In this document: positions 1 to 64,000 of the stretch, piece after piece
Numbering within the stretch: position 1 is the first letter of the stretch
Layout: every line of letters starts with the position of its first letter
Source of the DNA: Stenotrophomonas sp. SAU14A_NAIMI4_8
Lineage (GTDB): Bacteria > Pseudomonadota > Gammaproteobacteria > Xanthomonadales > Xanthomonadaceae
DNA length: 64,000 bases
Direction: 5' to 3'
Assembly (NCBI RefSeq): GCF_003086695.1
Contig: NZ_CP025999.1
Location: 180,320-244,319 of the forward strand
Translations under genes and position numbers: made by a program
The notes under the pieces: generated by a model
Told to the model about the DNA's origin: nothing
Databases searched by the model: none
What the model saw: only the letters and a program-made list of their open reading frames with translations

Positions 1-801
1 GAGGCGGCTGAGCTCTCTCGCAGCACGTTCTATTACCAGATCAATGCCTTGGCCCATCCCGACGGGGGCGAGGAGGAACTGCGTGAGCGCATCCGCTCGA
101 TCTACGACAAGCACCAAGGGCGCTACGGCTACCGCCGCATAACGCTGGAGCTGGCCAATCAGGGCGAAGCCATCAACCACAAGCGGGTGCAGCGGCTGAT
201 GACCGAACTGGGCCTGCGCTCGCGGGTACGCATCAAGCGCTATCGCGCGTTCAAGGGAGCGGCCAATGTCGTGGTTCCCAACGACCTGGGCCGCCAGTTT
301 GAGGCTGAGATGCCCAATCGCAAGTGGGTGACCGATGTAACCGAGTTCAAGGTGCAGGGCATGAAGCTCTATCTTTCGCCGATCATGGACCTCTACAACG
401 GCGAAATCGTGGCATACCAGATGAAGCGCCGGCCCGTGTTTGACCTGGTGGGTGAAATGCTGGACCAAGCGATCAGGAGGCTTTCACCGGAAGATCGTCC
501 GATGATCCACTCCGACCAAGGCTGGCACTACCAGCACGAAAACTACCGCCACAAGCTCGAAAAGCACTCGCTGAAACAGAGCATGTCCCGGCGTGGCAAC
601 TGCCTGGACAACGCGGCCATGGAAAGCTTCTTCGGGACCCTGAAGTCGGAATTTTTCTACCTGAACACCTTTGACAGCATCGATAGCCTGGAAGCTGGGC
701 TGGTGGAGTACATCCGGTACTACAACGAGAATCGTATCCGCTTGAAACTAAAGGGCTTGAGCCCCGTACAGTACCGGGAGCAGGCCGCGCTGGCCGCCTG
801 A
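1..801 (+). CDS. IS3-family transposase OrfB (5' partial)
   Basis: Catalytic subunit (integrase-like, DDE) of an IS3-family transposase, normally made as an OrfAB fusion by programmed frameshifting. The frame is open from base 1 (it starts EAAELSRSTFYYQ), so the N-terminus is cut by the window edge; a TTG at 49 is only an internal codon. An HTH_21-type region (IYDKHQGRYGYRRI) is followed by the rve core: first Asp in WVTDVTEF, second Asp in HSDQGWHY, and Glu in NAAMESFFGTLKSE. The C-terminal YYNENRIRLKLKGLSPVQYR is typical of the IS150-like group. The catalytic triad is intact, so the enzyme could be active if orfA is intact upstream. Confidence 0.93.
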   Translation, partial: EAAELSRSTFYYQINALAHPDGGEEELRERIRSIYDKHQGRYGYRRITLELANQGEAINHKRVQRLMTELGLRSRVRIKRYRAFKGAANVVVPNDLGRQFEAEMPNRKWVTDVTEFKVQGMKLYLSPIMDLYNGEIVAYQMKRRPVFDLVGEMLDQAIRRLSPEDRPMIHSDQGWHYQHENYRHKLEKHSLKQSMSRRGNCLDNAAMESFFGTLKSEFFYLNTFDSIDSLEAGLVEYIRYYNENRIRLKLKGLSPVQYREQAALAA

Positions 802-830
802 TCCCCCACCTGTCCAACTTCAGGGGGTCA
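1..830 (+). mobile_element. IS3-family insertion sequence, right part
   Basis: Right-hand part of an IS3-family element; its left end lies outside the window. The transposase frame is open from the first base. A terminal inverted repeat follows at 811-830; read on the other strand it begins TGACCCCCTGAAGTT, the usual TGA-type IS3 end. Beyond 830 the sequence changes to the tail of a different (IS481-type) transposase, so this copy probably landed in or beside an older element. The left end and target duplication cannot be checked here. Confidence 0.85.
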
Positions 831-971
831 CTTCATGGATCGGACCAACGCAATTCCGTGCTGACCCAATGGCTGCACCACTACAACTGGCACCGTCCCC
901 ATATGGGGATCGGCGGCCAGCCACCTATCTCCAGAGTGCCGCTGAATAACGTAGTGGGTTTACACAACTAA
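831..971 (+). pseudogene. Truncated IS481-type transposase, C-terminal remnant
   Basis: From about 843 one frame reads DQRNSVLTQWLHHYNWHRPH, continues MGIGGQPPISRVPLNN and stops at 969-971. The W-L-x-x-Y-N-x-x-R-P-H pattern is the conserved C-terminus of IS481-family (rve-type) transposases. No start codon or catalytic core is present: the body has been lost or lies on the far side of the adjoining IS3 element. It is a decayed fragment, not a functional gene. Confidence 0.7.
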
Positions 972-1027
972 CAGTCGACTTTACCCACCCCCAGCCACGA
1001 GGGGCTGCGCCGTTGGCCGATAACCCT

Positions 1028-3296
<2,269 letters not shown>

Positions 3297-3316
3297 TAGG
3301 CCAATGGAAAACTGCA

Positions 3317-3793
3317 ATGCGTGAACTGATCCTGCTGCGCCATGCCCATGCCGAACCGGCCACCCCTGGCCAGGCTGACCTTGACCGGCCGTTGTCGCCG
3401 GTGGGGCTGGCCGAGGCCGAAGCCGCCGGCAAGTGGCTGAAGGACAACAACCTGCTGCCCGACTGTGTGCTGTGCTCGCCGGCGCGGCGCACCCGCGAAA
3501 CGCTGGAGGCGGTGATGGCGGCCATCGGCTATGTCGAAAAGCGCCTGGAAGACAGTGTCTACGAGGCCACCCCCGGCACCCTGGCGGCGCTGGTGGATGA
3601 CCGCCGCGACCTGGACCGGCTGCTGATCGTCGGCCACAACCCGGGCCTGGAACGGCTGGTGGCGCTGATGACCGAGGGCACCAGCAGCGACTACCGGGGC
3701 ATGCCGCCGGCGGGCGTGGCGGTGCTGGGCTTCCCCCGCGAGGCCAGCATCGAGCCCGGTGTGGCCAGCCTGAACGCGTTCTGGTGGCCGTGA
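3317..3793 (+). CDS. sixA: SixA-like histidine phosphatase
   Basis: Small (158 residues) member of the histidine phosphatase superfamily. It shows the RHG-type motif LLRHAHAE with the phospho-accepting His9, Arg in SPARRTRET, and the second catalytic His in VGHNPGLE. In E. coli, SixA removes phosphate from histidine phosphotransfer proteins such as ArcB or PtsN-system components; the substrate here is not known. It is the first gene of a seven-gene run: the next ATG lies four bases after its stop. Confidence 0.88.
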   Translation: MRELILLRHAHAEPATPGQADLDRPLSPVGLAEAEAAGKWLKDNNLLPDCVLCSPARRTRETLEAVMAAIGYVEKRLEDSVYEATPGTLAALVDDRRDLDRLLIVGHNPGLERLVALMTEGTSSDYRGMPPAGVAVLGFPREASIEPGVASLNAFWWP

Positions 3794-3797
3794 AGCC

Positions 3798-4424
3798 ATG
3801 AGCCTGGCGTTGCCGGGCCGCTGCCTGCTGGCCTGGCTGCTGCTCCCCGGCGTAGCCTGGGCCGGAGTGCCGGCGCCCTCCACCCCCACCTCCCTGCCGC
3901 CGGTGGTGAGCGAAGCCCGGCGCACGATGCAGCTGGACCTGGAACGCTCGCAGATCGGCTTCGAAGTGCGATCGCGGCTGGGCCAGCGCATCGAAGGGGT
4001 GTTTCCGCACTTCGAAGGGCGGGTGGACGTGCTGTCCGACGGTCGCCACCAGGTGCACCTGAAGATGTTCACCCGCACCGTGGAAATTCCCGGCAAGGAA
4101 CGCTACACCGGCTGGATGCGCGGGCCGGAATTCTTCGATGCCGGGCGCTATCCCTTCGTCGAATTCGACTCGCTGCCGTACTGGCCGGAAACGGTGGAGC
4201 GTGGCGGTGAGATCCAGGGCCGGCTGACCCTGCGCGGCGTCAGCCATCCTGAATCGCTGCAGGTCGAGAAGGCGGAATGTGGCCGACCCGGCTATGATTG
4301 CGATGTCGTCAGCCGCGGTACCGTGCAACGAGGCCGGTACGGTATGGACAGCTGGCAGCTTGCCTTGAGTGACCGAGTGACTTTCGTATTGCGCGCGCGC
4401 CTGAGCGAGGCGTCCAAACCGTGA
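3798..4424 (+). CDS. YceI-like periplasmic protein
   Basis: Exported protein of 208 residues with an N-terminal signal peptide (LLAWLLLPGVAWAG, cleavage near residue 22). The mature part resembles the YceI lipocalin-like fold: a QLDLERSQIGFEVRSRLG opening, an internal PEFFDAGRYPFVEFDS block and a C-terminal beta-rich stretch. YceI proteins bind polyisoprenoid or other amphiphilic ligands in the periplasm. Its stop overlaps the next gene's GTG by four bases (GTGA), which points to translational coupling with the phospholipase-D-like gene and hence to a lipid-related role; that role is inference. Confidence 0.82.
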   Translation: MSLALPGRCLLAWLLLPGVAWAGVPAPSTPTSLPPVVSEARRTMQLDLERSQIGFEVRSRLGQRIEGVFPHFEGRVDVLSDGRHQVHLKMFTRTVEIPGKERYTGWMRGPEFFDAGRYPFVEFDSLPYWPETVERGGEIQGRLTLRGVSHPESLQVEKAECGRPGYDCDVVSRGTVQRGRYGMDSWQLALSDRVTFVLRARLSEASKP

Positions 4425-6472
4425 ATTTCCTGTTGCGCGTGGTAGCGCTGGCAACGGTGTTGCTGGGCAGCGGGTGTGCGTCGTTGTCGCACGCCCAGCG
4501 TGACCGTGCCGAAGCCATCGCCGTGCAGGCGCGCTCGGCCCAGGTCGATTGCCAGCGCGCCGACCGCTGCGCGCAGGATTCACCGCTGCGCGCCCTGGCC
4601 GGCCGTGCCTTCAGCGAATCCACCGATACCCAGCCGCGGCACTACGCCACCTTGCTGGATGAGGGCGAAGGTGCGCTGGTGGCGCGCCTGAACCTGATGC
4701 GCAGCGCCACCCGCAGCATCGACCTGCAGACCTACATCTTCGACAAGGACGACAGTGCGCGCCTGGTCATCGACGAACTGCTGGCCGCTGCCCGGCGCGG
4801 GGTGAAGGTGCGGGTGCTGATCGACCAGCTGTCGGCCATCTCCGACCTGCAGATCCTGGGCGCGCTGTCCGGCGCCCACCAGAACTTCCAGCTGCGGGTG
4901 TACAACCCGACCTTCGGCAAGGCGCGGCTGAATTACTTCGATTACGCCGGCAGCGTGCTGTGCTGCTTCCGCCGCTTCAACCAGCGCATGCACAACAAGC
5001 TGCTGGTGATCGACGATGCCATCGGTGTGGTGGGCGGGCGCAACTACCAGGACGACTATTACGACTGGGACCGCGAATACAACTTCCGCGACCGCGATGT
5101 GCTGATTGCCGGCCCCGAAGCGCGCGCCATGGCCGCCAACTTCGATGCGTTCTGGCGTGCCCCGCGCAGCGTGCCGGCCGAGCGCCTGAACGATGTCGGC
5201 CGCACCCTGCTCAACGAGGGCGTGCCGGCGCTGCCGCCCGCGCAGTTCCGCCGCCCCGAACGGGTGGAGCGGGTCAGCGAGGAGGCCAACGACCAGGGCT
5301 TCATCACCCGCAGCTTCGTGGACACCGCACTACCGGTGGCCTCGGTGCGCTACGTGGCCGACCTGCCGCGCAAGCACCGCCGCGAGCGTGCCGACGCGCC
5401 CCTGGCCGGCCAGCACGTGACCGAACCGCAGCTGGACAGCCTGATTGCCGGTGCGCAGAAGGAAGTGATCCTGCAGACCCCATACCTGGTGCTGTCCAAG
5501 CCGGCGCAGGCGCTGTTCCGCGACCTGCGCAAGCGGCCCGAACCGCCGCGCATCGTGGTGTCCAGCAACAGCCTGGCGGCCACCGACAACCCCATCGTCT
5601 ATGCGCTGTCGTACAAGTACAAGCGGCGCAACATGCGCGAACTGGGCTTCAACATCTTCGAATACAAGCCGTTCCCGCTGGATGCGCCGGTGGACTACCG
5701 CAACCTGCTGCCTGACCCGATTGCCGGCACGGGCAGCGAGGCGGGTGGGCGCAGCAGCCTGATCGGTGGCAGCGCGGCTGGCAGCAATGCCGGCGGCAAC
5801 GATGCGCCGCCTGCGCCGCAGGTGGACAGCGAGCCAGTGCGCCGGGTCAACCCGCGGCTGGGCAGTGCCTACGAAAACGGCCGTGCGCGCCGTCGCGCCG
5901 CCGGCAGCGAGGTGGAAACCCGCCTGCTGCGTACCGAAACACGCCCCTCGTTCCTGGGCAGCAAGGCCGTGAACAAACCCCTGCCCGTGACCCGCAAGGG
6001 CGCGCGCATGGGCCTGCACGCCAAGTCGCTGGTGGTCGACCGCCGCATCGGCGTGGTCGGTACCCACAACTTCGACCCGCGCAGCGAGAACTACAACACC
6101 GAAGGCGCGGTGATCATCGACGATCCGGTGTTCGCCGAACAGCTGGCGCAGAGCATCCTGCGCGACACCCACCCGCAGAACGCGTGGACGGTGGCGCCGC
6201 GCACCAAGCCGCCGGTGTTGTCCGGGCTGAACTACAGCGTGGGCAAGGCCTCCGAAGCCTTGCCGATCCTCGATTTCTGGCCGTGGCGCTATGCCACCGA
6301 CTACGAGTTCCAGCCCGGCCCCGACTGCCCGCAGCCGTTGCCGCGGCAGAGCCCGGATTTCCATACGTGTTATGTGGCCGTGGGCGACTTCCCGGAAGTC
6401 AACGTCGGCCCGAAGTGGTTGCTGGTGCGCATGCTGACCGCATTCGGCGCCGGTCTCGTTCCCATTCTCTGA
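4421..6472 (+). CDS. Phospholipase-D family lipoprotein, ClsC-like cardiolipin synthase
   Basis: A 683-residue enzyme with a lipoprotein signal (LGSGC, lipid Cys near residue 19) and two HKD catalytic motifs: H191-N-K-L-L-V-I-D-D followed by VGGRNYQDDYYD, and H533-A-K-S-L-V-V-D followed by VGTHNFDPRS. Two HKD motifs make one active site for phosphatidyl transfer. Layout and length fit the ClsC/YmdC group, which makes cardiolipin from phosphatidylglycerol plus phosphatidylethanolamine. Residues 430-500 form a long Gly/Ala/Arg-rich linker before the second half, longer than in E. coli ClsC. The GTG start overlaps the YceI-like stop, and the thioesterase gene begins nine bases after this stop. 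Confidence 0.86.
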   Translation: MNFLLRVVALATVLLGSGCASLSHAQRDRAEAIAVQARSAQVDCQRADRCAQDSPLRALAGRAFSESTDTQPRHYATLLDEGEGALVARLNLMRSATRSIDLQTYIFDKDDSARLVIDELLAAARRGVKVRVLIDQLSAISDLQILGALSGAHQNFQLRVYNPTFGKARLNYFDYAGSVLCCFRRFNQRMHNKLLVIDDAIGVVGGRNYQDDYYDWDREYNFRDRDVLIAGPEARAMAANFDAFWRAPRSVPAERLNDVGRTLLNEGVPALPPAQFRRPERVERVSEEANDQGFITRSFVDTALPVASVRYVADLPRKHRRERADAPLAGQHVTEPQLDSLIAGAQKEVILQTPYLVLSKPAQALFRDLRKRPEPPRIVVSSNSLAATDNPIVYALSYKYKRRNMRELGFNIFEYKPFPLDAPVDYRNLLPDPIAGTGSEAGGRSSLIGGSAAGSNAGGNDAPPAPQVDSEPVRRVNPRLGSAYENGRARRRAAGSEVETRLLRTETRPSFLGSKAVNKPLPVTRKGARMGLHAKSLVVDRRIGVVGTHNFDPRSENYNTEGAVIIDDPVFAEQLAQSILRDTHPQNAWTVAPRTKPPVLSGLNYSVGKASEALPILDFWPWRYATDYEFQPGPDCPQPLPRQSPDFHTCYVAVGDFPEVNVGPKWLLVRMLTAFGAGLVPIL

Positions 6473-6481
6473 AGGTGCCCC

Positions 6482-6916
6482 ATGCCGCAGGTGTTCCGCG
6501 AAGCCGTCTCGATCGACCAGCTCAATGCGCTCAGCCGCAACACCGCCATCCAGTCACTGGGCATCGTCTTCAGCGCCGCGGGTGAGGACTGGCTGCAGGC
6601 CACCATGCCGGTGGACGAACGCACCCGCCAGCCATACGGCATCCTGCACGGTGGCGCCTCGGTAGTGCTGGCCGAAACCCTGGGCAGCAGCGCCGGCAAC
6701 CTGTGCGTGGATACCGCCAAGCAGATCTGCGTGGGCCTGGAAATCAACGCCAACCACGTGCGCGCGGTGCGCTCGGGCACGGTCACTGGCACGGCGCGTG
6801 CGCTGCACGTGGGCCGCAGCACCCAGCTGTGGGAAATCCGCATTGAAGACGAGCAGGGCAAGCTGGTGTGTGTGTCCCGCCTGACCCTGGCGGTGGTTGC
6901 AGCAGGCCACGGCTGA
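6482..6916 (+). CDS. Hotdog-fold acyl-CoA thioesterase (PaaI/MenI type)
   Basis: Thioesterase of 144 residues with the hotdog signature around HGGASVVLAETLGSSAG, the Glu/His active-site pattern of the PaaI/YdiI/EntH group. Relatives hydrolyse aryl- or acyl-CoA thioesters, for example dihydroxynaphthoyl-CoA. Placed between a cardiolipin-synthase-like gene and a KAS III-like synthase, it may instead release or proofread a pathway-specific acyl thioester; that is inference. An AAGGTGCCC stretch precedes the ATG. Its stop is five bases before the likely GTG start of the next gene. Confidence 0.82.
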   Translation: MPQVFREAVSIDQLNALSRNTAIQSLGIVFSAAGEDWLQATMPVDERTRQPYGILHGGASVVLAETLGSSAGNLCVDTAKQICVGLEINANHVRAVRSGTVTGTARALHVGRSTQLWEIRIEDEQGKLVCVSRLTLAVVAAGHG

Positions 6917-6921
6917 GCCCG

Positions 6922-7941
6922 GTGGCCGCGGTGCCTTCCAGTGCAGCCTTGCCGCTGCGCATCGTGTCCAGCGGCGCCTGGCTGCCGCGCCGGCGCATCG
7001 CCTCGACCGTGTTCGACCAGCGCTGGAACAAACCGGCGGGCTGGGTCGAACGCCACAGTGGCGTGGCCAGCCGCGCCCATGCCGAGGTCGACGAGCGTGC
7101 CTCGTGGATGGGCGCGCAGGCCGCGCGCGATGCGCTGCAGCGGGCCGGGCTGGGGTTGGGCGACATCGACTGCATCATTTCCGCGTGCGGGGTGATGGAA
7201 CAGGCCATTCCCTGTCAGGCCGTGCTGATCCAGCGGGCGCTGGGGCTGGGCGACAGCGGTGTGCCTTCTTTCGATGTGAATGCCACCTGCCTGGGCTTCG
7301 TGGTGGCGCTGGAACTGGCCGGCAGCCTGCTGGCGCTGCAGCGCTACCGGCGCGTGCTGATCGTGTGCAGTGATATTCCCAGTGCCGGGCTCGACCCCGA
7401 TGACCCGTTGACCGCGCCGTTGTTCGGCGATGGCGCCGTGGCGGTGCTGGTCGAACGTGCCAGCGACGACCAGGCATCGGCCCTGCTGGCCACGCGCCTG
7501 CGCAGTTACGGCGATGGCGCCGCGTTGTGCCAGGTGCCGACCTGCGGCACCGGCATGCGCCTGCACGATGCGCCCGAGGCCTACCGCGCTGCGCACTACT
7601 TCCAGATGCAGGGCCGCGCGCTGTACCGCGAGGCGGCGCGGCGCCTTCCTGGTTTCCTGCAGGACCTGCTGGCCAGCGCCGGCATCAACCTGCAGGGCTG
7701 CGATGTGATCGTGCCGCACCAGGCCAGCGGCCAGGCCCTGGACCACCTGCAGCGCGTGCTGGGCCTGCCGCCGCAGCGGCTGGTGCGCATCCTGGCCGAG
7801 CACGGCAACCAGTTGGCGGCATCGCTGCCGATGGCCCTGCACCAGGCCCTGCTCGATGGCCGCCTGGTGCGCGGCGGGCACGCCCTGCTGATTGGTACCG
7901 GAGCCGGCCTGGCCCTGGGCGGCGCGGTGCTGCGCTACTGA
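6922..7941 (+). CDS. KAS III-like 3-oxoacyl-ACP synthase / thiolase-fold condensing enzyme
   Basis: Condensing enzyme of about 339 residues, FabH-like. All three catalytic residues are visible: Cys123 in NATCLGF, His266 in VPHQAS and Asn296 in EHGNQLA; the 30-residue His-Asn spacing equals that of E. coli FabH. It would join an acyl thioester to a malonyl thioester or a second acyl chain. Overall sequence is diverged from housekeeping FabH and from the OleA I know, so it is probably a pathway-specific paralogue. I use the GTG at 6922; a second in-frame GTG lies at 6931, and an earlier GTG at 6868 would overlap the thioesterase heavily. Its TGA shares one base with the ATG of the SDR gene. Confidence 0.85.
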   Translation: MAAVPSSAALPLRIVSSGAWLPRRRIASTVFDQRWNKPAGWVERHSGVASRAHAEVDERASWMGAQAARDALQRAGLGLGDIDCIISACGVMEQAIPCQAVLIQRALGLGDSGVPSFDVNATCLGFVVALELAGSLLALQRYRRVLIVCSDIPSAGLDPDDPLTAPLFGDGAVAVLVERASDDQASALLATRLRSYGDGAALCQVPTCGTGMRLHDAPEAYRAAHYFQMQGRALYREAARRLPGFLQDLLASAGINLQGCDVIVPHQASGQALDHLQRVLGLPPQRLVRILAEHGNQLAASLPMALHQALLDGRLVRGGHALLIGTGAGLALGGAVLRY

Positions 7942-8948
7942 TGGCGCGCGTCCTGGTCACCGGCGCCAGCGGTTTCATCGGCCAGCACGTGGCACGCGCG
8001 TTGGCCCGCGACGGCTGGCAGGTACGCGCCAGCGGCCGCGATCTGGCCCGCCTGCAGCCGCTTGCACTGGAGGGCATCGAAGCCTGGCCCGGCGATCTGG
8101 CGCAGGCGCCGTTGCAGCCCCTGCTGCAGGGCTGCCAGGCCGTGGTGCACTGCGCGGCGTTGTCCCAGCCGTGGGGCCCGGCGGCAGACTTCCAGCGTGC
8201 CAATGTGCTGGCCACCCAGCGCCTGCTGCAGGCCGCACAGGCCGCCGGCGTGGACCGCTTCGTCCACCTGGGCTCGCCCAGCATCTATTTCCGCTTCGCC
8301 GACCAGTACAACGTGGGCGAAGCGTTCCAGCCGCCGGCGCGCTGGATCACCGACTACGCACGCAGCAAGTGGGAATCGGAACTGGCCGTGGCCAGCGCCG
8401 CAGGGCAGGGCCTGCACACGGTGGTGCTGCGCCCGCGCGCGGTGTTCGGGCCAGGCGACCGCGCCATCCTGCCGCGCCTGCTGGCCGTGGCCGCCGCTGG
8501 CCGCTTCCCGTTGATCCATGCGGGGCGCGCGATGATCGACGTGACCCCGGTCGACGATGCCGTGCAGGCCGTGCGCTGCGCCCTGCGCGCCGGCCACGCA
8601 TGCGCCGGCCGCGCCTACAACATCAGCGCCGGCGAACCGGTGGCCGTACGCGCGCTGGTGCAGGGGCTGTTCCAGGCCATGGGCCTGCAGGTGCAGTTGC
8701 GCAATGTGCCGCGCTGCGTGGCGCTGGCTGCCGCCGGCGTCGCCGAGACACTGGCCCGGCTGCGCCCGGGCTGTCCCGAACCACGCCTGACCCGCTACGG
8801 CGTGGGCGTGCTGGGCTATTCGCAGACCCTGGATATCAGCGCCGCACGGCGTGATCTGGGCTACCAGCCGCAGGTGGGCGTGCAGGCCGCATTGCAGCAG
8901 TTCGCCAACCACTGGCACCGCAGCGGAGGGCGCGATGCTGCGCTTTGA
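7941..8948 (+). CDS. NAD(P)-dependent SDR, epimerase/3beta-HSD type, OleD-like
   Basis: Extended short-chain dehydrogenase of 335 residues. The cofactor motif GASGFIGQHV lies at residues 8-17; an HCAALSQPWG segment and the catalytic YxxxK (Tyr139-A-R-S-Lys143) follow. PRAVFGPGDR and the ending SAARRDLGYQPQ resemble the OleD branch, which reduces 2-alkyl-3-ketoacids in olefin and beta-lactone biosynthesis. The ATG overlaps the KAS III stop by one base, and the 3' end overlaps the next gene by 14 bases, so the three proteins are probably made together. A keto-reduction after condensation is the simplest role; the substrate is unknown. Confidence 0.85.
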   Translation: MARVLVTGASGFIGQHVARALARDGWQVRASGRDLARLQPLALEGIEAWPGDLAQAPLQPLLQGCQAVVHCAALSQPWGPAADFQRANVLATQRLLQAAQAAGVDRFVHLGSPSIYFRFADQYNVGEAFQPPARWITDYARSKWESELAVASAAGQGLHTVVLRPRAVFGPGDRAILPRLLAVAAAGRFPLIHAGRAMIDVTPVDDAVQAVRCALRAGHACAGRAYNISAGEPVAVRALVQGLFQAMGLQVQLRNVPRCVALAAAGVAETLARLRPGCPEPRLTRYGVGVLGYSQTLDISAARRDLGYQPQVGVQAALQQFANHWHRSGGRDAAL

Positions 8949-9768
8949 GTGGGAACTGCTGGAAGCGGGCCACTGCGTGCACCGGCAGCGGGCGGTGCGC
9001 CAGGGGGCCAGCTGGCATCGCTGCGAATTCCCCGCGCTGGTGGCACTGCTGCGCCACCCGCAGCGCGGCTACCTGTTGTTCGACACCGGCTATTCCGACG
9101 CCTTCCTGCAGGCCACTGCGCGCTTTCCCGAGCGCCTGTACCGGTGGGTTACGCCGGTGCACCTGGCCCCCGGCCAGAGCGTGCGCGCACAACTGCAGCA
9201 GCGTGGCATCGGCACCGATCAGATCCACCAGGTGGTGCTGTCGCACCTGCATGGCGACCACGTTGGTGGCGTACTCGATTTTCCCGGCGTGCCGCTGCTG
9301 TGTTCGCGCGCCGCCTGGCAGGACCAGGCCGCACGCGGCCGCCTGCGCGCGCTCAGCGTGGGCCTGCTGCCCGCACTGACCCGCGATGCCGCCCCGCGCA
9401 TGCGCTGGCTGGAAGAACTGCCGGAAGTGGACCTGCCGGCTGCGTTCGCCGCCTTCGGCCAGGGGCGCGACGTGCTGGGCGATGGCAGCCTGCTGGCAGT
9501 ACCGCTGCCCGGCCACGCGGTGGGCCAGCACGGGCTGCTGTTCGAAGGGGCCGATGGCCGCCCGGTGTTCCTGGTGGCCGACGCGGCGTGGTCCAGTGGC
9601 GCCATCGCCGATGGCGTGCCGCCGCCACGCCTGGTCACGGCGCTGCTGGGCCACACCGGCGCCTACCGGCAGACCCTGCAGCGCCTGCAGCACGTCGGCC
9701 GGCAGGTGGATGAGCTGCAGCTGGTGCCCGCGCATTGCGGGCAGTGGCGCCCACGCACCCCCCGGTAG
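8935..9768 (+). CDS. Metallo-beta-lactamase-fold hydrolase
   Basis: MBL-fold protein of 277 residues with the zinc motif HLHGDH (His104, His106, Asp108, His109), a later His in PGHAVGQHG, an Asp in VADAAW and a final His in PAHCGQ: a complete two-metal site. The architecture is closest to N-acyl-homoserine-lactonase/glyoxalase-II-like hydrolases, so a lactone or thioester substrate is plausible. The GGAGGG ribosome site sits inside the end of the SDR gene. The TAG stop is not an ordinary one: it is bases 2-4 of the GTAG that opens a SMAG-type REP at 9765. Confidence 0.84.
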   Translation: MLRFEWELLEAGHCVHRQRAVRQGASWHRCEFPALVALLRHPQRGYLLFDTGYSDAFLQATARFPERLYRWVTPVHLAPGQSVRAQLQQRGIGTDQIHQVVLSHLHGDHVGGVLDFPGVPLLCSRAAWQDQAARGRLRALSVGLLPALTRDAAPRMRWLEELPEVDLPAAFAAFGQGRDVLGDGSLLAVPLPGHAVGQHGLLFEGADGRPVFLVADAAWSSGAIADGVPPPRLVTALLGHTGAYRQTLQRLQHVGRQVDELQLVPAHCGQWRPRTPR

Positions 9769-9831
9769 AGTCGAGCTTGCTCGACTGCTCCTGGCGCGAA
9801 ATCAACCGCCGTCGAGCAAGCTCGACGCTAC
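9765..9831. repeat. SMAG-type REP pair (inverted)
   Basis: Two extragenic palindromes facing each other. The forward copy begins GTAG at 9765 with stem GTCGAGC/GCTCGAC; the reverse copy ends GCTAC at 9831. The forward GTAG supplies the stop codon of the MBL-fold gene. SMAG elements in S. maltophilia are defined by the 5' GTAG and are thought to be moved by RAYT transposases. Confidence 0.85.
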
Positions 9832-9980
9832 GGGGCCCCGAGGAACGGTCGATCAAGCTCCACCCCACCGCCATACGGCGCCGTCAACAGGACACCGTGT
9901 TCCTGCCCATGGCCCCCGTCAATAGGACTTATGGCCGAAATCGGCTGGCAGCGATGGCAGCCCTCCGGTATCGTTCGCGG

Positions 9981-10772
9981 ATGACTTCCCCCACTCCGGC
10001 CCCCCGCGGCGGCGTGGCGCGTGTGTGCCGTTACCTGTACCGCGTACCGCTGCTGTTGGTCCATATCTTCGTGTTCCTGCCGCTGACCCTGATCGGCATG
10101 CTTCCGCCGTGGGCCGATATCCGTGTCGGCCAGGTCCGGCTGGGCGCCAAGGTGGTGAACCTGTGGCAGGGCGGGCTGATGTGGATCTTCGGCTTCCGCC
10201 TGTCACGGGTGGGCGAGCCGTTGCCCGGCGCCGTGCTGTTCGTCGCCAACCACGTCAGCTGGGTCGATATCAGCATCCTGCACAGCCAGCGCATGATGGG
10301 CTTCGTGGCCAAGCGCGAAATCGCCAGTTGGCCGGTGGTGGGTTGGCTGGCCGCGCGTGGCCAGACCATCTTCCACCAGCGCGGCAACACCGAATCGCTC
10401 GGTGGCGTGATGCAGGTGATGGCCGAGCGCCTGCGCGAAGGCAAGGGCGTGGGTGTGTTCCCGGAAGGGCGTACCCGTGGCGGCCACGAAGTGGGCCCGT
10501 TCCATGCGCGCATCTTCCAGGCCGCGGTCGAAACCGGCGTGCCGGTGCAGCCGGTGGCGCTGATCTACGGCGCGCACGGCAACGCGCAGACCATCGTGGC
10601 ATTCGGCCCCGGCGAAAGTTTCTTCGCCAACTTCCTGCGCCTGCTGGGTGAACCGGCGCGGCGCGCGGAAGTTCACTTCCTGGCCCCGATCGGGGCGCAG
10701 GACCTGGAAGGCCGCCGGCGCATCGCCGAAACCTCGCGCGCGCGCATCGTCGCGGCCATGGAAACGGCGTAA
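9981..10772 (+). CDS. 1-acylglycerol-3-phosphate O-acyltransferase family protein
   Basis: Membrane-associated acyltransferase of 263 residues. The HX4D catalytic motif is NHVSWVD with His91, and the glycerol-phosphate-binding block is FPEGRTRGG. A hydrophobic N-terminal stretch at about residues 18-40 anchors it. Members add the second acyl chain to lysophosphatidic acid (PlsC) or act on lyso-ornithine lipids and related acceptors; I cannot tell whether this is the housekeeping PlsC. The ATG at 9981 is used; another in-frame ATG lies at 9954. A REP pair separates it from the preceding operon. Confidence 0.84.
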   Translation: MTSPTPAPRGGVARVCRYLYRVPLLLVHIFVFLPLTLIGMLPPWADIRVGQVRLGAKVVNLWQGGLMWIFGFRLSRVGEPLPGAVLFVANHVSWVDISILHSQRMMGFVAKREIASWPVVGWLAARGQTIFHQRGNTESLGGVMQVMAERLREGKGVGVFPEGRTRGGHEVGPFHARIFQAAVETGVPVQPVALIYGAHGNAQTIVAFGPGESFFANFLRLLGEPARRAEVHFLAPIGAQDLEGRRRIAETSRARIVAAMETA

Positions 10773-10821
10773 GGCGGCGGTGGCCATAGACCCGCCACCG
10801 TCCCTGTCGGCTGTACCGCCG

Positions 10822-11814
10822 ATGCTCACTGCGGCCGATTACCAGCCGCCGCGCTGGCTGCGCAACCCGCACCTGCAGTCCATGCTCAGTTCCAGCCGCA
10901 TGCGCCTGCAGCGCGGCCTGCTGCTGCTGGCCGCCACCGGTGCGGTCAGTGAAGAACTGATCCTGGACGGCGGCGATGGCGTGCGGCTGCAGGGCTGGCA
11001 CAACTACATCGAAGGGCGCGAGCCCAAGGGCATGGCCCTGCTGCTGCACGGCTGGGAAGGCAGCGCCGAATCCAGCTACATGCGCATGGCGGCCGCGCGC
11101 ATGATCGAAGAAGGGTTCGACGTGGTGCGGCTGAACTTCCGCGACCACGGCAACACCCACCACCTCAATCCCGGCATTTTCCATTCCAACCGCATCGACG
11201 AAGTGGTGCAGGCCACCGGCGATATCGCGCGGCGCTGGCCGGGGCTGCCGCTGGTGGCGGCCGGCTATTCGCTGGGCGGCAACTTCGTGCTGCGGCTGGC
11301 CCTGCGCGCGCCCGCCGCCGGCGTGCCGCTGCTGCAGGTGGCCTCGGTCTGCCCGGTGCTGGACCCGGCCTTGACCATGGAAAGCATCGAGAACGGCCCG
11401 GCCATGTACGACTGGTACTTCCGCCGCAAGTGGGCCGGCTCGCTGCGCCGCAAGCGCGATCTGTTCCCCGAACTGAGCGACTGCGACGACCGCGTGCTGA
11501 AGCTGGACATCCGCGCGCTCACCGCCTGGCTGGTGGAACGGCATACCGATTTCGGCTCGCTGCAGGCCTATTTCGACGGCTATTCCATTGCCGGCGATCG
11601 CCTGTCCACACTGCAGGTGCCGGCCGATATCCTGATGGCCCAGGACGATCCGGTCATTCCGTACTCCACCTTCGGCAACTGGCAGTTGCCGCAGCAGGCA
11701 CGGCTGGAAACCGCGTGCTGGGGTGGCCACTGCGGGTTCCTGGAAAACTGGCGTGGCGATGGCTTCTCCGAACGCTGGGTGGCCCAGCGCCTGCGCCGGG
11801 TACTGGGCGGCTGA
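10822..11814 (+). CDS. YheT-like alpha/beta hydrolase
   Basis: Alpha/beta hydrolase of 330 residues from the YheT/embryogenesis-associated EMB8 group. It opens PPRWLRNPHLQSM as these proteins do; the oxyanion region is LLLHGWEGS, the nucleophile is Ser150 in GYSLGGN, and an acid/His pair occurs in AQDDPVIP and GGHCGF. Substrates are not established; esterase or lipase activity is likely. It lies 49 bp after the acyltransferase on the same strand, so the two may be co-transcribed as a lipid-handling pair. Confidence 0.85.
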   Translation: MLTAADYQPPRWLRNPHLQSMLSSSRMRLQRGLLLLAATGAVSEELILDGGDGVRLQGWHNYIEGREPKGMALLLHGWEGSAESSYMRMAAARMIEEGFDVVRLNFRDHGNTHHLNPGIFHSNRIDEVVQATGDIARRWPGLPLVAAGYSLGGNFVLRLALRAPAAGVPLLQVASVCPVLDPALTMESIENGPAMYDWYFRRKWAGSLRRKRDLFPELSDCDDRVLKLDIRALTAWLVERHTDFGSLQAYFDGYSIAGDRLSTLQVPADILMAQDDPVIPYSTFGNWQLPQQARLETACWGGHCGFLENWRGDGFSERWVAQRLRRVLGG

Positions 11815-11870
11815 ACCGGCAGCACCGCGCGGCCCGCTACAATGCGGGTTTGCACTTGAACCGGACCGCC

Positions 11871-13949
11871 ATGCAAGACCAGATCATCCAGGCGCTGCGC
11901 CAGAACCAGGCCGACCAGGCCGTGCAGCTGGCCCAGGCGTGGACCCACGACGAACCGGGCCAGGCCCAGGCCCACCGCTGGCTGGCGCTTGCGCTGCAGC
12001 AGCAGGGCCAGCCGCAGGCCGCGCTGGACGCGCTGCAGCAGGCACTGCAACTGGCCCCCGACGACGCCCAGTTGCACCTGCAGCAGGCCGGGCTGCTGCT
12101 GGCCCTGCGCCAGTTCGACGGTGTTGACGATGCGCTGCTGCGCACCACCGACCTGAACCCGAACGCGTTCCCGGCCTATCTGATGCAGGCCCACCTGGCC
12201 ATCAGCCGCAACGACTTCGATGAAGCGCAGCGCCTGTCCACCCTGGCCGGCCGGCTGGAGCCGGATCATCCGGAACTGCTGACCATCGACGGCATGGTGG
12301 CCCTGCGCCGCGGCGATGCCGACCGCGCGCTGGCCCTGCTGTCGGCCGCGGGCCAGGCCCTGCCGGATGACCCGCGCGTGCTGTACGCACTCGGCTTTGC
12401 CTACCTGGGCAAGGACATGCTGGCCTTCGCCGAACAGGCCTTCCGCCGCGTGCTGGTGTTGAACCCGGCCATCACCTCGCTGCATGGCCTGGTGGTGCAG
12501 CTGGCGCTGCGCCAGGGCAACCTGGACGCCGCCGCCGAGGCCATACAGGTCGCCCTGCAGCAGCCGTCGCTGGACGTGCCGCCGATGCGCCGGCTGGCCG
12601 GTGAACTGTCGCTGCGCAGCGGCCAGCCGCTGCAGGCACTGGAACACCTGCTGCCGCTGCTGGATTCCCAGCCCGAAGACCGCCAGGTGCTGCAGCTGCT
12701 GCTGATGGCCTGGCAGCGACTGGGCCGCGAGGAAGAAGCGCGCGCACGCCTGGATGCGGTGCTGGAGGCGAACGCTTCCCTGCACGACCCGTGGCTGGCC
12801 CGCCTGGCCGTGGAAGAAGTGGGCAGTGATGCCGCCGTGGCCGTGGTCGAGCGCTGGATCGCCGCCATGCCTGCGCACCTGCCGGCACTGGAAGCGCGCA
12901 TGCGCCTGCACGACATGGCCGGCCAGCACGCCGAGGCCGAAGCCGTGGCCGAACGCATCGTGGCGCTGGAACCGGGCCGGGTGAGTGCGGAAACCCGCCT
13001 GATCGATGGCCTGATGCAGCGCGACCCCGACGCCGCCATTGCCCGTGTGCAGGCGCTGATCGGCCAGGCAGGCGAGGGCGCGCAGAGCGACCTGCGTACC
13101 TGGCTGGGCGAAGTACAGGACCGCGCCGGCAAGCCGGCCGATGCCCTGCGCACCTGGCTGGCCCTGCAGACCGAGCAGGCCCCGCAGCGCCTGCCGCTGC
13201 CGCCGCAGGCCAAGGCGCCGCCCAGCTGGCCGGCGCTGGCCGAGATTGACGAGGCAACGCGCCAGAGCGGTTCGGCGCCGATCTTCCTGTGGGGCGCACC
13301 GGGTTCGGGCGTGGAACGGGTTGCCACGGGTCTGGCGGCCGCCAGCCCGGTGCTGCGCAGCGATCGCTACACCAACACCCCGCCCGACGATGCCTTCCAG
13401 AACTACCACACCCTGCAGGACCTGGCGTCGGGCGTGCTGACCCCGGAACGCTTGGTGCAGCGCTGGCGCGAGCAGTTGCCGGCGCGTGGCGTGGAAGATG
13501 ACACCATCATCGACTGGTTGCTGTGGTGGGACAACGCGCTGCTGTGGTCGCTGCGCCCGCAGTTGCCGCAGGGCCGCCTGCTGGTGGTGCTGCGCGACCC
13601 GCGCGACATGCTGCTGGACTGGGTGGCCTACGGCTCGGCCGCGCCGCTGGCGATGACCTCGCTGGCCGAGGCCGCCGAGTGGCTGGCGCGTGCGCTGGCC
13701 CAGGTGGCCAGCCTGCATGAGGACGATCTGTATCCGCACGTGCTGCTGCGCATCGATGCCATCGGCAATGACCCGCGCGCGATGGCGGCCATGCTGGAAC
13801 AGTTGTTCGAGCGGCCGATGCCGGTGGCCCCGCAGCTGGGTGCACCGCGCCTCCCGCCGGGCCACTGGCGCGCCTACCGCGACGTGATGAGTGCCGCCTT
13901 CGCCCAGCTCACCCCGGTCGCGGTGCGCCTGGGTTACCCGGAAGAATAA
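11871..13949 (+). CDS. TPR-repeat protein with a C-terminal sulfotransferase-like domain
   Basis: A 692-residue cytoplasmic protein. Residues 1 to about 440 are tandem tetratricopeptide repeats (for example HRWLALALQQQGQPQAALDA). From about residue 470 a sulfotransferase-like fold begins: FLWGAPGSGVERV resembles the PAPS 5'-phosphosulfate loop and VVLRDPRDMLLDWV resembles the 3'-phosphate motif. TPR-sulfotransferase fusions occur in Xanthomonadaceae, acceptor usually unknown. The loop has Ser-Gly-Val where many active enzymes have R-S-G-T, so activity is uncertain. A good -10 (TACAAT) lies about 33 bp upstream of the ATG. Confidence 0.82.
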   Translation: MQDQIIQALRQNQADQAVQLAQAWTHDEPGQAQAHRWLALALQQQGQPQAALDALQQALQLAPDDAQLHLQQAGLLLALRQFDGVDDALLRTTDLNPNAFPAYLMQAHLAISRNDFDEAQRLSTLAGRLEPDHPELLTIDGMVALRRGDADRALALLSAAGQALPDDPRVLYALGFAYLGKDMLAFAEQAFRRVLVLNPAITSLHGLVVQLALRQGNLDAAAEAIQVALQQPSLDVPPMRRLAGELSLRSGQPLQALEHLLPLLDSQPEDRQVLQLLLMAWQRLGREEEARARLDAVLEANASLHDPWLARLAVEEVGSDAAVAVVERWIAAMPAHLPALEARMRLHDMAGQHAEAEAVAERIVALEPGRVSAETRLIDGLMQRDPDAAIARVQALIGQAGEGAQSDLRTWLGEVQDRAGKPADALRTWLALQTEQAPQRLPLPPQAKAPPSWPALAEIDEATRQSGSAPIFLWGAPGSGVERVATGLAAASPVLRSDRYTNTPPDDAFQNYHTLQDLASGVLTPERLVQRWREQLPARGVEDDTIIDWLLWWDNALLWSLRPQLPQGRLLVVLRDPRDMLLDWVAYGSAAPLAMTSLAEAAEWLARALAQVASLHEDDLYPHVLLRIDAIGNDPRAMAAMLEQLFERPMPVAPQLGAPRLPPGHWRAYRDVMSAAFAQLTPVAVRLGYPEE

Positions 13950-13959
13950 GGAGAGCCTG

Positions 13960-14568
13960 ATGCAACTGAGCAGCCACAGCCTGGTCAACGGCGCCCCGGT
14001 GCCGAGCGAATTCGCCGCCGGCGATGCGAACGGTTTTGCGCCGGACCGCAACCCGCACCTGGCCTGGAGCGAGGTGCCCGCCGGCACCCGTTCGTTCCTG
14101 CTGGTGTGCGTGGATCCGGATGTTCCCACCGTGCCGGAAACCGTCGGCCGCAGCGACATGACCGTGCCGCGCGACCAGCCGCGCTGCGATTTCGTGCATT
14201 GGGTGATGGCCGATATTCCGGCCGATGTGCACGAGATCGCCGCGGGCAGCTGCAGCGATGGCTTCGTGGTGAAGGGCAAGACCGCGCCCACCGGCCCGGT
14301 CGGCAGCCGCCAGGGCGTGAACGATTTCACCGGCTGGTTTGCCGGCAATCCGGACATGGCCGGCGATTACCTGGGCTACGACGGCCCGTACCCGCCGTTC
14401 AACGACGAGCGCGTGCATCGCTACTTCTTCCGTGTGTTTGCCCTGGACGTGGCCAGCCTGGACCTGCCGCAGCGCTTTACCGCGGCCGACGCCTACCGCG
14501 CCATGCACGGCCACGTGCTGGCCGAAGCCGCGCTGCACGGCACCTACACGCTGAACCCCGCGCTGTAA
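13960..14568 (+). CDS. YbhB/YbcL-type PEBP family protein
   Basis: Phosphatidylethanolamine-binding-protein-like protein of 202 residues. The ligand-pocket motifs are recognisable: NPHLAWSEVP, CVDPDVP near the N-terminus, CDFVHWVM, and GYDGPYPPFNDERVHRY toward the C-terminus. Bacterial PEBPs are small soluble proteins of unclear role that can act as kinase or protease inhibitors. No signal peptide is seen. AAGGAGAG precedes the ATG, which follows the TPR gene by ten bases, so the two are probably one transcript. A large REP array follows the stop. Confidence 0.88.
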   Translation: MQLSSHSLVNGAPVPSEFAAGDANGFAPDRNPHLAWSEVPAGTRSFLLVCVDPDVPTVPETVGRSDMTVPRDQPRCDFVHWVMADIPADVHEIAAGSCSDGFVVKGKTAPTGPVGSRQGVNDFTGWFAGNPDMAGDYLGYDGPYPPFNDERVHRYFFRVFALDVASLDLPQRFTAADAYRAMHGHVLAEAALHGTYTLNPAL

Positions 14569-14584
14569 GCCCGACCGCGCCGTC

Positions 14585-14884
14585 GTAGAGTCGAGCTTGC
14601 TCGACTTGGCCCTCTGTAGAGTCGAGCCATGCTCGACTCGGCCCCTTGTAGAGTCGAGCCATGCTCGACTGCATGAGAAGCAGTCGAGCAAGCTCGACTC
14701 TACCCAGCAGCAGTCGAGCAAGCTCGACTCTACCCAGCAGCAGTCGAGCAAGCTCGACTCTACCCAGCAGCAGTCGAGCAAGCTCGACTCTACCCAGCAG
14801 CAGTCGAGCAAGCTCGACTCTACCAAGCAGCAGTCGAGCAAGCTCGACGCTACCAAGCAGCAGTCGAGCAAGCTCGACGCTACT
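14585..14884. repeat. Ten-copy SMAG-type REP array
   Basis: Three forward GTAG palindromes (starting 14585, 14616 and 14648) are followed by seven reverse copies (starting near 14681, 14711, 14741, 14771, 14801, 14831 and 14861) in an exact 30-bp register. The reverse unit is CAGTCGAGCAAGCTCGACTC plus a TACCCAGCAG-type spacer; the last two units change CTC to CGC and the last spacers change CCC to CCA. The array fills the gap between two convergent genes and runs into the stop region of the lipoprotein gene on the minus strand. No coding potential is supported here. Confidence 0.92.
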
Positions 14885-15717
14885 TACTTCTTCTCGATGG
14901 CCGACTCGACCACCATGTCCAGCACATACGCCTGCGACGGTGCATCGGCCGGCGGGTTCTTCACTGCGTAGCGCTTCACCCGCACCACGTTGCGCACGCC
15001 GTCTTCATGGGTGTAGCCCTCGATGTTGCCGTAGAAGTTCTCGAACGCGCCCGGGGTGCCCTGCTTCAGGCCCTTGTCGTCGAACTTCACTTCGCGCACC
15101 TGCAGGCACTGGTAGTCCGGAATCAGCGGGTGCGAGCACTTGGCGGTCTTCGCTGCCACTTCCAGGAACACCGTTTCGCCCGGCCCGCCGTAGCGCGTTT
15201 CCGCGGTGGGTTCGGCCGCGAACACCAGCACATCGCCCTTGGCGGTGGTCAGGGTCAGGCTGCCGTCGGCACCCTGGGCGGTCTTCAGTTCACCCTGCAG
15301 GCGGCTCGACACGGCTTCATCCAGCGCCATCACCGCAGCGTCGGTGCAGGCCATCTGGGTCGATGCCATCGGGCTGATCGTCAGCGTGCCCTCGGCCAGG
15401 GTGTAGCTGCCGCCCATGCGGTTGCAGGTGTTGCTGATCGACACGCGGCCGTCGGCGAAATCCAGGGTGACCGGCGCGTCGCTGCGTGCGAACAGTGCAT
15501 CGATGCGTGCGCCGTCGGCGCCAGTGGCCTGCTGCAGGCGCCAGTGCTGGCTCTGCAGGCGCTGCGCATCCAGATGGGCCACGGCCTTCTGGTCGCCGGC
15601 CTTGGCGGCCGCCGGGGCCAGGTCATCGCCGCCGGTGCCGGCCGGTGCGGTGGTCGGGGTCTGGCTGCAGGCGGCCAGCAGGGCCAGCGGCAGGAGCAGG
15701 GTAACGGTGCGCTTCAT
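14884..15717 (-). CDS. META/HslJ plus DUF4377 lipoprotein
   Basis: Lipoprotein of 277 residues with lipobox LLAAC (lipid Cys near residue 17). Residues of about 45-160 match the META domain of HslJ-like proteins (WRLQQATGADG, then NTCNRMGGSYTL and a MASTQMACTD block); residues of about 165-275 resemble DUF4377 (ETVFLEV, CLQVREVKFD, FYGNIEGYTHEDG). HslJ-type proteins are linked to heat or novobiocin tolerance and sit in the outer membrane; exact function is unknown. AAGGAGATCC precedes the ATG. The stop is only a few bases from the REP array. Confidence 0.82.
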   Translation of the reverse strand: MKRTVTLLLPLALLAACSQTPTTAPAGTGGDDLAPAAAKAGDQKAVAHLDAQRLQSQHWRLQQATGADGARIDALFARSDAPVTLDFADGRVSISNTCNRMGGSYTLAEGTLTISPMASTQMACTDAAVMALDEAVSSRLQGELKTAQGADGSLTLTTAKGDVLVFAAEPTAETRYGGPGETVFLEVAAKTAKCSHPLIPDYQCLQVREVKFDDKGLKQGTPGAFENFYGNIEGYTHEDGVRNVVRVKRYAVKNPPADAPSQAYVLDMVVESAIEKK

Positions 15718-15789
15718 GGTGGATCTCCTTGGGAACCCGGATGCAAACGGATCACGGCCGGGCAGGGGGTTGGCCTGCCCCGGCGCCGT

Positions 15790-16584
15790 TCAGCTGCCGG
15801 ACGGCAACCACAGCAGCAGCGCCGCGCCCAGCGCAATGCGATAGAGCGCGAACGCGGTGAAGCGGTGCGACTTGATATAGCCCAGCAGCCACTTCACTAC
15901 GACGAAGCCGGTGATGACCGCGGCAACGAAGGCCACGCCCACGTCGGTCCAGTTCTCGCTGGCCAGCTTGCCTTCCTTGGCCAGTTCCAGGAACGCGTAG
16001 GCACTGGCGGCGAACATGGTGGGAATGCCCACCAGGAAGACGAATTCAGCGGCGGCCGCGCGCCGGCTCAGGCCCAGCAGCATGGCCAGGAAGATGGCCG
16101 ATGCCGAACGCGAGGTGCCGGGGAACACGCCGGCCACCACCTGCGCCAGGCCCACGCCGATGGCCACGGTCCAGGTCACCTGGTCGCGGTCGGGCAGGCG
16201 CGTGGTGTAGGCCTCCACCAGCAGCATCCAGATGCCACCGATGATCAGCGCCCAGGCCACCGGGCTGACCGTTTCCGGCAGCTCCCAGCCCAGCATGCGC
16301 ACCGGCAGGCCTACCACCGCGGTCACCAGGAACGCGGCGCCCAGCTTGAACACGTAGTCGCGGTTCTCGCGCTGGCCCAGGCCGGTGGCCAGTTGCCACA
16401 GGCGCTGGCGGAACACCAGCACTACCGCCACGATCGCGCCGGCCTGGATGATGATGTTGAAGAAATCCGAGCGCGGGCCCAGCCAGTGCTGGGCGATCAG
16501 CAGGTGGCCGGTGCTGGAGATCGGCAGGAATTCGGTCAGGCCTTCGAGGATGCCCAGCAGCAGGGCGGAGAGCAGGTCGTACAT
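15790..16584 (-). CDS. uppP: Undecaprenyl-diphosphatase UppP (BacA)
   Basis: Polytopic inner-membrane phosphatase of 264 residues that recycles undecaprenyl pyrophosphate to the monophosphate carrier for peptidoglycan and O-antigen synthesis. Diagnostic motifs are present: [14 protein letters not shown] near residues 15-28 and [10 protein letters not shown] in the second half, both lining the active site. About eight hydrophobic helices are evident. The ATG at 16584 gives the usual [11 protein letters not shown] start; the frame is open further upstream but that region is the glnA control region. It is divergent from glnA. Confidence 0.95.
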
Positions 16585-16642
16585 GGGCAGGGCAGGCACG
16601 TTCGGTGGCGGGAACAAGCCCGAGAGAATAGACCATCCCTGC

Positions 16643-16713
16643 CGCACCAAACGGGTGCGCGCGGGCGGCCGTGCACCCCTTTGGTGCGACCGGTCGTGCA
16701 CCCCGCTGGGGCG
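16643..16713 (+). promoter_or_regulatory. Three NtrC-like enhancer sites upstream of glnA
   Basis: Three 17-bp dyads match the NtrC consensus TGCACC-N5-GGTGCA to different degrees: CGCACCAAACGGGTGCG at 16643-16659, TGCACCCCTTTGGTGCG at 16672-16688 (best) and TGCACCCCGCTGGGGCG at 16697-16713 (weakest). They lie roughly 65-135 bp before the predicted start of the sigma-54 transcript, the normal range for NtrC enhancers at glnA. Confidence 0.72.
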
Positions 16714-16751
16714 TGCCATTGCAAATCAAGCAGTTGCGGCTACGAAAAAGT

Positions 16752-16767
16752 TGGCACGGTCATTGCT
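16752..16767 (+). promoter_or_regulatory. Sigma-54 promoter of glnA
   Basis: TGGCACG-gtca-TTGCT is a near-perfect -24/-12 element (GG and GC separated by ten bases). Transcription should start near 16779, about 30 bp before the glnA ATG. Together with the upstream NtrC-like sites and the ntrBC genes in this window it predicts nitrogen-limited activation of glnA. Confidence 0.85.
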
Positions 16768-16807
16768 CTACCTCAGCAGGCATTCATTCCCACCCGAGGT
16801 CGTACCG

Positions 16808-18217
16808 ATGTCCGTGGAAAACGTTGAGAAGCTGATCAAGGACAACCAGATCGAATTCGTCGATCTGCGTTTCGTGGATATGCGTGGCGTCGAACAGCAC
16901 GTCACCTTCCCGGTCAGCATCGTCGAGCCGTCGCTGTTCGAAGAGGGCAAGATGTTCGACGGCAGCTCCATCGCTGGCTGGAAGGGCATCAACGAATCGG
17001 ACATGGTCCTGCTGCCGGACCCGGCCAGCGCCTATGTCGATCCGTTCTACGCCGATCCGACCATCGTGATCAGCTGCGACATCCTCGACCCGGCCACCAT
17101 GCAGCCGTACGGCCGCTGCCCGCGCGGCATCGCCAAGCGCGCCGAGGCCTACCTGAAGTCGTCGGGCATCGCCGAATCGGCGTTCTTCGGCCCGGAGCCG
17201 GAATTCTTCATCTTCGACGCCGTGCGTTTTGCCAATGAAATGGGCAACACCTTCTTCAAGGTGGAATCGGAAGAAGCGGCCTGGAACAGCGGCGCCAAGT
17301 ACGACGGCACCAACAGCGGCTACCGCCCCGGCGTGAAGGGTGGCTACTTCCCCGTGCCGCCGACCGACTCGCTGCACGACCTGCGCGCTGAAATGTGCAA
17401 GACGCTGGAACAGGTCGGCATTGAAGTGGAAGTGCAGCACCACGAAGTGGCCACCGCCGGCCAGTGCGAAATCGGCACCAAGTTCAGCACCCTGGTGCAG
17501 AAGGCCGACGAACTGCTGCGCATGAAGTACGTCATCAAGAACGTGGCGCACCGCAATGGCAAGACCGTCACCTTCATGCCCAAGCCGATCGTCGGCGACA
17601 ACGGCAGCGGCATGCATGTGCACCAGTCGCTGTCCAAGGGCGGCACCAACCTGTTCTCCGGCGACGGCTACGGCGGCCTGAGCCAGCTGGCGCTGTGGTA
17701 CATCGGCGGCATCTTCAAGCACGCCAAGGCCATCAACGCCTTCGCCAACTCGGGCACCAACAGCTACAAGCGCCTGGTGCCGGGCTTCGAAGCCCCGGTC
17801 ATGCTGGCCTACTCGGCCCGCAACCGTTCGGCCTCGTGCCGCATTCCGTGGGTGTCCAACCCGAAGGCGCGCCGTATTGAAATGCGCTTCCCCGATCCGA
17901 TCCAGTCGGGCTACCTGACCTTCACTGCGCTGATGATGGCCGGACTGGACGGCATCAAGAACCAGATCGACCCGGGCGCACCGAGCGACAAGGATCTGTA
18001 CGACCTGCCGCCGGAAGAAGAGAAGCTGATCCCGCAGGTCTGCTCCTCGCTGGACCAGGCGCTGGAAGCGCTGGACAAGGACCGCGAGTTCCTGAAGGCC
18101 GGCGGCGTGATGAGCGATGACTTCATCGACGGCTACATCGCGCTGAAGATGCAGGAAGTGACCAAGTTCCGCGCGGCCACCCACCCGCTGGAATACCAGA
18201 TGTACTACGCCAACTGA
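16808..18217 (+). CDS. glnA: Glutamine synthetase type I
   Basis: GlnA, 469 residues, makes glutamine from glutamate, ammonia and ATP in the cytoplasm as a dodecamer. Recognisable blocks are [17 protein letters not shown] (the Asp50-type latch), [11 protein letters not shown] (metal ligands), the [11 protein letters not shown] active-site region, [11 protein letters not shown] and the ATP-site [10 protein letters not shown]. Tyr398 in [10 protein letters not shown] corresponds to E. coli Tyr397, the adenylylation target of GlnE, so control by PII/GlnE is expected. The start is the ATG at 16808; the frame is open upstream but that part is regulatory. glnK and amtB follow on the same strand after 318 bp. 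Confidence 0.98.
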
Positions 18218-18874
<657 letters not shown>

Positions 18875-18896
18875 GCCCCCTTCCGGAGATTCCCCC

Positions 18897-20324
18897 ATGA
18901 AGATGCGCCTTCTCGCCGGGTGGCAAGCCCGGTTCCATCTGGTGTGCCTGTTGATGCTGCTCAGCGCTCTGGCCGCTGGCGTCTGGCCGGGCGCTGCCCA
19001 TGCCCAAGCCCAGGTCACCCCGCTGGCCAATGAAACCGTGGCCGTTGAACCGCTGCAGGCCCCAGCTGCGGCCGCACCGGTGGCCGCTGAAGCGGCTGCG
19101 CCGGCGTTCGACCACGGCGACGTGGCCTGGATGCTCACTTCCACCCTGCTGGTGCTGCTGATGGTGGTGCCGGGCCTGGCCCTGTTCTACGGCGGCCTGG
19201 TGCGTTCGAAGAACGTGCTGTCGGTGCTCAGCCAGATCCTGGTGGTGTTCTCGCTGGTGCTGCTGCTGTGGGTGGCCTACGGCTACAGCGCGGTGTTCAG
19301 CGCAGGCAACCCGTTCTTCGGTTCGTTCACCGAATTTGCCTTCCTGAAGGGCTTCACCCCGGATTCGGTCGGCAACACGCCCATCAAGGGCCTGCCCGAT
19401 TACCTGTTCGTTGCCTTCCAGTCCACCTTTGCCGGCATCACCACCGCCCTGATCGTCGGCGCCTTCGCCGAACGCATCAAGTTCCGCGCGGTGCTGCTGT
19501 TCTCGGCACTGTGGTTCACCCTCAGCTACATCCCGATGGCGCACATCGTCTGGGGTGGTGGCTACCTGGGTGAAATGGGCGCGATCGATTTCGCCGGTGG
19601 CACCGTGGTGCACATCAACGCCGGCGTGGCCGGCCTGGTGGGCGCGTGGTTCCTGGGCAAGCGCCTGGGCTACGGGCAGACCGCGCTGAAGCCGCACAAC
19701 GTGCCGTTCACCTATATCGGCGCGATGCTGCTGTGGGTGGGCTGGTTCGGCTTCAACGCCGGTTCCGCCGCTGCCGCCGACACCGTCGCCTCGCTGGCCT
19801 TCCTCAACACCGTGCTGGCCACTGCGGCGGCGGTGCTGGGCTGGACTCTGGTGGAGGCCATCACCAAGGGCAAGCCGTCGGCACTGGGCGCAGCGTCGGG
19901 TGCAGTCGCCGGCCTGGTCGGCATCACCCCGGCCTGCGGCACCGTCGGCCCGCTCGGCGCGATCGTGATCGGCTTCGTGGCCGGCGTGGTCTGCGTGTGG
20001 GGCGTTACCGGCCTGAAGCGCCTGCTGAAGGTGGACGACACCGCCGATGTGTTCGGTGTGCACGGCGTGGGCGGCATCGTCGGCGCCATCCTTACCGGTG
20101 TGTTCAGCGCGCAGTCGCTGGGCGGTACCAAGGCCGATCTGGATATCGGCCACCAGGTGTGGGTGCAGGTGGTCAGCGTTGGCCTCACCGTGGTCTGGTC
20201 GGCGGTGGTGACCGCGGCCATCCTGCTGCTGGTGAAGGTGGTCGTGGGCCTGCGCGTGACCGAAGAGGCCGAGCGTACCGGCCTGGATGTCACCTCGCAT
20301 GGTGAATCGGCCTACGAGGCCTGA
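18897..20324 (+). CDS. amtB: Ammonium transporter AmtB
   Basis: Inner-membrane ammonium channel of 475 residues. A cleavable signal peptide of about 37 residues (ending AAHAQ) is followed by a 40-residue Ala/Pro-rich periplasmic segment and eleven predicted helices. The conserved pore histidines lie in GGTVVHINAG and VFGVHGVGG; the Amt signature block FYGGLVRSKN is near residue 95. GlnK is encoded just upstream and would gate it by inserting its T-loop into the cytoplasmic exit. CCGGAG precedes the ATG. Confidence 0.96.
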   Translation: MKMRLLAGWQARFHLVCLLMLLSALAAGVWPGAAHAQAQVTPLANETVAVEPLQAPAAAAPVAAEAAAPAFDHGDVAWMLTSTLLVLLMVVPGLALFYGGLVRSKNVLSVLSQILVVFSLVLLLWVAYGYSAVFSAGNPFFGSFTEFAFLKGFTPDSVGNTPIKGLPDYLFVAFQSTFAGITTALIVGAFAERIKFRAVLLFSALWFTLSYIPMAHIVWGGGYLGEMGAIDFAGGTVVHINAGVAGLVGAWFLGKRLGYGQTALKPHNVPFTYIGAMLLWVGWFGFNAGSAAAADTVASLAFLNTVLATAAAVLGWTLVEAITKGKPSALGAASGAVAGLVGITPACGTVGPLGAIVIGFVAGVVCVWGVTGLKRLLKVDDTADVFGVHGVGGIVGAILTGVFSAQSLGGTKADLDIGHQVWVQVVSVGLTVVWSAVVTAAILLLVKVVVGLRVTEEAERTGLDVTSHGESAYEA

Positions 20325-20363
20325 TGCAATGGCGGGCGGCCTGCGAAGGTCGCCCGCCACAGC

Positions 20364-20386
20364 ATCCACGCACGGCGTGGATCTAC
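20364..20386 (-). repeat. SMAG-type REP, single copy
   Basis: Reverse-oriented palindrome: stem ATCCACGC-acg-GCGTGGAT followed by CTAC, i.e. GTAG on the minus strand. It lies between amtB and the amidase gene. Confidence 0.82.
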
Positions 20387-20430
20387 TCCGTGGGCATGCA
20401 TCGTCGCGGCTGATCGCGCACAATCAGGGC

Positions 20431-21177
20431 ATGTCCCCGATCCGCACGTCCCTTCTGCTGTCGGCCTGCCTGCTGCTGGCCGCCTGCGCGTCCACGCCGC
20501 AGGATGTCCGCAACCCGCTGGCTACGTGGGTGCCATCACCCAACCAGAATGCGCGTGGCCCGGTGGCCATCGTCATCCACCATACCGACCAGGAATCGGT
20601 GCAGCAGAGCCTGCACACACTGCGCACCGCCAACAGCGGCGGCCCGGTCAGCGCGCATTACCTGATCGGCGCCGATGGCCATCGCTACCAGCTGGTGGCC
20701 GATGCACGCCGCGCCTGGCATGCCGGCGCCGGCCGCTGGGGCACGCTCACCGATCTGAATTCCACGTCGATCGGCATCGAGCTGGACAACAATGGGCATA
20801 CGCCGTTCACCGCAGCGCAGATCGACGCGCTCATCGTCCTGCTGCGCGATCTCACCACGCGCCTGAATATTCCGCCGCGGCAAGTGATCGGTCACGCCGA
20901 TCTGGCTCCCACGCGCAAGGCCGATCCCAGCCGTTTCTTCCCGTGGCAGCAGCTGGCCGCCGCCGGTTTCGGCGTGTGGCCGCGCGCCAGCGATGGCCCC
21001 GCACCGGACGGCTTCGACGCGTGGAACGCGCTGGCCCGTTTCGGCTACCCGCTGGACGATCGCGAAGCGGCTGTCGCCGCGTTCCATCGCCGTTTCCGTG
21101 GCAGTGACGATCTGCCGAAGACGCTGGACGCCGAAGACGCCCGCATCCTGCATTCGCTGCTGCTGCAGACGCCGTAA
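20431..21177 (+). CDS. N-acetylmuramoyl-L-alanine amidase lipoprotein (Amidase_2, AmiD/AmpDh type)
   Basis: Periplasmic or outer-membrane lipoprotein of 248 residues (lipobox LLAAC, Cys near residue 17) with an Amidase_2 domain. Zinc ligands can be placed in IVIHHTDQ (first His) and VIGHADLAPTRKADPS (His and the C-terminal ligand region); the substrate groove includes SAHYLIGADG and WHAG. Such enzymes cleave the amide bond between MurNAc and the stem peptide and in S. maltophilia can affect beta-lactamase induction. A signal for lipidation excludes the cytoplasmic AmpD. Residues 190-248 are a helical PGRP-like tail. Confidence 0.88.
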   Translation: MSPIRTSLLLSACLLLAACASTPQDVRNPLATWVPSPNQNARGPVAIVIHHTDQESVQQSLHTLRTANSGGPVSAHYLIGADGHRYQLVADARRAWHAGAGRWGTLTDLNSTSIGIELDNNGHTPFTAAQIDALIVLLRDLTTRLNIPPRQVIGHADLAPTRKADPSRFFPWQQLAAAGFGVWPRASDGPAPDGFDAWNALARFGYPLDDREAAVAAFHRRFRGSDDLPKTLDAEDARILHSLLLQTP

Positions 21178-21181
21178 GCCG

Positions 21182-21252
21182 GTAGCGCCGGGCCATGCCC
21201 GGCGAGCGCGCAGCGCGGGATCCGCTTTCCGCCGGGCATGGCCCGGCGCTAC
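21182..21252. repeat. SMAG-type REP pair (inverted)
   Basis: Forward copy GTAG-CGCCGGGC-cat-GCCCGGCG from 21182 and a mirror copy ending CGCTAC at 21252, separated by about 27 bp. It starts four bases after the amidase stop and ends about 43 bp before mltA. Confidence 0.87.
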
Positions 21253-21294
21253 CGAAGGTTGCTCCGCCACCATCGGCCCCACTACATTGCGACG

Positions 21295-22449
21295 ATGATC
21301 ACTGTTACGTCGTCACCGCGCGCACTCCTCCTCCTGCTTGGCGCCGCCGTGCTGGCCGGTTGCTCCACCACCAGCCCCCGTCCCGAAGCCCCTGCCGCAG
21401 CAAAGCCGGCCGCCACCTACGCCAAGGCCGACTGGAATGCGTTGCCGGTCGTTTCCGATACCGACCTGCTGGCCGGCTTCAGCGCCTGGCGCAGCAGCTG
21501 CAGCCGCCTGAAGAACGATGCGGTCTGGGCACGACCCTGCACGACCGCAGCCACGGTGTCCGACAAGGACCCGGCCGCCATCCGCGCCTTCCTGCAGCGC
21601 GATCTGCAGGTCTATGCACTGCGCGCCGGCGGCCACCGCGAACAGGGCCTGATCACCGGCTACTACGAACCCATCTACAGCGGCAGCCTGACCCGCACCG
21701 CGACCGCCACCGTGCCGGTGTATGGCACGCCCGACGACCTGGTGGTGGTGCAGCTGGACAGCCTGTACCCGGAACTGAAGGGCAAGCGTCTGCGTGGCCG
21801 CCTGGACGGCAAGGTGCTCAAGCCCTATGACGATGCCGGCACCATCGCCAGCAAGGGCGCCAAGGCCCCGGTGTTGGCCTGGTTGACCGACCCGATGGAC
21901 CTGCAGCTGCTGCAGATCCAGGGCTCGGGCCGGGTGCGCCTGGCCGATGGCAGCCAGGTGCGGCTGGCCTACGCCGAACAGAACGGCCACCCGTACCGCG
22001 CCATCGGCCGCTGGCTGGTGGACCAGGGCGCGCTGAAGAAGGAAGACGTGACCATGGACGCGATCCGCGCCTGGGCCCGGGCCAACCCGGCGCGCGTGCC
22101 CGAACTGCTGCGCAGCAACCCCAGCTACGTGTTCTTCGTGCGCAACCCCGACAGCCCGGAAGGCCCGCGCGGTTCGTTGAACGTACCGCTCACCGCCGGC
22201 TACAGCGTGGCGGTGGACCGCAGCGTGGTGCCGCTGGGCAGCCTGCTGTGGCTGTCCACCACGCGCCCGGATGGCAGCCCGGTGGTGCGCCCGGTGGCCG
22301 CGCAGGACACCGGCGGCGCCATTGCCGGCGAAGTGCGTGCCGACCTGTACTGGGGGAGCGGCGACGCCGCCGGCAAGCTGGCCGGCGACATGAAGCAGCA
22401 GGGCCGCATCTGGCTGCTGTGGCCGAAGGGCGCCGCCCTGCCGAACTGA
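21295..22449 (+). CDS. mltA: Membrane-bound lytic murein transglycosylase A
   Basis: Lipoprotein (lipobox VLAGC, Cys near residue 21) of 384 residues. The MltA barrel opens with LITGYYEPIYSGS and closes with the 3D domain, where AAQDTGGAIAG carries the catalytic Asp. The enzyme cuts the MurNAc-GlcNAc bond of peptidoglycan to anhydro-muropeptides. The insert QLLQIQGSGRVRL is the usual substrate-groove segment. A TACATT -10-like hexamer lies about eight bases before the ATG, so a very short leader is possible. It follows the amidase gene across a REP pair. Confidence 0.94.
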   Translation: MITVTSSPRALLLLLGAAVLAGCSTTSPRPEAPAAAKPAATYAKADWNALPVVSDTDLLAGFSAWRSSCSRLKNDAVWARPCTTAATVSDKDPAAIRAFLQRDLQVYALRAGGHREQGLITGYYEPIYSGSLTRTATATVPVYGTPDDLVVVQLDSLYPELKGKRLRGRLDGKVLKPYDDAGTIASKGAKAPVLAWLTDPMDLQLLQIQGSGRVRLADGSQVRLAYAEQNGHPYRAIGRWLVDQGALKKEDVTMDAIRAWARANPARVPELLRSNPSYVFFVRNPDSPEGPRGSLNVPLTAGYSVAVDRSVVPLGSLLWLSTTRPDGSPVVRPVAAQDTGGAIAGEVRADLYWGSGDAAGKLAGDMKQQGRIWLLWPKGAALPN

Positions 22450-22456
22450 CCCGGCC

Positions 22457-22495
22457 GGGGTCGGATCCCTTGCCGCAGGCAAGGGCTCTGACCCC
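22457..22495. repeat. GGGGTC-type nested hairpin repeat, copy a
   Basis: Outer arms GGGGTCGGA/TCTGACCCC enclose an inner stem CCCTTGC-cgca-GGCAAGGG, starting seven bases after the mltA stop. It belongs to a second repeat family in this window, distinct from the GTAG REPs; the inner stem differs from the other copies but stays base-paired. Confidence 0.8.
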
Positions 22496-22540
22496 GGATG
22501 CCTGATAATGGCGCCATTCCGAACTGTCCGGCCCCCGCCA

Positions 22541-22834
22541 ATGAAGAACGTCAAAAGCCACACCACCAAGAAGTACTACAAGCACTGGGCCGAATCGGGC
22601 CTGGGCAAGGGCAACGTGCTGATGGAAGCCCGCGGCGAGAAGATCGTGCGCCAGGTGGAAATCTACGGCACCAAGCTGGTCTGGGCCGACGAGCACGGCC
22701 AGAGCGACGACCGCTTCGTGCTGGCCGACCAGCCCGTCTCGTTCCTGGATTTCGACGAAGACGACGAAATCAGCGCCCGTGAATTCGAAAGCGCCTGGAA
22801 GAAGGCCCGCGAAGCCACCGGCTACCCGGTCTAA
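22541..22834 (+). CDS. Small conserved protein of unknown function
   Basis: A 97-residue, strongly charged, soluble protein (HTTKKYYKHWAESGLG near the start; an acidic FDEDDEISAREFES segment near the end). I do not recognise a named family. Base composition and third-position GC match the neighbours, and the length and downstream REP cluster suggest a real gene. I chose the ATG at 22541 over an in-frame ATG at 22508, because the latter adds only a Pro/Arg-rich stretch typical of leader DNA. Confidence 0.65.
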   Translation: MKNVKSHTTKKYYKHWAESGLGKGNVLMEARGEKIVRQVEIYGTKLVWADEHGQSDDRFVLADQPVSFLDFDEDDEISAREFESAWKKAREATGYPV

Positions 22835-22847
22835 CCCACCCGCCCTT

Positions 22848-22938
22848 GTAGAGTCGAGCCATGCTCGACTGGCATCTCCGTAGAGTCGAGCTTGCTCGAC
22901 TGCTCCTGGCAGCGGCAGTCGAGCAAGCTCGACTCTAC
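22848..22938. repeat. SMAG-type REP cluster (three copies)
   Basis: Two forward GTAG copies (22848 and 22880) and one reverse copy ending CTCTAC at about 22938, all with the GTCGAGC/GCTCGAC stem. It ends 13 bp before the Zur-like box of the next gene. Confidence 0.87.
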
Positions 22939-22951
22939 CGGGCTCACGGGT

Positions 22952-22974
22952 GAAATGTTATAGAATTACATTTT
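22952..22974 (+). promoter_or_regulatory. Zur-like operator
   Basis: GAAATGTTATAG followed by AATTACATTTT forms an imperfect A/T-rich dyad closely resembling the proteobacterial Zur box (GAAATGTTATA half-site). It stands out against the GC-rich surroundings and ends 20 bp before the receptor ATG, where a bound repressor would block transcription. A Fur-type reading is less likely because of the GTTATA core. Confidence 0.68.
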
Positions 22975-22994
22975 GCCCGCACCCTTCCACCCCC

Positions 22995-25040
22995 ATGAAG
23001 ACCCCCACCCTGGTCGCTGCCCTCGCGGCCGCCCCCTTCGCCCCCGATGCCTTCGCGCAATCGGCCGACGCCGCGCTCACCCTGGGCAAGGTCGACGTGC
23101 ACCAGCACAGCGAAGGCCAGTTGAGCGCGCACCAGGTGCTGACCTCGGTGGACGTGCTGGGCGCAGACCAGATCGAAGACCGCAACGTCTCGCACAGCTG
23201 GGAACTGCTGGGGCAGATGCCGGGCATCCAGCTCACCGAAACCCGGCAGGGTGCCGAATCGGGCAAGGTCAGTTTCCGCGCCTTCAACGGCGAGGGCTAC
23301 CTCAACGCCATCAAGACCCTGATCGACGGCATTCCCAGCAACGTCAACAGCGGCAACCAGCGCTTCATCGACATGCTGTTCCCGCTGGAAATCAGCTACA
23401 TCGAAGTAGTGCGCGGCACCAACGACCCGCGCTACGGGCTGCACAACATCGGCGGCAACGTGAACTTCGGTACCCGCCAAGGCGGCAACTACACCGACGC
23501 GCGGCTGGCCTACGGCAGCTACAACACCCGCGATGCGCAGCTGGCCATCGGCCGTGAAAGCAACGGCTTTGCACAGAACTACTTTGTCGGCCAGCAGGCC
23601 AGCGATGGCTACCGCGACCACGACACCTCGAAGAAGTACGCGCTGGGCGGCAAGTGGTTCTACGGTTCGCTGGAAGACGGCCTGCGCGTGGGTTTGACCG
23701 CGCGCGCCTACCACCACGAAGCCGACGAACCGGGCTTCATGACCGCCGAGGAACTGCGCACGCACCGTCGTGGCATCGACCTGCGCAATGCCAACGATGG
23801 CGATGACCGTGACATGCGGCAGATCGCCGCGCACCTGGATCTGGCGCTCAGCGATGCGCTCAGCTTCGGCACCCGCCTGTACTACAACCGCTACGAAGAC
23901 GACCGCCGCGTCACCTTCAGCGACCTGCCCAGCGGCAACCTGCCGCGCCAGCGCCGCGTGTGGGATGAGCGCCAGGCCGGCCTGATCAGCACGCTTACCT
24001 GGCAGGCCGCGCCCGTGCTCACCGTCGAAGCTGGCCTGAACTACGAACAGCAGGACAACGGCTACATCCGCGAGCGTTACAGCTACGCCGAGCCCACCGA
24101 CTTCAGCGTGGCGCCGGCGCGGGTGCAGAACAACGACCGCCACAGCTTCGACAACTGGGGCGCCTACGTGCAGGCCATCTACCAGCCAAACGATGCGTGG
24201 AAGATCGTGCCGGCCTACCGCGTGGACCGCTTCAGCGGCCGCACCCGGCTGATGGATGGCAGCACCGGCCGCCTGCAGGATTACGGCAGCATCGGCCAGC
24301 CCAAGCTGAGCGTGATCCACAGCCTGGGTGCCAACACGCACGTCTACGCCAACTGGGGCCGCACCTTCCAGGTGCTCACCGGGTCCACCGCACCGGCCTA
24401 TCTCACCCCCGGCCAGGCGCCGATGCAGCCGTCCACCAACACCGGCATGGAGCTGGGCCTGAAGTTCCAGCCGTTCCAGGGCGCGCAGGCGCGTCTGGCG
24501 GTGTGGCAGCAGGATGCGGAAAACGAGGTGTCCAACATGCCGGCCACCGGCACCACGGTCACCCTGGGCAAGACCCGCCGCCGCGGCGTGGATGCGCAGC
24601 TGAGCCTGCAGCTGGGCGATGACTGGACCGTGTGGGCCTCGCATGCCTACCAGGAAGCGAAGATCACCCGCGACGACCGCGATGCCAGTGTTTCCCTGCA
24701 GGGCCGCGAAGTGGCCGCCACGCCACGCCACATCAGCAACCTGGGCGTGGATTACCAGGCCAGCGACGCACTGCGGCTGGGCCTGCAGGCACGCGCGCAG
24801 GGCGACTACTACCTGGAAGAGCGCAACGTGGCCGGCAAGTTCGGTGGCTTCGCCGTGCTCGATCTCAGCGCCGCGTACCAGATCAACCCGCGCTGGAGCG
24901 TGGACCTGCAGCTGAAGAACGTCACCGGCCGCGAGTACGCCTACGCCTGGTACGACAGCTTCTTCTGGGACAGCGCCCGCCCGATGTTCTCGCCCGCGCC
25001 CGGCCGCAGCGTCTTCGTCGGCCTGAACATGAAGCTGTAA
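22995..25040 (+). CDS. TonB-dependent outer-membrane receptor, putative zinc-regulated
   Basis: Receptor of 681 residues: signal peptide to about residue 22 (PDAFAQ), a plug domain from LTLGKVDVHQHSEGQL through NVNFGTRQGGNY, then a 22-strand-type barrel ending FVGLNMKL. The final Leu and alternating pattern suit outer-membrane insertion. Plug landmarks VVRGTNDPRYGLHNIGGNV are conserved. The upstream Zur-like box suggests uptake of zinc or a zincophore; the ligand cannot be deduced from the barrel. It is not obviously ZnuD-like, as His-rich loops are few (AYHHEADEP, DVHQHSEG). Confidence 0.86.
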   Translation: MKTPTLVAALAAAPFAPDAFAQSADAALTLGKVDVHQHSEGQLSAHQVLTSVDVLGADQIEDRNVSHSWELLGQMPGIQLTETRQGAESGKVSFRAFNGEGYLNAIKTLIDGIPSNVNSGNQRFIDMLFPLEISYIEVVRGTNDPRYGLHNIGGNVNFGTRQGGNYTDARLAYGSYNTRDAQLAIGRESNGFAQNYFVGQQASDGYRDHDTSKKYALGGKWFYGSLEDGLRVGLTARAYHHEADEPGFMTAEELRTHRRGIDLRNANDGDDRDMRQIAAHLDLALSDALSFGTRLYYNRYEDDRRVTFSDLPSGNLPRQRRVWDERQAGLISTLTWQAAPVLTVEAGLNYEQQDNGYIRERYSYAEPTDFSVAPARVQNNDRHSFDNWGAYVQAIYQPNDAWKIVPAYRVDRFSGRTRLMDGSTGRLQDYGSIGQPKLSVIHSLGANTHVYANWGRTFQVLTGSTAPAYLTPGQAPMQPSTNTGMELGLKFQPFQGAQARLAVWQQDAENEVSNMPATGTTVTLGKTRRRGVDAQLSLQLGDDWTVWASHAYQEAKITRDDRDASVSLQGREVAATPRHISNLGVDYQASDALRLGLQARAQGDYYLEERNVAGKFGGFAVLDLSAAYQINPRWSVDLQLKNVTGREYAYAWYDSFFWDSARPMFSPAPGRSVFVGLNMKL

Positions 25041-25056
25041 CCCGGCCATGCACCCG

Positions 25057-25079
25057 GTAGTGGTCGAGCTTGCTCGACC
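25057..25079 (+). repeat. SMAG-like REP, degenerate
   Basis: GTAGTG followed by GTCGAGC-tt-GCTCGAC. It keeps the head and stem but with an altered base after GTAG, and lies downstream of the receptor gene. Confidence 0.7.
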
Positions 25080-25090
25080 TGCGGCAGGGG

Positions 25091-25140
25091 TCACCGCGCA
25101 TGGGGTCAGATCCCTTTTCGCAGAAAAGGGCTCTGACCCC
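25091..25140. repeat. GGGGTC-type hairpin repeat, copy b (left direct repeat)
   Basis: The hairpin itself is 25102-25140: GGGGTCAGA/TCTGACCCC outer arms and CCCTTTT/AAAAGGG inner stem. Including TCACCGCGCAT upstream, 50 bp are identical to 25583-25632, so the orphan antitoxin gene lies between direct repeats. Confidence 0.85.
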
Positions 25141-25148
25141 GGACAGGT

Positions 25149-25445
25149 TCATGCCACCGCGTTGTAAGGCTCGATCCGCGCCAGGACCTCAGCCAGCTTC
25201 TCCTTGGTCATCGCCGCATCGAAGTCGGCCTGCAGGCCGATCCAGAACTTGTCAGAGACGCCGAAGTAGCGCGACAGGCGCAGGCCAGTGTCTGCCGTTA
25301 CGGCGCGATGGCCCGTAACAATCTCGCCGATCCGGCGCTGCGCCACGCCAATGGCCTTGGCCAATCGGTACTGGGTGATGCCAAGTGGCTGCAGGAATTC
25401 GTGCAGCAGGATCTCGCCTGGAGCGGGGTAGGGGACGGTTCGCAT
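25149..25445 (-). CDS. higA: HigA-family antitoxin, apparently orphan
   Basis: A 98-residue helix-turn-helix protein of the HigA/VapI group: PGEILLHEFLQPLGITQYRL, then AQRRIGEIVTGHRAVTADT as the recognition helix region and RLSRYFGVSDKFWIGLQADF. HigA normally neutralises and co-represses the RelE-like toxin HigB encoded just upstream. Here the region upstream of the start (25446-25538) contains no HigB-like frame and then two hairpin repeats, so the toxin has probably been lost. The start is the ATG at 25445; the longer open frame beyond it runs into the repeats. Confidence 0.88.
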   Translation of the reverse strand: MRTVPYPAPGEILLHEFLQPLGITQYRLAKAIGVAQRRIGEIVTGHRAVTADTGLRLSRYFGVSDKFWIGLQADFDAAMTKEKLAEVLARIEPYNAVA

Positions 25446-25538
25446 GAAATGGCCCGTTCGCAAGATTCGGTAGTGTGGCAAGCGCGGGTCTTTGGCGGAA
25501 TAGGGCAAAGCGACGGCGTTCGACGCATCTGGTGCGAT

Positions 25539-25577
25539 GGGGTCAGAGCCCTTTCCTGCGGAAAGGGATCCGACCCC
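25539..25577. repeat. GGGGTC-type hairpin repeat, copy c (inverted)
   Basis: GGGGTCAGAGCCCTTTCC followed by the complementary GGAAAGGGATCCGACCCC. It lies in opposite orientation to copies b and d, upstream of the antitoxin gene. Confidence 0.83.
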
Positions 25578-25582
25578 GGACC

Positions 25583-25632
25583 TCACCGCGCATGGGGTCA
25601 GATCCCTTTTCGCAGAAAAGGGCTCTGACCCC
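25583..25632. repeat. GGGGTC-type hairpin repeat, copy d (right direct repeat)
   Basis: Hairpin at 25594-25632 with the same TCACCGCGCAT flank as copy b; 50 bp are identical. It ends 12 bp before the NtrC-like box of ntrB. Confidence 0.85.
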
Positions 25633-25644
25633 CACACCTCGTTT

Positions 25645-25661
25645 TGCACTACATTGGTGCA
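25645..25661 (+). promoter_or_regulatory. NtrC-like operator at the ntrB start
   Basis: TGCACT-ACATT-GGTGCA is a good match to the NtrC site TGCACC-N5-GGTGCA and ends on the base before the ntrB ATG. It overlaps a TACATT -10-like hexamer (25650-25655), so NtrC bound here should repress its own operon. The ATG follows without a ribosome site, which suggests a leaderless or near-leaderless mRNA. Confidence 0.75.
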
Positions 25662-26715
25662 ATGTCCGACCCCGCACCCCCGCCGTCCCTTGATGCCCTC
25701 GGCACGCCGCTGGCCTGGGCCGGGGCCGATGGCCGCATCGTCGGCTGCAACCCCGCCTTCGCCCGCTGGCTGGGCGTCAGCGTCCGCCGCCTGCTGGGCC
25801 AACCGCTGGCCGCGCTGGAAGTGCAGGGCGAGGCACTGGCCCATTTCCTGGCCCGCGACGAGCGCGACAGCCTGCGCCTGAACCGGCTGGCGCTGGCCGT
25901 ACCGGGCGAAGGCGCGCGCTTCGCCGAAGGCTGGATGAGCCGCCGCGATGACGGCGGCTGGCTGCTGGAAGCGCACCCGGTGGATGAATTTCCTGGCCTG
26001 GACCCGACCCAAGCCCTGCCCAGCGCGCTCAGCGCCGCCTTGAAGGGCCTGGCCCACGAACTGCGCAACCCGCTGGCCGGGCTGAAGGGCGCCGCCCAGC
26101 TGCTGGCGCGCCGCGCGGCCCAGCGCGATGCCAGCGAACGCGAACTGATCGAACTGATCGGCTCGGAAATCGAACGCCTCAACGGCTTGCTCGACCAGCT
26201 GCTGTCGCCGGCACCGGCCGCGCCGCACGCCCCGCTGAACATCCACGCTTCGCTGGAGCGCGTGCTGCGCCTGGCCGAAAGCGAAGCCGGGTGGGCGGTG
26301 CGCCTGCAGCGCGACTACGACCCCAGCATTCCCGAATTCGCCGGCGACGCCGACCGTCTCACCCAGGCCGTGTGGAACCTGGTGCGCAACGCCATCCAGG
26401 CCGGCGCCGGGGTCATCACCCTGCGCACGCGCGTCGAACATGGCGTGCGCATTGCCGAACAACTGCACACGCTGGCACTGCGCCTGGAAATTGCCGACGA
26501 CGGCCGCGGCGTGCCCGAAGAACTGGCCGAGCACCTGTTCCTGCCGCTGGTCAGCGGCCGCGCCGAGGGCACCGGGCTTGGCCTGGCGCTGGCCCAGCAG
26601 GTCACCCGCGAGCATCGCGGCACGCTGACCTACCGCTCGCGCCCCGGCCATACCGTGTTTACCCTGCTGCTGCCGATCGGCAACGGCACCGCCCCGGCCG
26701 AGGAGGCCCCGCGCG

Positions 26716-26723
<8 letters not shown>
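25662..26723 (+). CDS. ntrB: Nitrogen regulation sensor kinase NtrB (GlnL)
   Basis: Cytoplasmic histidine kinase of 353 residues. An N-terminal PAS domain (ADGRIVGCNPAFARWLGVS) precedes the dimerisation box with phospho-accepting His132 in AHELRNPLAGLKGA, then the N-box VWNLVRNAIQA, the G1 box ADDGRGVPEE and the G2 box GTGLGLALAQQV. With PII it sets the phosphorylation state of NtrC. ntrC overlaps its last eight bases. No membrane segment is present, as expected for NtrB. Confidence 0.95.
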
Positions 26724-28170
<1,447 letters not shown>

Positions 28171-28263
28171 ACGGAATCTGCACACCCTGCTCGCGCCCGC
28201 TTGCCGAACCGTTGATCCGTCATGGACGATGCCGTCCGTAGTGTTACCTGCAAGGAGTCTTCG

Positions 28264-28833
28264 ATGCGTCTTTCACATGCCCTTCTGCCGCTGTCCGCCG
28301 CCGTGCTGCTGTCTGCCTGTGGCAGCGCGCCGAAGAAGCCGCAGCCCACGCCGCCGCCGCCGAACGTTATCAGCACCGCGCAGCAGGCCGAAGCGAACCT
28401 GTCGCCGGCCTCGGCCAGCATCGTCAGCGGTCGCCTGGTGTTGAAGCCGGAAAGTGGCGGCGTGCACCTGACCGGGTTGATCGGTGGGCTGCAGCCGATG
28501 CAGCAGGCCGGCTTCCACATCCACGAACGCGGTGACTGCAGTGCGGTCGATGCCAGCAGTGCCGGCAATCACTTCAACCCCGGCGGCAGCGCGCATGGTC
28601 GCGCCGGCAGTGGCAAGCATCACTTGGGTGACATCGACAACCTGCAGGCCGATGCGCAGGGCCGCGCCAACATCGATGTACACCTGAAGGGCGTTACCCT
28701 AGGCGGAGGCGCCGCCACCGATATCGCCGGTCGTGCACTGGTCGTGCATGCCAACGCCGATGACTATCGCAGCCAGCCCGCCGGCAATGCCGGCGTCCGC
28801 ATCGCCTGCGGCGTGATCCGGGTTACCCGCTGA
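28264..28833 (+). CDS. sodC: Cu/Zn superoxide dismutase lipoprotein, copy 1
   Basis: Periplasmic SodC-like lipoprotein of 189 residues (lipobox LLSAC, Cys near residue 19, then a Pro/Lys-rich linker). Copper ligands are found in FHIHERGDC, AGNHFNPGG and VVHANADD; the zinc ligands in SAHGRAG and KHHLGD; the active-site Arg in GNAGVRIACG; and the disulphide Cys pair is kept. All catalytic residues appear present. A tandem paralogue follows after 33 bp. AAGGAG precedes the ATG. Confidence 0.9.
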   Translation: MRLSHALLPLSAAVLLSACGSAPKKPQPTPPPPNVISTAQQAEANLSPASASIVSGRLVLKPESGGVHLTGLIGGLQPMQQAGFHIHERGDCSAVDASSAGNHFNPGGSAHGRAGSGKHHLGDIDNLQADAQGRANIDVHLKGVTLGGGAATDIAGRALVVHANADDYRSQPAGNAGVRIACGVIRVTR

Positions 28834-28866
28834 TCGCCCGCCGGCACCCTCACCAAGGAGATTCAC

Positions 28867-29502
28867 ATGCGTCTGATCCACACTTCGCTGTTCGCGGCCA
28901 TCGCCGCCCTGGGCCTGGCGGCCTGCAGCCAGCCGGCCACGCCGGAAGCCGAAGCACCGGCCACCACCCCGGCCGAAGGTTCGGCAGCACCGGCCGATCC
29001 GGCCAGTGCCCCGGCTGCCGACGCGGCTGCTGCCGCCACCACCGAAGCCACGGCCAGCGCCGAACTGGCACCGACCCAGGGCAATGAAACCAAGGGCAGC
29101 GTCACCTTCAAGGTGGTCGATGGCAAGGTGCACGTCAGCGGCCAGATCAGTGGCCTGAAGCCAGGCAGCGAGCACGGCTTCCACATCCATGAAAAGGGTG
29201 ACTGCAGCGCGCCGGACGGCATGAGCGCCGGCGGCCACTTCAACCCGGGCAAGCAGGACCACGGCAGCGTGGCGGCCGATCCGCACCACGGCGGCGACAT
29301 GCCCAACATCAAGGCCGACGACAAGGGCGTGGCCACCATCGATGGCCCGGTGTCCAGCAACGTCAACATCGGCAAGGGTGATGACTTCGACATCATCGGC
29401 CGAGGCCTGATCGTCCACGCCGACGCCGACGACTACAAGACCCAGCCGACCGGCAACGCCGGCGCGCGCCTGGCTTGCGCGGTCATCCAGAAGGCCCCGT
29501 AA
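28867..29502 (+). CDS. sodC: Cu/Zn superoxide dismutase lipoprotein, copy 2
   Basis: Tandem paralogue of the previous gene, 211 residues, lipobox LAAC followed by an Ala/Pro/Thr-rich linker of about 50 residues. Metal ligands: FHIHEKGDCSAP, GGHFNPG, the DHGSV and DPHHGGD zinc region, LIVHADADDY; Arg in GNAGARLAC. It would dismutate superoxide in the periplasm. AAGGAGATTCAC gives a strong ribosome site, and a hairpin terminator follows, so copies 1 and 2 form a two-gene unit. Confidence 0.92.
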   Translation: MRLIHTSLFAAIAALGLAACSQPATPEAEAPATTPAEGSAAPADPASAPAADAAAAATTEATASAELAPTQGNETKGSVTFKVVDGKVHVSGQISGLKPGSEHGFHIHEKGDCSAPDGMSAGGHFNPGKQDHGSVAADPHHGGDMPNIKADDKGVATIDGPVSSNVNIGKGDDFDIIGRGLIVHADADDYKTQPTGNAGARLACAVIQKAP

Positions 29503-29512
29503 GAAAGCAGAA

Positions 29513-29536
29513 GCGCCGGCGAAAGCCGGCGTTTTT
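29513..29536 (+). terminator. Rho-independent terminator after sodC copy 2
   Basis: GCGCCGGC-gaaa-GCCGGCG followed by TTTTT, 11 bases after the stop. It is a compact GC-rich stem with a GAAA loop and a T-run. Confidence 0.88.
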
Positions 29537-29544
29537 CATTGTGC

Positions 29545-29568
29545 TGGCGCCGGGCCATGCCCGGCGGA
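29545..29568. repeat. REP-like palindrome without the GTAG head
   Basis: GGCGCCGGGC-cat-GCCCGGCG matches the CGCCGGGC REP stem but lacks GTAG (it reads GCTG). Probably a decayed SMAG copy. Confidence 0.65.
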
Positions 29569-29583
29569 TTGCATCCGATCGCC

Positions 29584-30024
29584 TTACAACGGCGCCGCGG
29601 CCAACTTCCTGGCCTGCACCGCCACTGCATCGCAGGCGGCCGTGCTGCCTTCGCAGAGGGTGGCCATCTTCCGGGTGCGACGAAACGGATGTTCGCGATC
29701 CCAGCCGATCGCCGTGCGCATGCGCACCACCGAGGGCGCCAACGGATGTGGCGCGGTGAACAACACCCAGGTGGTGGCGGTGTAGTCGGGGTCGTTCTCC
29801 ACCGTTTCCTTGCTCGTCTGCAGCACGACCATGCCGGCCGGCGTCTGCGCCTGCAGTCGCTCGATGTCCTTGCGCTGCGGCAGCTTCTCAGCGAACGCTG
29901 CCACGCTGGTGTACTCCAGCGGCAGATTGTCATCACCCGTGCGCACCGGGGCGCTGGCCTGGGCCAACCCGCTCAGGGCCAGCCCGAGCAGGCAGGCGGC
30001 ACGTCGGCAAGCAGAAACGGCCAT
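29584..30024 (-). CDS. Exported protein of unknown function
   Basis: A 146-residue protein with a signal peptide (ACLLGLALSGLAQA, cleavage near residue 24). The mature part is soluble, with a central EYTSVAAFAEKLPQRKDI segment, a WVLFTAPHPLAP segment and two Cys (LCEGSTAACDA) that could form a disulphide. I do not recognise the family. Codon use fits the neighbours. It faces the sodC pair convergently and sits between REP elements. Confidence 0.65.
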   Translation of the reverse strand: MAVSACRRAACLLGLALSGLAQASAPVRTGDDNLPLEYTSVAAFAEKLPQRKDIERLQAQTPAGMVVLQTSKETVENDPDYTATTWVLFTAPHPLAPSVVRMRTAIGWDREHPFRRTRKMATLCEGSTAACDAVAVQARKLAAAPL

Positions 30025-30037
30025 CGCAGGAACTCCT

Positions 30038-30139
30038 GTAGGTGGCGCCGGGTCATGCCCGGCGGAGCGCCGCTTTCGTAGAGTCGAGCTTGCTCGACTG
30101 GCCCTTCGCGCAACGGTAGCGCCGGGTCATGCCCGGCGG
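30038..30139. repeat. SMAG-type REP cluster (three copies, two stem types)
   Basis: Three forward GTAG palindromes: GGCGCCGGG type at 30038, GTCGAGC type at 30078, CGCCGGG type at 30116. Different stem families sit side by side in one gap, which shows that GTAG rather than the stem sequence is the common element. Confidence 0.87.
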
Positions 30140-30156
30140 AAGGTATCCCACGAATA

Positions 30157-31044
30157 TCAGCGCGCCAGCAGCGCGCGCGCGTCCTGGCCGGCTTCGCAGT
30201 GTACGAACAGCACCGGCACGCCGTGTGCCTCCAGCACCGCCGCCATCTGCCGCTGGCGCATCAGGAACTGCTCGTAGATGCCCTGCAGGCGATCACAATC
30301 GCCCTTGGCATGGTTGTAGTACGCGCACCAGCCAGCCGGGTCGAACAGCGCCATGCGCGCCTCGCCCTGCACATAGCGCAGCAGCGGTTCCGGCGCCGCG
30401 TCCAGCCACTCTTCCTCGGCCGGGGCCAGGATCGCCGTCTCGATCAGCGGCCACAGTGCGGCCAGGCCCTGGTTGTCGTACTGCATCGACATCATCGCGG
30501 CCAGGTCATTCACCGTGAAATAGCGCGCATGCTCGACCCGCGCGCCGAAGCCCTTCTGCGCCATCAGCGCGGTATCGGCATGGGCCATGCCGTTGGCCAG
30601 CAGCGTTTCTTCCAGCGCATCGGCCACCGCGGCAATGGTGGCCGCATCGGTGCCGGTCAGCAGGAACGGCACCACGCGCAGGCCACCGCCCACCAGGGTG
30701 GCATCGGCCTGGAACGGCAGCGGCACGTCGCCCTGCGCATCGGCACCGAAGGCCAGCAGACGCGGGCCCTGGTTGCTGCCGGGCGCACGCATCTGCAGTT
30801 CTTCCAGGCGGCGGTGGATCGGCCAGCCCGGGCGCAGTACTTCGGCCGGGTCGAAATGGGCGGCGGCGAAGACCAGGTCCAGCTCGGCTACCTGCGGCAC
30901 CAGCTTGGAAAGATCGCGGCCGACACGTTCGGCCAGTTCGCCGGCCTGTTCGGCGCTGAGGACCGCCTGGCCAGGAATTTCTCCGCCGGCCAGTTCCAGG
31001 GCCAGCACGCCAAGGGCGTTCATCGCGGGGTCGGGTTTGCTCAT
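30157..31044 (-). CDS. Conserved cytoplasmic protein of unknown function
   Basis: A 295-residue protein without signal peptide or membrane segment. Blocks that look conserved are a Gly-rich LLAFGADAQGDVPLPF, LRVVPFLLTG, AQKGFGARVEHARYFTVNDL and, at the C-terminus, VPVLFVHCEAGQDARAL. No named fold is recognised with confidence. It is divergent from fadI; the 108-bp gap would hold both promoters. Length and composition support a real gene. Confidence 0.75.
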   Translation of the reverse strand: MSKPDPAMNALGVLALELAGGEIPGQAVLSAEQAGELAERVGRDLSKLVPQVAELDLVFAAAHFDPAEVLRPGWPIHRRLEELQMRAPGSNQGPRLLAFGADAQGDVPLPFQADATLVGGGLRVVPFLLTGTDAATIAAVADALEETLLANGMAHADTALMAQKGFGARVEHARYFTVNDLAAMMSMQYDNQGLAALWPLIETAILAPAEEEWLDAAPEPLLRYVQGEARMALFDPAGWCAYYNHAKGDCDRLQGIYEQFLMRQRQMAAVLEAHGVPVLFVHCEAGQDARALLAR

Positions 31045-31152
31045 GGTTCCACGGTTGGCCCATCACAGGGCGGCAGCTACACTTGGCCCCATTATGCCTG
31101 CTCTGTCGTGCAGGCCATGTTGCAGACACCCTCATCCATGCCAGGTATCTCC

Positions 31153-32433
31153 ATGCCCAACGCTCGTCCCGTCGCCATCCTCGGTGGCGTCCGCATTCCG
31201 TTCTGCCGCCAGAACACCGCGTATTCGGATGTCGGCAACCTTGGCATGTCGGTACGTACGCTGGGCGCGCTGGTCGAACGGTTCGGCCTGCATGGCCAGC
31301 AACTGGGCGAAGTGGCCATGGGTGCGGTCATCAAGCATTCCAGCGACTGGAACCTGGGCCGCGAGGCCACCCTGTCCTCGGGCCTGTCGCCTTTGACCCC
31401 GGGCATCACCCTGCAGCGCGCCTGCGGCACCTCGCTGGACAGCATCATCACCGTCGCCAACAAGATTGCCCTGGGGCAGATCGAATCGGGCATCGGTGGC
31501 GGTTCCGATACCACCTCCGACGTGCCGATCGTCTACGGCAAGAAGCTGCGCGCGCGCCTGCTGGCCGCCAACCGGGCCAAGACCACCGGCGACAAGATCC
31601 GTGCCCTCACCTCGGGGTTCAAGTTCTCTGAACTGAAGCCCGAGTTCCCTGGCGTGGCCGAGCCGCGCACCGGCAAGAGCATGGGCGATCACTGTGAGGA
31701 CATGGCCAAGGAATGGAACATCTCGCGCGATTCGCAGGACGAGTGGGCTGTCTCGTCGCACAAGAAGCTGGCCGCCGCCTATGAGCGCGGCTTCTTCAAT
31801 GACCTGATCGCACCGTTCCGCGGCGTGGAGCGCGACAACATCCTGCGCGCCGATACCTCGCTGGAAAAGCTGGCCACGCTGAAGCCGGCGTTCGACAAGG
31901 TGTCCGGCCGTGGCACGCTCACCGCAGCCAATTCCACCCCGCTCACCGACGGCGCCGCGGCCGTGCTGCTGGCCAGCGAAGAGTGGGCACGCGCGCACGG
32001 CCACGAGCCGCAGGCCTACCTGCGCGATGCGCACGTATCGGCGGTGGATTTCGTGCACGGCGAAGGCCTGCTGATGGCGCCGACCGTGGCCGTGCCGGAA
32101 ATGCTGAAGCGCAATGGCCTGACCCTGCAGGATTTCGACATCTACGAAATCCATGAAGCCTTCGCCGCGCAGGTGCTGTGCACCCTGCGCGCGTGGGAGA
32201 GCGAGGATTACTGCCGTAACCGCCTGGGCCTGGATGCACCGATGGGCCGCATCGATCCGGACAAGATCAACCTGCTGGGATCGTCGCTGGCCACCGGCCA
32301 CCCGTTCGCCGCCACCGGCGCCCGCGTGATCGCCACCGCTGCCAAGCAGCTGGCCGAACGTGGCGGCGGCCGTGCCCTGGTGTCGATCTGCACCGCCGGC
32401 GGCATGGGCGTGGTGGCGATCGTCGAACGCTGA
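31153..32433 (+). CDS. fadI: Acetyl-CoA C-acyltransferase, FadI-type thiolase
   Basis: Thiolase of 426 residues. The catalytic Cys lies in TLQRACGTSLDS, His in IYEIHEAFAA and the second Cys in CTAGGMGVVAI; the nucleotide loop NLLGSSLATGHPFAATGAR is present. Length and the CGTSLDS sequence fit the FadI subunit, which with a FadJ-like partner completes beta-oxidation, though a biosynthetic acetyl-CoA acetyltransferase is possible. In-frame ATGs at 31117 and 31138 are alternatives; 31153 gives the usual MPNARPVAILGG start. Confidence 0.88.
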   Translation: MPNARPVAILGGVRIPFCRQNTAYSDVGNLGMSVRTLGALVERFGLHGQQLGEVAMGAVIKHSSDWNLGREATLSSGLSPLTPGITLQRACGTSLDSIITVANKIALGQIESGIGGGSDTTSDVPIVYGKKLRARLLAANRAKTTGDKIRALTSGFKFSELKPEFPGVAEPRTGKSMGDHCEDMAKEWNISRDSQDEWAVSSHKKLAAAYERGFFNDLIAPFRGVERDNILRADTSLEKLATLKPAFDKVSGRGTLTAANSTPLTDGAAAVLLASEEWARAHGHEPQAYLRDAHVSAVDFVHGEGLLMAPTVAVPEMLKRNGLTLQDFDIYEIHEAFAAQVLCTLRAWESEDYCRNRLGLDAPMGRIDPDKINLLGSSLATGHPFAATGARVIATAAKQLAERGGGRALVSICTAGGMGVVAIVER

Positions 32434-32454
32434 GCGCATCAAACGTTGGAATTG

Positions 32455-32481
32455 AAAACGCCGCCCATCGGGCGGCGTTTT
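32455..32481. terminator. Bidirectional terminator between fadI and hemY
   Basis: AAAACGCCGCCC-atc-GGGCGGCGTTTT is a perfect 12-bp stem with A- and T-runs on both sides, so it can stop transcription from fadI (+) and from hemY (-). Confidence 0.92.
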
Positions 32482-32502
32482 CGTAGCGCGATGCGTCGAT
32501 GG

Positions 32503-33804
32503 TCACGGCAACCGCGGGTTGCCGAACGCGTCGCGTTCTTCGTTCGCGTCATACACCGGCGGCTGCACCGCCGTCGGCTGCTCTTCCACCGTGGCCCGCA
32601 GCGGTGCCTCGGCGGTGCCGTCACGCACCAGCGCCACGCTGTCCTCGCCGCGCTGCAGGCGCAGGGCGTTGCCCAGGCACTGCGCGGCCAGTGCCGGTTC
32701 GCCACGCTGGGCGAAGGCTTCGCCCAGCGCTTCCCAGGCCGGCGCACCCGCACCGGCGGCAACGGCCTCGTGCAGGAAGGTTTCCGCCGCCGCCCAATCC
32801 TGCTGCGCCAGTGCCACCCGGCCCTGGGCCAGGCGCAGCGCTGCCGAATCCGCATGCACGTTGCGCCAGCGCTGCAGGTTGGCCTGGCGGGTGGCCAGGC
32901 GGTCTACCGGCAGGCGCCCGTACAGCGCCACCAGTTCGTCGTCCCAGCGCTGGTCCAGTGCCTGTTCCAGTGCCAGCAGGGCAGGTTCGTCCCATTCCAG
33001 CGCCACCGCGCGGGTGGCATAGGCACCCACCACATCGGGCGTCGGCCGCAGCGCCTTGGGCGTGGTTTCCCACTGTGCGGCCAGCGCGTTCACATCGGCC
33101 GCTTCCAGCAGCGCCTGCGCGGCAAGCCGGGCTTCCAGTTCGCTGGCGGCTTCGCTGGGCAGTACCTTGCTCTGGCGCAGCGCGCCCAGCTGGCCGTATG
33201 CCTCGTGGGCACGGCCGGCGCGGGCCAGCGCTTCGGTGCGCAGCCACAGGCCACGCGGCGGCAGCGGCTGGATCGCCGCCACGTCCAGCGCATTGATCGC
33301 ATCCACCGGCAGATCGCGGGCCAGCAGCTGCTCGGCGCGCAGCAACGCATGCAGCGTGGCATCGCGCTCGCCCAGCCGCTGCAGCAGCGTTTCACCGCCG
33401 GCGCCGTCGGCCCGCGCCTGCGCGCTGCGCACCGCGTTGGCCAGCGCGATCGCCGTCACCTCCGAATCCTGCGCAGCACCGTCCAGGAGCTTTTCCGCGC
33501 GCTGCCACTGGCCCTGTTCATAGGCCTGCAGGCCATCGATCAGGCGCACCCGGCCCTGCTTGCGGCGGTAGCGGCCCCAGGCACGGAACGGTGCGGCAAT
33601 CAGGCTCCACAGCAGCCACAGCACCAGCACGGCGATCACCGCCAGCAGCGCCACCTTGGGCAGGTTGCTGTGGTAGTCGTAGCCACCGTGGCGCAGGATC
33701 ACCTCGCCATAGCGGTTCAGGTCTTCGGCGCCCAGCCATTGCGCGGCAACGATGCCAATGGCCACGGCCAGCAACAGCACGACCAGGGATTGCACGGGCT
33801 TCAT
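32503..33804 (-). CDS. hemY: HemY-like TPR membrane protein
   Basis: Proteobacterial HemY of 433 residues: two N-terminal membrane segments (about residues 5-25 and 48-70, with the HGGYDYHSNLPKVALL linker typical of the family) and a periplasmic or cytosolic TPR region. It is not the protoporphyrinogen oxidase also called HemY. It is associated with late haem or porphyrin homeostasis but its biochemical role is unsettled. Last gene of hemD-hemX-hemY, seven bases after hemX. The C-terminal 40 residues are acidic and Pro-rich. Confidence 0.9.
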   Translation of the reverse strand: MKPVQSLVVLLLAVAIGIVAAQWLGAEDLNRYGEVILRHGGYDYHSNLPKVALLAVIAVLVLWLLWSLIAAPFRAWGRYRRKQGRVRLIDGLQAYEQGQWQRAEKLLDGAAQDSEVTAIALANAVRSAQARADGAGGETLLQRLGERDATLHALLRAEQLLARDLPVDAINALDVAAIQPLPPRGLWLRTEALARAGRAHEAYGQLGALRQSKVLPSEAASELEARLAAQALLEAADVNALAAQWETTPKALRPTPDVVGAYATRAVALEWDEPALLALEQALDQRWDDELVALYGRLPVDRLATRQANLQRWRNVHADSAALRLAQGRVALAQQDWAAAETFLHEAVAAGAGAPAWEALGEAFAQRGEPALAAQCLGNALRLQRGEDSVALVRDGTAEAPLRATVEEQPTAVQPPVYDANEERDAFGNPRLP

Positions 33805-33810
33805 AGGGTC

Positions 33811-34791
33811 TTACCTCCGGTCGGTCTGGGTGCGCAGCTGCCGCAGCGTGCTGCCAAGTACGTTGCCATCGGCCTGTAGCGGCAGTTGGCGCAGGGCCTG
33901 CAGTTCAGCACGTTGCGCGCGCAGGGCTGGTGAATCCGGCCAGCGGCGCTGCGCCCACTGGTCCACACGGGCCAGCGCGGCATCGCGGCCGCGGCCATCA
34001 CCGCGCTCAATGGCGGCACGGGCCAGGGTCAGTTCCAGTTCCAGTGCCTGTTCGGCGCTGGCACGTTCGCCGGCGGTCAGTGGCCCCTGCAGGCGGCTGG
34101 GGGTGATATCGACGAAGGCTGCGATGACCGCCTGCCACCAGGGCCGCGCGACCGGCGCCACGGGCGAGCTGGGCTGCACCTGCGAAGGCAGGCGCTGCAA
34201 CGCCTGCGAGACCGCATCCAAGCGCTGCAGGGCCAGCACGCGCGGGCCATCGCCCAGTGCATCCAGCGCTTCGCGTTCCTGCACCAGCGCCTGGCGCAGG
34301 TTCAGGCCATCGCTGTCGGGCAGTTCGGCCAGCGCGGTGGCGGCCAGGCCGTACAGGCGGCGCGCGCCATCCACATCGTCGGCGAAGGCCAGGCGCTGGG
34401 CGGCCTGGGTCAGCAGCAGCTCGGCCTCGTCGCGCTGCACCGCCTGGCGGCCCAGGTTGGCGCTCTCGGTCAGCTTGGCCAGGTTTTCTTCCAGCAGCGC
34501 GCTGCGCTGGGACAGGCCCAGCATCTCGTCGCGCAGCACGCGGTTGGTGGCCGCCGCATCCTGCAGGCGCTGGCTGCTGGCGCGCTGGTCGCGGCGCAGG
34601 GCGTCCACCGCTGCTTCCAGGCCCTGCAACTGCACGGCGGCGGTCTGCGCCTGCGCCTGCTGTTCGCGCTGCTGGTGCTGCCAGTAGTACCAGGCGCCAT
34701 AGCCGGCAGCCGCCAGGCCCACCACCACGGCAGTGGCCAGCAGCCAGCGGGCACGGGAACGGGGGGCGGCAGGGGGCGAAGTGTCGTTCAT
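33811..34791 (-). CDS. hemX: HemX-like membrane protein
   Basis: A 326-residue HemX (often annotated uroporphyrinogen-III C-methyltransferase, though the SAM-binding fold is absent). Cytoplasmic N-tail, one membrane helix at about residues 17-35 (LLATAVVVGLAAAGYGAWYY), then a long coiled-coil rich in Gln/Glu/Arg. The start is the ATG at 34791; an upstream in-frame start at 34854 would add a Pro/Arg-rich stretch. It lies between hemD and hemY on one transcript. Confidence 0.88.
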   Translation of the reverse strand: MNDTSPPAAPRSRARWLLATAVVVGLAAAGYGAWYYWQHQQREQQAQAQTAAVQLQGLEAAVDALRRDQRASSQRLQDAAATNRVLRDEMLGLSQRSALLEENLAKLTESANLGRQAVQRDEAELLLTQAAQRLAFADDVDGARRLYGLAATALAELPDSDGLNLRQALVQEREALDALGDGPRVLALQRLDAVSQALQRLPSQVQPSSPVAPVARPWWQAVIAAFVDITPSRLQGPLTAGERASAEQALELELTLARAAIERGDGRGRDAALARVDQWAQRRWPDSPALRAQRAELQALRQLPLQADGNVLGSTLRQLRTQTDRR

Positions 34792-34894
34792 CAGGCTTCC
34801 TTGTCGGCGGCGCGCCCGGGTGGGCCCGGCCGGCGGCGTTGCACACAGCATCACCGCTGGCGTTCAGCGCAGCAAGCGTGCGCCCGGCGCCTGT

Positions 34895-35683
34895 TCAGTT
34901 CGCTGCCGGGGCGGTGAGTGCGGCGTGTGCGGCCGCGGTCATCTGCGCGACAGTGGGGCCTTCGCTGCGCACCACGCGCTGCAGGCCCAGCGCCTGCGCC
35001 TGCGCCGCCAGTCGTTCGCTGGCGGCCAGCACGGTGGCCTGCTGGCGCAGGCGCTGCTGCCAGGCCGGCGACAACTGCTGCCAGAACCGCTGCAACGCCT
35101 CGCCGCTGCTGACGCCCAGCAGCCAGGGCGTCGCCGAATGGGTCAATCGCGACAAGGTACGGCGCGGCAGGCGCAGCGGCACGCGTTCGTACACGTCCGA
35201 ACGCAGGATCTGCGCACCGGCCTGCTGCAATTGCGCGGCAATCAGCCCGCGTCCGCCGGGGGCGGTCACCAGGCCGATCTGCAGCCCCTGCACGTTGTCC
35301 AGGGCGGGCAGGCCCAGCAGCCCTTCGCTGTCCATCCGCTGCGGTGCCTGCACGTCGGCCACGCCCAGCGCCTGCAATGCACGTGCGGTGCCTTCGCCCA
35401 CGGTCAGCCACGGGCCGCGCTGCGCGGCGGGCAGGTCCACCCACGCCGCTGCAGCCGCCACCGCCGCCGGGCTGGTGAAGACCACCCGCGGGCAGGCCAG
35501 CGCCTGGTTCAGCCGTTGTTCCACCGCCGCGCCCTGCAAGCGCCGCAGCCGCCACGGCGAAAACGCCAGCGTGGTCCCGCCGTAGCGGGCTGCGGCGCGG
35601 CGCAACCCGGCATGCTGCCCCTGCGGGCGCAGCGATATCAGGGTCCAGCCAGTGGGTATCGTATGGTCGGGCATTGACGTCAT
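34895..35683 (-). CDS. hemD: Uroporphyrinogen-III synthase
   Basis: HemD of 262 residues: converts hydroxymethylbilane to uroporphyrinogen III with inversion of ring D. The two-lobed fold shows SLRPQGQHAGLRRAA, VVFTSPAAVAAA, LTVGEGTARAL, VTAPGGRGLI and VYERVPLRLP, in that order. First gene of the hemD-hemX-hemY run. Alternative starts are MTSMPDHT (35683) and MPDHT (35674). Divergent from the thioesterase gene at 35719, with only 35 bp between starts, so the promoters overlap the coding starts. Confidence 0.92.
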   Translation of the reverse strand: MTSMPDHTIPTGWTLISLRPQGQHAGLRRAAARYGGTTLAFSPWRLRRLQGAAVEQRLNQALACPRVVFTSPAAVAAAAAWVDLPAAQRGPWLTVGEGTARALQALGVADVQAPQRMDSEGLLGLPALDNVQGLQIGLVTAPGGRGLIAAQLQQAGAQILRSDVYERVPLRLPRRTLSRLTHSATPWLLGVSSGEALQRFWQQLSPAWQQRLRQQATVLAASERLAAQAQALGLQRVVRSEGPTVAQMTAAAHAALTAPAAN

Positions 35684-35718
35684 TATGCGGGCCCTTCGTT
35701 GTCGTGGTTGCTGCTCCG

Positions 35719-36186
35719 ATGTCCGTTGATGCCCTGACTTCCTCGCTGGCCTCCCTGCAGGACGTGCTCGACTGCATGCCGGCCGTGCGCGCCATGCAGA
35801 TCCGTCTGGATGGCTACGCCGACGGCGTGCTGCGCATCACCGCGCCGCTGGCCGCCAACGTCAACGATAAGGGCAATGCCTTCGGCGGCAGCCTGGCCTC
35901 GGTGCTCACCCTGTCCGGCTGGGCCCTGGTCAGCCTGCGCCTGCGCCTGGCCGGGCACGACGCCGAGGTCTACGTGGCCGACAGCAACCTGCGCTACCTG
36001 GCGCCGGTCTACGAGGACCTGCACGCCCATGCGGCCGCCGCCGAAAGCAGCGCCTGGGACACCTTCCTGTCCACCTTCCGCCAGCGCGGCAAGGCACGCA
36101 TCAGCATCGTCGCCACCCAGCCCGGCGCCGATGGCCGCCCGGCGGCTGAATTCAGTGGTCGCTTCGTTGCCTTCGCCAAAGGGTAG
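35719..36186 (+). CDS. YiiD C-terminal-type hotdog thioesterase
   Basis: Hotdog-fold protein of 155 residues resembling the YiiD_C thioesterase domain: MQIRLDGYADGVLRITAPL, then NDKGNAFGGSLASVLTLSGW, the family's active-site region with Asn/Gly/Ser, and a YVADSNLRYLAPV strand. Substrate unknown; related proteins hydrolyse short acyl-CoA or acyl-ACP. The ATG at 35719 is chosen because the frame's upstream part overlaps hemD's start. Divergent from hemD. Confidence 0.8.
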   Translation: MSVDALTSSLASLQDVLDCMPAVRAMQIRLDGYADGVLRITAPLAANVNDKGNAFGGSLASVLTLSGWALVSLRLRLAGHDAEVYVADSNLRYLAPVYEDLHAHAAAAESSAWDTFLSTFRQRGKARISIVATQPGADGRPAAEFSGRFVAFAKG

Positions 36187-36219
36187 GATGTCAGGCTGAC
36201 GTCCTTGGGGAACCCACCG

Positions 36220-36651
36220 ATGCGCCGCTTGATCCAGATCCTGTTGTGTTCGCTGTTGCTGGTCAGCGCCGTTGCCGGCGCGGCCGCCGACGACCTGACC
36301 CGCAAGCAGCGCAAGCTGCTGGAAGAAACCCAGATCGCTTACGGGGCCACCATCCGCTGGGGCACGATGGACGACGCCATCGCCTACCTGGACCCGCAGC
36401 TGCGCAAGGACAAGCCGCCCACCCAGTTCGAGCTGAACCGCTACGCCCAGCTGCGCGTGTCGTCCTACCGCGAGCGCAGCTCGGCTTCGCTGGACGGCGG
36501 CCAGGTCGAGCGCCGGGTGGAAATCGGGGTGATCAACCAGAACACCCAGGCCGAACGCACCGTGGTGGTAACCGAGCGCTGGCGCTGGGACCCGGAAGCC
36601 AAGCGCTGGTGGCAGGCGGCCGGCCTGCCGGACCTCTGGCAGGGGCAGTGA
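36220..36651 (+). CDS. Exported protein of unknown function
   Basis: A 143-residue protein with a signal peptide (LLCSLLLVSAVAGAAA, cleavage near residue 23). The mature part is alpha/beta, opening RKQRKLLEETQIAYGATIRW and ending in a conserved-looking TERWRWDPEAKRWWQAAGLP with several Trp. Seen in Xanthomonadaceae neighbourhoods but not assigned by me to a named family. GGGGAAC precedes the ATG. It lies between the thioesterase and the rhodanese gene on one strand. Confidence 0.72.
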   Translation: MRRLIQILLCSLLLVSAVAGAAADDLTRKQRKLLEETQIAYGATIRWGTMDDAIAYLDPQLRKDKPPTQFELNRYAQLRVSSYRERSSASLDGGQVERRVEIGVINQNTQAERTVVVTERWRWDPEAKRWWQAAGLPDLWQGQ

Positions 36652-36707
36652 CGGGCCGCCTGCGGCTTGTGCGACAATCGGCCCCCGCTTATAGACCCGT
36701 GATCTGA

Positions 36708-37145
36708 GTGAATTACGAAGAGCTGCTGGCCTTTGCCGGCCGAAACCCGATGCTGTCCGCAGCCCTGGTGGGCCTGACCGTGGCGATCATCGTCACCGAG
36801 GTCCGCCGCCTGTTCCGGGGCTTCAAGGGCATCAAGCCGGCTGAACTGACCCAGCTGATGAATGCCGGCGGTGCCGTGGTGGTCGATCTGTCGGCCAGTG
36901 GCGACTTCGAGAAGGGCCACATCGCCGGCAGCCGCCAGGCGCAGGCCAGCGCGTTCGGTCCGGAGCACAAGCTGGTGGCCAACGCCAAGCAGAGCCCGGT
37001 GGTGTTGGTGTGCCGCAGCGGCAACGCTTCGGAAACCGCCGCCAAGGCGCTGAAGAAGGCCGGTTTCGAAAAAGTTTTCGTGCTCGACGGCGGCATTCCC
37101 GCCTGGCAGCAGGCCGAACTGCCGCTGGTCAAGGGTCGCAACTGA
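36708..37145 (+). CDS. Membrane-anchored rhodanese (YibN type)
   Basis: Single-domain rhodanese of 145 residues with an N-terminal membrane helix (about residues 13-31). The active-site loop is VCRSGNAS with catalytic Cys in a six-residue loop, and the VLDGGIPAWQQAELPL tail is typical of YibN. The enzyme transfers sulfane sulfur; in E. coli yibN is likewise next to secB. GTG start at 36708. secB follows after 100 bp and gpsA after that, reproducing the yibN-secB-gpsA order of enteric genomes. Confidence 0.9.
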   Translation: MNYEELLAFAGRNPMLSAALVGLTVAIIVTEVRRLFRGFKGIKPAELTQLMNAGGAVVVDLSASGDFEKGHIAGSRQAQASAFGPEHKLVANAKQSPVVLVCRSGNASETAAKALKKAGFEKVFVLDGGIPAWQQAELPLVKGRN

Positions 37146-37245
37146 TCGAACGCGATGGCGGCATTGGCCTTGTGTGGGCCACCTGCCGCCCCCATCGCTG
37201 TAGTTCGACCTACGTTTTCATTGCATTCATCTGGAGTTACAGGAA

Positions 37246-37764
37246 ATGTCCGAAGAGATCACCAACGGCGCCGCTGCGCCGGTCGATGCCGCTACCGGCC
37301 CCGCTTTCACCGTCGAGAAGATCTACGTCAAGGACGTTTCCTTCGAGTCGCCGAACGCACCGACCATCTTCAATGACCAGGTGCAGCCGGAGCTGCAGCT
37401 GAACCTGAACCAGCAGGTGCAGCGCCTGGGCGAAAACGCCTTCGAAGTCGTGCTGGCCGTGACCCTGACCTGCCAGGCCGGTGAGCGCACCGCCTACGTG
37501 GCCGAAGTGAAGCAGGCCGGCGTGTTCGGCCTGGTCGGCCTGGACCCGCAGTCGATCGACGTGCTGCTGGGCACCCAGTGCCCGAACATCCTGTTCCCGT
37601 ACGTGCGCCAGCTGGTCAGCGACCTGATCCAGGCCGGCGGCTTCCCGCCGTTCTTCCTGCAGCCGATCAACTTCGAAGGCCTGTACGCCGAAACCCTGCG
37701 CCAGCGCCAGGAACAGGGCGACGCGCCGTCGCTGGCTGATTCCGAGCCGGCCGGCAACGCCTGA
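37246..37764 (+). CDS. secB: Protein-export chaperone SecB
   Basis: SecB, 172 residues, a tetrameric chaperone that keeps precursors unfolded and delivers them to SecA. Conserved features: [31 protein letters not shown], the SecA-binding region [20 protein letters not shown], and [25 protein letters not shown]. The Ala-rich N-terminus and acidic C-tail flank the core. TACAGGAA precedes the ATG. Confidence 0.97.
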
Positions 37765-37784
37765 GCTTGGCTACGACGTCACGG

Positions 37785-38810
37785 ATGAGCGATACCGCTG
37801 ACAAAGTCGCCGTGCTTGGCGCCGGTTCCTGGGGAACCGCGCTGGCCACGCTGCTCGCCCGGCACGGTCACCCGACCGTGCTGTGGGGGCGCGATGCCGC
37901 CGTGGTCGAAGCCATCGACCAGCGCCATGAAAACCCTCGCTACCTGCCGGGCATCCCGCTGCCGGACAGCCTGCGCGCGACCACCGACATGGCGGCCGCC
38001 CTGCAGGATGCCGCCTGGATCCTGGTGGTGACCCCGTCGCACGCGTTCAATGAAACCGTGCGCGCGCTGGCGCCGCTGCGACCGGCTGGTGCCGGCGTGG
38101 CCTGGGCCACCAAGGGCTTCGAACCGGGTTCGGGCCGCTTCCTGCACGAAGTAGCGCGCGAGATCCTGGGTGACGACGTGCCGCTGGCCGTGGTCACCGG
38201 GCCGTCGTTCGCCAAGGAAGTGACCCAGGGCCTGCCGACGGCGATCACCGTGCACGGCGACGTGCCCGAGTTCGCGCAGACGGTGGCCGAAGCCATGCAT
38301 GGCCCGGCGTTCCGCGCCTACACCGGCGATGACATGGTGGGTGCCGAACTGGGTGGCGCGATGAAGAACGTGCTGGCCGTGGCCACCGGCGTGGCCGATG
38401 GCATGCAGCTGGGCCTGAATGCCCGTGCCGGCCTGATCACCCGTGGCCTGAACGAAATGCTGCGGCTGGCCGCGGCCATCGGTGCCAAGCCGGAAACCCT
38501 GATGGGTCTGGCCGGGCTGGGCGATCTGGTGCTGACCTGCACCGGCGATCTGTCGCGCAACCGCCGCCTGGGCCTGGCCCTGGGCCGGGGGCAGACGCTG
38601 CAGGACGCCGTGCGTGAAATCGGCCAGGTGGTCGAGTCGGTGCAGACCGCCGACGAAGTGATGCGACAGGCGCGCCGTCATGGCATCGACCTGCCCATTT
38701 CCGACCGCGTGCGTGCCGTGCTGCACGGCGAGCAGACGCCTGAAGAAGGCCTGCGCGCGTTGCTGGCGAGGGAACAGAAACCGGAATACCCGGATACCCT
38801 GTTCAAGTGA
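37785..38810 (+). CDS. gpsA: Glycerol-3-phosphate dehydrogenase [NAD(P)+]
   Basis: GpsA of 341 residues: reduces dihydroxyacetone phosphate to sn-glycerol 3-phosphate for phospholipid synthesis. The nucleotide motif [12 protein letters not shown] is near residue 8. [22 protein letters not shown] with the catalytic Lys nearby, [18 protein letters not shown] and [14 protein letters not shown] follow in the expected order. The ATG at 37785 is preferred to 37767, which lies two bases after the secB stop. A strong terminator follows. Confidence 0.96.
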
Positions 38811-38817
38811 TCTGAAG

Positions 38818-38844
38818 AACCCCGGCCCAGCGCCGGGGTTTTTT
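38818..38844 (+). terminator. Rho-independent terminator after gpsA
   Basis: AACCCCGGC-ccagc-GCCGGGG followed by six T, beginning eight bases after the gpsA stop. Confidence 0.92.
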
Positions 38845-38862
38845 GGGGGGATCGCGCGCGGC

Positions 38863-38976
38863 CATCCACGCATGGCGTGGATCTACAACGTGCGGGAACC
38901 CGCTTCTGGTAGGTGCCAAGCTTGCTTGGCACAGCGCATCGGCACGCGCGATCCATCCACGCATGGCGTGGATCTA
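38863..38976. repeat. SMAG-type REP cluster (three copies)
   Basis: A reverse copy (ATCCACGC/GCGTGGAT ending CTAC at 38885), a forward copy (GTAG-GTGCCAAGC-tt-GCTTGGCAC from 38909) and a reverse copy ending CTAC at about 38976. The last CTAC followed by AAT makes TACAAT, a consensus -10 hexamer, about 32 bp before the next gene's ATG. Confidence 0.86.
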
Positions 38977-39010
38977 CAATCGCTGCCCCACATCACGACA
39001 CGGACAGGGA

Positions 39011-39670
39011 ATGAAGTCCAGGAATCTCGCCATCTCATGGCTCATCGCGCTGTTGGCTGCGTGTTCGCAGGCACCGGCACCGGCACCGGCACCGCAAGCA
39101 GAGGCTGCGCCCGCACCCACGGCAACGCCCACAGCACCCGCACCCGAACCGTCCATCGAAGACGGCGTTGACCCATCGGTGTGGGACAACGAAGGCGAGC
39201 CCGAAGGCGAAACCCCCAGCGGCGAACTGAGCTGCCAGGACAATCCGCTGGCCACCTACTTCTTCACCCTGGTGGGCGGCAACACGGTGGACGACTGCGG
39301 GCGCAAGGACGCCCGGCTGCTGGCCGCGTTCGACGCGCTGATGCAGGACACCGCCGATGCCGAATCCAGCGAGCCGGGCATCGCGCCGCTGCGCGAACGG
39401 CTCCTCAGTGGGCCCAGCGCACCGGGCCAGCCGGTGCAGCTGCAGGACGGCGCCTGGTGGTTCTACACCGCCTGCCAGGCCCACCAGTGCCCCGGCACCG
39501 CGCTGGCGGTGCTGTACTCGCCCGAGCAGGGGCGCATGGTGGGCCGGCTGGCCGCGCGCTGCAAAGTGCGCTGGCTGGGCGGGCCCAACGACGAACAGCG
39601 CCAGCGCATCGCCCACCTGCGGCCGCTGGACCCGGCAACCCTGGCCGGCGAGGACGAGGACTGCCGGTAA
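39011..39670 (+). CDS. Lipoprotein of unknown function
   Basis: A 219-residue protein with a lipobox LLAAC (Cys near residue 18) and an Ala/Pro/Thr repeat linker of about 30 residues before an acidic stretch (DGVDPSVWDNEGEPEGE). The folded part contains five or more Cys (SCQDNP, DDCGRKD, ACQAHQC, RCKVRW), suggesting disulphides in the periplasm. I do not recognise the family. Its promoter may use the TACAAT created at the edge of the upstream REP. Frame and composition are convincing. Confidence 0.75.
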   Translation: MKSRNLAISWLIALLAACSQAPAPAPAPQAEAAPAPTATPTAPAPEPSIEDGVDPSVWDNEGEPEGETPSGELSCQDNPLATYFFTLVGGNTVDDCGRKDARLLAAFDALMQDTADAESSEPGIAPLRERLLSGPSAPGQPVQLQDGAWWFYTACQAHQCPGTALAVLYSPEQGRMVGRLAARCKVRWLGGPNDEQRQRIAHLRPLDPATLAGEDEDCR

Positions 39671-39684
39671 GCGGGTGGCCTGGG

Positions 39685-40059
39685 CTATGCGTCCGGGCGC
39701 AGGCGCGTGCTGATCTGCGCGGTCATCGCCAGGCAGGCCATCATCAGCCCTTCCACCACGCGGTCGCCGGGGTGATCGCTGGGCGGGCCGTTCTGGCGGA
39801 TACGCTCGGCGGCCAGCAGCATTTCCAGGCCCACACGCAGGCCGGACAACGCGCATTCGGCGTCGGCCAGTGCCTGCTGCCGGCCGGGCATCAGCTGGCG
39901 TTCGGGCCAGGGCTGGCCATCGGCGGCCGCGCCCTGACCGATACGGCGCAGCGCGGCAACGAAGGCGCTGGGAAGTTCAGCGGTGTCGGCGGTGGTCGGT
40001 TGATCAGCGCTGGGGGCAGCGCGGTGCGGGTGCAGACGGGGGAATTCCGGGGTGGTCAT
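39685..40059 (-). CDS. Small protein of unknown function, beneath a structured upstream region
   Basis: A 124-residue soluble protein: a Pro-rich N-terminus (TPEFPRLHPHRAAPS) and a helical C-terminal half (ALADAECALSGLRVGLEMLL, then HPGDRVVEGLMMACLAMTAQ). The helical part is loosely reminiscent of small DUF3077/DUF6124-like proteins, but I do not assign it. CGGAG lies eight bases before the ATG at 40059. The open frame continues upstream to 40407 through strongly inverted-repeat DNA, which I treat as leader rather than coding. Confidence 0.6.
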   Translation of the reverse strand: MTTPEFPRLHPHRAAPSADQPTTADTAELPSAFVAALRRIGQGAAADGQPWPERQLMPGRQQALADAECALSGLRVGLEMLLAAERIRQNGPPSDHPGDRVVEGLMMACLAMTAQISTRLRPDA

Positions 40060-40569
40060 GGCTGGGGCTCCGTGCGGGACGAACGGTGGCCGCCACACAA
40101 AGGTGGCGGGCGGAGACGTGGCTCGAAAACCGGTGACAGTGAACCGGCAGGCACATGGCCTCCACGCTCCGCCCGCCATGGCCGGCAGACGGATTGCCGA
40201 CCGACGCCCCGAACGCTGACGTCGGTCGGCAAGCGCAAACACTTCACTGTCAATCGGACGGGTTTTCGAGGCCCGGCCACCGGTGCGCTGGTGGCCCACC
40301 CTGTCTACCCGCGCAGCCGCGCTGCGCCCATCAGACAAGTTGCAATCGCACCACGGTGCGACGCGCCTGCGTAGTCTTCCATGCCGCCCAAACCCCTGCG
40401 GCAACAAGTGACGCAGGCGAACGCCGCTCAGTGCCGATATGCGACAACGGTCTTGATCGCGCCCCCGTGCTGCACACCATCCAGTGCCAGTTGCGACAGC
40501 GCTGCAGTGCTACGCTGGGCGCCAACCGCCGCACCGTTCTTCCACGTTGTTCCGATAGGGGCCCGACCC
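40060..40569. other. Intergenic region, no supported gene
   Basis: About 510 bp between two divergent small genes. The left half (40090-40270) is dominated by long perfect inverted repeats described separately. The right half (40271-40569) has only short frames on either strand with no family resemblance, plus ordinary divergent-promoter space. No tRNA or REP is present, unusual for a gap of this size in this window. Confidence 0.6.
40105..40270. other. Nested inverted-repeat element with pseudoknot-like geometry
   Basis: Stem A: GGCGGGCGGAG plus CGTGG (40105-40121, one bulged A) pairs with CCACGCTCCGCCCGCC (40162-40177). Its 40-base loop begins with CTCGAAAACC and TGACAGTGAA (40122-40143), and these two ten-base blocks are perfectly complementary to TTCACTGTCA (40243-40252) and GGTTTTCGAG (40261-40270). 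Between them sits stem B, TTGCCGACCGACG/CGTCGGTCGGCAA (40194-40206 with 40220-40232). A seven-base hairpin (40090-40096 with 40103-40109) competes with stem A. It lies 45 bp upstream of the minus-strand gene ending its start at 40059. Confidence 0.7.
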
Positions 40570-40938
40570 ATGACGGATGCCACAACGCCTGTTGACCTGT
40601 TCGCCGCACTGCGCGGCCTGCTGCGCGACGCCGCCGATTCACTGCAGGTGGTGCACGACAGTCCCGAGCACTTCTACGCCAACGGTCCGCACCTCGACGC
40701 CAAGGGCAAGCCGCAGTTCTTCGGCGCGGTGAAAGTGTCCGGGCGCAAGCACGCCTTCCACTTCATGCCGATCTATGAATTCCCCGAGCTGCTGGCCGGG
40801 ATCAGCCCGGCGTTGAAGAAGCGCATGCAGGGCAAGTCCTGCTTCAACTTCGACACATGGGATCCGGTACTGATGGACGAACTGGCACAGCTGGTCACGC
40901 AGGGAGCAGCCCGTTACCGCGCGCTGGGTCGGCTGTAA
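40570..40938 (+). CDS. Small conserved protein of unknown function
   Basis: A 122-residue soluble protein. FFGAVKVSGRKHAFHFMPIY followed by LKKRMQGKSCFNFDTWDPVL is vaguely like DUF1801/YdhG-type proteins (a surface that binds iron or small ligands), but the match is too weak to name. No signal peptide. Composition fits the neighbours. Divergent from the gene at 40059 across the structured region. Confidence 0.65.
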   Translation: MTDATTPVDLFAALRGLLRDAADSLQVVHDSPEHFYANGPHLDAKGKPQFFGAVKVSGRKHAFHFMPIYEFPELLAGISPALKKRMQGKSCFNFDTWDPVLMDELAQLVTQGAARYRALGRL

Positions 40939-40967
40939 GCAGCGCGGTTCGAACGGCAGGTCCGCAC

Positions 40968-41282
40968 TCAGCCTGCGTGCACGTAGCGGTCCTCGACAAT
41001 CTCGGTCACCTCGTCATCCTCGTCCAGGCGGAACTCGAAATACCCATCATGTTCGCTGAAGACGGCCACGCCCTTCGTTGCATCGATCACGCAGAAGGAC
41101 AGCGGCACGGTCATGAAGAAGCCGCTGCGGCTTCGCAGTTCAACACGGCGCGCATGGCTGAAATCGCGCGCGCCCAGACCTCTCTCGCGCAGCTCCTGCA
41201 CTGAACGCCCGCGTTTCATCGACAGTTCCTCTGCCCAGTCGCGCACGACGTCTATGGGGCTGCGTAGGGGCTTGATCTGCAT
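40968..41282 (-). CDS. Small protein of unknown function
   Basis: A 104-residue soluble protein with an N-terminal basic helix (DVVRDWAEELSMKRGRSVQE) and an acidic C-terminus (EFRLDEDDEVTEIVEDRYV). Not recognised. Convergent with the preceding gene and divergent from the pentapeptide-repeat gene. Confidence 0.6.
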   Translation of the reverse strand: MQIKPLRSPIDVVRDWAEELSMKRGRSVQELRERGLGARDFSHARRVELRSRSGFFMTVPLSFCVIDATKGVAVFSEHDGYFEFRLDEDDEVTEIVEDRYVHAG

Positions 41283-41358
41283 GATGCTGCGGTTCCGTCT
41301 GCGTGGCTGCCGAGCTTAACCTGCCGGGCCTGCCTGCTAGACTGCCCGGCCCTGCCTC

Positions 41359-42120
41359 ATGGATGAACGCATGGCCGCACAGCGCCTGAAACTGCTGCCG
41401 AAGCACGACATCGCCGCACTGCGCGCGCGCTGGACGACTGAGCAGGTGCCGCAGCTGGCCAACCCGCGCCGCAAGGCCGACTGGCGCGACAAGACGATCA
41501 CCAACCGGCACTGGCAGCCTTCGCCGTTCGGGCTGACCGCAGAGGGGCGATTGGATTACCGTGGGTTTCCGTTTGCGGTGCCGCAGTATCAGAACCTGCA
41601 ATCGGTGGATCTCTCGTATGTTTCCCCGTGGCACGGGACCACGTTCCTGGTCCATGCCGTGATGGAAGACTGCGATTTCACCGGAGCAGCGATGGGGACA
41701 CTCGACGAATCCTTCCTGCGTTGCCGTTTCGATCTGACGACCTTCGACCACACCGGATTGAGCGGCGTGTTCGACGCCTGCAGTTTCGTGCAGGCCAAGC
41801 TGCTTCGATGCCATTCCAACGCGCACTTCATCGACTGTGATTTCCGCGATGCCAGCTTTGCCGATGCGGACTTCTCGCGCGCGCGTTTCGTTCGCTGCAA
41901 CTTCGAGGGCGCCCGCTTCAAGCGCGCCGACCTGCACAAGGCGATCTTCGTCGGCTGCCGACCCAGTGACACACAGCTGGCCGCCTGCTACTGCAACGAT
42001 GACATCCGCTTCGAGAGCGAGGAGGGTGAGGTGATCGAGGCGACGATGCCGGCGCCGGCGGAACACCCGTTGCTGGCATGGACCGACCGCCATCTGAAGC
42101 GGCTGGAAGGCGGCGGTTGA
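41359..42120 (+). CDS. Pentapeptide-repeat protein
   Basis: A 253-residue protein whose middle (about residues 105-205) is a run of A(D/N)LXX-type pentapeptides, e.g. CDFRDASFADADFSRARFVR and CNFEGARFKRADLHKAIF, forming a right-handed quadrilateral beta-helix. Such helices mimic DNA or act as scaffolds; Qnr-type proteins protect gyrase. The 100-residue N-terminal region (KADWRDKTITNRHWQPSPFG) is not a repeat and is not recognised. A second in-frame ATG at 41371 is possible. No secretion signal is visible. Confidence 0.78.
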   Translation: MDERMAAQRLKLLPKHDIAALRARWTTEQVPQLANPRRKADWRDKTITNRHWQPSPFGLTAEGRLDYRGFPFAVPQYQNLQSVDLSYVSPWHGTTFLVHAVMEDCDFTGAAMGTLDESFLRCRFDLTTFDHTGLSGVFDACSFVQAKLLRCHSNAHFIDCDFRDASFADADFSRARFVRCNFEGARFKRADLHKAIFVGCRPSDTQLAACYCNDDIRFESEEGEVIEATMPAPAEHPLLAWTDRHLKRLEGGG

Positions 42121-42132
42121 GGCTCGCGCGGC

Positions 42133-42465
42133 CTAGCGTCGTGAACCTGCCGCGCGCACCGACGCCCTGGCAATGATCACCACATAGGTCGCCAGCATGC
42201 CGGCAGCCAGGCCCATTACTTCCATTTCCCAGTTGTCACGGTACGGGGAAGGCCCTGCGATGGCCCAGCCCAGCAGCAATGCCGCCATCAGCGCCATCAT
42301 GCGGTGGGATGAGGTGATCAGTGCATCTTCGCTGGCGTGGCCCAGGTTGGGATCGCAGCGGCCGATCAGCCAGCCAAAGCCACGCCAGTAGTCGCGCGCC
42401 ACCAGGTAGTGAAGGAACACCACCCCGGCCAGTGCGCTCAGCAGGAACTGCAACAGGGGATGCAT
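42133..42465 (-). CDS. Small membrane protein of unknown function
   Basis: A 110-residue protein with three hydrophobic segments (LLQFLLSALAGVVFLHYLV, MMALMAALLLGWAIAG, VMGLAAGMLATYVVII). Not recognised. It lies 82 bp downstream of another small membrane protein on the same strand and may share its transcript. Confidence 0.65.
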   Translation of the reverse strand: MHPLLQFLLSALAGVVFLHYLVARDYWRGFGWLIGRCDPNLGHASEDALITSSHRMMALMAALLLGWAIAGPSPYRDNWEMEVMGLAAGMLATYVVIIARASVRAAGSRR

Positions 42466-42547
42466 GGGTCGTCCTTGTACGCGCGTGGGGGATCAGCCGT
42501 GTGGTTCAGCCGGGCAAGCCGGTCGGTCGCCAGCGGGGACAACGTTC

Positions 42548-42985
42548 CTATCTTAGCCAAAGCCCTGAAAGCATCAGGGCGCTGGCGAAGGACAGCAGAC
42601 AGCGGGCGACGATCATCACGCCGGGCTGTGCACCGCCTACCGCAGGCGCCACCTTCTTCCAGTTGTCGGCGTTGTAGGTTTCATGAAAGCGCTTGATGGA
42701 AGTACCGATGACGTTGATCAACGCGATCAACATCGCCATTCCCCACAGACACAGCAGCGACATCGAGACCGCGATGGCGTACTGCTTGGCCGTGGCGACA
42801 GTGAACAACGCCAGCGATTGGGCCATCCACTTGAGCAGAACGCTGATGCCCACGGTCCCTGCAAAGACCAGCAGCAACAGCACACCGACCTTGAGCCACT
42901 GCGTCTTCGCGTCTGATTTCTGCCCAGTCCAGACAAGCACCAGGGCAAGTGCCTGGAAGACGGCGTAGAGCACTGCGTGCATCAT
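42548..42985 (-). CDS. Small membrane protein of unknown function
   Basis: A 145-residue protein with four predicted helices: two near the N-terminus (VLYAVFQALALVLVW, VGVLLLLVFAGTVGISVLL), one central (LLCLWGMAMLIALINVIG) and one C-terminal. Not recognised. Its start overlaps the stop of the XRE-regulator gene by four bases, so it is translationally coupled to that regulator and may be part of its function. Confidence 0.68.
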   Translation of the reverse strand: MMHAVLYAVFQALALVLVWTGQKSDAKTQWLKVGVLLLLVFAGTVGISVLLKWMAQSLALFTVATAKQYAIAVSMSLLCLWGMAMLIALINVIGTSIKRFHETYNADNWKKVAPAVGGAQPGVMIVARCLLSFASALMLSGLWLR

Positions 42986-43269
42986 TTCGTCGCTGGGGTG
43001 TCGCGGGTGCGTCCTGCCGGTTGGTGACGCTTGCCCGCGGGCGACAGCGCCGCGTCCGGCACGTCGATCTCCACATGCAAGCCCAGCTCATCCAGCACGG
43101 TAAACAGCTTGTCCCACTGAACGGTGGTACCGCCGCGCTCGATCTTGCTCAGGAAATTCTCGCTCACCCCGATTCCTTCCGCAGTGGCGTCTTGGCGTAG
43201 CCCTTGGTGCTTGCGCACCGCCTTGACCAACGGGCCGAGGTCAGCGGCGTTTTCCAATCGAATCTTCAA
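42982..43269 (-). CDS. XRE/HipB-like helix-turn-helix regulator
   Basis: A 95-residue DNA-binding protein: LGPLVKAVRKHQGLRQDATA then EGIGVSENFLSKIERGGTTV (recognition helix) and WDKLFTVLDELGLHVEIDVP, as in HipB-type antitoxins and prophage-type repressors. No hipA-like kinase is adjacent; a membrane-protein gene overlaps its end. I favour the TTG at 43269 with GAGGA upstream, but an in-frame GTG at 43338 would add 23 residues. A perfect 16-bp palindrome upstream is the likely operator. Confidence 0.8.
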   Translation of the reverse strand: MKIRLENAADLGPLVKAVRKHQGLRQDATAEGIGVSENFLSKIERGGTTVQWDKLFTVLDELGLHVEIDVPDAALSPAGKRHQPAGRTRDTPATK

Positions 43270-43347
43270 CGCTTGGTCCTCACGATCATGCAGTTCTGTC
43301 TTCGAAGGTCGAGTCTGGCTGCGGCACGGAATCCTCACTCTGATGAG

Positions 43348-43363
43348 GATTTAACGTTAAATC
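43348..43363 (-). promoter_or_regulatory. Palindromic operator for the XRE regulator
   Basis: GATTTAACGTTAAATC is a perfect 16-bp palindrome in an A/T-rich island 79 bp upstream of the TTG start (or 10 bp upstream of the GTG). A direct repeat (AAATCCTCAT on the minus strand) occurs on its promoter-distal and promoter-proximal sides near 43345 and 43398. The arrangement suits autorepression. Confidence 0.68.
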
Positions 43364-43594
43364 GCTTCGGATTGCATGGAATCCGCAAGTTCATGAGGAT
43401 TTTTAGGTAGTTCATGCGAGTCCGACCAAACCACCACAAGTTCCCTGAACGGGAACTTCATTCATGTACTGGTCAGTACAATATTCAGGGTCGATTTCAC
43501 CAGCAAACGGATAATTCACACCTGTCGACCGCCTCCTCTCTCCCTCTCCCGGGAGGCGGCCGACGAAACCAAAAATAATTAAAGGTGTGTCCCG

Positions 43595-44170
43595 ATGATC
43601 AAGAATTCGCTGCTTGCCCTGGGTCTGCTGGCTGCCCTGCCGTTCGCTGCATCGGCTGCCGATGGCCTGTCGTACAACTACGTTGAAGGCGGTTACGTGA
43701 ACACCGATGCCAAGGGCGGCGACGCCGATGGCTGGGGCGTGAAGGGCTCGGTTGCAGTGCACCCGAACTTCTCGGTCTTCGGTGACTACAGTAAGCAGGA
43801 AACCGACACCTTCAAGAACGATGTCGCCCAGTGGCGCATCGGTGCCGGCTACAACTATGGCATCGCACCGAACACCGACCTGGTGGCTCGTGTTGCGTAC
43901 CAGAAGTTCGACCTGAAGCACGGCCTGGACTTCAACGGCTACTCCACCGAAGTGGGTCTGCGTACCGCGTTCAACCCGTACCTGGAAGGCTATGCGCTGG
44001 CCGGTTACGAGGATTACAGCAAGAAGCACGGCATCAATCCGGAAGGCGAGTTTTACGGCCGCGTCGGCGCCACCGCCAAGTTCAACCAGAACTGGGGCCT
44101 GAGCGGCGAAGTGAAGCTGGCCAAGGCGGGCGACCGCGAGTGGTTCGTGGGTCCGCGCTTCAGCTGGTAA
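43595..44170 (+). CDS. Ax21-family outer-membrane protein
   Basis: Ax21-type protein of 191 residues: cleavable signal (ALGLLAALPFAASA, mature from about ADGLSYNY) and about eight amphipathic beta-strands ending FVGPRFSW with a terminal aromatic, as expected for a BAM-inserted barrel. Ax21 proteins occur in Xanthomonas and Stenotrophomonas and are carried on outer-membrane vesicles; published claims that they are quorum signals or the XA21 elicitor were retracted, so I give no signalling role. A palindrome, TACTGGTCAGTA, lies in the upstream region near 43464. Confidence 0.9.
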   Translation: MIKNSLLALGLLAALPFAASAADGLSYNYVEGGYVNTDAKGGDADGWGVKGSVAVHPNFSVFGDYSKQETDTFKNDVAQWRIGAGYNYGIAPNTDLVARVAYQKFDLKHGLDFNGYSTEVGLRTAFNPYLEGYALAGYEDYSKKHGINPEGEFYGRVGATAKFNQNWGLSGEVKLAKAGDREWFVGPRFSW

Positions 44171-44235
44171 GACATCGCTCTGTCGTTAGTGCGTGTAAGT
44201 GGCATGTGACTCTCTCTCTCTCCCGCATGCCATCC

Positions 44236-44266
44236 GAAGCCCGGCCTTGTGCCGGGCTTCTTTTTT
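44236..44266 (+). terminator. Rho-independent terminator after the Ax21 gene
   Basis: GAAGCCCGGC-cttgt-GCCGGGCTTC followed by TTTTTT: a perfect 10-bp stem and T-run. Confidence 0.94.
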
Positions 44267-44292
44267 GCCTGGATTCGCCGCGTCGCCCAACA

Positions 44293-44347
44293 GTAGATCC
44301 ACGCCATGCGTGGATGCTGTCCTCGGCCACGCATGGCGTGGCTCTAC
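44293..44347. repeat. SMAG-type REP pair (inverted)
   Basis: Forward GTAG-ATCCACGC-cat-GCGTGGAT from 44293 and a reverse copy CCACGC-atg-GCGTGG ending CTCTAC at 44347. Confidence 0.86.
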
Positions 44348-44406
44348 TGCAGCCGTGTTCGGGGTGGTTCGGCTATGATCGCCGCCTCAAGCCAGCAGGA
44401 TGTTCC

Positions 44407-45381
44407 ATGAATTCCCAGCCCGCCCCGATCACCGCCCTGAACCACACGCTGGACAACGAGCCGCAGCAGATCACCGCGCCGTTGACCCATTGCGCGGCCT
44501 TCCTGGTGCTGAAGGTGAAGGACGATGCCGATTCCATCGCCACGGTGCGGCAGGTGCTGGGCAGCACGGACGATCTGATCAAGAACACCGCCATCCGCGA
44601 GATCGAGCGCACGTTCACCTGCAACGTGGCCATCGGCCACCGCGTGTGGGCGCCGCTGGTGGGCAGCACGCCGCCGCGCGAGTTGAAGCTATTCCGTGAG
44701 ATCCAGGGCGCCACCCACACGGCGGTGTCCACCCCCGGCGACCTGCTGTACCACATCCGCGCGCGCACCCAGGACCTGATCGTGGCCTTCGAGCGCAACC
44801 TGCTGCTGGCCTTCGGCGATGCGGTGGAAACGGTGGATGAAGTGGCCGGCTTCCGCTACTTCGATGGTCGCGACCTGCTCGACTTCGTTGATGGAACCGC
44901 CAACCCGGAAGGGCTGTCGCTGCCAGAGGCCACCATCGTGGGTGACGAAGACCCCGACCATGCCGGTGGCAGCTACGTAGTGGTGCAGAAGTACCTGCAC
45001 AACCTGGAGGCCTGGCGCGCGCAGAAGACCGAGGCGCAGGAAGCCATCATCGGCCGCACCAAGCACGACAACATGGAGCTGGACGATGCACCGGCCGATG
45101 CGCAGAAGTCGCACAAGACGCTGTGCACCATCGAAGATGCCGACGGCGAGCACGAGATCCTGCGCGACAACATGCCGTTCGCGCGCCCGGGCCACAACGA
45201 GTACGGCACCTACTTCATCGGATACACGCGCCGGCTGTGGGTGATCGAGCAGATGCTGGAACGCATGTTCATCGGCAATCCGGCGCCGTTGCACGATCGC
45301 ATCCTGGATTTCTCCACGGCGGTCACCGGCGTCACCTTCTTCGCGCCGTCGCGCAAGGTGTTGGCCGACCTGGCCGAGTAG
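44407..45381 (+). CDS. Dyp-type haem peroxidase (YfeX-like)
   Basis: Dyp peroxidase of 324 residues. The GXXDG motif reads FVDGTANP with the distal Asp near residue 162; the proximal haem His is probably His236 in QKSHKTLC, and the distal Arg lies in the GTYFIGYTRRL segment. No Tat signal, so it is cytoplasmic like YfeX. Reported activities range from dye oxidation to porphyrinogen oxidation; the substrate here is unknown. The TAG stop is supplied by the GTAG head of a SMAG-type REP at 45378. Confidence 0.9.
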   Translation: MNSQPAPITALNHTLDNEPQQITAPLTHCAAFLVLKVKDDADSIATVRQVLGSTDDLIKNTAIREIERTFTCNVAIGHRVWAPLVGSTPPRELKLFREIQGATHTAVSTPGDLLYHIRARTQDLIVAFERNLLLAFGDAVETVDEVAGFRYFDGRDLLDFVDGTANPEGLSLPEATIVGDEDPDHAGGSYVVVQKYLHNLEAWRAQKTEAQEAIIGRTKHDNMELDDAPADAQKSHKTLCTIEDADGEHEILRDNMPFARPGHNEYGTYFIGYTRRLWVIEQMLERMFIGNPAPLHDRILDFSTAVTGVTFFAPSRKVLADLAE

Positions 45382-45450
45382 ATCCACGCCATGCGTGGAT
45401 GAAGCCGCGCGGCCCGGCGCACCTGGGCAGTCGAGCAAGCTCGACTCTAC
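45378..45450. repeat. SMAG-type REP pair providing stops to both flanking genes
   Basis: Forward copy GTAG-ATCCACGC-cat-GCGTGGAT starts at 45378 inside the Dyp gene's last codons; the reverse copy, GTCGAGC/GCTCGAC type, ends CTAC at 45450 inside the end of the PnuC-family gene. Each GTAG supplies a TAG stop, one per strand. Confidence 0.86.
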
Positions 45451-46031
45451 GGGGCCGAGGCGACCTGCGGTGCGCGCGCGGCGGCCTGCCACGCGCGCAG
45501 GCCGAATACCGCCAGGCCCAGGAAGAACACGTACAGCGCCGCGGTCACGTGCAGCGACTTGAACAGGTACGTGCCCACGTACACCACGTCCACGCCGATC
45601 CACACCCACCAGCACGCCGCATGCCGGCGTGCCTGCCACCACTGGCCGACCAGGCTGAGTCCGGTCAGCAGGGCATCCAGCCACGGCAGTGCGGCATCGG
45701 TGAAGCTGTGCATGACCGCACCCAGCGCCACGCCACCGCACACGCCGATGGCCAGGTCGCGCAGCAGCTTGCCGCGCGCCAGCGGCACGATACGGATGCT
45801 GCCTTCATCGGTGGCATGCTGGCGCCAGTTCAACCAGCCGTAGACCAGGAAACCGCCGAAGATCACCTGCAGCAGGGTGTCCGAATACAGCTTGGCTTCG
45901 GCGAACACCAGCCCGTACAGCGTCACCGACAGCAGCCCCACCGGCCAGGCCGACAGCCGGCGCCGGGCCATCAGCCAGACGCCCAGCACGCTGCACAGCG
46001 CGGCGGTCCACTCGAGCAGCGGCCCGTTCAC
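45447..46031 (-). CDS. pnuT: PnuC-family vitamin transporter, probably for thiamine (PnuT)
   Basis: PnuC-type inner-membrane transporter of 194 residues with about seven helices; VYGWLNWRQH and the GQWWQARRHAACWWVWIGVD block are the Trp-rich family motifs. PnuC imports nicotinamide riboside and PnuT thiamine; the overlap with a TPP-riboswitch-controlled receptor gene argues for thiamine. The GTG start overlaps the receptor stop by four bases (GTGA on the minus strand). The TAG stop comes from the REP at 45447-45450. Confidence 0.85.
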   Translation of the reverse strand: MNGPLLEWTAALCSVLGVWLMARRRLSAWPVGLLSVTLYGLVFAEAKLYSDTLLQVIFGGFLVYGWLNWRQHATDEGSIRIVPLARGKLLRDLAIGVCGGVALGAVMHSFTDAALPWLDALLTGLSLVGQWWQARRHAACWWVWIGVDVVYVGTYLFKSLHVTAALYVFFLGLAVFGLRAWQAAARAPQVASAP

Positions 46032-48208
46032 AGCGCGAACGTCACCGACAGGCGCGCCTGTCGCGGCGCACCGGGGAACAGGTAGTAGTCACCGGCGCTG
46101 CTGCCGGTGTCACGCCAGTAGAAGCGGTTGAACACGTTGTCCACCGACAGGTTCCAGGTGACCGCACGTTCGTGCAGGCGGTGCTGGAAGCGCAGACCGG
46201 CATCGAACACCGAATAGTCCGGCGCACGCACCGCGCCATCGGCACGCGCCACGTTGGCCGATGCGTAGCGCCAGCCCCCGGTCACCTGCAGGCCCTGCAC
46301 GAACGGCAGCGCGTAGGCCAGGTGCACGCTGGCGCGCATCTTCGGCACGTTCACCAGCTGGTGCCCTTCATAGGCCGGCGTTCCGGCATCGCGTGCGCGT
46401 GCGCGCAGCACGCTGGCGCTGGCCACCACCTGCAGCGCATCGGTCAGCTGGCCGTTGGCGGTCAGCTCCAGCCCGGTGTGGGTCTGCTGGCCTTCCTGCA
46501 CGAAGGTGAAGCCCACATCGCTGTCGTCCGGCTTGGCGTACTGGTAGGGCTGGCTGATGCGGAACACCGCCGCGCCCACGCTCAGCGCCTCGTTCGGCGC
46601 GTACTTCACGCCCGCTTCCAGCTGGCGCGATTCCACCGCCGGCAGGAAGGTGTCGGCGTTGCTGGTCCAGAACGGCGCTTCCTGCCCCAGCGAAATGCCG
46701 CGCACGTAACTGGCGTAGGCGTTCAGCTGGTCGGTGGCCTTCCACACCAGGGCGGTCTGCGGCAGGAAGCGCGACAGCCGGCTGTGCCGCTGCGGGTTGC
46801 CGCGCTTGTCGTAGGCGCGCTCGTCCAGGCGCACGTAGCGGCCACCGGCCAGCCACTGCCAGTCGTCGCCGAAGCTGAGCCTGTCCAATGCGAAGAATGC
46901 GTGCTGGCGGCTGTCCAGGCGACGCGCGGACGGGCCCGGCTGCAACGGCGACGGGTCGAACACCGGCACCTGGCCGTCGTGGTAGTTGGTGGTGCCCACG
47001 TACTCGTTCACGCTGGGGCGGCGGTCCACGGTGCGGCGGTAGGTCTCGCCGCCCAGGGTCAGCTCATGGCCAACGCTGCCGGTGCTGAAGCGTCCGCGCA
47101 GCTCGGCGCGTGCCTGCTGGTTGCGGCGGGTGTCGTCGGGGCTGCGGTAGTCGTAGACATCGTAATCGCCATTGGGCGCGAAGTAGTTGCCCGGCACGCT
47201 GCCGTCGGCGCACTGCGCGGCGTAGTAGCAGCCGTAGGCGAAGGCCACGTTGTCATCGATCACCGTGCGGCTGTGGCCCAACGCCACGCGCGACTGCCAG
47301 CTGCTGCTGAAATCGTAGGTGTGCTGCACGGTGATGTTGGTGCTGGCAATGCCCACCGGCATCTGCCACGGCTGGTAGCCCAGCAGGTGGTCACGGTCCA
47401 CGCCGCGCGGCAGTTCGCTGGCCCCCAGCAGCTGGTAGCCCGATGCCGAGCGCTGCGAACTGGTCTGGTAGTTGGCATCCACTTCCAGCTTGCCGCGTTC
47501 GCCGATCAGCCAGTCGGCGGCCAGCGAGTAGAAGTTGCGGCGGCCATCGAGGTGTTCGATATACGAATCGCTGGCATCCCAGGCGGCGTTGAAGCGCACG
47601 CCGAAGCGCGGGGTCAGCCAGTGGCCCACGTCCACGGCGGCGTAGCGCGAGCCTTCCGAATCGGTGCCCAGGGTGACCGTGCGCACTTCGGCCGGGCGCT
47701 TGCCCACGTAGTTGATGATGCCGCCCGGGGCCATCACCCCGGCAGCCAGGCCGGCTTCACCCTTCAGGATTTCCACCGATTCCACGTTCTCCAGCGCCAG
47801 CCGCTGTTCGCCGGCCATCGACAGGCCGTTGAAGCGGTAGCCGGTGGCGGCGTCCAGCGCGAAGCCGCGAATGGCCACGTTCTGGTAGTAGCCGACCGGG
47901 GCATAGGCATCGCCCAGCGAGGCATCGTTGCTGGCCAGTTCGGACAGCGAACGCACCTGGCGCTGTTCCAGGTAGCTGCGGTCGAGCACGTTCACCGATG
48001 CCGGGGTGTCTTTCCAGCTGCCACCGCCGAAGGCATTGGCGCGCGAACTGGCAGAGGCGGGCTTGCCGGCCTGCACGCGCACGGCGGCCAGATCGGTGGG
48101 CGAACGATCGGAGGTGTCGGCGGCATCGGTGGCGGCCTCGCTGGCATGCAGCGGCAGGGCGGCACACAGGGCCAGGGCGAGCAGGGTGGGGCGCAGGCAG
48201 CGGTTCAT
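46028..48208 (-). CDS. TonB-dependent receptor under a TPP riboswitch, probable thiamine receptor
   Basis: Outer-membrane receptor of 726 residues: signal peptide to about residue 22, a TonB-box-like DLAAVRVQ stretch, plug (NVAIRGF, GVMAPGGIINYVGKRP) and a barrel ending RQARLSVTFAL. The sequence is of the siderophore-receptor type, but its leader carries a THI element, so the ligand is probably thiamine or a phosphorylated form. Comparable THI-regulated receptors next to pnuT have been described in Xanthomonas. The ATG at 48208 is used. First gene of a two-gene unit with the PnuC-family transporter. Confidence 0.9.
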   Translation of the reverse strand: MNRCLRPTLLALALCAALPLHASEAATDAADTSDRSPTDLAAVRVQAGKPASASSRANAFGGGSWKDTPASVNVLDRSYLEQRQVRSLSELASNDASLGDAYAPVGYYQNVAIRGFALDAATGYRFNGLSMAGEQRLALENVESVEILKGEAGLAAGVMAPGGIINYVGKRPAEVRTVTLGTDSEGSRYAAVDVGHWLTPRFGVRFNAAWDASDSYIEHLDGRRNFYSLAADWLIGERGKLEVDANYQTSSQRSASGYQLLGASELPRGVDRDHLLGYQPWQMPVGIASTNITVQHTYDFSSSWQSRVALGHSRTVIDDNVAFAYGCYYAAQCADGSVPGNYFAPNGDYDVYDYRSPDDTRRNQQARAELRGRFSTGSVGHELTLGGETYRRTVDRRPSVNEYVGTTNYHDGQVPVFDPSPLQPGPSARRLDSRQHAFFALDRLSFGDDWQWLAGGRYVRLDERAYDKRGNPQRHSRLSRFLPQTALVWKATDQLNAYASYVRGISLGQEAPFWTSNADTFLPAVESRQLEAGVKYAPNEALSVGAAVFRISQPYQYAKPDDSDVGFTFVQEGQQTHTGLELTANGQLTDALQVVASASVLRARARDAGTPAYEGHQLVNVPKMRASVHLAYALPFVQGLQVTGGWRYASANVARADGAVRAPDYSVFDAGLRFQHRLHERAVTWNLSVDNVFNRFYWRDTGSSAGDYYLFPGAPRQARLSVTFAL

Positions 48209-48290
48209 TCGGTTCGTCTTCTGACAGCAAGGGAGACGAAGCGACGGCGCGCGGACGCACCGGCCCAGGGAACGGGGGGTGCGACAGCTG

Positions 48291-48372
48291 CTCAAAGCTC
48301 CCTACGCCGGTGCAAACCGGATCAGGTTCCAAGGGACTCTCTCAGCCTGGCAGATCCAGGCACCCCCGCTTC
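48291..48372 (-). promoter_or_regulatory. TPP riboswitch (THI element)
   Basis: Read on the minus strand: GCGGGGGTGCC, then GGCTGAGAGAGTCCC, TTGGAACCTGATCCGG and TGCACCGGCGTAGGGAGC. CTGAGA and the ACCTGATC...GCGTAGGGA blocks are the two TPP-binding arms. The aptamer ends about 80 bp before the receptor ATG, leaving space for an expression platform that either terminates transcription or hides the ribosome site. Confidence 0.95.
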
Positions 48373-48455
48373 AGGTGACCATTTCACTACAAACCGTACG
48401 GATTTGCGAGTCCGGGAACGGGGCAGGGGGGCCGGGGCTGGGGGCAGAGTATGGA

Positions 48456-48494
48456 GGGGTCAGATCCCTTTCCGCAGGAAAGGGCTCTGACCCC
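48456..48494. repeat. GGGGTC-type hairpin repeat, copy e
   Basis: GGGGTCAGA/TCTGACCCC arms with inner stem CCCTTTCC/GGAAAGGG, 14 bp beyond the stop of the phosphotransferase gene (minus strand) and just upstream of the riboswitch promoter region. Confidence 0.85.
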
Positions 48495-48508
48495 AGGCTT
48501 GTAGGCCG

Positions 48509-49636
48509 CTATGCCGCAGCGTGCAGCGCCTGCAGCAGGCCTTGCCCGGCCTCGGTATGGAACCAGGCCGGGTGGCCCAGCATGAACGGCTGCCAGGCCA
48601 CGTCGGCATTGGCGGTGGAGCCGGTGATGCCTTCGAAGTACTCCACTTCGGACAGTGCGAAGTCGAAATGCACCATCGGCAGCAGGTCGGCCAGCAGATG
48701 CACACGCTCGGCCGACAACGGCAGCACCTGCCGGTAGCCGGCCAGCAGGGCCAGGGCGATATCGCTGCGCACCGCGTCGGCGCCGCGCTGCAGCTCCAGC
48801 CAGGCCACCGCATTGCGCTCGATGGCCGTGGCCAGGTCGAACAGCGCGCTGGTGGGCGAGGCCAGGCCGAAATCCAGCACGGTGGCGATCTGCCCGTCGC
48901 GGGCCCACAGCAGGTTGGAGACGTGCCAGTCGTTGTGCGCCCACAGCCGCGGTTCGTGCTGCAGCCGCTCGGCCAGGCCGGCATGCCAGGGCAGCACGTG
49001 CTCGCGCAGCTGCGCCTGCCAGGGAATGCGCGCCAGGTAGCGGGCCAGGCCGGGGCGATCAGGCAGGCTGGCCTGCAGCGCGGCGATGGGATCGTGTGCG
49101 CGGATCAGATCGTCGCGTGCCACCAGGATATGGGTAGCGCGCTGTGGCGCCTGATAATCGGCTGCGGCACGGTGCAGCCGGGCCAGCATGCGGCCGGCTT
49201 CCTGCGCCTGTGCGATGTCGGTCAGCAGGGACCACGAAGGTGCATCGCGGTAGAGGTCCTCCCCGGCGCCCACCGCGTGCAGTTCGTAGGTCCACGGGCC
49301 CTGCTCCAGCGCGGTCTGCCCGTTGTCTGCAGCAAGCACCTGCACCACCGGTACATCGCGCGCCGCCAGATGGGCGATGAAACGGTGTTCTTCCTGCAGC
49401 ACGGCGGCACTGCGCACGCTGTGGTGGTGGCGCTTGATGAAAACGGCGCCGTGTTCGCCGCGCGCGATCGCCGCGGCCGAGAGCGGGCGCGGGCTGTGCC
49501 ATTGCAGCGTGGCAGTAGGGCCGAGCTGCGTATAGCGCTGCCCCAACCAGGCCAGGTCCTGCGCGGAAATCGCCGGCCAGTCGGCCGCGACCTCGTCGTT
49601 GTTCAGGCCCTGCACGCGGTGGGAAGTATCGGTCAT
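48509..49636 (-). CDS. APH-family phosphotransferase
   Basis: A 375-residue kinase-like protein of the aminoglycoside-phosphotransferase/choline-kinase superfamily. The catalytic Brenner-type loop is LWAHNDWHVSNLLW, with Asp and Asn, and the metal-binding motif is ATVLDFGLAS. An N-terminal Lys in AVFIKRHHH would bind ATP. Homoserine-kinase-like, thiamine-kinase-like and macrolide-kinase-like proteins share this fold; the adjacent thiamine cassette makes thiamine kinase worth testing but the two are separated by a hairpin repeat and the riboswitch. Confidence 0.78.
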   Translation of the reverse strand: MTDTSHRVQGLNNDEVAADWPAISAQDLAWLGQRYTQLGPTATLQWHSPRPLSAAAIARGEHGAVFIKRHHHSVRSAAVLQEEHRFIAHLAARDVPVVQVLAADNGQTALEQGPWTYELHAVGAGEDLYRDAPSWSLLTDIAQAQEAGRMLARLHRAAADYQAPQRATHILVARDDLIRAHDPIAALQASLPDRPGLARYLARIPWQAQLREHVLPWHAGLAERLQHEPRLWAHNDWHVSNLLWARDGQIATVLDFGLASPTSALFDLATAIERNAVAWLELQRGADAVRSDIALALLAGYRQVLPLSAERVHLLADLLPMVHFDFALSEVEYFEGITGSTANADVAWQPFMLGHPAWFHTEAGQGLLQALHAAA

Positions 49637-49793
49637 GGTGGCGCGTTCGCAGATCGGATGGGCAGCAGCACAGCACGCTCATGGTACCGCCCGTGCCGCA
49701 TCCCTGCGCTGGCCCGGTGAACGGGGCGAACACCCGCGCTGGTTACACTGGCAGGCTTCCATTCTGGAAACAGGGAGGCACCGGGACGCAATC

Positions 49794-50894
49794 GTGCGAT
49801 GTTTTTTCTCTATTTTTCTTGGCGCACTGGCGTGTGCATCGGCCGGCCAGGCGCTGGCACAGCCCCACGATCCCAATGCGGAACCGTGGTTCGACGCCGG
49901 CGGCGCCGTCCGCTTCAACTATGGGTGGCTGGACTACGGCCCCACCAGCGGGCTGCAGCTGGAACTGCTGCGTGCCGACATCGATGCCGGTGCCGGGCCG
50001 CTGTTTTTCTCGGCGCAGTACCGCTGGTATGACGGCTTCGATGCGGTCCACCACGCCTATGCAGGCTGGCAGTTCAACGAAGACACCGATCTGCGTGCGG
50101 GTATCCAGCAGGTGCCGTTCGGCCTGCTGCCTACGGCTTCGCAGAGCTTCTGGTTCGGCTCCGGCTACTACCTGGGCATCGAGGATGACTACGATCCCGG
50201 CCTGGTGCTGCAGCATCGCAGTGGCCACCACCTGTGGCACGTCGGCTGGTTTGCCGGCGATGAGTACGGCGACGCGGCGCGCTACGACCGCTATTCGTTC
50301 GATGTGGCACGCACGCCGGAGCTGCCCTACCGCGAGCGCGACCGGGTAAACCTGCGTTACGAGCATGACCGTGACTGGCACGGTGGAACCCTGCTGTTGG
50401 GTGCGTCGGCATTCAGCGGTTCGGTGCAGAACGTGGAAACGCGCCGCCATCATGATCACCACGGCATGGCCGTGCATGCGCAATGGGCGCGCGATGGCTG
50501 GACCACCCAGCTGCAATGGGCGCGCTACCACTACGGTGTGCCGGGAGCGACCATCGCGTTGTCGGCTTTCCAGGCACCGTTCCAGATCGCGCGCAAAGCC
50601 GATGTGCCCAGCGTCAACGTAGCCTATTCGTTCGGCGCGCAGCGTTGGCTGGATGACATCACCTGCTACAACAACGTGAGCATGACCCGCCCGCTGCAAC
50701 GCCAGCCGGGCATGCGCTCGTCGTGGCAGAACGTCACCGGCTGCAGCCTGGGCAAGGGCATGATGCTGACCTACATCGACTGGATCGCCGGAAAGAACAT
50801 GTGGTTCGCCGGCGGCGATGGCATCGGCCTGGACCCGCAAGGGCCCTCACGCTGGCACTCACGCCTGAACCTCAATATCGGTTTCTACTTCTAG
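49794..50894 (+). CDS. Outer-membrane porin-like protein
   Basis: A 366-residue exported protein: signal peptide (CFFSIFLGALACASAGQALA) and a mature barrel rich in Trp, Tyr, His and Asp with alternating strands, ending LNLNIGFYF (terminal Phe). It resembles phosphate-selective or OprO-like porins in overall pattern but I cannot assign a subfamily. It contains several His-rich segments (QHRSGHHLWHVGW, RRHHDHHG). The GTG at 49794 gives a good signal peptide. A BCCT-transporter gene follows after 62 bp, suggesting outer- and inner-membrane steps for the same solute. Confidence 0.72.
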   Translation: MRCFFSIFLGALACASAGQALAQPHDPNAEPWFDAGGAVRFNYGWLDYGPTSGLQLELLRADIDAGAGPLFFSAQYRWYDGFDAVHHAYAGWQFNEDTDLRAGIQQVPFGLLPTASQSFWFGSGYYLGIEDDYDPGLVLQHRSGHHLWHVGWFAGDEYGDAARYDRYSFDVARTPELPYRERDRVNLRYEHDRDWHGGTLLLGASAFSGSVQNVETRRHHDHHGMAVHAQWARDGWTTQLQWARYHYGVPGATIALSAFQAPFQIARKADVPSVNVAYSFGAQRWLDDITCYNNVSMTRPLQRQPGMRSSWQNVTGCSLGKGMMLTYIDWIAGKNMWFAGGDGIGLDPQGPSRWHSRLNLNIGFYF

Positions 50895-50956
50895 GACGCC
50901 CCTCCTCGCGGTCCGCCGCGTATTCCCTTCACGCATTTCCGTTCACGGAGGACGAC

Positions 50957-52930
50957 ATGCCGAGCTCCGCTCCGCACCCCACCCCCGTCAGGCAGCGCAT
51001 CCTGCCGCAGGTATTCATTCCCACCGCGGCGATCGTCATCGCCCTGCTGGCCCTGGCCATCTTCGCGCCGGAACTGGCCACGCACTGGTTCACCGCCGCC
51101 AAGAACTGGACCGCCAACGATGCGGGCTGGTTCACCATCCTGGCCGTCGCCGGCTTCCTGGTGTTCGTGGTGGGCGTGGCCGTCAGCGGCTATGGCCGCA
51201 TCAAGCTGGGCCCCGACCACAGCCGCCCCGACTACAGCTATGCCTCGTGGTTCGCGATGTTGTTTGCCGCCGGCATGGGCATCGGCCTGATGTTCTTCGG
51301 CGTGGCCGAACCGATCATGCACTACGCCACCCCGCCCACCGGCACGCCCGAATCGGCTGCGGCGGCACGCCAGGCCATGCGCATCACCTTCTTCCACTGG
51401 GGCGTGCACGCGTGGGCGATCTACGCGGTAGTGGCGCTGGCGCTGGCGTACTTCGGCTTCCGCCACAACCTGCCGCTGCGCGTGCGCTCGGCGCTGTACC
51501 CGCTCATCGGTGAACGCATCCACGGGCCGATCGGCCACACCGTGGATACCTTCGCCGCGCTGGGCACCATCTTCGGCCTGGCCACCTCGCTGGGGCTGGG
51601 CGTGATGCAGATCAACTCCGGCCTGAACTACCTGTTCGGGCTGGAAGTGAGCACGCTGGTGCAGGTGGTGCTGATCGCCGTCATCACCCTGGTGGCCACC
51701 GGTTCGGTGGTGGCGGGCTTGGACAGCGGCGTGCGCAGATTGTCGGAATTGAACATGATCCTGGCAGCGGCACTGCTGGCCTTCGTGCTGGTCTGCGGAC
51801 CCACCGTGCACCTGTTGCAGGTGCTGGTGCAGAACACCGGCATGTACGTGTCGCAGCTGTTCTCGATGACCTTCAACCTGTACGCCTACGAGCCCACCGG
51901 CTGGCTGGGCGGTTGGACGCTGTTCTATTGGGGCTGGTGGATCGCCTGGTCGCCGTTCGTGGGCATGTTCATCGCGCGCATCTCGCGTGGCCGCACCGTG
52001 CGCGAATTCGTGGTGGGCGTGCTGCTGGTGCCGCTGGGCTTCACCTTCCTGTGGATGACCATCTACGGCAACACCGCCTTGTTCATGGTGCGCGCTGAAG
52101 GGGTACAGGAACTGGTGCAGACCGTTTCCAGCGACAGCTCCATGGCGCTGTTCGAGTTCCTGCGCCATCTGCCGTGGACGATGGCGACCTCGTGCCTGGC
52201 GGTGCTGCTGGTGGCGTTGTTCTTCGTCACCTCTGCCGATTCGGGTGCTTTGGTGATCGACATGCTCACCTCCAAGGGTGAGGAAGAATCACCGCTGTGG
52301 CAGCGCATCTTCTGGGCGTTGCTGGTGGGTGCGCTGGCGGTGGCGCTGTTGTTTGCCGGTGGCCTGGAATCACTGCAGGCGGCCACGATCGCCAGCGCGT
52401 TCCCCTTCACCCTGGTGATGATCCTGATGTGCTGGGGGCTGCTGAAGGCGATGCGCCTGGATGCCACCAAGCGCTCGATCATCCGCGACGCACGCATCCT
52501 GCCCGGCACCAGCGATGACTGGCGTGCGCGCCTGCGGTTGCTGGCGCACAACCCGGTGCAGGCCGAGGTGCTGCGCTTCATCGACCAGCAGGTGATGCCG
52601 GCCCTGCAGGACGTGGCCGGTGAACTGCGGCGACAGGAGCTGGAGGTCGAGGTGACCCTGGGCGAGGATGGCCGCGCCTGGCTGCAGGTCGGCCATGGCC
52701 AGGAAATGGACTTCTTCTATTCGGTGCGGCCGCAGCCGTATGAGCCGCCCAGCTTCACCCTGCAGGACCCGCGCCGCGCCGCCAAGGCCGGGCGTTACTT
52801 CCGCGCCGAGGTCTATCTGCGCGAGGGCGGGCAGGACTATGACGTGATGGGCTGGACGCGCGTGCAGCTGATCCACGATGTGTTGGACCAGTACGCCCGC
52901 CACCGGCAGTTCCTGGACCACGTGCGCTGA
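50957..52930 (+). CDS. betT: BCCT-family choline/betaine transporter, BetT-like
   Basis: Inner-membrane transporter of 657 residues with twelve predicted helices. The Trp-rich substrate segment in helix 8 reads LFYWGWWIAWSPFVGMFIAR, and the SYASWFAMLFAAGMGIGLMF glycine-rich segment is near residue 100, both typical of BCCT proteins. A cytoplasmic C-terminal extension from about residue 520 is BetT-like rather than CaiT-like and may sense osmotic state. Substrate choline or glycine betaine is inferred. CGGAGGACGAC precedes the ATG. A hairpin follows. Confidence 0.92.
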   Translation: MPSSAPHPTPVRQRILPQVFIPTAAIVIALLALAIFAPELATHWFTAAKNWTANDAGWFTILAVAGFLVFVVGVAVSGYGRIKLGPDHSRPDYSYASWFAMLFAAGMGIGLMFFGVAEPIMHYATPPTGTPESAAAARQAMRITFFHWGVHAWAIYAVVALALAYFGFRHNLPLRVRSALYPLIGERIHGPIGHTVDTFAALGTIFGLATSLGLGVMQINSGLNYLFGLEVSTLVQVVLIAVITLVATGSVVAGLDSGVRRLSELNMILAAALLAFVLVCGPTVHLLQVLVQNTGMYVSQLFSMTFNLYAYEPTGWLGGWTLFYWGWWIAWSPFVGMFIARISRGRTVREFVVGVLLVPLGFTFLWMTIYGNTALFMVRAEGVQELVQTVSSDSSMALFEFLRHLPWTMATSCLAVLLVALFFVTSADSGALVIDMLTSKGEEESPLWQRIFWALLVGALAVALLFAGGLESLQAATIASAFPFTLVMILMCWGLLKAMRLDATKRSIIRDARILPGTSDDWRARLRLLAHNPVQAEVLRFIDQQVMPALQDVAGELRRQELEVEVTLGEDGRAWLQVGHGQEMDFFYSVRPQPYEPPSFTLQDPRRAAKAGRYFRAEVYLREGGQDYDVMGWTRVQLIHDVLDQYARHRQFLDHVR

Positions 52931-52937
52931 ACAGCAG

Positions 52938-52965
52938 AACGCCGGCCGTTACTGCGGCCGGCGTT
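52938..52965. terminator. Hairpin between betT and the glycine-zipper gene
   Basis: AACGCCGGCCG-ttactg-CGGCCGGCGTT is a perfect 11-bp stem with short A and T flanks but no long T-run; it probably terminates both converging transcripts. Confidence 0.78.
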
Positions 52966-52985
52966 CCGGGTGTTGCCAGGTGTAC

Positions 52986-53348
52986 TTACCAGCCGCGGTG
53001 GCGACCGCGGTCGTGGCGGTAGCGGCGATCATCGTGGCGGTAGTAACGGCGGTCGTGGCCGCGGTCATGGCCATAGCGACGGTCATAGCGGCGGTCGTAG
53101 CGACGATCGTCGTGGCGGTCCTTGGTGGTCAGGTTGCCGATGGCACCACCGGCCACGGCACCGCCCACGGTGGCGGTCGGGTCGCCGTTGGAGATCAGGT
53201 GACCGGCCACGCCGCCCACCACCGCACCGACCACGGTGCGCTTGTCCTTGCGTGACAGGGCGCTGGCATCGCCGACCACGGCCAAGCCGGCCAGCAGCGC
53301 CAGGGCGAGGCCGAGGCTGCGGAAGCTGAGTGAGGACGTATTGAACAT
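52986..53348 (-). CDS. Glycine-zipper protein with an Asp/Arg/His/Tyr-rich tail
   Basis: A 120-residue exported protein: signal peptide (LALALLAGLAVVGDASA), then a glycine-zipper region (VVGAVVGGVAGHLISNGD, VGGAVAGGAIGNL) typical of outer-membrane lipoprotein-like or Rcs-type proteins, then about 45 residues of D, R, H and Y in a quasi-repeat (DRRYDRRYDRRYGHDRGHDR). GGAGACCCGAAC supports the ATG at 53348. Role unknown; the tail may bind metal or nucleic acid. Low-complexity DNA (GGTCGTAGCGG-type repeats) encodes the tail. Confidence 0.75.
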   Translation of the reverse strand: MFNTSSLSFRSLGLALALLAGLAVVGDASALSRKDKRTVVGAVVGGVAGHLISNGDPTATVGGAVAGGAIGNLTTKDRHDDRRYDRRYDRRYGHDRGHDRRYYRHDDRRYRHDRGRHRGW

Positions 53349-53534
53349 GTTCGGGTCTCCAGTTGGGGGCATGCCACGCGGGGCAGGGAAGGCGCCTGGG
53401 CGCCGTGGCTGCCGCAGGTACCACGCTGGGCTTCGGACATTGCCGGAACATTGCGTGGGCCACCCGGTCGGTGTGCGCATTCATCTAGCGTCATGCGCCA
53501 TGAAGCCCGCCTGAAAGCAGAAAGCTGAACAGCA

Positions 53535-53609
53535 GGGTCGGAGCCCGTCCGGCGGACGGGATCCGACCCCCAGGGTCAGATCCCTTTCCGCAGGAAAGGG
53601 CTCTGACCC
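53535..53609. repeat. GGGGTC-type hairpin repeats, copies f and g in tandem
   Basis: Copy f (53535-53570) has GGGTCGGA/ATCCGACCC arms and inner stem CCCGTCC/GGACGGG; copy g (53573-53609) has GGGTCAGA/TCTGACCC with CCCTTTCC/GGAAAGGG. Both lie within 20-95 bp of the effector gene's stop. Copy f shows the most divergent inner stem of the family, still fully paired. Confidence 0.83.
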
Positions 53610-53628
53610 GAAGCCGGCACCACCGGGC

Positions 53629-55626
53629 TCAGTGCCCCATCGCGCGCTGGTTCTGGCGCACCTGTTCCTGCTGCTGATCGTCCTGCTGCTGCAGCACGTT
53701 CGGTGCGCCCTGCACGGCACCGCTGCTCAGGGCCACGCTCTGTTCGCTGGCGGCCTTGGCATCGACCGAGGCGCGCACGGCGGCCGGGTCGCCCATTGCG
53801 CCTTGCACGGCGAACAGGCGCTCACCGTTCATGCTGGGCACCACCGAATCGATGCGCTGCAGACCGGCGGCATGGGCGTCGCGGGTGAGCGTGGCGGCGG
53901 TGGCTTCCAGCGCGTGGCGGTCCTTGAACGTACCCGGCGGCAACTGCTCCAGACCGTGCACGGCCTGGTTGTACATCGGGTTGCGCGGGTGGCGTTCGTC
54001 GTTCAGCAGCGGACGTTCGCGCGCATCGTTGATGGCATCGAGCGTCTTCGGGCCGATGATGCCGTCCACGGCCAGGCCGTTGTCCTTCTGGAACTCACGC
54101 ACGGCCGCTTCGGTGTTGCGGCCGAACTTGCCATCCTCGAACAGCGGCTTGCCGTCGGCGCCCACGTAGCCCAGGTGACCCAGCTGTTCCTGCGCCTTGC
54201 GCACGCCTTCGCTGTGGTCGCCATTGCGGTGGATCTCGCTGCGCGGTGCGCTGGCGGCGGCCTGCGCAGGTGCTTCCTTGCCCTGTTCGTGCTGCTGGGT
54301 CTGGCTGCGGTTTTCCAGCAGGTCGCGCGCCTTGTGCAGCGGGTCGGAGGCGAACAGCTTCCAGTTCGGGTGGTTTTCCACCTGCTTCAGGTAGTCCTCC
54401 ACCGGCATGGTGTGCACGCCCAGCTTGCCGGTGGACTGGCTGATCAGCAGCTTGTCGGTGTTGGGGTCGCGCACCACCATCACGATGTGGTCGATGCCGT
54501 TCCAGTGCTCGTGCTTGGTCTTGGCCGTGTCCAGGCCGATCACCATGCCTTCCTGCAGCGCGCCCGGCTTCAGGATGTCGTCGCGCTGCAGCAGCACGCC
54601 CGAATCCTTGTAGGCCTGCTGCACGATGCCGCCGGAACCGGCGAAGCCCAGCTTGATCTTGTCGGCATCGCCATAGACGGCGTGGCCGGCCTTCTGGTTG
54701 ATCTCGTCCTGGGTCTTGTTCAGCATCGTGCCGACCCAGCCGGAGCAGTCCGCGTAGCCCTGGTCCACGTTCTTGCCGGTGATGCCGTTGCCACGGTAGT
54801 ACTGGCTGGACGCGATGTTGATTGCGTACTTCACATCGTCGTACTTCACGCCGGCATCGTAGGCGGCGGTCAGGGCGATGCCCGGCTTGTCCTGGTTGGC
54901 CGCCGCTGCAGCCGACACGGTGGCGGCGGTGGGCGCCGGCACGGTCTGGGTCGGGCCCGCAGCGGCCTGCACCGGTGCGCTGCGCGCCGGCGCATCGGCG
55001 CTGATGGCGGCGATGTTCTTTTCCGGAATGCTGATGCCGTCGTACTTGCGGTCGTAGTACTGGGCGAAGGTGCTGGCCAGGTCCTTGTCGTTCATCGTGC
55101 GCATTTCCGCGCGGGTGTGGCCGGTCAGCGCTTCGATGTCGCTGCCGATCTGGCCCATGATGCGCGGGCGCATGTTGATCGGTTCGCCATGGCCATCACG
55201 CACCACGCCGAAGGTGCCGGTGGCGATGGCGGTCTGGATGGAGCCGTAACCGGCCGCACCCTGCTGGTGGGCCAGGTACAGGTCCAGGCCGGTGGGCGAT
55301 GCTTCGCCGGACAGGTACGGGTGGCCGGTGCGCGCGTGGCGCTTTTCCATGTCGGCCAGGTTGCGCTGGAACATGTCCGCGGCCGCTTCAGTGTTGCGGG
55401 TCGGGTCGTACTCGTGGCCACTCAGGCCGTACTGGCGCGCCGACGACGGCAGGAACTGGAACAGCCCCTTGGCGTCGGTGCGGCTGTTGTGCGCGCGTTC
55501 GTCGAACTGGCCGCCGGTCTCGATATGGGCAAAGCGCAGGAAGTCTTCGCTGGGAATGCCCTTGCGCTGGGCCACCTGTTCGATGATGTCGAGAACTTCC
55601 TGTCTGCTGTAGTCACGTTGTGCCAT
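53629..55626 (-). CDS. Type IV secretion effector: lysozyme-like/amidase/PG-binding toxin with XVIPCD
   Basis: A 665-residue multidomain protein. Residues of about 1-190 form a lytic-transglycosylase-like domain with catalytic Glu36 in FAHIETGGQF and the AKGLFQFLPSSARQYG block. About 245-430 look like a papain-fold NlpC/CHAP-type peptidase: Cys294 in GYADCSGWVG and His380 in NGIDHIVMVV. About 472-535 is a peptidoglycan-binding domain (EGVRKAQEQLGHLG). Residues 545-665 match the XVIPCD secretion signal of Xanthomonadales T4SS effectors (HPRNPMYNQAVHGLEQL, LFAVQGAM) with a Gln-rich tail. It would lyse competitors' cell wall. GAGGAAAAC precedes the ATG. Confidence 0.88.
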   Translation of the reverse strand: MAQRDYSRQEVLDIIEQVAQRKGIPSEDFLRFAHIETGGQFDERAHNSRTDAKGLFQFLPSSARQYGLSGHEYDPTRNTEAAADMFQRNLADMEKRHARTGHPYLSGEASPTGLDLYLAHQQGAAGYGSIQTAIATGTFGVVRDGHGEPINMRPRIMGQIGSDIEALTGHTRAEMRTMNDKDLASTFAQYYDRKYDGISIPEKNIAAISADAPARSAPVQAAAGPTQTVPAPTAATVSAAAAANQDKPGIALTAAYDAGVKYDDVKYAINIASSQYYRGNGITGKNVDQGYADCSGWVGTMLNKTQDEINQKAGHAVYGDADKIKLGFAGSGGIVQQAYKDSGVLLQRDDILKPGALQEGMVIGLDTAKTKHEHWNGIDHIVMVVRDPNTDKLLISQSTGKLGVHTMPVEDYLKQVENHPNWKLFASDPLHKARDLLENRSQTQQHEQGKEAPAQAAASAPRSEIHRNGDHSEGVRKAQEQLGHLGYVGADGKPLFEDGKFGRNTEAAVREFQKDNGLAVDGIIGPKTLDAINDARERPLLNDERHPRNPMYNQAVHGLEQLPPGTFKDRHALEATAATLTRDAHAAGLQRIDSVVPSMNGERLFAVQGAMGDPAAVRASVDAKAASEQSVALSSGAVQGAPNVLQQQDDQQQEQVRQNQRAMGH

Positions 55627-55730
55627 GACGTTTTCCTCTGGGGTTGATGGAGCGGCCTGTGCCGCGTTACGCCAACCGGACTCATCCGTGAGTCATCAAC
55701 ATGTCGGTCAACAGGTACTGCGTGTAAGGG

Positions 55731-56672
55731 TTACTGCGCGACGTAGGCCTTGCGGGCGGCGTCGTAGTGATAGCGGCGTGCATCGCTGGCGCCCAGTGCA
55801 CGGGTCTGCCCCGGTGCATCGATGGTGGTGCCGGTGGCGGCCACGGTGATGGCCGGCAGATCGCTGCCCGGCACGGCGCTGAAGCTGAGCGTGCCCTGGT
55901 TGCTGATGCACGGCATCACCGCACCGTCGTCGCAGGCAGCCGAATTGTCTTCGCCGGTGTTCACCGTGCCGGCACTGGCCCAGACCTGGCCATCTTCGGA
56001 AGTCTCGTAGTCCGGGTTGAACACCAGGATCTCGTAGCCTTCCACGCTGGTGCCGTTGCTGAAGCTGCGGGTGGGCACGGCCAGCACCAGCTTGCCGGCG
56101 GCGGTGCGGTGTTCGACCGGCTTGCGCTTGCCGTCCACGTCCGGGGCGGTGCCATAGGCGCCGATCGCACCGATCCACGGCTCCACGCCCTTCAACACCC
56201 AGGGGCGGTCGGGCTTGTCACCGCTCAGGGTGAAGGTGGCTTCGGACAGGGTGACACGGCTTTCCGGGCCCACGTCGTCTTCGCCGGGCTTGCCGAACTT
56301 CTGCGGCGTGTTCCAGGCAAAGCCGGTGTAGTAACGGGTGCCGGCCACTTCGTAGCTGTGGCCGAACCAGAAGGTCGCCACGGCGCCATTGGCCACTTCG
56401 TAGGAGACGGCGCCGTCGCCATCCACCTGGTAGATGAAGTACAGCACGCTGCCGGCATCGGGCGGGGTGGCAACCGCGGCGGGGGTCGCAGCGGCGGTGG
56501 CGGAGTTCTGCATGGGGGCAACTTCCTGTCGTGGCGCGGCGGCGCCCTGGGGTGACGCGGTCGAGGTCGAGGGAGTGCAGGCGCTGGCCAGCAGCGAAAC
56601 GGCCAGGCCAGCCAACGCCATGCGCAATCGCGGGCGGGCGGCAGCCGGGACGTAACGGGGGGAATGGGTCAT
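55731..56672 (-). CDS. Lipoprotein, probable immunity protein for the adjacent effector
   Basis: A 313-residue lipoprotein: lipobox LLASAC (Cys near residue 32), then a Ser/Thr/Ala/Pro linker and a soluble domain with SVLYFIYQVDGDGAVSYEV, RYYTGFAWNTPQKFG and CDDGAVMPC. It lies 104 bp upstream of the effector in the same orientation, the usual place and cellular site (periplasm) for X-Tfi immunity proteins of T4SS effectors, which act by blocking the cognate cell-wall hydrolase. No family name is assigned. GGAGAGG precedes the ATG at 56672, favouring it over 56684. Confidence 0.7.
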   Translation of the reverse strand: MTHSPRYVPAAARPRLRMALAGLAVSLLASACTPSTSTASPQGAAAPRQEVAPMQNSATAAATPAAVATPPDAGSVLYFIYQVDGDGAVSYEVANGAVATFWFGHSYEVAGTRYYTGFAWNTPQKFGKPGEDDVGPESRVTLSEATFTLSGDKPDRPWVLKGVEPWIGAIGAYGTAPDVDGKRKPVEHRTAAGKLVLAVPTRSFSNGTSVEGYEILVFNPDYETSEDGQVWASAGTVNTGEDNSAACDDGAVMPCISNQGTLSFSAVPGSDLPAITVAATGTTIDAPGQTRALGASDARRYHYDAARKAYVAQ

Positions 56673-56872
56673 GCGCCTCTCCATGGTGTGCGGGCGTCGG
56701 GCCGGATGGCCAACGCAGAATGCGCGCCGCCCGCAGTCGGGCAGCGTGGTGATGGGCCGGTCGATTCCTTCGACCTCGCATGGGAGAGCCCATCGGCGCG
56801 GATCATGGCACAGCCGTGGCGTCGATCACAGTGTCAGCACCGGGCGGCCACCGTGAAACCGTGAAGCAGTTC

Positions 56873-57511
56873 TCAGATTTTGCCGTCGCGCAGGTAGTCG
56901 AACAGCTCGGCGTCGCCCTTCAGCCCCAGCTTCAGCATGGCATCGCCTTTCTGCCGGCTGATGGTGCTGACGCTCTTGTGCAGCTGCAGCGAGATCTCCT
57001 TCACGGTCATGCCGGTGCCGAGCAGGCGCAGCACTTCCACTTCGCGCGGTGACAGCGGCTTGCCGTCGCCTTCGCGCATGCGCCAGCTGCCGGCCTCTTC
57101 CACGCGCTCGCGCAGGCTGCGGCTGATGTAGGACTGGCCGCGGTAGACCGCCTGGATCGCCTGTGGCAGTTCTTCCATGGACGAGCTCTTGTCCACCAGG
57201 CCGAGCACGCCGCTGTCCAGCACCATGCGCAGGATGGCCAGGTTGTTGGACACGCTGAGCAGCAGCACCGGCAGATCGGGATAGCGGCGGCGGATCATGC
57301 CGATCATCGCGAAGCCGTCGGCCTGGGCGCTGCCGGGCATGGAATAGTCGGTGACCAGCAGGTCGCAGGGCTGGTTGGCCAGCAGTGCGATCAGGGCCTG
57401 GGCATTGTCGGCTTCGCCAACCACCCGGCCCACGCCACTGGATTCGATGACCGCGCGGGTTCCGATGCGGACCACGGGGTGATCGTCTGCGATGATGATG
57501 CGCAAGGTCAT
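56873..57511 (-). CDS. LuxR/NarL-family response regulator (RcsB/EvgA-like)
   Basis: A 212-residue two-component regulator. The receiver has the acidic pair IIADDHPVVR and phospho-acceptor Asp in LVTDYSMPGS near residue 56, with Lys in GLVDKSSS. The C-terminal HTH (KPLSPREVEVLRLLGTGMTV, EISLQLHKSVSTISRQKGDA) is NarL/RcsB-like. It is divergent from the BvgS-type hybrid kinase at 57587 with a 75-bp gap, so the two probably form one phosphorelay. It ends 201 bp upstream of the immunity gene on the same strand. Confidence 0.9.
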   Translation of the reverse strand: MTLRIIIADDHPVVRIGTRAVIESSGVGRVVGEADNAQALIALLANQPCDLLVTDYSMPGSAQADGFAMIGMIRRRYPDLPVLLLSVSNNLAILRMVLDSGVLGLVDKSSSMEELPQAIQAVYRGQSYISRSLRERVEEAGSWRMREGDGKPLSPREVEVLRLLGTGMTVKEISLQLHKSVSTISRQKGDAMLKLGLKGDAELFDYLRDGKI

Positions 57512-57586
57512 GCTCTAGTATGGCCTTCGGGCAGTGCCGGCCGCGAGCAGCGCGGTACCCGGCGGGTTCAAGGGAGATCGTCGCAG

Positions 57587-60500
57587 ATGCGGAACGGCGC
57601 TGTTCGTGGATGGGTCCTGTTGCTGGGCTTGCTGGGCCTGTCGCTGCTGGCCCAGGCCGAGCCCGGACCCTTGCCGCTCACCCCGTTGCAGCGCCAGTTC
57701 CTGGCCGCGCATCCGGTGGTGGTTGTCGGCCAGTATGACAGCGGCTGGCCGCCCTACGAGTTCCTGCAGGATGACCGGCCGGCCGGGCTGGGGCCAGATT
57801 ACCTGTCGCTTCTGACCCGTCAACTGGGCAGCAAACTGGAGTTCCGTCGCTACCCGGACTGGAATGCGGTGCTGGACGCGGCGTGCCGTGGCGAGATCGA
57901 TGTGGTGATGAACATCGCCCTGAGCGCCGAGCGCACCCGTTGCATGGTCTACACCCGCGCCTACGCCGAAGCGCCGCTGGCGATGGTGGGCCGACCGGGT
58001 GACCTGCGCGCGTCCGAGGCGCCGGATCTGGACGGGCTGCGGGTGGTGATCGAGCAGGATTTCATGACCGCGCCGCAGGTGCGTGCCCGCTTCCCGCGTG
58101 CCCGACAGCTTGTCGCAAACAACACGCAAGCCGCGTTGGAAATGGTCAGAGACGACAAAGCTGACGTGTTCATCGGCAATGCCTATGTCGCCACCGAGCT
58201 GATCGCCCAGGAAAAACTGCAGGGTGTGGTGCTGCTGCGGCCCAGCGATCTACCGCCCGAGCGGCTGCATTTCGGTGTGCCCAACGGCAAGCAGCCGCTG
58301 GCCGAAGCGCTGGACCTGGCGCTGGCGGCCAGCAGCGCCTCGCAGCAGGAGGCGCTGGTACAGCGCTGGCTGCCGCCGCTGCAGTGGTCGGCATCGGCCC
58401 AGCTGGCCCTCAGCCAGGCCGAAAAGCGCGTGCTGCAGGAGCCGCTGAAGATCGGCTTCCCGCCCAATGCGGCGCCGCTGTCCTTCGCCGACGCGGGCGG
58501 CCAGCCCACGGGCCTGGCCGCCGAATACCTGCGCCTGCTGGTGAAGGCCGGCGCCAACCTGCAGATCGAACCCAGCCACGACTGGTTCGAGGTGCGGGCC
58601 AAGGCCAAGCGCGGCGATGTGCAGGCAGTGATGGGCATTCCGCTGGATTCGCAGTACCTGGGGCCCGACTGGGTGTTCAGCCAGCCCTTCATCAGCGTGC
58701 CCAATGTGATCGTGACCGCGCAGGGCAGCCCGGTGCTGCTGGGGCTGGCCGACCTGCAGGGCAAGCGCGTGCTGCTGTCCGACCCCGAGCGCGTGCGCGG
58801 CTATGTGCTGCAGCAGGCGCCGCAGGCCCGCATCATTCCCGCGCGCAGTGCCGAACAGGCGCTGCAGCGGCTGCTGGACGGTGATGCCGATGCGTACGTG
58901 GGCAACCTGGCACTGGTCGACCACATGCTGCGCGAGCGCTTCCCCGGCCGCCTGCAGATTGCCGCACCGGCAGGCTTCAACGACCAGTTGGCGCTTGCGG
59001 TGAACCACCGCCATGCCGCCCTGGCCACCACCTTCGACCGCCTGCTGCTGCAGATGACCCCGCGCGAACGCGAATCGCTGCGTGGCGACTGGCTGGCCGT
59101 GGAATACCGCCAGGGCGTGCACTGGGGCGGGCTGCTGCGCTGGATCATTCCGCTGCTGCTGGTGCTGCTGACCGCGGCCACCGTGCATGGCCTGGGCCAC
59201 TGGCGCCTGCGCCGTGAAGTGGCCGGGCGCCGCCACGTGGAGCAGCGCCTGGCCGAGGTGACCGACAACCTGCCGGCAATCGTCTACCAGGCCCGCCGCG
59301 CGGCCGACGGCACGCTCACCTTCCCGTTCATTGCCGGCGATGTGCAGGCGCTGTTCGGCATTACGCGGCAGCAGGCGATGGAGGAGACCGGGGCGTTGCT
59401 GGGCCGAATCGCGCCCGATGATCGCGCCGTGATCCTGCAGGCCACCGCGCAGGCCGCGCGTCACTTCGCTGCACTGTCGTTCGAGTTCCGCGTGCTGACC
59501 GAAGATGACAGTCAGCGCTGGGTACGCAGCCAGGCCCATCCGTATGCCGCCGAGGCCGGTGCGGTGACCTGGAGCGGCTACTGGGTGGATGTGAGCGAGG
59601 CGCGCGCGCAGGCCGATGCGCTGGCCGCGGCCAAGGTGGAAGCCGAGCAGGCGGCCGACGCCAAGTCGCGCTTCCTGGCCACGATGAGCCACGAGATCCG
59701 CACGCCCATGAGCGGCGTGCTGGGCATGCTGGAAGTGCTGTCCCATTCGCCGCTGGACCAGGAACAGCAGCGCATCATCACCGTGATCGAGGATTCGGCG
59801 CAGATGCTGCGGCAGATCCTGGACGACATCCTGGATTATTCGCGCATGGAAGCGGGCGCGCTGCGCCTGGCGCCGGTGCCGATGCCGCTGCGCCCGCTGC
59901 TGGACAGCGTGTGCCGGTTGCTTTCGCCGCAGGCCACGGCACGGGGCCTGGAGCTGCAGGTGGACATCGACCCGCGCCTGGCCCAGGCACACGAAGTCGA
60001 TGGCGTGCGCCTGCGGCAGATCGTCTTCAACCTGCTCAGCAACGCGATCAAGTTCACCAACGAGGGCCATGTGCGCCTGCAGGTGGATGTGCTGGGTGCC
60101 ACCGCCGAGGATGGCAGCCAGCCGCTGCGACTGACCGTGTCCGATACCGGCATCGGCATTGCCGAGGACCAGATTCCGCACCTGTTCGCGCCCTTCACCC
60201 AGGCCGGTGCCTACATCCAGCGCGAGCATGGCGGCACCGGGCTGGGGTTGAGCATCTGCCGGCGCCTGGTGCACAAGATGGGCGGTGAGCTGAGCCTGCA
60301 CAGTGTGCTGGGCGAAGGCACGCGGGTGGACGTGGAGGTGGCGCTGGTGGAGGCGCGCGCCGAAGACGTGGCCGCGTTGTTGGCCGAGCAGGAACAGACC
60401 GCGCTGCTGCCGCCGGCATTGCGGGCGGCGCGCGTGCTGGTGGTGGAAGACCACCCGACCAACCAGGCGATGATGGCCTGGCGCCTGCAGCAGCTGGGCG

Positions 60501-61198
60501 TGCCGCATGTGCTGGTCGACGACGGGCGGCAGGCCCTGGATCGGCTGGCGAAGGAACCGTTCGATCTGGTGATCACCGACTGCCGCATGCCGGTGATGGA
60601 TGGCTTCGCCTTCGCCCGCCTGCTGCGCGAGCGTGAGAGCCGCAACGGCCAGCCGCGGCTGCCGGTGCTGGCGCTGACCGCCAGCGTGCTGGACGACGAC
60701 GCACGGCGTTGCCGCGAGGCGGGCATGGACGATGTGCTGGCCAAGCCGTTGTCGCTGGCCACGCTGCGCCAGGCCTTGCTGCGCTGGCTGCCACAGGCGG
60801 CCGGGCTGGATGCGGCCGAGCTGGCCGCCGCCACCCATGCGCCGGGTGAGCTGGTGGATGCAACGCTGGCACTGCCGGATCTGGCGGCGCTGCAACAGCG
60901 CTTCGGTTCGCTGCAGGTGGCTACCCAGTTGCGCGACAGCCTGCTGGCCGCCACGACCCGCGACATGGCCGATCTGCACGCCGCGCTGCGCGACGGCGAC
61001 CGCGCCCAGCTGGTGCAGCACCTGCACCGCATGGCCGGTGCGCTGGGCGCGGTGGGCGCGCAGGGCCTGGCCGCCCGCGCCGGCGCCCTGGAAGAGCAAC
61101 TGCAGCAGGGCGACGAGGCGGCCATGGGGCCGTTGCTGCAGCAGGTGAGCGAGTTCATGGCCCTGCTGCAACAGCAGTTGCAGCGGCTGGCTCAGTGA
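57587..61198 (+). CDS. BvgS/EvgS-type hybrid sensor histidine kinase
   Basis: A 1203-residue phosphorelay sensor. After a signal peptide (VLLLGLLGLSLLAQAEP) come two periplasmic SBP_bac_3 (venus-flytrap) domains (about 45-270 and 280-510), one membrane helix (about 519-541, LLRWIIPLLLVLLTAATVHG), a PAS domain, HisKA with phospho-His702 in ATMSHEIRTPMSG, HATPase (FNLLSNAIKFTNEG, GTGLGLSIC), a receiver with Asp998 in ITDCRMPVMDG, and a C-terminal Hpt with His1147 in LHRMAGALG. All four relay residues are present. The partner is probably the divergent regulator. The ligand of the flytrap domains is unknown. Confidence 0.92.
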   Translation: MRNGAVRGWVLLLGLLGLSLLAQAEPGPLPLTPLQRQFLAAHPVVVVGQYDSGWPPYEFLQDDRPAGLGPDYLSLLTRQLGSKLEFRRYPDWNAVLDAACRGEIDVVMNIALSAERTRCMVYTRAYAEAPLAMVGRPGDLRASEAPDLDGLRVVIEQDFMTAPQVRARFPRARQLVANNTQAALEMVRDDKADVFIGNAYVATELIAQEKLQGVVLLRPSDLPPERLHFGVPNGKQPLAEALDLALAASSASQQEALVQRWLPPLQWSASAQLALSQAEKRVLQEPLKIGFPPNAAPLSFADAGGQPTGLAAEYLRLLVKAGANLQIEPSHDWFEVRAKAKRGDVQAVMGIPLDSQYLGPDWVFSQPFISVPNVIVTAQGSPVLLGLADLQGKRVLLSDPERVRGYVLQQAPQARIIPARSAEQALQRLLDGDADAYVGNLALVDHMLRERFPGRLQIAAPAGFNDQLALAVNHRHAALATTFDRLLLQMTPRERESLRGDWLAVEYRQGVHWGGLLRWIIPLLLVLLTAATVHGLGHWRLRREVAGRRHVEQRLAEVTDNLPAIVYQARRAADGTLTFPFIAGDVQALFGITRQQAMEETGALLGRIAPDDRAVILQATAQAARHFAALSFEFRVLTEDDSQRWVRSQAHPYAAEAGAVTWSGYWVDVSEARAQADALAAAKVEAEQAADAKSRFLATMSHEIRTPMSGVLGMLEVLSHSPLDQEQQRIITVIEDSAQMLRQILDDILDYSRMEAGALRLAPVPMPLRPLLDSVCRLLSPQATARGLELQVDIDPRLAQAHEVDGVRLRQIVFNLLSNAIKFTNEGHVRLQVDVLGATAEDGSQPLRLTVSDTGIGIAEDQIPHLFAPFTQAGAYIQREHGGTGLGLSICRRLVHKMGGELSLHSVLGEGTRVDVEVALVEARAEDVAALLAEQEQTALLPPALRAARVLVVEDHPTNQAMMAWRLQQLGVPHVLVDDGRQALDRLAKEPFDLVITDCRMPVMDGFAFARLLRERESRNGQPRLPVLALTASVLDDDARRCREAGMDDVLAKPLSLATLRQALLRWLPQAAGLDAAELAAATHAPGELVDATLALPDLAALQQRFGSLQVATQLRDSLLAATTRDMADLHAALRDGDRAQLVQHLHRMAGALGAVGAQGLAARAGALEEQLQQGDEAAMGPLLQQVSEFMALLQQQLQRLAQ

Positions 61199-61239
61199 AC
61201 GCTGTGCACCTACCGAGCGTGCTCCTGGTGGGCATGCTC

Positions 61240-61638
61240 CTACTGGGCATGCTCCTGCAGGTAGGCGATCACCAGGGCGCGCCGTTCCGCGCTGGGGAAC
61301 GCGTTGTACATGCGCGTGCCGGGCACCATGTGGCTGGGTGACTGCAGGAAGGTGTCCAGGGTCTGCGCGCTCCACACGAAATCGGCGCGGCGCATGGCGT
61401 CGGAATAGCCGTAGTCGGGCAGGCTGCCGGCACGTCGGCCGAGCACCCCGTGCAGGTTGGGACCGAAGCGATGGATGCCGCCGGCCTTCACCGTGTGGCA
61501 GCCGGCGCACAGTTCAAACGCGCGCTGCATGGCCTGCTGGCGTGCCTGTTCGGGACTGGCCGGTGCGGCTGGCGGGCGCTGGCAGGCGGTGGCCGCCAGG
61601 GCCACGGCGAATACAACAGGTAGAGCGAGCGCGCGCAT
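61240..61638 (-). CDS. Cytochrome c lipoprotein
   Basis: A 132-residue monohaem cytochrome c with a lipoprotein signal (ATACQ, Cys near residue 19), the haem motif CAGCH near residue 45 and an axial Met in VPGTRMYNAFP. Layout (RFGPNLHGVLGRRAG) is of the class I c-type found in short soluble or membrane-tethered cytochromes. It lies 64 bp downstream of the ETF-ubiquinone oxidoreductase gene on the same strand. The ATG at 61638 is preferred; the frame is open further upstream. Confidence 0.85.
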   Translation of the reverse strand: MRALALPVVFAVALAATACQRPPAAPASPEQARQQAMQRAFELCAGCHTVKAGGIHRFGPNLHGVLGRRAGSLPDYGYSDAMRRADFVWSAQTLDTFLQSPSHMVPGTRMYNAFPSAERRALVIAYLQEHAQ

Positions 61639-61702
61639 GGGCCGGCAGCATACCGGCCCGAGCGTGGACGCGGGCTGCGACACGCCGTCGCAGCCCGGTG
61701 AC

Positions 61703-63379
61703 TTACATGCCCGAGTAGTTGGGGCCGCCACCGCCCTGCGGAGTCACCCAGACGATGTTCTGGGTCGGGTCCTTGATGTCGCAGGTCTTGCAGTGCACGC
61801 AGTTCTGCGCGTTGATCTGCAGCCGCGCGTTGTCGGCTTCGCCAACGAACTCGTACACACCGGCCGGGCAGTAGCGCGCCTCCGGGCCGGCGTACTCGGC
61901 CAGGTTCACCTTCACCGGAATGCTGGCGTCCTTCAGGGTCAGGTGGCTGGGCTGGTTTTCGTCGTGGTTGGTGCTGCTCAGGAACACCGAGCTGAGACGG
62001 TCGAAGGTGAGCACGCCGTCGGGCTTGGGATAGGCAATGCGGGTGTGCTTGGACGCCGGTTCCAGGCAGGCATGGTCCGGGGTGCTGTGGCGCAGGGTCC
62101 ACGGCGGGTTGCGCACGCCCAGCTTGGGCAGCAGCCACTGTTCCACGCCGGTCATCAGGGTGGCCACGGTCTGGCCCTTCTTGAACCACTGCTTGAAGTT
62201 CTTGGCCTGCTGCAGTTCGGTGAACAGCCAGCTGGCTTCGAACGCCTGCGGGTAGGCGCTCAGTTCGTCGTGCTGGCGGTCGGCCACCAGCGCATCGAAG
62301 GCGGCGTCAGCGCACAGCATGCCGGTCTTGATGGCCGCGTGGCTGCCCTTGATGCGGCTGACGTTGAGGTAGCCGGCCTCGCAGCCGACCAGCGCGCCGC
62401 CGGGGAACACCGTCTTCGGCAGCGACATCAGGCCACCGGCGGTAATGGCGCGCGCGCCGTAGCCGATGCGGGTGCCGCCTTCCAAGTGCTTGCGGATCTG
62501 CGGGTGGGTCTTGAAGCGCTGGAACTCTTCGAACGGGCTCAGCCACGGGTTCTTGTAATCCAGGCCCACCACGTAGCCCACCGCCACCTTGCCGCCGTCG
62601 GCGTGGTACAGGAAGGCGCCGCCATAGGTGTCGTTGTCCAGCGGCCAGCCGGCGGCGTGCACCACCAGGCCCGGCTCATGCTTGGCCGGGTCGATCTGCC
62701 ACAGTTCCTTGATTCCGATGCCGTAGGCCTGCGGGTCCTTGCCTTCATCCAGCTTGTAACGGGCGATCAGCTGGCGGCCGAGGTGGCCGCGCGCACCTTC
62801 GCCGAAGATCGTGTACTTGGCATGCAGGGCCATGCCGCGTTCGAAGGCCGGACCGATGCTGCCGTCCTTTTCGATGCCCATGTCGCCGGTAGCCACGCCG
62901 ACCACTTCACCGTTGTCGCCGTACAGCACCTCGGCGGCGGCGAAGCCGGGGAAGATCGCCACTTCCAGCGCCTCGGCCTGCTGCGCCAGCCAGCGGGTCA
63001 CCTCGCCCAGGCTGATGATGTAGTTGCCTTCGTTGTGGAAGCATTCGGGCAGCAGCGCGTTGGGCGTGCTGCGCGAACCGGTCTCGCTGAGGAACAGGAA
63101 CTCATCACGGGTGACCTTCTGCTTCAGCGGCGCGCCGCGTTCGGCCCAGTCCGGGAACAGTTCGGTCAGTGCCCGCGGGTCCATCACCGCACCGGACAGC
63201 ACATGCGCGCCGGGCTCGGAGCCCTTTTCCAGCACGCACACCGACAGTTCACGGCCGGCTTCGATCGCGCGCTGGCGCAGGCGGATGGCGGTGGCCAGGC
63301 CGGCAGGACCGGCGCCGACGATCACCACGTCGAATTCCATTACTTCACGCGGGGGCAGGGCGTTGGCTTCAGCGCTCAT
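61703..63379 (-). CDS. Electron-transfer flavoprotein-ubiquinone oxidoreductase
   Basis: ETF-QO of 558 residues: membrane-associated flavoprotein that passes electrons from ETF to ubiquinone. The FAD motif VVIVGAGPAGLATAIRL is near residue 18; VLEKGSEPGAHVLSGAV, GEGARGHLG, PGGALVGCEAGYLNVSRIKG follow; the C-terminal [4Fe-4S] cluster is bound by CPAGVYEF and NCVHCKTCDIKDP. A second ATG nine bases upstream (63388) is possible. Divergent from glutaryl-CoA dehydrogenase, one of the enzymes that feed ETF. Confidence 0.95.
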   Translation of the reverse strand: MSAEANALPPREVMEFDVVIVGAGPAGLATAIRLRQRAIEAGRELSVCVLEKGSEPGAHVLSGAVMDPRALTELFPDWAERGAPLKQKVTRDEFLFLSETGSRSTPNALLPECFHNEGNYIISLGEVTRWLAQQAEALEVAIFPGFAAAEVLYGDNGEVVGVATGDMGIEKDGSIGPAFERGMALHAKYTIFGEGARGHLGRQLIARYKLDEGKDPQAYGIGIKELWQIDPAKHEPGLVVHAAGWPLDNDTYGGAFLYHADGGKVAVGYVVGLDYKNPWLSPFEEFQRFKTHPQIRKHLEGGTRIGYGARAITAGGLMSLPKTVFPGGALVGCEAGYLNVSRIKGSHAAIKTGMLCADAAFDALVADRQHDELSAYPQAFEASWLFTELQQAKNFKQWFKKGQTVATLMTGVEQWLLPKLGVRNPPWTLRHSTPDHACLEPASKHTRIAYPKPDGVLTFDRLSSVFLSSTNHDENQPSHLTLKDASIPVKVNLAEYAGPEARYCPAGVYEFVGEADNARLQINAQNCVHCKTCDIKDPTQNIVWVTPQGGGGPNYSGM

Positions 63380-63388
63380 CGAATGCAT

Positions 63389-63694
63389 GACTCGTGGGTA
63401 GTGCCGGCATCGGGGCCACCGGCGGTGCCTGGGAATCGCGCGTGCTGCCACGTGCGAAACGCTTGTTTGAATGTGTCAGGGTACCGGGCCGCGCGTGATC
63501 GAGCTAGATCGGCGCCGTTCACACCGCGTTTGCTGCAATGCAGCGAAATGCGCGTGGCCGGGTAGGTGCCAACCTTGGTTGGCACATTGTTTCACCGCGC
63601 GGACCCGCATCCGTGTGGACCAAGGTCCACACCTACCAGACGCGATGCGTGCGGATGACCGACAATGGCCCGGTCCTGACTGCGCGTGAGTGCC
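63389..63694. other. Divergent intergenic region with a REP pair
   Basis: About 306 bp between the ETF-QO and glutaryl-CoA dehydrogenase starts. Apart from the REP pair at 63562-63636 I see no gene, only short frames; the promoters of both genes must lie here, one on each side of the REPs. Confidence 0.6.
63562..63636. repeat. SMAG-type REP pair (inverted, two stem types)
   Basis: Forward GTAG-GTGCCAACC-tt-GGTTGGCAC from 63562 and a reverse copy GTGTGGACC-aa-GGTCCACAC ending CTAC at about 63636. Confidence 0.85.
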
Positions 63695-64000
63695 ATGGCT
63701 TTGCATCCGTACGATCTGTTCGATGTCCGTTCCCTGCTCAGCGAGGAAGAACGCGCGGTGCAGGACAGCGTGGCCCGCTTCACCAACGAACGGGTGCTGC
63801 CCATCATCGGCGATGCGTTCGACCAGGCGCGCTTTCCCGACGAACTGGTGCCGGAGATCGCCGCACTGGGCCTGCTGGGCGCGACGCTGCCGTCCGAATA
63901 CGGCGGCGGCGACCTGGGCGCGGTCAGCTACGGCCTGATCTGCCAGGAGCTGGAACGCGGCGATTCGGGCCTGCGCAGTTTCGTTTCCGTGCAGAGCTCG
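63695..64000 (+). CDS. gcdH: Glutaryl-CoA dehydrogenase (3' partial)
   Basis: First 102 codons of an acyl-CoA dehydrogenase, cut by the window end. Residues read LLSEEERAVQDSVARF, LGLLGATLPSEYGGGDLG and CQELERGDSGLRSFVSVQSS; the last block is characteristic of glutaryl-CoA dehydrogenase, which decarboxylates glutaryl-CoA to crotonyl-CoA in lysine and tryptophan breakdown and delivers electrons to ETF. Divergent from the ETF-QO gene. The catalytic Glu and FAD contacts lie beyond the window. Confidence 0.9.
   Translation, partial: MALHPYDLFDVRSLLSEEERAVQDSVARFTNERVLPIIGDAFDQARFPDELVPEIAALGLLGATLPSEYGGGDLGAVSYGLICQELERGDSGLRSFVSVQSS

Follow-up and report, generated by a model that had tools for sequence, protein, structure and literature searches.

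Three adjacent genes, encoding a KAS III-type ketosynthase (KAS, P0001), an OleD-like SDR (P0002) and an MBL-fold hydrolase (P0003), form an evolutionary unit around which a larger family of clusters is built. In the window, by which we mean the whole stretch of 64,000 nucleotides analyzed, we lean with modest confidence toward reading this trio as a three-gene biosynthetic cassette between the hotdog thioesterase and acyltransferase genes of an unrelated, genus-wide gene row, one whose enzymes would act in condensation and reduction and then free a beta-hydroxy (lipid) acid by hydrolysis. The trio probably builds and releases a hydroxylated lipid-like acid.

The trio in the window and in other genomes

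The trio closes a row of seven forward-strand open reading frames, with intergenic gaps of +4, -4, +9, +5, -1 and -14 (Table 1). A Pfam and NCBIfam scan of the ten proteins at 2635-11814 assigned to the seven, in gene order, the domain types His_Phos_1 (SixA-like), YceI, PLDc_2, 4HBT hotdog, ACP_syn_III, Epimerase and Lactamase_B. The genes, spacings and catalytic residues described in an earlier sequence-only reading of this DNA are borne out by the ORF coordinates, domain matches and aligned residues. A consensus scan of 2500-10200 gave no promoter-like sites, against a mean of 0.5 in shuffled sequence, and two terminator-like sites, against 2.9.

Table 1. Features of the trio and of the gene row that flanks it, in window positions
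Feature	Positions	Strand	Basis
KAS III-type ketosynthase (P0001), trio gene 1	6922..7941	+	ACP_syn_III domains; PDB best matches CorB, MxnB; Cys123/His266/Asn296
OleD-like SDR, NAD-dependent epimerase type (P0002)	7941..8948	+	NF042422 230.6 bits, below cutoff 580
MBL-fold hydrolase, lactonase-type fold (P0003)	8935..9768	+	Lactamase_B
Inverted repeat, GTCGAGCTTGCTCGAC + mirror copy, directly 3' of MBL gene; presumably SMAG/REP-like	9770..9826	.	two exact opposite-orientation copies: 9770-9785, 9811-9826
SixA-like phosphatase, flanking row, outside cassette	3317..3793	+	TIGR00249 55.6 bits vs cutoff 74.5
YceI-domain protein, flanking row	3798..4424	+	PF04264
Cardiolipin-synthase-like (ClsC-like) lipoprotein, flanking row	4421..6472	+	PF13091; lipobox read by eye
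Hotdog thioesterase, flanking row, left edge of insertion site	6482..6916	+	PF03061; 90/91 genus genomes
Acyltransferase (PlsC/OlsA-like), right edge of insertion site	9981..10772	+	PF01553 on longer ORF; start hand-chosen
Alpha/beta hydrolase, flanking row	10822..11814	+	PRK10985-like, 77.2 bits vs cutoff 267, longer ORF; start hand-chosen

The loci compared were the best 80 of 479 confirmed relatives from other genomes, found by KAS alone and including Xanthomonas near-copies. Of these best 80 loci, 79 have homologues of both SDR and MBL close to the KAS, and at the 80th the contig end falls inside the SDR gene. The sequence-only reading had made co-occurrence of the trio elsewhere its own test, and the result agrees with it, as does the genus, where 12 of 91 genomes carry the KAS, SDR and MBL genes, always adjacent, and the rest carry none of the three. 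The trio ranges over Stenotrophomonas, Xanthomonas, Legionella, Alphaproteobacteria and Burkholderiales and was also found in MAGs of Chlamydiota, Balneolota, Bacillota and Planctomycetota.

In 76 of the best 80 of 479 loci the KAS is accompanied by an adenylating gene related to F390 synthetase, by a tailoring gene or by both: the F390-related gene in 32, an ATP-grasp gene in 31 and a GT21 glycosyltransferase gene in 35, with ATP-grasp and GT21 together in none. The glycosyltransferase group has the gene order KAS-MBL-SDR and an SDR only ∼31 to 37% identical, so that its substrates may differ. PDB sequence searches gave no match for the ATP-grasp protein (E <= 0.1) and two chance-level matches only for a GNAT-like protein. 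One of eight plasmid records, from Priestia, carries a 37% identical KAS with no SDR or MBL gene alongside; its neighbors are an ACP and an MMPL transporter, which counts against our preferred explanation.

The three enzymes and the route they may form

Cys123, His266 and Asn296 of P0001 are conserved in every row of a KAS alignment of 100 rows (92 distinct sequences), and a PDB sequence search returned CorB and MxnB, the corallopyronin and myxopyronin ketosynthases, as the best two matches (E of 2.5e-67 and 2.7e-65). Both share with P0001 the Cys-His-Asn triad and have no Glu at the OleA/PpyS position, where a published study gives V94 for CorB/MxnB (PMC4578411); the same study describes the OleA catalytic Glu, E117 in Xanthomonas campestris, as reaching into the neighboring subunit. 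P0001 has Ile96 where the genome's own OleA has this Glu, directly before a conserved Pro, and the 100 rows carry Ile in 90 cases and Leu in 10. The conserved E93, considered as a candidate for the OleA Glu, sits three residues N-terminal of Ile96, and only 72 of the 100 rows share it. On the PRK09258 model (NF006720, cutoff 285) P0001 reaches 93.9 bits and the genome's own OleA 467.3. We rejected an OleA-type synthase on the absent Glu and the model scores, and the sequence-only reading had been right to call the synthase unlike OleA.

The best NCBIfam model for P0001, the PRK07204 KAS III model (NF005541), gives 349.7 bits, below its cutoff of 402, and the FabH model TIGR00747 gives 210.6 bits, below 292.1. 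P0001 has the triad of FabH, and at the position aligned to R151, which we take to be the CoA-contacting Arg of Escherichia coli FabH, it has Pro162, with Arg in 2 of the 100 rows. We class the KAS as CorB/MxnB/FabH-like. CorB and MxnB join two carrier-protein-bound polyketide chains into an alpha-pyrone, whereas no PKS or carrier protein appeared among the ten proteins at 2635-11814 in the general Pfam/NCBIfam scan.

In the route that we favor, the KAS would load an acyl chain on Cys123 and use a malonyl-type or beta-ketoacyl thioester to extend this chain. The SDR, whose YxxxK motif reads YARSK, would reduce the ketone to a hydroxyl, and the MBL hydrolase would cleave a thioester or an internal lactone to give the free beta-hydroxy (lipid) acid. 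In relatives the F390-synthetase-related enzyme may re-activate this acid and/or one of several tailoring modules may decorate it. Condensation, keto-reduction and hydrolysis, as already proposed from the sequence, is kept as the best reading of the trio, with the triad in 100 of 100 rows and the MBL metal ligands retained. MBL-type thioesterases of polyketide pathways, reportedly including one described for haliangicin, offer a precedent for product release by an MBL protein and would resemble P0003 in this role; none of the PKS type was noticed among the 50 rows listed (VIA list), which is no evidence against one. Lipstatin involves KAS III-type chain joining (PMC7064751), as malleicyprol reportedly does, and it is in this chain joining that such two-chain products of KAS III enzymes would resemble the trio.

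An Ole-like head-to-head route is possible but unlikely. Here two acyl chains would be joined by the KAS and their product reduced by the SDR to a 2-alkyl-3-hydroxy acid, with the F390-related enzyme of relatives replacing OleC and the MBL replacing OleB. Once the relatives' F390-related gene is counted, four roles look parallel to those of the OleA-OleD-OleC-OleB pathway. In favor of this route, a KAS III occurs together with an OleD-like SDR, an adenylating gene lies near the KAS in the 32 of the best 80 loci mentioned above, and a lactonase-nearest MBL model would suit a lactone substrate. Yet the catalytic Glu is replaced in every KAS row, and the trio SDR falls under the OleD equivalog cutoff that the genome's real OleD passes with 626.2 bits. 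The genome moreover gave no matches to TIGR02304, the adenylating gene in question, or to NF005315 at E <= 0.001 in a profile search for these two families, a result that also counts against our preferred explanation. It does have a complete ole cluster at about G000:C1:250.1-256.8 kb, separate from the trio and ∼60 kb away, while Pfam and NCBIfam found no oleB, oleC or oleD among the ten proteins at 2635-11814; OleB and OleC are lacking at the trio, as the sequence-only reading stated, but the ole genes are present in the genome. One further point in favor of head-to-head joining is that CorB and MxnB, the best PDB matches, join two chains according to PMC5724707.

P0003 carries the HLHGDH motif at residues 104 to 109, and its metal ligands follow the AHL lactonase pattern (HxHxDH, His, Asp, His), with H104, H106, D108, H109, H194 and D216 invariant and H267 present in at least 90% of 17 MBL sequences. 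Its model has the lactonase-type MBL fold and lies nearest the AHL lactonases. With this fold and these ligands, the MBL might instead be a lactonase that opens a lactone or lactone-like signal made by KAS and SDR, for turnover or self-protection and not for biosynthesis. We consider this improbable: three residues after the ligand Asp, all 17 MBLs have Trp219 where GcL and 4-pyridoxolactonase have Tyr (two alignments), and the linkage of MBL to KAS is as tight as that of SDR to KAS, as would be expected no less of a pathway step. Identity to GcL, AiiB, AiiA and 4-pyridoxolactonase is 16 to 22%, and the NCBIfam scores are far below cutoff (AttM, 67.5 bits versus 390; AiiA, 50.2 versus 375), so the name AHL lactonase was rejected although the fold fits.

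The flanking row and the cassette

The seven genes are two units, a SixA-YceI-ClsC-hotdog row that continues with the acyltransferase gene and the sporadic KAS III-SDR-MBL cassette. The row is genus background: of 91 genus genomes, 90 have the hotdog gene and 89 the acyltransferase gene, and the two are direct neighbors in 70 of the 89 genomes having both. At the site between them, 70 of these 89 genomes are empty, 6 hold the KAS and 13 have other content. The hotdog thioesterase, which the sequence-only reading had made a fourth pathway member, belongs to this row. In the best 80 of 479 loci, ClsC and hotdog homologues lie near the KAS in 4 and YceI in 3, and these counts do not support the proposed coupling to ClsC-like and YceI proteins.

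A single functional lipid operon of all seven genes, with the ClsC-like and YceI-like proteins as members, was the model of the sequence-only reading and is very unlikely. The close spacing of the genes in the window would permit a common transcript and the flanking gene order recurs around the trio in 4 of the best 80 loci, but the row stands without the trio at the 70 empty sites and ClsC and hotdog are missing around the trio in 76 of the best 80, and we rejected a single functional seven-gene operon on these counts.

The cassette is under purifying selection, with pairwise dN/dS of 0.16 to 0.28 for its three genes against three genus genomes. These values exceed those of most flanking genes, which counts against our preferred explanation, as does an in-frame stop in the KAS of G037, a genome whose record is also that of locus L005. 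GC content is 0.718 to 0.729 in the trio versus 0.668 to 0.706 in flanking genes, which is only suggestive of horizontal origin. The window trio is a reduced form with no F390-synthetase-related or tailoring gene beside it, while G037 and L012 have an ATP-grasp gene 3' of the MBL gene at the same site. That the trio is the nonfunctional remainder of a larger cluster, as this reduced form, those ATP-grasp genes and the G037 stop might indicate, is most improbable in view of its dN/dS and the intact triad and metal ligands in the window.

A wider family of clusters

A seven-gene version is present in 672 of 5,426 E. coli genomes and includes PAP2, sterol-desaturase-family and acyl-CoA-desaturase genes, which, like the F390-related, ATP-grasp and GT21 partners elsewhere, fit a lipid-like acid. 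We found no description of the trio or of the E. coli locus in the open-access literature searched. We are evenly divided on the broader proposal that an unnamed, cross-phylum family of biosynthetic clusters is built around KAS III-SDR-MBL, often joined by an F390-related enzyme, and that this family exchanges its tailoring modules and produces lipid-derived metabolites of a new class. One of its versions would be the cluster that about one-eighth of complete E. coli genomes, including CFT073 and Nissle 1917, carry between narI and the tyrT tRNA genes.

A densely packed gene row may look like one operon, and comparative genomics splits this one in two. If the pathway is real, one enzyme core would serve several, so far mutually exclusive, tailoring modules, and its product would be a class of lipid-derived metabolites; the copy of the cluster in E. 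coli Nissle 1917, which is non-pathogenic, makes it directly testable there.

The KAS-SDR-MBL cassette and its flanking genes

The sequence-only reading had taken seven consecutive genes (SixA-like, YceI, ClsC-like and hotdog thioesterase genes, followed by genes for a KAS III enzyme, an SDR and an MBL-fold hydrolase) as one lipid operon. On re-reading the sequence with family models and alignments, the positions, gaps and catalytic motifs were borne out; the single unit was not, given that the hotdog gene and the acyltransferase gene on the other side of the trio are near-universal in the genus and the KAS-SDR-MBL trio is present in 12 of 91 genomes. The trio is real, conserved and distinct from its upstream neighbours.

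Of the 91 genus genomes, 12 have KAS (E <= 1e-70), 90 have the hotdog gene and 89 have the acyltransferase gene. SDR (E <= 1e-50) and MBL (E <= 1e-20) occurred in exactly the 12 KAS genomes, always adjoining KAS, and the remaining 79 lack both, a pattern that does not amount to 91 independent tests since these genomes are related. The hotdog and acyltransferase genes lie on the same contig and strand in all 89 genomes having both, with 40-541 bases between them in 70, KAS between them in 6 (the source genome G000, G013, G037, G060, G065 and G073) and ∼2.7-3.3 kb without KAS in 13. Three of these 13 inserts were inspected: that of G002 is an antisense PAS-GGDEF-EAL gene, and G016 and G052 carry homologues of it at the same site, and thus the junction varies repeatedly. 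In the other six KAS genomes (G001, G012, G016, G021, G027 and G053), the trio is located elsewhere, and ATP-grasp, GNAT-like and Rieske genes always come after it. An ATP-grasp gene also follows MBL at the window's site in G037 and in a Lysobacteraceae MAG (L012) with the trio within the same flanking genes, so the three-gene form of the window may be a reduced one.

The dN/dS values of KAS, SDR and MBL were 0.16-0.28 against G013, G073 and G065 (flanking genes, 0.09-0.24), 0.28-0.31 against G037 and 0.34-0.53 against G060. Elsewhere in the window, a repeat array, which we take to be SMAG/REP-like, comprises 2.7 copies of 32 bases and then 6.8 copies of 30 bases; GTCGAGCTTGCTCGAC has 15 exact copies in the window versus 0 expected.

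Locations of the features discussed
Feature	Location	Remark
Window	G000:C1:180320-244319	single contig of 4,479,100 bases
KAS III (P0001)	6922..7941 +	window
SDR (P0002)	7941..8948 +	window
MBL hydrolase (P0003)	8935..9768 +	window
Repeat array	14585-14883	window
PAS-GGDEF-EAL gene or homologue	L089:2582-5164; L090 about 2317-4809; L091 about 1846-4404	at junction, three genus genomes
ole cluster of source genome	L100:5132-11817 = G000:C1 about 250.1-256.8 kb	∼60 kb downstream, outside window
E. coli cluster	L110:3001-9882; L111:3001-9882	CFT073; Nissle 1917; also L102
Priestia plasmid locus	L103:8998-12626

The cassette in other genomes

Scanning named species genomes with the KAS alignment gave 479 confirmed relatives, the best 80 of which include many Xanthomonas near-copies (22 rows in one tree clade). 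The expected co-occurrence of the trio held, with SDR and MBL homologues in 79 of these best 80 loci; in the remaining one, L032, the sequence stops within SDR. SDR lies upstream of KAS in two (L066 and L077). A KAS homologue (E <= 1e-40) was present in 28 plasmid records, eight of which were read. Seven of the eight have SDR and MBL beside KAS; the last, from Priestia, has a 37% identical KAS with ACP and MMPL transporter genes in their place. In the KAS tree (99 rows; L005 and L087 omitted), the window groups with four Stenotrophomonas trio rows, two of them from the same strain, with support of 100/100. L087 and L005, from the same record, have one in-frame TAG in KAS, with SDR, MBL and the following ATP-grasp present.

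Within about 8 kb of KAS, the best 80 of 479 loci hold an F390-synthetase-related adenylating gene in 32 (two scanned genes scored 412 and 552 bits against the TIGR02304 cut-off of 251.9), GT21 and UGT-like glycosyltransferase genes in 35 and 38, a Rieske gene in 29, and ATP-grasp and GNAT-like genes in 31 and 29, the last two names following the annotation of two plasmid records and models that were weak or had no name (for NF005315, 331 bits where the cut-off is 406). ATP-grasp and GT21 were together in none of these 80. At least one of the six genes is present in 76; among the other four, L032 and L075 stop at or shortly past the trio. Neither TIGR02304 nor NF005315 matched anything in the source genome at E <= 0.001. 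On Ketogulonicigenium and Paracoccus plasmids (L105 and L109), sulfotransferase and TetR regulator genes lie divergently beside KAS-SDR-MBL-F390.

The E. coli version, KAS-SDR-MBL-F390-PAP2-sterol desaturase family-acyl-CoA desaturase, lies between narI and the tyrT tRNA genes. Among 5,426 E. coli genomes, 672 carry it, and in 671 of these the cover is 80% or more.

The condensing enzyme and a putative route

The trio had been likened to an ole pathway lacking OleB and OleC. We reject it as a substitute for a missing ole pathway, since the genome has its own complete ole cluster downstream, with OleA (467.3 bits; cut-off, 285), OleC (1008; 900), OleD (626.2; 580) and, separated from OleA by a Fic-domain gene, a haloalkane-dehalogenase-like OleB candidate under its cut-off (154.2 bits).

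E. coli FabH contacts CoA through an Arg; this residue is kept in 2 of 100 KAS rows. In a PDB sequence search, CorB and MxnB were the best matches to the window KAS. PMC4578411 places both inside the FabH clade, with Val94 in place of the catalytic Glu of OleA/PpyS. Counting from the catalytic Cys to the residue before a conserved Pro, the window KAS has Ile96 instead of this Glu, and Ile or Leu occupies the position in 100/100 rows (92 distinct, some from the same strains). The enzyme should therefore not need the OleA base. It would work either by decarboxylation, as FabH does, or with an activated beta-ketoacyl partner, as PMC5724707 describes for MxnB.

Given the family roles and the genes found beside the trio, KAS would condense an acyl chain, the ketone would be reduced and the product would be released by hydrolysis. 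We hold this route as a whole to be slightly favored, and are far surer that the seven genes are two units. We rate the trio as belonging, as a variant, with KAS III-initiated lipid or natural-product clusters.
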